IMG/VR virus record: IMGVR_UViG_3300025289_000134
Coordinates: 1 to 21,927 of that record
Reading direction: 5' to 3' (one strand)
From: a virus
DNA length: 21,927 nt
Shown here: in pieces, positions 1 through 21,927 of the stretch
Position numbering within the stretch: position 1 is the stretch's first letter
How the letters are laid out: every line of letters begins with the position of its first letter
Position numbers and translations under genes: made by a program
The notes under the pieces: generated by a model
Told to the model about the DNA's origin: nothing
Database searches by the model: none
Seen by the model: only the letters and a program-made list of their open reading frames with translations

Positions 1-13
1 CAGGAGGCTAGAG

Positions 14-238
14 ATGGAAGAGGAGGTGGACAAAATCTTTGATGCCTTGGCCACCTGGATGGAGACAGCAGAGGCCATCATTCTCAACTTCTCCTCCCAT
101 CGGGAGAACTGCCTAGTCTATCGACATCAATCTTGCAGCTGTGGCTTCTCCCTAGCCCTGTATAACTGGAAAATGGCAGAAGCGCAATCTAAGGAGATAT
201 TCATAAAATTCAACCTGAAAGAGGACAAAAATGGCTAA
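14..238 (+). CDS. Small hypothetical phage protein (74 aa)
   Basis: I do not recognise this protein. The start is supported by AGGAGG at 2-7, six bases before the ATG. The N-terminal half (residues about 1-25) is acidic and probably helical. Residues 38-44 hold His38, Cys41, Cys43 and Gly44 (H-x2-C-x-C-G), followed by an aromatic stretch ending in LYNW. That could be half of a metal site, but with only one other Cys (Cys33) it is not a complete zinc finger. The gene overlaps the next one by eight bases, so the two are probably translated together. It is the first complete gene of the window and belongs to an operon that began upstream. Confidence 0.6.
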   Translation: MEEEVDKIFDALATWMETAEAIILNFSSHRENCLVYRHQSCSCGFSLALYNWKMAEAQSKEIFIKFNLKEDKNG

Positions 239-422
239 AATAGAGCTCGGAAAATGGTATAAACACAAAATCAGCCCAGCTCGGGCTATGGTGAACAGGA
301 TAACCTCTAAGAGGATCCTGATGGCATTTGATAATGGGTTCCACGGCTGGTTCCTAACTCGTGAATTTTGGATCTATTTCGATCCTATCCAGGCAAAACA
401 CCCTAAAGGAGGCACAAAATGA
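231..422 (+). CDS. Small hypothetical phage protein (63 aa)
   Basis: Function unknown. The protein is basic and rich in aromatics (GKWYKHK near residue 7; HGWFLTREFW near residues 38-47), a composition common in small phage proteins that fold as compact beta barrels; this is inference only. There is no Cys pair, membrane span or signal peptide. The ATG lies inside the 3' end of the preceding gene, and the TGA overlaps the ATG of the next gene (ATGA at 419-422), which supports it as a real member of a three-gene operon. Confidence 0.55.
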   Translation: MAKIELGKWYKHKISPARAMVNRITSKRILMAFDNGFHGWFLTREFWIYFDPIQAKHPKGGTK

Positions 423-1015
423 ACATGGATGACATTTTCAAAGGGCTACAGGATCTAGGAGGAGATCTCGGGCAAGAATTTGAGGGCTTGATGTCCAGGC
501 TGCGCACGGATCCTCGTGAGCAAGAGGTAATGGATCGTATTGTCGCAGACATAAAAGGAGAACTCAATGCCAGTGAAGATGAGGCTCGAGCCCTCGCAAG
601 AGTAATGAAAAACATCGGGATCCTCCAAACCCATGGAATTTCTGAATTGGCTTATGATAAAGTGGTAGAACACCTCATCCCTTTCACCAAAAAGCTATCA
701 GCGATCAGAAAATTCAGGATAATGTGGAGAGAACCCTCTACAGATCTCGAGATCCTGTGGCTCAAGCTCTATAATCAGGATCTGGTTACCCTATGGAGGC
801 CATTCGAGCTTCTCCTGATTGCGAGGCTGTGGGTCAGGGAGGTTGTAGAGGGGGTTGCTCGTGCTAATCATGATGTTGTTGGGTATAATGCACTGTTGAC
901 CAGGGCTACTAGGGAGCTCAATTCTGATGTTGATCTACTTTTGGTGGCTAAACTCATTGTAAATAGCTATAAAAGAGCTAACGATCTAACCACCAAAGAG
1001 GATCTAGAAGCCTAA
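419..1015 (+). CDS. Hypothetical phage protein (198 aa), mainly helical
   Basis: No family is recognised. The gene follows AAAGGAGG about eight bases before its ATG. An alternative in-frame ATG lies two codons inside. The first 65 residues are strongly acidic and look helical (MNMDDIFKGLQDLGGDLGQE; ELNASEDEARALARVMK). Residues about 85-150 are rich in Leu, Trp and Arg without being long enough or hydrophobic enough to be clear membrane spans. No nucleotide-binding or catalytic motif is visible. It is the last gene of the first operon: a strong hairpin terminator starts nine bases after its stop. Early regulatory or host-takeover functions are possible but unsupported. Confidence 0.65.
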   Translation: MNMDDIFKGLQDLGGDLGQEFEGLMSRLRTDPREQEVMDRIVADIKGELNASEDEARALARVMKNIGILQTHGISELAYDKVVEHLIPFTKKLSAIRKFRIMWREPSTDLEILWLKLYNQDLVTLWRPFELLLIARLWVREVVEGVARANHDVVGYNALLTRATRELNSDVDLLLVAKLIVNSYKRANDLTTKEDLEA

Positions 1016-1023
1016 TTATGTGG

Positions 1024-1065
1024 GAGGGCTGGAGAAGATGTCAAATTACCTCCAGCCCTCTTTTT
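1024..1065 (+). terminator. Rho-independent terminator after first operon
   Basis: GAGGGCTGGAG at 1024-1034 pairs perfectly with CTCCAGCCCTC at 1050-1060. This gives an 11-bp GC-rich stem with a 15-base loop, followed directly by TTTTT (1061-1065). It is the clearest terminator in the window. The stem sequence is related to other CTCCAGCC elements found over the next 300 bases. Confidence 0.85.
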
Positions 1066-1070
1066 GCATC

Positions 1071-1100
1071 TTGACAACGATGGAGAGAAAAGTGTGTATT
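1071..1100 (+). promoter_or_regulatory. Candidate promoter just after the terminator
   Basis: A perfect -35 consensus TTGACA (1071-1076) is followed after 18 bases by TGTATT (1095-1100), which matches the -10 consensus at four of six positions. It would transcribe the 700-bp region that has no gene, giving a long leader for the gene at 1768 or an untranslated RNA. A reverse copy of the same bases (CATCGTTGTCA, about 1293-1303) shows that this stretch also belongs to the repeat family of the region, so the promoter call is weak. Confidence 0.3.
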
Positions 1101-1277
1101 TTACGGCTAAAATCGTGGGAAAATGTCAACTTCCCTCCAGCCCTCCAGCCTCCAGTGTGTTTTTCATCTTTCTATATACTAAAAATATCCTTATTTTGCT
1201 ATAAAAAGTTTGGAAAAAGGGCTGGAGGCTGGAGGCTAGAGGGAGCTTGGCATCGTTTTCCAATTTTACGGCTAAAA
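1099..1277. repeat. Direct repeats of TTTTACGGCTAAAA
   Basis: The 14-base sequence TTTTACGGCTAAAA is present identically at 1099-1112 and 1264-1277. Each copy has dyad ends (TTTTA/TAAAA) around a four-base centre, as in binding sites for dimeric regulators. Each lies just outside one arm of the large inverted repeat. Confidence 0.65.
1133..1243. repeat. Large inverted repeat of CTCCAGCC units flanking an AT-rich core
   Basis: The left arm (1133-1155) is CCCTCCAG twice followed by CCTCCAG. The right arm (1222-1243) is its reverse complement with one mismatch and one extra base. The 66-base centre (1156-1221) is very AT-rich, with runs of T and A. Related single units occur in the terminator at 1024-1060 and at 1312-1322. 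The arms could pair as a long RNA or cruciform stem, and the AT-rich core could be an easily melted segment. Confidence 0.75.
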
Positions 1278-1401
1278 ACACCCTGTTTCTCGACATCGTT
1301 GTCAGCGGATCCTCCTCCAGCCTTTTCGAGATGCCCATTTTCTCATGTGTTTTTTGGGGAAAATGTCATAAAAACACCCATTTTCTCAGCGGATGTAAAT
1401 T

Positions 1402-1660
1402 CTATGCATAGATTTTGGTACATTCTGTCAAGGTGTTTTATGCATAGCACATGGCTTTTCGACAAAATGTTTCTCTTGAAGTGGGTAGGATCCTCTATTC
1501 TAGAGGGCTCCTCCTCCTTATCCTATGCATTACCCCCTACATTACACCCTGCAAAAGGGGGGCTATACCTTGTAAAACCTAGCTCGAGGAGGATCTCGAG
1601 CCCTAAAATTGTATCCATGGGGGGTGTAGAGGGTAATGTGTACTTGAAATCTATGCATAG
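1402..1660. repeat. Four TATGCAT palindromic sites
   Basis: TATGCAT occurs at 1403-1409, 1439-1445, 1524-1530 and 1652-1658. The first and last copies are the perfect 10-bp palindrome CTATGCATAG (1402-1411, 1651-1660); the second has TATGCATAG and the third CTATGCATTA. Four copies of a seven-base word within 260 bases are not expected by chance and suggest protein-binding sites. Confidence 0.6.
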
Positions 1661-2034
1661 GGGAGGGGGGTATCCTGATTTCTGGCTGAGGATGGGGGAG
1701 AGGAGATGCCCTATGGAAAAGCCACACACCAAAAATATTCAACCCTACATTACCCATGGAGGCTGCCATGCCTAGGATCCCCACTGTCCGATGCCCTGCC
1801 TGTAGAGGAGCCTATTATCAGATAGCCGATTATCAGGAGGCTGCTCAATGTTTTGTTCACTGGGATTGGTTCCTGACGTTGTGCACCGATTGCCAGAGGT
1901 TTTGCTTCTCCCCTTATAAAGGAGTGTGCATCACTTGCTTTGAGAAGACACCCAAGATTTTCTACCCCCACCAGGGCTCCCAGATCCGTCAACTCGGGTG
2001 GGCAAGTCGAAAATTCAGTTGAAATTCATTACCC
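1528..2034. repeat. Recurring CATTACCC sites
   Basis: CATTACCC is found at 1528-1535, 1748-1755 and 2027-2034, and in reverse orientation (GGGTAATG) at 1631-1638. A variant, CATTACA, lies at 1540-1546. One copy sits just before the start of the gene at 1768 and another just before the candidate promoter near 2042, positions suited to operators. Confidence 0.5.
1768..2022 (+). CDS. Small zinc-ribbon-like protein (84 aa)
   Basis: Three CxxC pairs are visible: Cys9/Cys12, Cys39/Cys42 and Cys54/Cys57, with extra Cys28 and Cys46. Two pairs could hold one zinc in a ribbon fold; a third pair is unusual in so short a protein. The start at 1768 is preferred because GGAGG (1758-1762) lies five bases upstream, whereas the in-frame ATG at 1756 has no ribosome binding site and would overlap that signal. 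The tail (about residues 59-84) is basic with no other motif. The gene stands alone after the repeat-rich region, where a CATTACCC site abuts its ribosome binding site. A DNA- or RNA-binding or regulatory role is a reasonable guess from the motif and position. Confidence 0.65.
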   Translation: MPRIPTVRCPACRGAYYQIADYQEAAQCFVHWDWFLTLCTDCQRFCFSPYKGVCITCFEKTPKIFYPHQGSQIRQLGWASRKFS

Positions 2035-2041
2035 AAAATGC

Positions 2042-2093
2042 TTTACTTTCCTGACAGCTTGTAGTAAGATAAATGTTGAGGGCGATAGCCCTC
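2042..2093 (+). promoter_or_regulatory. Candidate promoter with hairpin at the predicted transcript start
   Basis: TTTACT (2042-2047) and TAAGAT (2065-2070) are each four-of-six matches to -35 and -10 elements, 17 bases apart. The predicted start, near 2077, falls at a compact hairpin: GAGGGC (2078-2083), loop GATA, GCCCTC (2088-2093). A hairpin at the very 5' end of a transcript can protect it from decay. No T-run follows, so it is not a terminator. It would serve the five-gene group from 2126. Confidence 0.35.
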
Positions 2094-2125
2094 CAAGAGG
2101 TACAACCCTAAAATAGGAGCCCAAA

Positions 2126-2398
2126 ATGTCCCAAGAGATCTTACACCTAGATGGATCCAGAACTTTACAAATCAACGAGCTAGACCGCCACACGGTTTGT
2201 CTCATCCGCAATATGCTCTGGACAGCCTCGCAGGATAGGAGCCTAACCCCCACTGCCCAAAATATCCTCTCCTGCCTGGGAACTGCGATCAATACCCTCA
2301 CGGAGCCTGGTCAGGCGATTGATGACGCTGCAGAGGCTCTTGTCGTTGACGTTGTAGCTGACGTCAAAAGGAACTCGAGCTATAGGAGGGGGAAATGA
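2126..2398 (+). CDS. Hypothetical phage protein (90 aa)
   Basis: Function unknown. AGGAG at 2115-2119 lies six bases before the ATG. The protein looks mainly helical. Its first 15 residues (MSQEILHLDG...) may form a beta hairpin, and residues about 60-80 are an acidic, alanine- and valine-rich helix (DDAAEALVVDVVADV), followed by a basic end (RRGK). Its stop overlaps the next start (ATGA), so it is translationally linked to the 65-residue protein that follows. There are no cysteine pairs or membrane spans. Confidence 0.6.
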   Translation: MSQEILHLDGSRTLQINELDRHTVCLIRNMLWTASQDRSLTPTAQNILSCLGTAINTLTEPGQAIDDAAEALVVDVVADVKRNSSYRRGK

Positions 2399-2592
2399 GC
2401 GACAGCCACCGTGTTGTAAAGCGAAAAGTGGCAGGAGCTTTTCATTTTGTCCTCCAGTACTTATCTCAACCAGGCACTTGGGTTGACCTGATCTCCCGCA
2501 AGGAATGGCACGGATTGAGATTGGGAGCCATGGCTTGGTATCGCATCGATATAGAGGGATTGCCTGTCATAACGCAGGGAAAGGTTGACTAA
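2395..2592 (+). CDS. Small hypothetical phage protein (65 aa)
   Basis: Unrecognised. The start overlaps the TGA of the preceding gene and follows an extended GGAGGG. The N-terminus is basic (VVKRK). The middle has several tryptophans and aromatics (TWVDLI, KEWHGL, MAWYRIDI), consistent with a small beta-rich fold. The reading frame is kept open only by gene-like codon use and by its overlaps with both neighbours; nothing points to a role. Confidence 0.5.
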   Translation: MSDSHRVVKRKVAGAFHFVLQYLSQPGTWVDLISRKEWHGLRLGAMAWYRIDIEGLPVITQGKVD

Positions 2593-2593
2593 A

Positions 2594-2839
2594 ATGTCTC
2601 ACGCTACAATAGTAGAAAAATTCAGCAAAGTGTCCGAGGCTAGCCAGCGCAAGATTATGCGGGAGTTGAATGATGAGCATCGGGAGTGTGGAACCTTTTT
2701 GGGAGCTAACTTTTTTGAATGCCTGACTTGCGGTGTTCATGTCCACACGAGCTCCCATGGCTTGGTTCTGCATGATCGTCATCAAATTCAGGGGTTTGTG
2801 TCCTCCTCCCAGGATCCCCGAGTACAGGTGAAGTCATGA
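2594..2839 (+). CDS. Small protein with a C2H2-like metal motif (81 aa)
   Basis: Residues 43-63 contain Cys43-x2-Cys46-x13-His60-x2-His63, a spacing close to a C2H2 zinc finger, with additional His49, His51 and His55 in between. The N-terminal 30 residues look helical and charged. The ATG at 2594 is chosen; a TTG three codons upstream (2585) is possible but would overlap the previous gene. AAAGG lies about nine bases before the ATG. The stop overlaps the next start (ATGA at 2836). Nucleic-acid binding is an inference from the motif only. Confidence 0.55.
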   Translation: MSHATIVEKFSKVSEASQRKIMRELNDEHRECGTFLGANFFECLTCGVHVHTSSHGLVLHDRHQIQGFVSSSQDPRVQVKS

Positions 2840-3069
2840 AAATCTTCAAGTTTGTCTTCACCCACTTAGATAGCTCGAGGGCTCCCACTCATTCCTGGCT
2901 GGATGCTCATGTTCAAATAGGGGCTCGAGATCTAGCCCAAGCTACCCAAAATGAACGAGATCAGGTGCGCATCAATTATCTGGTCAATCGGCTGCACAAA
3001 AAGGAGGTTATGCCAGACGCCTGGAAAATCAAAACCCTACTCGAGACAAATACTTTCAAAAAGAACTGA
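2836..3069 (+). CDS. Small hypothetical phage protein (77 aa)
   Basis: Last gene of the 2126-3069 group, with its start overlapping the previous stop. The protein begins with a hydrophobic strand (MKIFKFVF), too short for a membrane span. It continues with a likely helix rich in Gln, Arg and Asn (residues about 30-53), and ends basic (TFKKN). No known motif was found. About forty bases separate it from the next gene, with no terminator in between, so read-through into the zinc/H1-like gene is likely. Confidence 0.55.
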   Translation: MKIFKFVFTHLDSSRAPTHSWLDAHVQIGARDLAQATQNERDQVRINYLVNRLHKKEVMPDAWKIKTLLETNTFKKN

Positions 3070-3110
3070 AAATCACCCACCCTCATATTGTCCCAATGAA
3101 AGGAACTGAA

Positions 3111-3947
3111 ATGAACGCAAAAGCTGTGACCCCCAAAAGTGTAAGCCCCACCTGCCGCATCTGTGGCAAGGAGTTGACCCTCCCTGAATCAATCCAAAAG
3201 GGAATTGGCCCAGAGTGCGAGGCTCGTTATTCGGGAGGAGTAGATCCTGAGGCTACCAAAGCTGCCCGCAGCGTGGAGGTTGTCCCAAAGGGCTATCTCC
3301 CTCTAGCCCAGGCTCTCGAGATTGTAAAGGAGGCTGGGATCCCCGCAGGGCGGTTCTGGCACAAGGCTTGCGGTGGCAATCGTGGCTTTGGGATCCCTAT
3401 CACGGATGACTTCAGGGCAGTCATCTTCAACAATAAATGGTTTGTGCCTCAGGCAGCGGTGAACAAAAAGAACCTCGAGCTGGTTCGCAACCTCGAGCGC
3501 ACCGTTGCCCCCAAGGCTCCTAAAGTGGCCAAGGCTCCTGCCAAGAAAACCCATGGCAAAGAGGCTCCTGCGAAAAAGGCTCCTGCCAATGATCGCCCAG
3601 TCGGCAAAGCCACCAAGGTTCCTGCCAAGGCTACCTCTAAGGCTCCTGCCAAAGTCGTTGCCCCCTCCAAACCAGCCTCTAAGGGGAAAGTTGCCCCTCA
3701 GGCAGCCGTAAAATCCAGCCCTAGCCAGTCGGGCTCCTCTAAGGGCTCGAAAACCCCTGCCCAGGCTACCAAAACCCCTCCTGCTGCGAAAAAGCCCACT
3801 AAAAAGGCTCCTAGCACAGTGGCTAGCCCCTCAGAAAAGCCTGAGACCGTGATCATCGGTGGGGTTCCTGTTTCTAAGGATGTCAGATCCAAAATCGCTG
3901 CTGGATTGAAAAAGATCCAGGCTGAAAAAGCTCCTGCTGAGGACTGA
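3111..3947 (+). CDS. Zinc-motif protein with histone H1-like Lys/Ala/Pro tail (278 aa)
   Basis: Three parts are visible. Residues 15-36 form a treble-clef-like Cys motif, Cys15-x2-Cys18 ... GIGP-x-Cys36, of the type seen in phage proteins of the DUF6011 kind. Residues about 61-118 are a globular segment (GYLPLAQAL ... NNKWFVP). Residues about 132-247 are low complexity, dominated by Lys, Ala, Pro, Ser and Thr with repeated KAPAK units, like the tail of eukaryotic H1 or bacterial H1-like proteins. A short globular end follows (247-273). AAAGGA sits six bases before the ATG at 3111; the in-frame ATG at 3096 has no ribosome binding site. Arginine codons are mostly CGN, as in the capsid gene and unlike most neighbours, which suggests high expression. 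I infer DNA binding, perhaps compaction or packaging; no homologue with a known function is recalled. Confidence 0.75.
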   Translation: MNAKAVTPKSVSPTCRICGKELTLPESIQKGIGPECEARYSGGVDPEATKAARSVEVVPKGYLPLAQALEIVKEAGIPAGRFWHKACGGNRGFGIPITDDFRAVIFNNKWFVPQAAVNKKNLELVRNLERTVAPKAPKVAKAPAKKTHGKEAPAKKAPANDRPVGKATKVPAKATSKAPAKVVAPSKPASKGKVAPQAAVKSSPSQSGSSKGSKTPAQATKTPPAAKKPTKKAPSTVASPSEKPETVIIGGVPVSKDVRSKIAAGLKKIQAEKAPAED

Positions 3948-3971
3948 GAAAACCCCTGCGAGAAGTATAAT
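3944..3971 (+). promoter_or_regulatory. Candidate promoter before the packaging genes
   Basis: A perfect -10 hexamer TATAAT (3966-3971) is preceded by CTGAGA (3944-3949, four of six to -35) with a 16-base spacer. The predicted start lies inside the hairpin at 3972-4002, so transcripts from here would begin with part of that structure. It could drive the head genes, but the weak -35 keeps confidence low. Confidence 0.35.
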
Positions 3972-4002
3972 AAAGTCAGCCCTCGAGAGGGGGCTGACTT
4001 TT
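3972..4002 (+). terminator. Hairpin terminator between H1-like gene and packaging module
   Basis: AAAGTCAGCCC (3972-3982) pairs perfectly with GGGCTGACTTT (3991-4001) around an eight-base loop and ends in a short T-run (3999-4002). On the opposite strand the stem is followed by TTTATTAT, so it could work in both directions. It separates the small-gene region from the structural genes. Confidence 0.7.
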
Positions 4003-4024
4003 CGCTTGGAAAGGAAAAAGCATC

Positions 4025-4429
4025 ATGAGTGAGGCTATTGACCACGAAAATGCGATTGCCAATTATGTAGGAGGAGGAGAGATTGTCACAGGATCCTCTG
4101 CCAGACCCTTTCGCAACAAGAAGAATGCCCCCAGAAAGTTTGCCAGCAATCTAGAGCGCAGAGGGAGGCAGTCTGGGTTCCATATGGGGTTTGGCAAACG
4201 GATGACTTATGCCAGATCTATGTCCGCCATGGTTTTTGATCTTATCGTGAATGGTGAGACACTGACTGCCACTGGAGAGAAGCTATCCATCAGGGATGTC
4301 AAGCAGTGGACAGAGCTAGTGAAGTTTGTCCATAGTCACGTTGATGGCCCAGTGTTCCCGAATAGCCCCTTGGTGGCAAACGTCAATCTGGTCAAGATCT
4401 ATGCAGGCGTCAACCCTGATGAAATATGA
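4025..4429 (+). CDS. Putative terminase small subunit (134 aa)
   Basis: The call rests on position: it directly precedes the large terminase and overlaps it by four bases (ATGA), and its length fits small terminases (DNA-recognition subunits of the packaging motor). The sequence itself does not show a convincing helix-turn-helix. Residues about 25-60 are strongly basic (RPFRNKKNAPRKF; LERRGRQ), suitable for DNA contact. Residues about 75-105 may form paired helices. AAGGA lies nine bases before the ATG. It could instead be an unrelated small packaging-associated protein, with the true small subunit elsewhere. Confidence 0.4.
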   Translation: MSEAIDHENAIANYVGGGEIVTGSSARPFRNKKNAPRKFASNLERRGRQSGFHMGFGKRMTYARSMSAMVFDLIVNGETLTATGEKLSIRDVKQWTELVKFVHSHVDGPVFPNSPLVANVNLVKIYAGVNPDEI

Positions 4430-5745
4430 GCAATTTTGAGGTTGTAACCCGCAGCAATAAGATCCTCCCGAATATTCTAGAGGCTCCTCCCGAGAGCAAG
4501 CCCTATGAACCATTTGGGGCTTCTCGGGAGGTGTTCAGGTTGCACGATCCCGAGTTCATCATCGATGGCCCAGCAGGCACTGGCAAGTCTAGGGGTTGCC
4601 TCGAGAAGCTGTACATCTGCGGGCTAAAATACCCTGGCATGCGAGGGCTTATGGTCAGGAAAACGAGGGAGAGCCTGACGCAATCTGGCATGGTGACTTT
4701 TGAGAAACACGTGGTGCCCTCTAATGGCACGGTTCGCTGGAGAACCCAAGAGCAGCATTATGAGTTCAGCAACGGCTCTGTCCTTGTCGTAGGGGGTTTG
4801 GACAAGAGCTCTAAGATTATGTCCACGGATTATGATATTATCTATGTTCAAGAGGCTACAGAGGCTACACAGGAGGACTGGGAGGATCTAACAACTCGGG
4901 CTAGGAATGGCGTCATGCCTTACAACCAGGTATTTGGAGATTGCAACCCTGGGCCAAGCTCCCACTGGATCCTGAACAGGAGAGATCAGGGCACTTTGAA
5001 ATTATTGCAGAGTAGGCATGAGGATAACCCCATCCTATTCGATCACAAGACAAATACTTGGACAGCTCGAGGGCTAGCCTATTTGGCAAAGCTAGATAAC
5101 CTCTCTGGGGTTCGTTATAAAAGGCTCAGACTGGGGATGTGGGTCAGTGCTGAAGGGCTCGTGTATGATGAATACGATCCAGCCATCCATCTAGTAGATA
5201 GGTTCAAAATACCTCCCGAGTGGAGGAGGTTCATTGCAGTCGATTTTGGGTACACCAATCCGTTTGTAGCTCAATGGTGGGCTATCTCCCCTGATGACAA
5301 CATGTACAGGTATAGGGAGATCTATATGACCCGCAGGACAGTCAAAGTTCATGCTGAAAAGATCCTCAAGCTAACTGGGGAGGAGCAAATAGAGGCTTGG
5401 GTTTGTGACTGGGATGCTGAGGATCGTGCTACCCTAGAGGAGAATGGAATTGGGCCAACCATCCCTGCTGAAAAGGCAGTTACTGTAGGGATCCAAGCTG
5501 TAAAGGATCGATTGAAGGCTAGATCCCTTTTCCTTATGCGGGATAGCCTAGTTGAGACAGATCATGATCTTGTTGAAAATTATAGCCCTGTAAATACTGA
5601 GGGTGAATTTGAGACGTATGTTTGGAGCGATAAAAACAAAAAAGAGATCCCTGTCAAAAAAGATGACCATGGGATGGATCCTACTAGATATGCGACAATG
5701 TATGCCAATAGCTATGATAGGAAACATGGAGGTATATACGTATGA
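4426..5745 (+). CDS. terL: Terminase large subunit (DNA-packaging ATPase/nuclease)
   Basis: The protein pumps phage DNA into the empty head and cuts it. The ATPase part has Walker A GPAGTGKS at residues 48-55 and a Walker B-like strand IIYVQEA at 138-144, where Glu143 would be the catalytic glutamate; the usual preceding Asp is Gln. The RNase H-like nuclease part shows Asp273 in FIAVDFGYTNPF, acidic residues Asp328/Asp330 in CDWDAED, and Asp414/Asp418 in DDHGMDP, matching the three-acid metal site of large terminases. At 439 residues it is complete and of normal length. It overlaps the upstream gene and the portal gene (ATGA at 5742), so all three are translationally coupled. The C-terminus ends just after the nuclease domain. 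Confidence 0.95.
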   Translation: MSNFEVVTRSNKILPNILEAPPESKPYEPFGASREVFRLHDPEFIIDGPAGTGKSRGCLEKLYICGLKYPGMRGLMVRKTRESLTQSGMVTFEKHVVPSNGTVRWRTQEQHYEFSNGSVLVVGGLDKSSKIMSTDYDIIYVQEATEATQEDWEDLTTRARNGVMPYNQVFGDCNPGPSSHWILNRRDQGTLKLLQSRHEDNPILFDHKTNTWTARGLAYLAKLDNLSGVRYKRLRLGMWVSAEGLVYDEYDPAIHLVDRFKIPPEWRRFIAVDFGYTNPFVAQWWAISPDDNMYRYREIYMTRRTVKVHAEKILKLTGEEQIEAWVCDWDAEDRATLEENGIGPTIPAEKAVTVGIQAVKDRLKARSLFLMRDSLVETDHDLVENYSPVNTEGEFETYVWSDKNKKEIPVKKDDHGMDPTRYATMYANSYDRKHGGIYV

Positions 5746-7295
5746 GCAAGCTGAATTTCATCCAACGAGCTGCAATTCAGATAGCTGGCCTCAAGACTAT
5801 GGTCACTCTAGTTGAGACTTGGAAAGAGGGGAGGCCAATCTATGCTGACGTCAATTTTGAGAGCCTGGTTCGTCAGGCGTGGCGCAAGAATGAACTGATC
5901 TTTGCCTGTATCTCGGCAAAGGCTAGTACAGCCAGTCAGGTTCGTTTGAAGCCCTACAATACCTCTAAGGAGGAGATGATCAGGGATAGGAACCATCCTC
6001 TTGCGAGGCTCCTCAAAAAGCCTAACCCCTTTATGAGTGAGTATGACTTCTGGTCATCGATCATCATTTATCAGGAGCTAGCTGGCAGGGCTATATTCGA
6101 GAAGCAAAGGGATAACGCTGGCAACGTTATAGCCCTATGGCCACTGCGCCCAGATTGGGTCAATCCTATCCCGAGTTCAACTCAGATGATCGCAGCCTAT
6201 CAGTACACGGTTCCTGGGCTGCCCCCTGTATTCTTGGATAGGGGAGATGTGCTTGATTTCAAGCTATTCGATCCTTTGAACCTTTTCCACACGTGGCCTC
6301 CAGTCGCTGTAGCTGCTAGGATCGTGGAGATCGATAATACCTCCACCGATTACATCAAAACCTTTTTCCAAGAGGGAGGAGCTCCCCCAGGTATTATCAA
6401 AACCACTCAGAGGCTCCGTGATGCTGAGGCAGAAGAGATCAGGCGCAAGTGGGCAGATCGATATGGAGGGGCTAGGAACTGGAGCGCACCAGCGGTTCTG
6501 GATCGTGACGCTGAGTATCAAAAGACAGGATCCACTTTTGAGGAAATGGGGTTCTCAACTCTTGACTCGAGGAATGAGGCTAGGATCTGTGCTACAATGC
6601 GAGTGCCTCCTATTATCGTAGGGGCAAAAGTGGGGCTAGATCGATCCACCTTTGCTAACTATAAGGAGGCTAGACTGGCTTGGTGGGAGGATACCCTGGT
6701 GCCCATCTACCAGAACTTCAATGACGTCATCGACAACCAGCTGATACCTGAATTTGGTGACTCCAACTTAGAGGGGCACTGGGATTTCAGTGAGGTTCCA
6801 GCCCTGCGGGAGGAGAGGCTCATTGTCTGGGAAAAAGCTAACAACGGTTTGAGAATGGGTGGTATCACGGTCAATGAATATCGAAAAGAGATTGGCCTTG
6901 CCGCAGTTAGATCTGGAGATGTTTTCTTGCGGATGCTCAACCTTATGGAAGTGCCTTTGGAGCACACACCTGGGGAGGGAGGAGCTCAACAAGCTGTAAA
7001 GCCAGAGCCTGTTGAAAAGCCAGTGGAGGAGGAGGGTGACAAAGATCCTGATGAAGCCAATGAAAACTCAACGCAAGAAGATGAAAATCAAGTGGTTGAA
7101 AAAGCACTACGATCAGGAGAAAAATCAGGCAACCCCATCGACAAAGAAACAAGGGAGAAGCTAGAGCGAATGCTCCAGAGGGATCTCGAGTCATTTTTCA
7201 AATACCAGCTAAAGGGAGCCATGGATCAGATCCAGCGACATCCAGACGTACAAGCTGCCCTAAAGGAGAGGGAGAATGGCAAAGAAAAAGCCTGA
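5742..7295 (+). CDS. Portal protein, HK97 family
   Basis: The portal forms the twelve-subunit ring at one head vertex through which DNA passes, and it docks the terminase and connector. Family features are visible: VNFESLVRQAWRKNELIFACI near the start, the NPFMSEYDFW segment, RPDWV, GDVLDFKLFDPLN, GAPPGIIKT, and the RMGGITVNEYRKEIGL segment near residue 380. The last about 90 residues are highly charged and low in complexity (Glu/Lys/Asp/Asn), ending in a helix-rich tail, a common feature of portals. GGAGGT precedes the ATG, which overlaps the terL stop. The 3' end overlaps the next gene by 20 bases. Its 517 residues are within the usual range. Confidence 0.93.
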   Translation: MSKLNFIQRAAIQIAGLKTMVTLVETWKEGRPIYADVNFESLVRQAWRKNELIFACISAKASTASQVRLKPYNTSKEEMIRDRNHPLARLLKKPNPFMSEYDFWSSIIIYQELAGRAIFEKQRDNAGNVIALWPLRPDWVNPIPSSTQMIAAYQYTVPGLPPVFLDRGDVLDFKLFDPLNLFHTWPPVAVAARIVEIDNTSTDYIKTFFQEGGAPPGIIKTTQRLRDAEAEEIRRKWADRYGGARNWSAPAVLDRDAEYQKTGSTFEEMGFSTLDSRNEARICATMRVPPIIVGAKVGLDRSTFANYKEARLAWWEDTLVPIYQNFNDVIDNQLIPEFGDSNLEGHWDFSEVPALREERLIVWEKANNGLRMGGITVNEYRKEIGLAAVRSGDVFLRMLNLMEVPLEHTPGEGGAQQAVKPEPVEKPVEEEGDKDPDEANENSTQEDENQVVEKALRSGEKSGNPIDKETREKLERMLQRDLESFFKYQLKGAMDQIQRHPDVQAALKERENGKEKA

Positions 7296-8781
7296 GGAGA
7301 AAAGGGAGCTTGTAGAGTTCCAGCCCTTTGAGGCATCCTATCTAGACATCTTCACTGAGAAGCTCTGGGAGGTTGTTTTCCCTCAGGAGATGGCAGCAGC
7401 ATTCCAAGGGGAGATTGAGGCTCAATCGGCTCTGGATCTCCTCTATAAGCCATCCCCAGCTGTAGTCACTGGAGGGCTATCATTCGATCTACTCCACCAG
7501 TTTGCCATGGGCTATGCTGAACATCAAGCTGGAACTCTTATAAAAGGCATAACTGATGACCTGGTAAAATATGTTCAAAGTGAGACATCGCAGTGGATCC
7601 AGTCTGGGGATCCCCTCCAAGCTCTAGAGGATAGGCTAGCCCTAAAATTCAGCCCTGAGAGAGCAGAGCTCATAGCCTCCACAGAGGTTACAAAAGCCTA
7701 TGCTGAGGGCAATCTCCTTATATGGAGGAATGAAGCCTATGCAGGATCGATAAAAGGCAGACGCTGGATGACTGCAGTCGATGAACTCGTTTGCGATATT
7801 TGCGGGCCACGAGATCAGCAAATGGTGGGAGGGCTAGATGGAGGCTGGGAGGATTTTGATGATCAGCCGATAGATGGCCCACCTGCCCATCCGAGATGTC
7901 GATGCTATCTCCTCCCTGTCGTGCCAGGATCCTCTATGCGCACTACTTCAGTGCCCCCAGATCCTATCAATCCCTCTGACCCATGGCCTCCTAAAATGGA
8001 TAGGGCTACAAAAAATCCTAGGACAGTGCCCAGTGATATCATCAGGCAAGGTAGGGAGTTCATAAAAAGAGGAGATGATGTTGAAAGCTATTCTGCTCGA
8101 GGGGCATCTAAAGATAAGCTCATCCAAGAGCTCTCCTCCAGAACCAAAGTCAGTTATACTGCTCTAAATGATTTTGTTCATCAATGGGCAAATACTTCAA
8201 ACGATAATGCCTATGCATCCCTCCAGATCCAAGCTCGAACAGCAAAGGTTTTGGGGACAAAGCTATCCCCATGGCAAGAACAGAGGATGGCAGATGAACT
8301 GATCATCAGGTCTAGGGGAGGGAAAATACCCAGACAAAGCCTTAGCATTTTTGAAAAATCAGATATGACCCTATGGGATGAGTTCCTTGTACTAGGGTAT
8401 CAGAACTCTGATGAAGTAGTGGATGACGTCATAAAGGCAATGTACCAATATACGCAGGAGGAGCTAAAGGCTGCAGGCATAACCCAAGTTCACGTTTGGA
8501 GAGGGGTCAGTGTAGATCCTACCCTACATTCAGCGATTGCTAACAGCCCAAATAAAATGATGCTGGGCATAGATGAAGTTGCCAATGCAGCTGAGAGCTG
8601 GACTGTAGAGGCTTCTATTGCTGAGAGGTTCGCTGGGTACAACGGTGTGGTGATGGAGGCCATAATGCCTGCCAATAGGGTTATTGGAACTGCCAGGACT
8701 GGATTTGGCTGTTTGAATGAATGGGAGTTTGTTATCAGTGGTGGAACAGTCGATGATCTTATAACTGCCACGGTGAGATAG
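7276..8781 (+). CDS. Minor head protein (Mu F/SPP1 gp7 type) fused to ADP-ribosyltransferase domain
   Basis: The N-terminal half is the phage head-morphogenesis domain: STEVTKAYAEGN near residue 136, then a Cys/His cluster Cys173-x2-Cys176 ... His205-x2-Cys208-x-Cys210. This family sits inside the head near the portal and is packaged with the DNA. After a proline-rich linker (about 220-255) comes a region (about 270-395) unlike standard Mu F proteins. The C-terminal 100 residues carry the R-S-E signature of ADP-ribosyltransferases: Arg409 in VWRG, Ser441-Trp-Thr443 followed by an A-x2-FA helix, and Glu482-Trp-Glu484 (ExE) before a final strand. The ExE form is typical of arginine-modifying enzymes. 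The target is unknown; injection with DNA and modification of a host protein, as with T4 Alt, is an inference. GAGGGAG precedes the ATG. Confidence 0.88.
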   Translation: MAKKKPEEKRELVEFQPFEASYLDIFTEKLWEVVFPQEMAAAFQGEIEAQSALDLLYKPSPAVVTGGLSFDLLHQFAMGYAEHQAGTLIKGITDDLVKYVQSETSQWIQSGDPLQALEDRLALKFSPERAELIASTEVTKAYAEGNLLIWRNEAYAGSIKGRRWMTAVDELVCDICGPRDQQMVGGLDGGWEDFDDQPIDGPPAHPRCRCYLLPVVPGSSMRTTSVPPDPINPSDPWPPKMDRATKNPRTVPSDIIRQGREFIKRGDDVESYSARGASKDKLIQELSSRTKVSYTALNDFVHQWANTSNDNAYASLQIQARTAKVLGTKLSPWQEQRMADELIIRSRGGKIPRQSLSIFEKSDMTLWDEFLVLGYQNSDEVVDDVIKAMYQYTQEELKAAGITQVHVWRGVSVDPTLHSAIANSPNKMMLGIDEVANAAESWTVEASIAERFAGYNGVVMEAIMPANRVIGTARTGFGCLNEWEFVISGGTVDDLITATVR

Positions 8782-8789
8782 GAGGAGCT

Positions 8790-8969
8790 ATGAAAGCAAA
8801 AATTGTAGATGGCAAATTGATCGTGGAGGAGCTCTCCACTAGTGATGAAGATGCTGACTGGCTGAAAATGATCCCAGGAGCTAGGGAGGGGGAGGATCGT
8901 GCTCATCGGGAGGCTTTGAAGCTCGAGAGGGCTAGACAGAAAAAGGCTAGAAAAGGGAAAATGAAATGA
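8790..8969 (+). CDS. Small charged protein (59 aa)
   Basis: A strong ribosome binding site, GGAGGAG (8781-8787), precedes the ATG at 8790, and the stop overlaps the next start (ATGA at 8966). The first half is acidic (EELSTSDEDADW). The last twenty residues are strongly basic and helical (KLERARQKKARKGKMK). Placed between the minor head protein and the gp10-like gene, it could be a small internal head or scaffold-like protein, but this is not shown by sequence. Its function is unrecognised. Confidence 0.7.
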   Translation: MKAKIVDGKLIVEELSTSDEDADWLKMIPGAREGEDRAHREALKLERARQKKARKGKMK

Positions 8970-9481
8970 GCAAGATCTTTGACTTTCAAGTTAGGTATAA
9001 CAAAGATCTAACTAAGTTCCAACATGTAGCTCGAGATCATATGATCAAAGCTACATACGAGGCTACTAATTTTCTCCACAGCGAGATCCCTGCATACCCT
9101 CCAGCCTCAGGCAAGCCCTATCCTTTCAAGTCAGCCAAGCAAGCCCTTTTCGTGAAGGCTAGTATAGCAGAGGGGAAAATGGAAGTGCCCTACCGCAGGA
9201 CTGCTCAACTCGGGAGATCGATCACTAAGGAGGTTAGGGCTGCAGGGGCAGGGGATTTTCACTTGACTTATGTAGGAGTTATTGGCACGAAGATGGTGTA
9301 TGCCCCTTGGGTTATCTCTCGGGATAAGGTTGATGGGATCCAAGGCAATCGTGGCCCTCAATCGCAATACCATTCAGGGCTCTGGTACACCCTGCAAGAT
9401 CTCCTAGATCGAAACATGAAGAAAATATATGATATTTACAAAAAGGCTGTAGATGGAATGATCGTTGATTTTTTCAAATAG
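8966..9481 (+). CDS. HK97 gp10-like head/neck protein (171 aa)
   Basis: Composition and layout recall the HK97 gp10-like head-tail joining and tail-completion family: a helical start, a basic middle segment (YRRTAQLGRSITKEV), then beta strands with GVIGTKMVYAPWVIS, and a final long helix (LQDLLDRNMKKIYDIYKK). In HK97-like phages this family lies after the connector. Here it lies before the protease, so the exact role (joining protein or internal head protein) is uncertain. Its ATG overlaps the previous stop. Confidence 0.6.
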   Translation: MSKIFDFQVRYNKDLTKFQHVARDHMIKATYEATNFLHSEIPAYPPASGKPYPFKSAKQALFVKASIAEGKMEVPYRRTAQLGRSITKEVRAAGAGDFHLTYVGVIGTKMVYAPWVISRDKVDGIQGNRGPQSQYHSGLWYTLQDLLDRNMKKIYDIYKKAVDGMIVDFFK

Positions 9482-9555
9482 AATAGCCCTAAAATAGATC
9501 CTGACACTGGGAAAAGCCCACTTTCAACCTTATAATTCTAAGAGTGAGGTGATTC

Positions 9556-10668
9556 ATGGAGTACAAAGTTACACCTAACCAGCCAGAGATCCTAGATGAG
9601 AGATCGGTCAAAGGTATTGCAGCTGTATTCGGCAATATCGATAGTGGCAATGACCGCATCCATATAGGAGCCTTCAAGAAGACATTGAAGGAAAATCAGA
9701 GACGACTGAAACACCTATGGCAGCACGATTATTTTGCCCCTCCAACGGCTGTCATCACTAACATTGAGGAGGTTCGCAAGGAGGGGCTCCCCAAGGATAT
9801 TACAGAAGCTATCCCTGAAGTCACTGGGGGGCTTATGGTCACTCGCAAATACCTCGAGACACCTAGAGGGGATGAGATCCTCGAGGGTATCAAAAAGGGA
9901 GCGATCACTGAAATGTCTTTTGCATTCGATCCAGTGAAGTTCTCCTATGTGGAGGATAAGACAACTGGGGTTATGGTTCGTGAACTGAATGAATTACGGC
10001 TCTGGGAAACATCCGATGTAATTTGGGGGATGAATGCCCTCACCTTGGCATCCTCTAAGGCTCTCCATAGTGCAGTTCCTTATAAGGATACTGGAATTGC
10101 ATCAGAGGGATCCTCTTGGTCATCCCCCTCCCTAGATGACTTCACTGATGCTGACTGGGGAGATCTTACTGATCAAGAAAAGAAAAGAATTGCTGCCCAC
10201 TTTGCCTATGCTGAGCAGATGCCCCCCGAGAGCTTTGGGGATTTGAAGCTCCCGCATCATCAAGCTTCTAAGTCAGGCATTGGGCCAGCTATCTGGGCAG
10301 GTACAAAATCTGCCATGGGAGCTCTGATGGGGGCTACTAAAGGAGGGCTAGGGATCCCCTCTGATGCTAGGAGATCTGTGTATGATCATCTAGCCTCGCA
10401 TTACAAACAGTTTGAAAAAGAAGCTCCCGAGTATAAGGCAGTGGATCTAATAGCTGCAGCCACGATATTCGATGTCCTCTCCTATAAGGAGGGGAGGGTT
10501 TTGTCCAGTAGGAACCTCGAGAAGCTAAAAGGAGCCCTACAGGTATTGTCAGATATTTTGCTGAGTGCTGAGCCAGCCGATGACGATGAAAAATCGTTAT
10601 CACTACTCACCGAGCAATTGAACAAAAGAATTGCGATCATGGAACGTGATCCAGTTCACCTATTCTAA
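9556..10668 (+). CDS. Prohead protease (HK97 type) with C-terminal extension
   Basis: The protease cleaves capsid and scaffold segments during head maturation. The first about 190 residues match the HK97 protease family: SVKGIAAVFGNIDSGNDRI near the start, a likely catalytic His57 in WQHD, Ser121 in ITEMSFAFDP, and an ELRLWETSDV strand. HK97 proteases are often about 200-230 residues; here the protein reaches 370. Residues about 225-300 form a separate module with LPHH near 240, a GATKGGLGIP loop and a YDHLASHYKQF helix. From memory, similar modules recur in phage proteases and capsid-related proteins with no assigned function. GAGGTG lies five bases before the ATG. The major capsid gene follows after 21 bases. 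Confidence 0.88.
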   Translation: MEYKVTPNQPEILDERSVKGIAAVFGNIDSGNDRIHIGAFKKTLKENQRRLKHLWQHDYFAPPTAVITNIEEVRKEGLPKDITEAIPEVTGGLMVTRKYLETPRGDEILEGIKKGAITEMSFAFDPVKFSYVEDKTTGVMVRELNELRLWETSDVIWGMNALTLASSKALHSAVPYKDTGIASEGSSWSSPSLDDFTDADWGDLTDQEKKRIAAHFAYAEQMPPESFGDLKLPHHQASKSGIGPAIWAGTKSAMGALMGATKGGLGIPSDARRSVYDHLASHYKQFEKEAPEYKAVDLIAAATIFDVLSYKEGRVLSSRNLEKLKGALQVLSDILLSAEPADDDEKSLSLLTEQLNKRIAIMERDPVHLF

Positions 10669-10689
10669 GGAAAATTGTAAGGAGGTAGA

Positions 10690-12060
10690 ATGGACGCAAA
10701 AGTGAAAGAGCTCAAGCAATCCTATGCAAGCAAGATTGCTGAAGCAAAAACGATTATGGCGTCTGCAACGGCTCAGGCTCCCCTAACTCAGGAGCTCAGT
10801 GAAAAGGTGGATAAACTTCTAGGAGAAGCCGATGTGATCAAAGTTCAGATCAGTCAGGCTGAAAAAATCTCCGATGGAGAAGCCTATTCAGGAGATCCCG
10901 CAGACACCAAAGCTGCCCATCTTGGGTGGCGTCAATCTGGGCCAAACGAGGGTATGCCTGCTGCGGATCCTCTCGCATGGCGCAAGGTTGATGTTGATCT
11001 CCCTACAGGGAGAAAAGTTCAGGTTCGTTTTCTCGTGCCCTTGGCGGTTCAGTCGAAAGGCTACCCAGGAGCCTTTGAAGGCTATATGCGCAAAGGCATG
11101 GAGCAGCTTGGCCCACTTGACCGCAAGACGATCACTGAGGGCATCGATAGCTCTGGGGGCTTCTTTGTCCCAGAGGACTATCAGACAGAGCTCATTCGCA
11201 AAACTGCCACCAGTGCAATGGTCAGAGCTCTAGCCCGAGTTATGTCCACCAGCCGTGATGCGATGAAGTGGCCTCGCATTGTTTACACGACTGATGACAA
11301 ATATACCTCAGGCGTGCGCTTGACCTGGACTGGAGAGGTGCCCTCGAGCTCCACTGTCCATCGGGTAACTGAGCCAGTCTCAGGTCTGATCACCATCCCT
11401 GTCCATACGGCTATGGCATCGATGCCTCTGAGCAACGATGTCCTAGAGGACAGTGCCTTTGACCTGATGGGGATCTCCTCAGATCTCTTGGGTGAAGCCT
11501 TTGCCCTAGGGGAGGATGATGTCTTCATCAATGGAAATGGCGTTGCCAAACCGATGGGTCTGGTCACCCGCATCGATGTAGGAGAAACTGGGGAGAAAAT
11601 CCCCACCGTTGTCTCGGGCTCCGCTACAACCCTCTTGGCCGATGGGTTGATCGATCTGTTCTTTGGGCTCCCCTCTCAATACCGCAGAAATGCACGGATG
11701 CTCCTGAACTCAGGCACAGCGAAAGTTGCCCGCAAGCTGAAAGATGGCAACTCTCGTTATATCTGGGACAGCATGCAGAATGCATCGAATGGAGGGCTCT
11801 CCTCCCCAGGTGATCAGGACAGCATGCTTGGCAAGCCTGTAGTGTACGATGAATTTATGCCTGACATCGCTGGGAATGACTACCCCATCCTCTTTGGTGA
11901 CTTCTCGGGCTACTTCATCGTGGATCGCATCGGGCTCTCCCTGCAGAGATTGTCAGAGATCTATGCTGAGACCAATATCACCGTTATTCTTGGGCGCAAG
12001 CGTGTCGGTGGTGAGGTTGCTCAGCCGTGGCGGTTCAGAGCTCAAAAGATCTCCACCTAG
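10690..12060 (+). CDS. Major capsid protein, HK97 fold
   Basis: This protein builds the icosahedral shell. Residues about 1-60 are a helical, charged segment like the delta (scaffold) domain removed by the protease. The family core starts near residue 155 with SSGGFFVPEDYQTELIRK. It continues with ALARVMSTS, the EDSAFDLMG and AFALGEDDVFING segments, then RRNARMLLNS, KPVVYDEFMPDI, FGDFSGYFIVDR and a final strand near RVGGEVAQPW. A perfect AAGGAGGT ribosome binding site (10679-10686) precedes the ATG. Arginine is coded mostly by CGC or CGT, unlike the AGG/AGA preference of the neighbours, as expected for the most highly expressed gene. A long hairpin follows the gene. Confidence 0.95.
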   Translation: MDAKVKELKQSYASKIAEAKTIMASATAQAPLTQELSEKVDKLLGEADVIKVQISQAEKISDGEAYSGDPADTKAAHLGWRQSGPNEGMPAADPLAWRKVDVDLPTGRKVQVRFLVPLAVQSKGYPGAFEGYMRKGMEQLGPLDRKTITEGIDSSGGFFVPEDYQTELIRKTATSAMVRALARVMSTSRDAMKWPRIVYTTDDKYTSGVRLTWTGEVPSSSTVHRVTEPVSGLITIPVHTAMASMPLSNDVLEDSAFDLMGISSDLLGEAFALGEDDVFINGNGVAKPMGLVTRIDVGETGEKIPTVVSGSATTLLADGLIDLFFGLPSQYRRNARMLLNSGTAKVARKLKDGNSRYIWDSMQNASNGGLSSPGDQDSMLGKPVVYDEFMPDIAGNDYPILFGDFSGYFIVDRIGLSLQRLSEIYAETNITVILGRKRVGGEVAQPWRFRAQKIST

Positions 12061-12079
12061 CCTTATTGGCTAGCATCGG

Positions 12080-12112
12080 GCTCCTCCTCCCTATCCCCTG
12101 GGGAGGAGGAGC
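12080..12112 (+). other. Strong hairpin after the capsid gene
   Basis: GCTCCTCCTCCC (12080-12091) pairs perfectly with GGGAGGAGGAGC (12101-12112) around a nine-base loop. No T-run follows, so it is not a standard terminator. It could protect the 3' end of capsid mRNA, pause RNA polymerase, or cut down expression of later genes relative to the capsid. Confidence 0.7.
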
Positions 12113-12152
12113 AAACCTCTTAGATCTACTTTGTCCACGAGGAGGATGAATA

Positions 12153-12527
12153 ATGAGTACGCAATCGCAATTAGATGTAAAAGAGCTTTTCCCTCCGCTG
12201 GCTCGTACAGCGAATGCCAACGGTGTGGGAGTGGATCTCCAAGGCTATATCAATCCTGGGAAAAGATCAATGAAGGCTTTTCTTGGGGTGAATACTGTCT
12301 CAGGAACCACTCCAACCCTGGATGTCAAAATGCAGGAAAGTGATGTCTTGGGCTCAGGCTACACCGATATCACTGGAGCTACTTTTGTCCAGGTGACGGC
12401 AGCTGGCAATTCTGAGATCCATTTCATGACCAACAAGCGATATGTCCGTGCGGTAGGAACTGTAGGGGGTACAACCCCGAACTTCCTGTATGGTGCCTAT
12501 CTCCTGGCAGAGCGCAGATACAAGTAG
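12153..12527 (+). CDS. Probable head decoration/structural protein (124 aa)
   Basis: Its position directly after the capsid gene, its size, and its Gly/Thr-rich, beta-strand-rich sequence fit a capsid decoration or stabilising protein. Segments such as DVKELFPPLARTANANGVG, TPTLDVKMQESD, TDITGATFVQVT and KRYVRAVGTVGGTTPNF resemble a protein group I recall from many phage structural modules; its precise function is not settled there. GAGGAGG precedes the ATG. It has no cysteine, membrane span or coiled coil. A small hairpin follows at 12536-12559. Confidence 0.65.
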   Translation: MSTQSQLDVKELFPPLARTANANGVGVDLQGYINPGKRSMKAFLGVNTVSGTTPTLDVKMQESDVLGSGYTDITGATFVQVTAAGNSEIHFMTNKRYVRAVGTVGGTTPNFLYGAYLLAERRYK

Positions 12528-12535
12528 GATGGGGA

Positions 12536-12559
12536 GGGGAGGCTAGAGATAGCCTCCCC
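12536..12559 (+). other. Hairpin between two structural genes
   Basis: GGGGAGGCT (12536-12544) pairs with AGCCTCCCC (12551-12559) around a six-base loop. No T-run follows. With the hairpins at 12080 and 13243 it isolates the decoration-type genes from one another, suggesting mRNA processing or stability elements. Confidence 0.6.
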
Positions 12560-12583
12560 AAACTCCCAGAATGGAGGTGATCC

Positions 12584-13222
12584 ATGAACAAGGCTTCTGC
12601 CGTGGGCTTCAAAGGAGAGCTAGTCACCAAAGTGATCAGGGCTCCTAAAGCTAACCTTGGCTGGAGATTGAAGAACTATAGCCGATGGAGCTTTATCATC
12701 GGCTGGATCCAATACTGGCTGGCCAAACTCCTCTCCAGAACTTTTGGCATCTTGACCATCACTTCAGAACTAAAGGCTGTGCTTGTAAAGGCTGATGGCT
12801 CTCGAGTAAATTATGGGATCCTATCTCATAAGCTGGTCACTGATGCTGGAGTGGCATTCCTAGTTGATGACTGGGATGGGGGAGCTAATGACTTCAGCCT
12901 GTTCAATTACCATGGATGTGGAACTGGCTCTGTCGCTGAGAATGTAGCTGATACGGCTCTTGGGACAGAGAGTACCACGATCCTGAACCCTGACAGTACT
13001 CGGGCTACTGGCACAAAAAGCCAGCCGACAGCTAGTCAAATGCGAACAGTAGGAACTGCAACTTTTGATGGGGCAGGAGCTATAACTGAGCATGGGATTT
13101 TCACCCAGGCAGCTACTGGAGGTGGAACTCTTTGGGATCGATCTGTCTTTACAGCGATCAACGTTGCGTCTGGTGATTCGATCCAATTCACCTATACCTG
13201 TACTATCAATAGTGGTGGTTAG
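12584..13222 (+). CDS. Phage structural protein, possibly virion surface (212 aa)
   Basis: The C-terminal 140 residues are beta-rich and repetitive in Gly, Thr and Ser. They carry segments I recall from phage structural proteins: LVTDAGVAFLVDD, YHGCGTGSVAENVADTALG, TRATGT, the ITEHGIF motif, WDRSVF, and SGDSIQFTYT near the end. The N-terminal 65 residues differ, being basic with a hydrophobic tryptophan-rich segment (residues about 33-48, WSFIIGWIQYWLAKLL) that might be amphipathic or membrane-touching. GGAGGTG lies before the ATG. Its location between a decoration-like gene and a repeat protein supports a virion role; the exact place in the particle is not known. Confidence 0.6.
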   Translation: MNKASAVGFKGELVTKVIRAPKANLGWRLKNYSRWSFIIGWIQYWLAKLLSRTFGILTITSELKAVLVKADGSRVNYGILSHKLVTDAGVAFLVDDWDGGANDFSLFNYHGCGTGSVAENVADTALGTESTTILNPDSTRATGTKSQPTASQMRTVGTATFDGAGAITEHGIFTQAATGGGTLWDRSVFTAINVASGDSIQFTYTCTINSGG

Positions 13223-13242
13223 GATCCTAGCTTATATCCTTT

Positions 13243-13274
13243 GCGCAGCCTGGAATTTTCATCCCAGGCTGTGC
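13243..13274 (+). terminator. Possible weak terminator hairpin
   Basis: GCGCAGCCTGG (13243-13253) pairs with CCAGGCTGTGC (13264-13274), eleven pairs with one G-T wobble and a ten-base loop. Only a short TTTT follows six bases later (13281-13284), so termination would be partial at best. Confidence 0.5.
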
Positions 13275-13301
13275 TGAGGATTTTGCCTATAAGGAGCTAA
13301 A

Positions 13302-14951
13302 GTGACTGTAGCGTATCAAGCTGTAAGCCATGCCACAGGAACTGATGCCACTGGGGAGGGCTCATTCCCTGCAGGAGTGGCTAATGGGGATCTCCTCCTA
13401 GCCTTTGTCATTCATAACTCCACCTCAGCTACTATAACCAATGTACCAACTGGCTGGTCACTGGTTGAGGCAGATCCTAACCCAGCTGATTTTGCAACCT
13501 GGGTCTATAAAAAGAACTATGCCACTGGTGATTCGGCCCCCACGTGGACTTTTTCAGCTGCAGGTAACTGGGTTATTGATATTACTAGAGTAGATGGACA
13601 TGATTCATCAGACTCAACCCCAAATAGCTCTGGCCATGCTAATGCTTCATCTAATGCTATCAATGTAGGAAACATAACCCCTGGCTATACTAATATGCTA
13701 ATGATATGTCATGCCTCTGTTGATGCATCAGGAGGAGCTAGGACATGGACAGAAGATGCAAGTCTGACAGAGGTAACTGAGCAAACAGATAACCAGCTTC
13801 ATCGTGTGATTGCATGGGAGCTCCTAACTGGAACCTCATCAGTGAACAGAACTCTCACAGTCAGCGGTTCTGCTCAGGATATGGCTGGCTTCATGATCTT
13901 AGTCAAGCCAGCCCCTTCAGGAACCCAGTTCAACCAATCAGTATCAGGAGCTATAACCCCTGCGGGAGCTCTAGCCAAGAGGGCTGGCAAGATCCTAGCT
14001 GGAGGGCTATCGTTTGTAGGAGCTCTAGTCAAGAGGATCGAAAGGAGCTTAACAGGAGCCCTTTCATTCTCGGGAGCCCTTGTAAAAAGGAGCTCTAAGA
14101 GCTTTACAGCCACCCTAACCAGTGTTGGAACTCTCATAGGCTCTAAGGTATCCCTAAAATCCCTAGATGGCTCCCTGTCATTCCTAGGGGCACTAGGGAG
14201 GCTCCCTAACAAGAACCTAGCTGGATCCCTCTCCTCTAGCTCAACCCTACTGAAGCAAACTTCTAAAAATCTTGTTGGTGGGCTATCTTTTTCAGGTTTG
14301 CTGAGTTCCATTAGGCTGGTGGTAAAGATCCTGACAGGAGCCCTTTCATTCTCTGGATCGATCTCCCAGCAATCAGGGAAAGCTCTAGCTGGGATCCTCT
14401 CCTTTACAGGAGCCCTGAGCAAACGAACCTACAAGAGCTTTACAGGAACCCTGTCATTTTCTGGGATCGTGACTTCAGTCAGGGCAGTTCTAAAATCTTT
14501 GGTGGGAGCCCTTTCATTCACTGGATCCCTAACCTCCCAAAAGCTAGTCACCAAGATCTTGACAGGAGCTCTATCATTCACTGGAGATCTAGCCAAACGA
14601 ACCTCCAAGAGCTTTACAGGGGCTCTATCCTTCTCAGGGGCTCTAGCCTCTATTCGATCTATCCTGAAATCCTTGGGAGGCTCTGTTTCGTTTTCTGGAT
14701 CTCTGGATAGGCAGACTTCAAAGCTCCTAGAGGGAGGGCTATCATTTGTTGGGGGGCTCTCCAAAAGGATAGGCAAGATCCTAGCTGGGGCACTGAGCTT
14801 CATAGGGGATCTTACAAAGTTCCTGCCAGGTGGTGCTAGAATTGCTGAAATCAGGTTTGATTTTTCTAGCAGATCTGTGTCTGCCACCTCTATAACGAGA
14901 GCCCAGCAGTATAATTTTAGGGAGAGATCTACAACCTTTGTAGAGAGCTAA
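13302..14951 (+). CDS. Repeat-bearing virion protein (549 aa, sixteen 18/20-residue repeats)
   Basis: The gene starts at GTG after AAGGAGC. Residues 1-205 form a beta-rich domain (GDLLLAFVIHNS, VPTGWSLVE, TWTFSAAGNWVIDITRVDG), of a kind found on phage surface and tail proteins. Residues 210-507 are sixteen tandem units of 18 or 20 residues with consensus K-x-L-x-G-x-L-S-F-x-G-x-L followed by a basic turn (often KR). The last 42 residues are a separate basic, Ser/Arg-rich end. Alternating hydrophobic and small residues suggest stacked beta strands, as in a solenoid or fibre, with lysines and arginines at the turns. It lies between capsid-associated and connector genes. A head fibre or decorating adhesin is the most likely role; this is inference. 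Confidence 0.75.
   Translation: MTVAYQAVSHATGTDATGEGSFPAGVANGDLLLAFVIHNSTSATITNVPTGWSLVEADPNPADFATWVYKKNYATGDSAPTWTFSAAGNWVIDITRVDGHDSSDSTPNSSGHANASSNAINVGNITPGYTNMLMICHASVDASGGARTWTEDASLTEVTEQTDNQLHRVIAWELLTGTSSVNRTLTVSGSAQDMAGFMILVKPAPSGTQFNQSVSGAITPAGALAKRAGKILAGGLSFVGALVKRIERSLTGALSFSGALVKRSSKSFTATLTSVGTLIGSKVSLKSLDGSLSFLGALGRLPNKNLAGSLSSSSTLLKQTSKNLVGGLSFSGLLSSIRLVVKILTGALSFSGSISQQSGKALAGILSFTGALSKRTYKSFTGTLSFSGIVTSVRAVLKSLVGALSFTGSLTSQKLVTKILTGALSFTGDLAKRTSKSFTGALSFSGALASIRSILKSLGGSVSFSGSLDRQTSKLLEGGLSFVGGLSKRIGKILAGALSFIGDLTKFLPGGARIAEIRFDFSSRSVSATSITRAQQYNFRERSTTFVES
13929..14822 (+). repeat. Sixteen tandem coding repeats of 54 or 60 bases
   Basis: Unit lengths in order are 18,18,18,20,18,18,20,18,18,20,20,18,20,18,18,18 residues. 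The 20-residue units carry two extra residues after the basic turn (for example TSVRA, ASIRS) and tend to begin with SF or NL after the lysine, which hints at higher-order duplication of two- and three-unit blocks. DNA words such as AAGAGCTTTACAG recur in several units, so the expansion is recent enough to be visible at the base level. Confidence 0.85.
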
Positions 14952-14966
14952 AGAGGAGCTATTTGG

Positions 14967-15281
14967 ATGAATGCGATTGTAGAGAAAACCACTTGCTATA
15001 TCACTGTTTCTTTTATGGACAAGCTAGGAGCTCCTGCCATCCCAACGGCTATAAATTACAGGTTGATTGATCTGGCAACTGGCACAGTAATCATCACCAC
15101 CACTGCATTTCCTACCCCAGCAGCTTCTATAGAATTGACACTGGGGATCCTAGCCAATACCCTCATCAAAGAGGAGAAACAGGCTGAAACAAGACGGCTG
15201 ATTGTTGAAGCTACCTATGGAACAGATGATGGGATAACTTCATTCCATGATTATCTGGTCAAGAACTCGGACAAGGTATAG
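14967..15281 (+). CDS. Small phage neck/structural protein (104 aa)
   Basis: The protein looks like a single beta-sandwich domain: VEKTTCYITVSFMDKLG, INYRLIDLATGT, TRRLIVEATYGT and a terminal HDYLVKN strand. Similar small proteins are often found directly before the head-tail connector gene in siphovirus genomes, as here, but without a firm function. GAGGAG precedes the ATG. The connector gene starts three bases after its stop. Confidence 0.6.
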   Translation: MNAIVEKTTCYITVSFMDKLGAPAIPTAINYRLIDLATGTVIITTTAFPTPAASIELTLGILANTLIKEEKQAETRRLIVEATYGTDDGITSFHDYLVKNSDKV

Positions 15282-15283
15282 CC

Positions 15284-15907
15284 ATGGCTCCTAAAAATTA
15301 TTGCACCCCTGATGATATAAAGATCCTCCTCCCTGATCAAGATTGGGGAGAGCAATACACCAATCTCCTGGGGATCTTGGTCGAAAGGGCTAGCCGTGCC
15401 ATTGATACCTTTTGCAGGAGAATGCCAGGAGCTTTTGCAGCTGATGTCGATAGCATTGAATACTTCTCAGGAGGAGGAGGGCTAGAGCTTTGGGTTGGAG
15501 AAATGGCAGCTGCCCCTACTACAGTACAGGTATCAGAGAATGGGGATCTCTCGAGCTACACAACCTGGGCAGCTACTGATTATCATACTTGGCCATGGAA
15601 TGCGATCCAAAGAGGAGAACCAATCAGGAGATTGGATATTGATAGGCTCTATGGAACTCGGGCGGTTTGGCCAGTCTATCCAAAGGCTATAAAGATCACC
15701 AGCAAATTTGGCTTCTCCCAAACCCCTCCTGAATCAATTACCATGGCATCGATAATTCAATCCACTCGCTGGTTCCATCGTGGAAAACAGGGCTTTGCAG
15801 ATACTGGAGTTATTATAGAGCTCAGTCAATTGCGGTTCACTAAGAAGCTGGATCCAGAAGTGGAGAGCCTCCTAGATGATGGTGGGTTCGTCAGAAAGGT
15901 TATATGA
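15284..15907 (+). CDS. Head-tail connector (gp6/gp15-type adaptor)
   Basis: The N-terminus (CTPDDIKILLPDQDW, then a helix with VERASRAIDTFCRRMPG) matches the usual layout of connector proteins that dock under the portal: a short helix pair, a beta insertion, then a C-terminal helix pair. The middle is beta-rich (VDSIEYFSGGGG ... VQVSENGD ... YPKAIKITSKFGF), and the end (SITMASIIQSTRWFHRGK ... LDPEVESLLDDG) forms the final helices. Its 207 residues fit this family. It lies directly upstream of the tail-completion genes, as in HK97-like phages. Confidence 0.8.
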   Translation: MAPKNYCTPDDIKILLPDQDWGEQYTNLLGILVERASRAIDTFCRRMPGAFAADVDSIEYFSGGGGLELWVGEMAAAPTTVQVSENGDLSSYTTWAATDYHTWPWNAIQRGEPIRRLDIDRLYGTRAVWPVYPKAIKITSKFGFSQTPPESITMASIIQSTRWFHRGKQGFADTGVIIELSQLRFTKKLDPEVESLLDDGGFVRKVI

Positions 15908-15908
15908 C

Positions 15909-16301
15909 ATGGGATTGCATGAGACTATTATTGCCCTCCAAACTTTAGTTAGAACTGTTCAGGGTATAAAGTATGCCCCTGAAGTTCTCGTGGATAGTGC
16001 CCAGCAATTTCCATTTGCCATCTCATATCCTAGAGTAGGAACTATTGAGATCAATGCTGGCTGGACAAAAAAGCTATCAACCATCTTTTTGGAGGTGCAC
16101 TGTAGTAAGTCACTGACTGAAAAGATCCTACTCGAGTCAGTGCCCTACCTCGAGAAAATAGCTGCAATCCTACAGAATAACCCTACCCTGAATGGCACGA
16201 TCTCGAATATCACTGACATCAAGTGGGAGTTTGGCAAGATGACTTATGCTACTATTGAAACAATCGGCTATCGCTTTGAAATTGGTATAAAGGATCTATA
16301 G
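15909..16301 (+). CDS. Probable tail completion/terminator protein (130 aa)
   Basis: Size, position between connector and tail tube, and an alpha/beta layout fit a tail terminator, which caps the tube and joins it to the head. There is a helix at the start (GLHETIIALQTLVRTVQG), strands around FPFAISYPRVG and KLSTIFLEVHC, a long helix (SLTEKILLESVPYLEKIAAIL), and final strands (TYATIETIGYRFEIGI). The ATG at 15909 is chosen: AAAGG lies about ten bases upstream, and the earlier in-frame ATG at 15876 would add 11 residues encoded inside the connector gene. Confidence 0.6.
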   Translation: MGLHETIIALQTLVRTVQGIKYAPEVLVDSAQQFPFAISYPRVGTIEINAGWTKKLSTIFLEVHCSKSLTEKILLESVPYLEKIAAILQNNPTLNGTISNITDIKWEFGKMTYATIETIGYRFEIGIKDL

Positions 16302-16311
16302 AGGAGGAGCT

Positions 16312-16512
16312 ATGGAAAAGCTAGGTTTGAAATGGGTTGGAGAGGGGTTCCTGTTCGGGATCCCTGCGAGAGATCTAACTGCCGATGAGGTGAAATTCTT
16401 TGGCAAAGAGAAGCTGCTGGAAAGTGGCTTGTATGTTGAGTTCACTCAAGAAAAATCCGAGCTAGAGGCTCACCCGAACAAGAGCCTAACTCCAAAATCT
16501 GAAAACAAGTGA
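16312..16512 (+). CDS. Small hypothetical neck/tail protein (66 aa)
   Basis: A GAGGAGGAG ribosome binding site lies immediately before the ATG. The protein has a clear core, GFLFGIPARDLTADEV, followed by a helix and GLYVEF, then a charged, disordered-looking tail of about 20 residues. Short proteins with a similar GIPARDLT-type core occur next to tail-tube genes in other phages as far as I recall. The role is unknown; it may be a small accessory of the neck. Confidence 0.6.
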   Translation: MEKLGLKWVGEGFLFGIPARDLTADEVKFFGKEKLLESGLYVEFTQEKSELEAHPNKSLTPKSENK

Positions 16513-16520
16513 GGTGAGAT

Positions 16521-17519
16521 ATGCCTGGTATAAAATCTTTGCGCAAGATCCAACTGGGGAGAGAAGTCACTGCGGGCACCGCTGTAGTGGCTACCACGAT
16601 GTGGCGAGGGATTGGAACTCTCGAAAACCTCTTGGAGGTGAAAATCTCTGATGAGGATGTCGGCTACATCAGTGGGCTAGATCGAACCTCCATCCCCAAG
16701 AAGTTTGCAGGTATCACGTTTGATTCCATCGAGGCTAGTTTTGAACAGCTCCTCCATATTTTTGAAGCTGGCATCAAAACTGTAACCCCTACTGCTGATG
16801 GAGTAGGAACTGGGAAAATCTATACCTATGACTTTCCTACCACAGCCATCAATGCCCTGAAAACCTACACCATTGAGGGAGGGGATAACCAGCAAGCTCA
16901 AGAGATGGAGTATTCTTTTGTAGAGGCATTCGAGCTCTCGGGAAAGGCTGGGGAGAATTTGATGGTGTCGGGAGATTGGAAAGGCAGGCAGCTGACCAAT
17001 ACTACCTTCACCCCAGCCGTTGCAGTTCCTACTCTGGATGATATTCTTTTCAGCAAGGGAAAGTTATACATTGAAGCTATCGGTGGAACTTGGGGCACTA
17101 CCCAGAAATCAAATACCCTCCTCGAGGCTTCTCTAAAAGTGAAAACAGGGCTGATAGCCAAATGGACTGCTGATGGCCAGATCTATTTCAGCTTCAATAA
17201 AATGACCAAGCCTGAGATAACCTTGGAAGTCAAGCTGGAGTATGACGGCACGGCTATTGCAGAGATTGCCAACTGGGAGGCTCAAACTCCTAGATTGATC
17301 CAGCTGAAGTTTGAAGGATCTGCCCTGACCACCCCTGGCACAGCTTATAGCTTCAGAACCCTGCTCATCAATCTAGCTGGAAAGTGGGATAAGTTCAGCA
17401 AGATTGATGAAGATGATGGCAACGATATTGTGACAGGAACCTTTAGGGCTCGTTACAATGCGACAGCCTCTAAGTTTGCGCAGATCATTGACGTTTGCGA
17501 ACTGGCAACAGTTCCATAA
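16521..17519 (+). CDS. Major tail (tube) protein
   Basis: The protein would polymerise into the tail tube through which DNA travels. It is beta-rich throughout, with LGREVTAGTAVVATTMWRG at the start, FDSIEASFEQLLHIFE, KTYTIEGGDNQQAQEMEYSFV, ELSGKAGENLMVSGDW and a final INLAGKWDKF strand. This layout is common to tube proteins of siphoviruses with long two-part chains. The 332-residue length is within the family range. The gene lies directly upstream of the tail chaperone/tape-measure block. GAGGTGA (16511-16517) overlaps the previous stop. Confidence 0.8.
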   Translation: MPGIKSLRKIQLGREVTAGTAVVATTMWRGIGTLENLLEVKISDEDVGYISGLDRTSIPKKFAGITFDSIEASFEQLLHIFEAGIKTVTPTADGVGTGKIYTYDFPTTAINALKTYTIEGGDNQQAQEMEYSFVEAFELSGKAGENLMVSGDWKGRQLTNTTFTPAVAVPTLDDILFSKGKLYIEAIGGTWGTTQKSNTLLEASLKVKTGLIAKWTADGQIYFSFNKMTKPEITLEVKLEYDGTAIAEIANWEAQTPRLIQLKFEGSALTTPGTAYSFRTLLINLAGKWDKFSKIDEDDGNDIVTGTFRARYNATASKFAQIIDVCELATVP

Positions 17520-17546
17520 AGATCCTAGGAGGAGATAGGAGGAGAA

Positions 17547-17717
17547 ATGTTACTCGAGCTGATAATTATCCTTGTTGTAGTCGTGCTATGCGTATGGCTA
17601 CTGGATAGGTATGTCATACCCTTGCTACCTTCACCTCTCGGGAGAGTGATTCTTGCCCTGATAGTCATCGCAATCGTCATTTTCCTACTGAACAAATACA
17701 TTGGACTAGGGCTATAA
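17547..17717 (+). CDS. Small membrane protein with two predicted spans (56 aa)
   Basis: Too short for most gene finders but well supported. An exact tandem duplication of TAGGAGGAGA (17526-17535 and 17536-17545) gives it a doubled ribosome binding site directly before the ATG, and it fills the gap between tail tube and chaperone genes. Residues about 3-19 and 33-48 are very hydrophobic (LIIILVVVVL; VILALIVIAIVIFLL), with DRYVIPLLPSPLGR in between and a short NKYIGLGL end. Two spans and this size fit a holin-like or membrane-anchoring protein, but holins are not normally placed here. No function can be assigned from sequence. Confidence 0.75.
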   Translation: MLLELIIILVVVVLCVWLLDRYVIPLLPSPLGRVILALIVIAIVIFLLNKYIGLGL

Positions 17718-17732
17718 AGGAGAAAAAAAGAA

Positions 17733-18005
17733 ATGGGAAACACCTACAAAATATTAGTGACTACAGAAGACATCAAAGAGAATGTCACAGTGGATGAATA
17801 CCTAGACTTGTTGGACAATAAGGCTAGGACACTGGTTGAGGTTCTGTCTCGTTTTCTGTCCACAGAAGAGGGGGCAAGGATCCCCTATGATGAGGCTAGA
17901 AAAATTATGGGAGGCTTGCCCCTCCAAAAGTTGAATGATCTAGCTGGAGAGCTCCTCACCTCCCTAGATGGCGGTGCTGCAAATTTTCAGAAAGGAAATG
18001 GCTAA
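17733..18005 (+). CDS. Tail assembly chaperone, short form (gpG-like, 90 aa)
   Basis: Located directly before the tape measure, this is the zero-frame product of the chaperone pair known from lambda G/GT. It coats the tape measure during assembly and is absent from the finished tail. The protein is helical and acidic (TTEDIKENVTVDEYLDLLDNK; LVEVLSRFLSTEEGARI). AAAGGAGA precedes the ATG. The -1 frameshift signal lies six codons before its stop, giving a longer second product. Confidence 0.8.
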   Translation: MGNTYKILVTTEDIKENVTVDEYLDLLDNKARTLVEVLSRFLSTEEGARIPYDEARKIMGGLPLQKLNDLAGELLTSLDGGAANFQKGNG

Positions 18006-18208
18006 GGCATGCACTCCTCCATGACATGCCAACGGCTCCTTGGTGGGTGCTCCTCCTAGAGGCAGCAGAGGATTGGGGGATCCCCCCATGGGATATAGCT
18101 GGCAGACCTGATGAAAAATTGCTCTGGCTTTTGCGCTACAAGATCTTCAAAAATCTTATAGGAGAGGCTAGGAGAAAAAGGAATGAGGAGCTCGAGGAGA
18201 AAAGCTAG
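17733..18208 (+). CDS. Tail assembly chaperone, frameshifted long form (gpGT-like, about 158 aa)
   Basis: If the ribosome slips back one base at 17981-17987, the first 85 residues are joined to 73 residues read in the -1 frame up to the stop at 18206-18208. That frame is open across the whole junction (SERKWLRHALLHDM...). The added part is tryptophan-rich (APWWVLLLEAAEDWGIPPWDI) and ends in a basic, charged helix, like T domains that bind the tape measure. The internal ATG at 18026 has no ribosome binding site, which supports frameshifting over independent initiation. The stop overlaps the tape-measure start. Confidence 0.8.
17981..17987 (+). other. Programmed -1 frameshift slippery heptamer
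   Basis: A AAT TTT in the zero frame (GCA AAT TTT CAG) fits the X XXY YYZ rule exactly, so both tRNAs can re-pair after slipping back one base. It is the only heptamer of this form in phase near the end of the short chaperone gene. Confidence 0.75.
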
Positions 18209-20124
18209 TGGCTGATAAGAATGTTGTAGAGATCCTAATAACTGCAAAGGATGAAGCCTCTAAGGTTATCAGTAACCTTGGAAAAGGTTTTGACACACTT
18301 GGCAGGATAGGGCTAGGGATAGCTGCTGCTGGTATTGGAGCAGTGACCACTGGCATCGGTCTAGCCATGGCAGAGGCAATGCAGGCAGAGGGAGTGGAGG
18401 CTCAGCTGAATGCAGTTCTCCAATCTACTGGAGGCATCGCTGGAGTGACGGCAGATGCTGCCAAAAATCTAGCTGAACAGCTACAAGGGGTTACAAAGTT
18501 CTCTGATGAGACAATCCTCTCTGGAGAAAACATCCTCCTAACTTTCACCAATATTGGAAAGGATGTTTTTCCAGATGCTACCAAGACAATGCTGGATATG
18601 TCTGCTGCCCTTGGACAGGATCTAAAGGGGAGTGCAATCCAGCTAGGAAAAGCCCTTCAGGATCCTATTCTAGGGGTTACAGCCCTGCGTAGGGTTGGCG
18701 TCAACTTCACTGAAGCTCAATCTGAAGTTATTGCCAAGATGGTAGAAACAGGAGATCTAGCTGGAGCTCAGGCTCTCATCCTAAAGGAGCTTCAAACTGA
18801 ATTTGGAGGATCCGCAGTAGCTGCAGGAGAGACATTAGGTGGCCAGCTAGAGATCCTCAAGAATAAACTTCTGGACACTGCTGAAGGGTTTGGCGTGAAG
18901 CTCATCCCTGTCGTGATGGACTTTTTCAAGAATGTAATAGAGCCTCATCTCCCTCAACTTATGGAGTTTGCTGAAAAGCTAGGGAACCTCGCAACGGCTC
19001 TATTCGATGCAGGACTGAACTCCACTGAAGCCAAGGAGGCTCTGGGAGCTATCTTTGGCCCAGAGATAGCTGGCAAGATTATTGAGATCGTTGATTGGTT
19101 CTCCAAGCTAGGGGATAAAATTGGGGAGATCGTGGACAAATATGTAAAGCCATTCGTGACTGAGCACTCCGAGGCATTCAAAGGGGCTCTAGTAGGGATA
19201 GGAGTGGTGCTAGCTGCAGCAACGATCATTACTGGCTTGGGAGCTATAGGCACTGCCCTAGGGGCTCTCGTCAGCCCTATAGGGATTATTATTCTAATAG
19301 CTGGAGCTCTAGGAGCTGCCTGGTCAACAAACTTCTTGGGGATCCGAGATGTCCTAACTGAGGTTTGGAACAACCTATATCCTCAGTTCCAAGCTATAGT
19401 AGAATGGCTTCAAGTCAATATACCTCTTGCGATCCAGACAGTGACAAACTTCTGGAACAATACCCTGATGCCAGCTATTCGAGCGGTATGGAACTTTATT
19501 CAAACTAGCCTGATGCCTCTTTTCGTGGCCATCTGGGATGTCCTTCAGGTAGGTGGAACCCTAGCAATAACCCTCCTAACTGGAGCTTGGAACAATGTCC
19601 TCCTCCCTGCCCTGACTTCTATTTGGAACTTTGTAAAGGATAAACTGAAGCCTATATTCGAGGCTCTGGAACCTATCATGACTACACTAAGGAACTCTGG
19701 CATCAACCCTTTGAAAACCGCATTCAATGGGGTTCGTGATGCGATCCAGTGGGTCACTGACAAGCTTCAATCCCTAGCAGATTGGCTGGGCAGAATCAAG
19801 ATCCCCAAGTGGGCTGAGAGGGCTTCTCCTAGCCCCTTTGAAATGACCTTCATCGGTGCTGATAAGGCTATAAAGGAGCTCGTTGGAAAGGAGCTGCCCC
19901 AGTTATCTTTTAGGCTAGGAGGGTTGGCCAACAATGAGTTCTTTGGGATGGGGGCTCGAGGAGGACAATCAATAGATAGCTCCTCCCGCAGTGCTACAGT
20001 TATCATTCAATCAGGGGCTATCGTTATCCAAGGAGGGGATGGCAAGGATAGCAGAGAGATAGCTGACAGCCTGATTGAGAAGTTAGGGATGCTAACTCGA
20101 GAGATCCAAATAGGAGTTGCCTAA
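18208..20124 (+). CDS. Tape measure protein
   Basis: The protein sets tail length and enters the cell envelope with the DNA. It starts at GTG, overlapping the preceding stop (TAGTG), after GAGGAGA. Typical features: a short strand and helix start (VVEILITAKDEASKVI), a hydrophobic glycine/alanine-rich helix at 34-54, and a helical region with LTFTNIGKDVFPDATKTMLDM and GVTALRRVGVNFTEAQ. A long hydrophobic block at 327-372 could form two membrane spans. Tryptophan-containing repeats of the FWNNTLMPAIRAVWNFI type follow (about 390-480). The C-terminal 140 residues are more globular. At 638 residues, and using the rule of roughly 0.15 nm per residue, the tail would be near 95 nm; this is an estimate. 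The next gene overlaps its stop by one base. Confidence 0.93.
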   Translation: MADKNVVEILITAKDEASKVISNLGKGFDTLGRIGLGIAAAGIGAVTTGIGLAMAEAMQAEGVEAQLNAVLQSTGGIAGVTADAAKNLAEQLQGVTKFSDETILSGENILLTFTNIGKDVFPDATKTMLDMSAALGQDLKGSAIQLGKALQDPILGVTALRRVGVNFTEAQSEVIAKMVETGDLAGAQALILKELQTEFGGSAVAAGETLGGQLEILKNKLLDTAEGFGVKLIPVVMDFFKNVIEPHLPQLMEFAEKLGNLATALFDAGLNSTEAKEALGAIFGPEIAGKIIEIVDWFSKLGDKIGEIVDKYVKPFVTEHSEAFKGALVGIGVVLAAATIITGLGAIGTALGALVSPIGIIILIAGALGAAWSTNFLGIRDVLTEVWNNLYPQFQAIVEWLQVNIPLAIQTVTNFWNNTLMPAIRAVWNFIQTSLMPLFVAIWDVLQVGGTLAITLLTGAWNNVLLPALTSIWNFVKDKLKPIFEALEPIMTTLRNSGINPLKTAFNGVRDAIQWVTDKLQSLADWLGRIKIPKWAERASPSPFEMTFIGADKAIKELVGKELPQLSFRLGGLANNEFFGMGARGGQSIDSSSRSATVIIQSGAIVIQGGDGKDSREIADSLIEKLGMLTREIQIGVA

Positions 20125-21927
20125 TGATAGAGCTAATACTTGAACATGGGGATCAAAGAATAAATTTGAATCAGGCTCCTCTATATTTGGAGAGCTCATT
20201 CTCCATGCCTGAACCTAAGTTTGATGTTTCCCTAGCTGACTCCAATCAGTCAGGGAGGTATGCTGGATCTGACTATCTGGATCTGATATCTGATAACAAA
20301 AATATCGTTATAGAGCTAACAATCCATGGTGTCGGGTTTGGAGCTATCAATAAGATCATAAATAGTATCCAGAATATCCTGATGAGGAAAACAGCTGAGG
20401 AAAAGACATATCTCCTCTATAGGGAAACAGATGCCTTTCCAGCCCCTATCTTTGGCACATTTGGAGCTTATAAATATTTTGAGATTGTCTTTGGTACAGT
20501 TACCTCCTTGGGATCCCATCCGATGGGGGTTCTCCTAAATGATCAGCTGGTCAGGATAAGTTTGAATGTAAAGCCTTATGCTGAAAATCTTTTCCAGCAG
20601 ATCCTACTAGCAAACTCTGCAATGCAGTATAGCCCTATAGAGAAGAATGGGGTGCCAGAGGCTCTATTTTGTATCAGGAATGCAGTAAAGAATTATATCA
20701 CCAATCCTGTATTCGAGTTTGATGAGACAAACTGGACACCCAGTGCAGGGCTATCTATGGAGATCGTGTATGACAAAGAGGAGGTTCTGTTTGGCACTAA
20801 GGCTATGCGCATAGGTAGGAACTCCTCTGCAGTTCAAAACGAATACATGACAACTAATGTAACTGTTACAGGAGCCACAATACCCAACTTCTTGGTAACT
20901 GTTTTCTGTAAGAAGACAGAGGCTCCATCTGTTGTACCTCCTATATCAGTATCTGTAGGGGCATTCGGTGGAGGTGCAGTTGTAACTAAGATCTCTGATG
21001 ATGGCTGGTATAAGATCGATTACACAGCTGTCAATGTGACAGTTGGAACTTGGGCGGTGAAGATACAGATGACAGATTATTACTCCCCAGTGACCATTGG
21101 AGGAGTAATGGCCACTGAATATATTATCGGTGGCATCAAAACATACAATGCACTAGTTCATAAAAGGACTATGAATGTAATTGCAGGAACTGGTGTGCCT
21201 CAAACTTCTCAGTCAGCCAACCCTTCAGAGCCAGGGCTTATAGCTGGAAAAGATTATAACGGCTATAGAAAACACTCAACAAATACTAACTTATTCACCA
21301 TGATCTTTACTTGGAGGCACATCCCTCCCTCATACTATACCCCCAAGCCTGTCCATACTTATTTTTTCAAAACGAGGCTAGCTGGGGTAGCAAATACCTG
21401 CGAGGGCTATTTTGACTATACAAATAACACGGTGAACTTCAAGACAGATAGCTCCACGATTGCATCATTCAGCATGGGATCCCCTCTCGAGGGGGATATT
21501 ATGCAAGTGGCTTTTGTTCAGGAGTATGCCAGCTTCTCTGGTAACATAAAGCTATACCTGAATGGGGTTTTCAAAACCAGCCAGAGCTTCTCCCTAGGAG
21601 CCTCAATGGAATCAATGGCATATCTCGGGCAAAGTGACTGGGGTTGGCTCGGGATGGCCTTATTCGATAAGCCAATGATTGCAGGAGAAGTGCTAGCCTA
21701 TTACAATGCCTCCAAAGCAATTTTCGATCTAGGACATATGATTGATAAGATTGCATTTTGGGACTCAGGGGGGAATGGACACTTTTGGGTTGAAGGGGTT
21801 GAAGGGAATGTCCCAGCGGATCTAGCTATCCATATAGATCAAACGACAAAGACACTAACCTATAATGAGCTCAGGATCTCCTCTATCAAGTCTGAGCAAT
21901 TTCTGACTAAATGGGATGGCTTTATTG
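20124..21927 (+). CDS. Tail-tip protein with carbohydrate-binding-like domains (3' end outside window)
   Basis: The reading frame stays open for 601 codons to the last base, so the gene is partial. The ATG overlaps the tape-measure TAA. The first about 180 residues resemble distal tail proteins in place and layout (IELILEHGDQRINLN start; GSDYLDLISDNKNIVIELTIHG; LVRISLNVKPYAENLF). Residues about 192-350 look like a carbohydrate-binding module (ITNPVFEFDETNWTPSAG start, beta-rich). Residues about 385-530 match the LamG/concanavalin-like pattern, with KLYLNGVFK at 476-484, a YLGQSDWGWLG strand and the LAYYNAS end. A role at the tail tip, binding a surface sugar or protein, is inferred. Confidence 0.75.
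   Translation, partial: MIELILEHGDQRINLNQAPLYLESSFSMPEPKFDVSLADSNQSGRYAGSDYLDLISDNKNIVIELTIHGVGFGAINKIINSIQNILMRKTAEEKTYLLYRETDAFPAPIFGTFGAYKYFEIVFGTVTSLGSHPMGVLLNDQLVRISLNVKPYAENLFQQILLANSAMQYSPIEKNGVPEALFCIRNAVKNYITNPVFEFDETNWTPSAGLSMEIVYDKEEVLFGTKAMRIGRNSSAVQNEYMTTNVTVTGATIPNFLVTVFCKKTEAPSVVPPISVSVGAFGGGAVVTKISDDGWYKIDYTAVNVTVGTWAVKIQMTDYYSPVTIGGVMATEYIIGGIKTYNALVHKRTMNVIAGTGVPQTSQSANPSEPGLIAGKDYNGYRKHSTNTNLFTMIFTWRHIPPSYYTPKPVHTYFFKTRLAGVANTCEGYFDYTNNTVNFKTDSSTIASFSMGSPLEGDIMQVAFVQEYASFSGNIKLYLNGVFKTSQSFSLGASMESMAYLGQSDWGWLGMALFDKPMIAGEVLAYYNASKAIFDLGHMIDKIAFWDSGGNGHFWVEGVEGNVPADLAIHIDQTTKTLTYNELRISSIKSEQFLTKWDGFI

What the first reader, a model, noticed from the sequence alone, without database searches (positions are those of the whole stretch)
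7276..8781. Minor head protein fused to an ADP-ribosyltransferase domain
The sequence shows a Mu F/SPP1 gp7-type head domain (Cys173, Cys176, His205, Cys208, Cys210) joined by a proline-rich linker to an R-S-ExE signature (Arg409, Ser441-x-Thr443, Glu482-x-Glu484). Proteins of this head family are packaged inside the capsid, so the enzyme could be delivered with the DNA at the start of infection, as T4 Alt is. Residues 270-395 between the two parts are unassigned. The ExE form suggests an arginine target.
Basis: partly seen in the sequence, partly recalled or inferred. Interest (0 to 1): 0.75.

Follow-up and report, generated by a model that had tools for sequence, protein, structure and literature searches.

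The report
Phage head enzyme with tiny partner
This bacterial-virus gene joins a head-shell protein to an enzyme that probably tags host proteins with ADP-ribose, a fusion already known in other phages, but the enzyme is of a poorly catalogued type and usually travels with a small neighbour protein that may keep it switched off.

Summary
Window 7276-8781 encodes a 501-residue protein with a Phage_Mu_F domain (100-212, E 8e-10) and all named residues. Its C-terminal half matches no family profile itself, but 35 divergent proteins share it: R409 and E484 in 35 of 35, E482 in 34, S441 in 33. The model (pLDDT 84) puts R409, S441 and E484 on beta-1, beta-2 and beta-5; structural hits are mostly ADP-ribosyltransferases. 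The 'unassigned' 270-395 belongs to that domain. Nearest sequence family: DRAT (12 of 35 members). MuF-ART fusions are in print.

New: the 59-residue gene at 8790-8969 belongs to a family of small 'N-A-D-W-x-K' proteins tied to this ART family: beside or fused to the ART in 28 of 35 loci, and in 17 of 24 held-out clusters. Searching with the small protein finds the ART nearby in 27 of 28 loci. A profile without the window recovers its copy (E 2e-7). Best reading: head-delivered ART plus antagonist; the partner's role is inferred.

The parts
7276..8781 (+). MuF-ART fusion gene, 501 aa
   Evidence: protein 100% identical in four viral contigs, in one of them only residues 1-476 are held
7573..7911 (+). 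Phage_Mu_F head domain, residues 100-212, with C173/C176/H205/C208/C210
   Evidence: Pfam PF04233 E 8.3e-10; residues checked
7924..8025 (+). Pro-rich low-confidence linker, residues 217-250
   Evidence: pLDDT under 50
8023..8460 (+). helical first part of the ART module, residues 250-395, with invariant W304, Q319, Y390, Q394
   Evidence: 35-row conservation; aligned with iota toxin Ia, CDTa, VIP2 and C3 folds
8461..8778 (+). catalytic core of the ART module, residues 396-501: R409 on beta-1, S441-x-T443 on beta-2, E482-x-E484 at beta-5
8790..8969 (+). 59-aa partner protein with a D-A-D-W-L-K motif; 8 bases after the ART stop; its stop overlaps the next ATG
   Evidence: profile without the window finds it, E 2.3e-7, the only significant one of 464 fragments
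5742..7295 (+). portal protein gene directly upstream (context)
   Evidence: Pfam Phage_portal E 5.4e-62
9556..10668 (+). prohead protease gene (context)
   Evidence: Pfam Peptidase_S78 E 4.1e-15
10690..12060 (+). major capsid gene (context)
   Evidence: Pfam Phage_capsid E 2.6e-51

Best explanation
The gene makes a minor head protein whose N-terminal MuF domain (with the portal) carries a C-terminal mono-ADP-ribosyltransferase of the R-S-E class into the phage head. On infection it is released with the DNA and transfers ADP-ribose from NAD+ to a host protein, probably on arginine, to favour the phage. The 59-residue gene behind it (8790-8969) makes a dedicated partner that binds the ART module and keeps it silent in the cell that builds the particles. 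Shown here: the MuF domain, the ART family, the predicted ART fold and the linkage of the two genes. Inferred: packaging, injection, arginine target and inhibition by the partner.
For: MuF match and gene order terminase, portal, MuF, protease, capsid. R, S and ExE conserved in 35 proteins; ART fold with R409/S441/E484 on beta-1/2/5; R-S-ExE aligned with two ADPrib_exo_Tox domains, E 2.9e-5. 9 of the 35, the window included, are MuF fusions, L048 is a portal fusion, and 21 of 35 records hold a MuF domain at E <= 0.01. Partner: all 26 motif hits among 312,033 aa of ORFs in 35 loci lie just behind an ART gene or behind the ART in the same gene; 20 of 25 fall in a zone of 1.5% of the sequence, binomial 2.5e-32, with a pattern written after seeing these loci; 17 of 24 held-out ART clusters have it behind the ART gene or domain; 27 of 28 partner loci have the ART in the locus (4-kb flanks). 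It also occurs in SP-15, upstream of the ART, and by motif alone in a Euzebya plasmid. In print, the MuF-ART Bxa ADP-ribosylates arginines, kills E. coli and is neutralised by adjacent genes, one by binding (PMC11699363, passages).
Against: The window protein alone matches no ART profile and the partner's activity is untested. Foldseek found no PDB match at E <= 0.001, 21 of its 50 listed rows are not ARTs, and the best structural Z is 7.1, in a range where chance arrangements occur. 7 of 35 ART loci lack the partner, three of them with the ART frame running off the contig; the near relatives L015 and L016 lack it. In some proteins the motif is fused in cis after the ART (L032, L033, L050, L051), which sits oddly with a simple inhibitor unless it is cut off or relieved. 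No ADP-ribosyl hydrolase was found in 36 records. The partner profile does not hit the Euzebya gene or the Rhodococcus neighbour.
Confidence: 0.62

Rival explanations
1. The ART is a head-delivered enzyme, but the small DW-motif protein is a loading or maturation factor (binds the ART, helps place it in the head, or is removed by the prohead protease), not an antagonist.
For: The motif also heads larger downstream proteins (346 to 858 aa in L019, L021, L022, L027, L042) and is fused in cis in L032, L033, L050, L051; the window has a prohead protease gene nearby.
Against: The motif also follows the ART in a Euzebya plasmid, and Rhodococcus plasmids have a possible short relative, by eye only. 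In SP-15 it lies away from recognisable head genes in the 10.5 kb seen.
Confidence: 0.25
2. The pair is a toxin-antitoxin or anti-competitor module that rides on phages and plasmids; in this phage it was simply captured behind a MuF domain and acts in the lysogen or producing cell rather than after injection.
For: Plasmid copies of the ART; Jamet et al. tie MuF toxins to temperate phages (PMC5576092, passages).
Against: No tyrosine integrase in the 40.8-kb record that contains the window, and in only 1 of 22 records searched; the ART is part of a head protein. Serine integrases were not searched.
Confidence: 0.2
3. The C-terminal module is an inactive or structural ART fold, or an NAD+ glycohydrolase rather than a transferase.
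For: ART folds include NAD(P) glycohydrolases (PMC13285283, title and start of abstract in search listings only); no activity is shown.
Against: R409 and E484 are kept in 35 of 35 proteins, E482 in 34, S441 in 33; E482 as well as E484 is typical of arginine transferases (established knowledge, recalled).
Confidence: 0.15

Closest known systems
Bxa of a Bacteroides stercoris prophage (MuF-ART with BAH and Bsi; PMC11699363, abstract and passages)
   Same: MuF domain joined to a C-terminal ART in the head region, small neighbouring genes
   Different: No ADP-ribosyl hydrolase gene found here; partner bears the N-A-D-W-x-K motif; not compared by sequence (Bxa was not fetched)
MuF-VIP2 fusions of Microbacterium phages, e.g. 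Percival and Goodman (PMC7302621, passages)
   Same: MuF-ART fusion predicted in the virion; Goodman's cluster is described as lytic
   Different: VIP2-type ART; not compared by sequence here
ADPrib_exo_Tox-type ARTs in head genes of Stenotrophomonas phage DLP4 and Variovorax phage V45iii
   Same: In DLP4 the ART lies in a gene annotated minor head protein, with a small gene behind it; in V45iii a MuF-like match lies upstream on the same strand (same gene not checked)
   Different: The family profile A3 does not hit them; the small gene behind has no DW motif
DRAT / DraT (PF07357)
   Same: 12 of 35 family members match DRAT at E <= 0.05; in L023 the match spans the counterparts of R409 and E484
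   Different: The window's own protein does not match
Bacillus phage SP-15 SP15_257/SP15_258
   Same: Same ART family (E 1e-6) and partner; named phage of Bacillus
   Different: No MuF found by Pfam; partner lies upstream
T4 Alt
   Same: Head-carried ART injected with DNA (in print)
   Different: No sequence similarity above control

Membership tests
Phage Mu F / SPP1 gp7 head family | profile match over the curated cut-off | tested here: met
   PF04233 39.8 bits against 29.6; TIGR01641 34.1 is under its 39.65
Phage Mu F / SPP1 gp7 head family | gene placed next to the portal gene in a head operon | tested here: met
   overlaps the portal gene by 20 bases; protease and capsid follow
Phage Mu F / SPP1 gp7 head family | protein present in the virion | not testable with these tools
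   known here only as metagenome contigs
ADP-ribosyltransferase superfamily, R-S-E class | conserved R, S-x-T/S and E-x-E | tested here: met
   R 35, S 33, E482 34 and E484 35 of 35; T or S at 443 in 35
ADP-ribosyltransferase superfamily, R-S-E class | ART fold with R on beta-1, S on beta-2, E on beta-5 | tested here: met
   as a prediction; no Foldseek hit at E <= 0.001
ADP-ribosyltransferase superfamily, R-S-E class | the three residues meet in one NAD+ pocket | tested here: inconclusive
   model coordinates not available to scripts; order on strands fits
ADP-ribosyltransferase superfamily, R-S-E class | NAD+-dependent transfer | not testable with these tools
   needs bench work
DRAT (PF07357) | profile match of the window protein | tested here: not met
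   no DRAT match at E <= 10; only relatives match
MuF polymorphic toxins | MuF plus C-terminal toxin-type domain | tested here: met
MuF polymorphic toxins | adjacent immunity gene | tested here: inconclusive
   a linked small gene is there; its function is unknown
MuF polymorphic toxins | temperate phage | tested here: inconclusive
   no PF00589 integrase in the 40.8-kb record; other integrase types not searched, record may be incomplete
T4 Alt | sequence relationship | tested here: inconclusive
   hhalign E 0.65, no better than an unrelated control at 0.48

The most novel reading that the evidence does not exclude
The window holds one copy of an undescribed two-gene weapon of phages and plasmids: a poorly catalogued family of ADP-ribosyltransferases, often built into head or portal proteins, whose activity is held by a small protein with a conserved N-A-D-W-x-K plug, as a separate gene or in cis, until the enzyme reaches the next cell.
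Probability: 0.5. Interest if true: 0.78.

Novelty: new variant of a known kind. Interest (0 to 1): 0.62.

Why it matters
Head-packaged ARTs beyond T4 Alt are predicted often and tested rarely. In this family no NCBIfam or PHROGs model matched more than one of 35 members and Pfam's DRAT only touches it, so such enzymes are easily left unannotated. The linked partner gives a sequence handle to find them and a direct test of whether phages need an antagonist to build particles loaded with an active enzyme. SP-15, a named Bacillus phage, carries both genes and makes it testable.

Tried and rejected
Sequence search of PDB with the 35-row profile found nothing. NCBIfam and PHROGs gave only scattered single-member matches for the ART domain. 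T4 Alt gave no match above control. A Microbacterium phage hit near residues 260-309 was weak (E 0.3) and dropped. ADP-ribosyl hydrolase in 36 records: none. DRAT in 396 actinomycete genomes: none, but nothing rang in the controls either, so this shows little. The A3 profile in 296 actinomycete genomes matched 2, one of them the genome that led me there. The family tree is poorly resolved (6 of 32 inner branches supported): MuF-fused members are not shown to be one clade (7 changes, shuffled mean 8.1, 93 of 500 shuffles as low), and repeated fusion is not proved. The full-length model is poor outside the ART (mean pLDDT 62.9), so the MuF fold was not tested. Antisense ORF 8490-8906 was taken as chance, untested.

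Literature: searches (of which I saw listings, and passages or one section of five papers) found MuF-ART fusions and, in what I saw, no mention of this partner; none searched for its motif, and the library holds open papers only, so this does not show that it is unpublished.

Miscount in my notes: one note says 32 loci; the number is 35.
Full report
WHAT IS THERE. The window is a head-and-tail gene block of a tailed phage; Pfam names terminase, portal, the MuF gene, prohead protease, major capsid and tape measure among the seven proteins scanned. It is identical over its whole length to part of a 40,784-base viral contig (40,000 bases compared), and the fetched pieces of three further viral contigs are identical to it. 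The gene at 7276-8781 overlaps the portal gene by 20 bases. Its N-terminal half is a Mu F / SPP1 gp7 head domain; PHROGs agrees with many head families.

THE ENZYME HALF. No ART profile of Pfam matches the window protein or its C-terminal 243 residues, and none of NCBIfam the whole protein or the C-terminal 246. tblastn found Bacillus phage SP-15 and plasmids of Rhodococcus and Euzebya, and weakly of Streptomyces (E 0.06 and 0.3). A six-row alignment of these then found 44 viral loci. I dropped the four copies of the window, five loci that I took for near copies from their equal frame lengths or matching coordinates (no identity was computed) and SP-15's own contig, leaving 34 plus the window, 35 rows. 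In these, W304, Q319, Y390, Q394, R409, G410, F452, G476, G478 and E484 are invariant; E482 is Glu in 34 and S441 is Ser in 33. DRAT (PF07357) matches 12 of the 35 domains at E <= 0.05, best 2.7e-7; the five other Pfam families listed match one each. In L023 the DRAT match spans the counterparts of R409 and E484. Whole records: 11 of 35 match DRAT at E <= 0.01, 4 over the cut-off. Against two ADPrib_exo_Tox domains found in L045 and L053, profile comparison aligns RG, the S-x-S/T stretch and E-x-E at E 2.9e-5, probability 74%; capsid protein as control gave 0.48 and T4 Alt 0.65.

STRUCTURE. Residues 256-501 model at mean pLDDT 84.2, pTM 0.83. In window numbers beta-1 is 404-412 (holds R409), beta-2 is 435-443 (holds S441), and beta-5 begins at 484. 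Foldseek found no PDB match at E <= 0.001 (best 0.11, cholera toxin A1); by title, or my recall for a few, 19 of its top 20 and 29 of its 50 listed rows are ART-fold entries, 21 are not. VIA-align, which re-aligns what Foldseek ranked, lists 48 such rows of 50: Rhs toxins TreTu/TreX (Z 7.1, rmsd 2.5, 82 residues), KptA/Tpt1, binary-toxin and mammalian ARTs; the other two are CNFy. With the full-length model 46 of 50 are, and many alignments run from about 250 to 501: iota toxin Ia (Z 6.5, rmsd 4.4, 161 residues), CDTa, VIP2, C3. Z values of this size can arise by chance; the weight lies in how uniform the lists are. Among viral models the best match is SP15_258 (E 4e-13), next a 'phage head morphogenesis' protein (E 1e-12).

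COMPANY OF THE ENZYME. Of the 35 proteins, 9 (window included) also carry MuF by Pfam at E <= 0.01, one is fused to a portal domain (L048), L028 holds MuF plus NUDIX and L035 MuF plus zeta toxin. Of the 35 records, 21 hold a MuF domain and 16 a portal domain at E <= 0.01. By two single-protein queries SP-15 is the only clear hit in 50,697 phage records (two records of it; five more weak partial hits), a lower bound. A pattern scan of genomes of 84,980 species that needs one 9-residue stretch gave one relative, again a lower bound.

THE PARTNER. Eight bases after the ART stop a 59-aa ORF begins (8790-8969), with AGGAGG before its ATG and its stop overlapping the next start. The gene behind the ART in many loci carries the motif (N/D/E/S)-x-D-W-x-(K/R/H), often N-A-D-W-x-K followed by W-D-L-P. 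I wrote the pattern after seeing these, so its first count is not blind: 26 hits in 312,033 aa of ORFs on both strands of 35 loci, each just behind an ART gene or behind the ART in the same gene (L030's hit follows its second ART). With closed ORFs only, 20 of 25 hits fall in the 300 bases behind the ART gene, 1.5% of the sequence, binomial 2.5e-32. Two more loci have it outside the strict pattern: L031 (HADWIA) and L029, on the opposite strand next to the ART gene. That makes 28 of 35. Missing: L015, L016, L043, L046, and L025, L026, L052, whose ART frame runs off the contig.

FURTHER TESTS. (a) Held out: a new scan (49 loci) gave 38 loci on contigs not used before, 24 clusters at over 0.9 similarity; their likeness to the first 35 was not measured, and at least two fragments seem to repeat other clusters (L118 with L104, L136 with L097). 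17 of 24 have the strict motif within 300 bases behind an ART gene or domain; in L096 and L097 it lies further upstream and in L107 the profile hits 348 bases behind; L123, L132, L136 and L137 have none there. L103 has two ARTs, each followed by its own partner. Pattern hits away from the ART occur in five clusters (L096, L097, L104, L107, L136). (b) Reciprocal: partner queries found 28 viral loci on 26 contigs, six of the loci on contigs already used and several alike; 27 of 28 have the ART on the same strand within the 4-kb flanks, L087 does not. (c) In 50,697 phage records the partner of L041 finds SP-15 alone at E <= 1e-5; there it lies upstream of the ART. The partner of L053 found nothing in the plasmids, nor the window's in the phages. 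(d) Window: a profile of 12 short-type partner stretches from 10 loci, chosen by eye, without the window, finds 8757-8966 at E 2.3e-7; the next of 464 fragments has E 0.86. With the mixed profile, leaving the window out, it is the top of 357 ORFs at E 0.0056; in the same test L039 reached only 0.38. (e) Other ART types: in the stretches of DLP4, V45iii and T4 (alt region) profile A3 finds no ART of this family and the small gene behind the ART in DLP4 and V45iii is of another kind, alike in both, without DW; T4 has one stray pattern hit, and the partner profile gave one or two scattered hits at E <= 1 in each, whose E-values were cut from view. Plasmids: Euzebya has NADWLR near the end of the next gene, by motif only; Rhodococcus has an overlapping short gene that resembles the later W-D-V part by eye only; the profile hits neither.

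HOW IT MAY WORK. MuF proteins sit at the portal inside the head (in print, PMC5576092, passages), and head ARTs fused to MuF are argued to be injected (PMC9503650, passages and one section). The closest tested case, Bxa, ADP-ribosylates arginines, kills E. coli, and is neutralised by adjacent genes, one of which blocks it by binding; its authors note a small ORF behind each MuF toxin they saw (PMC11699363, passages). By analogy I take the DW protein as a binding antagonist. Linkage in SP-15 and Euzebya favours this over a loading factor; the cis-fused motifs and the motif at the head of larger proteins favour loading or maturation control. I put the antagonist at about 2 to 1.

VERDICT. What seems new is an ART family without a catalogue entry of its own in the libraries searched, and its linked partner, of which the window has a complete pair.

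Noticed in passing
window 13302-14951: 549-aa ORF with many copies of an approx. 30-residue unit of the type LTGALSFSGALxKR; looks like a repetitive tail or decoration protein (by eye).
   Followed up: no
window 3096-3947: 283-aa ORF with a long Lys/Ala/Pro-rich, histone-H1-like tail (by eye).
   Followed up: no
L028 3-5540 (record G311): One open frame carries MuF, NUDIX and this ART; a frame of 2505 aa in the same record also holds a portal match just under the cut-off and the MuF match.
   Followed up: partly
L035 1845-5408: MuF, zeta toxin and ART in one protein.
   Followed up: no
L009 2159-5515 and other Streptomyces/Verrucosispora plasmids: A NUDIX protein that also holds this ART; alike by annotation in further plasmids. 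ExE is QxE in L009.
   Followed up: partly
L089 5449-5721 and L090 5437-5736: A different small gene, alike in both, follows the ADPrib_exo_Tox-type ART in DLP4 and V45iii; perhaps the partner of that ART type.
   Followed up: no
L043 and L103: Several ARTs of this family in a row (four in L043); in L103 each of two ARTs has its own partner.
   Followed up: partly
L087 3800-4009: A partner gene with no ART detected in the locus, between two large open frames.
   Followed up: partly
L006 4245-5651, N-terminal part: SP15_258 has an N-terminal stretch of unknown type before the ART; no Pfam match.
   Followed up: no
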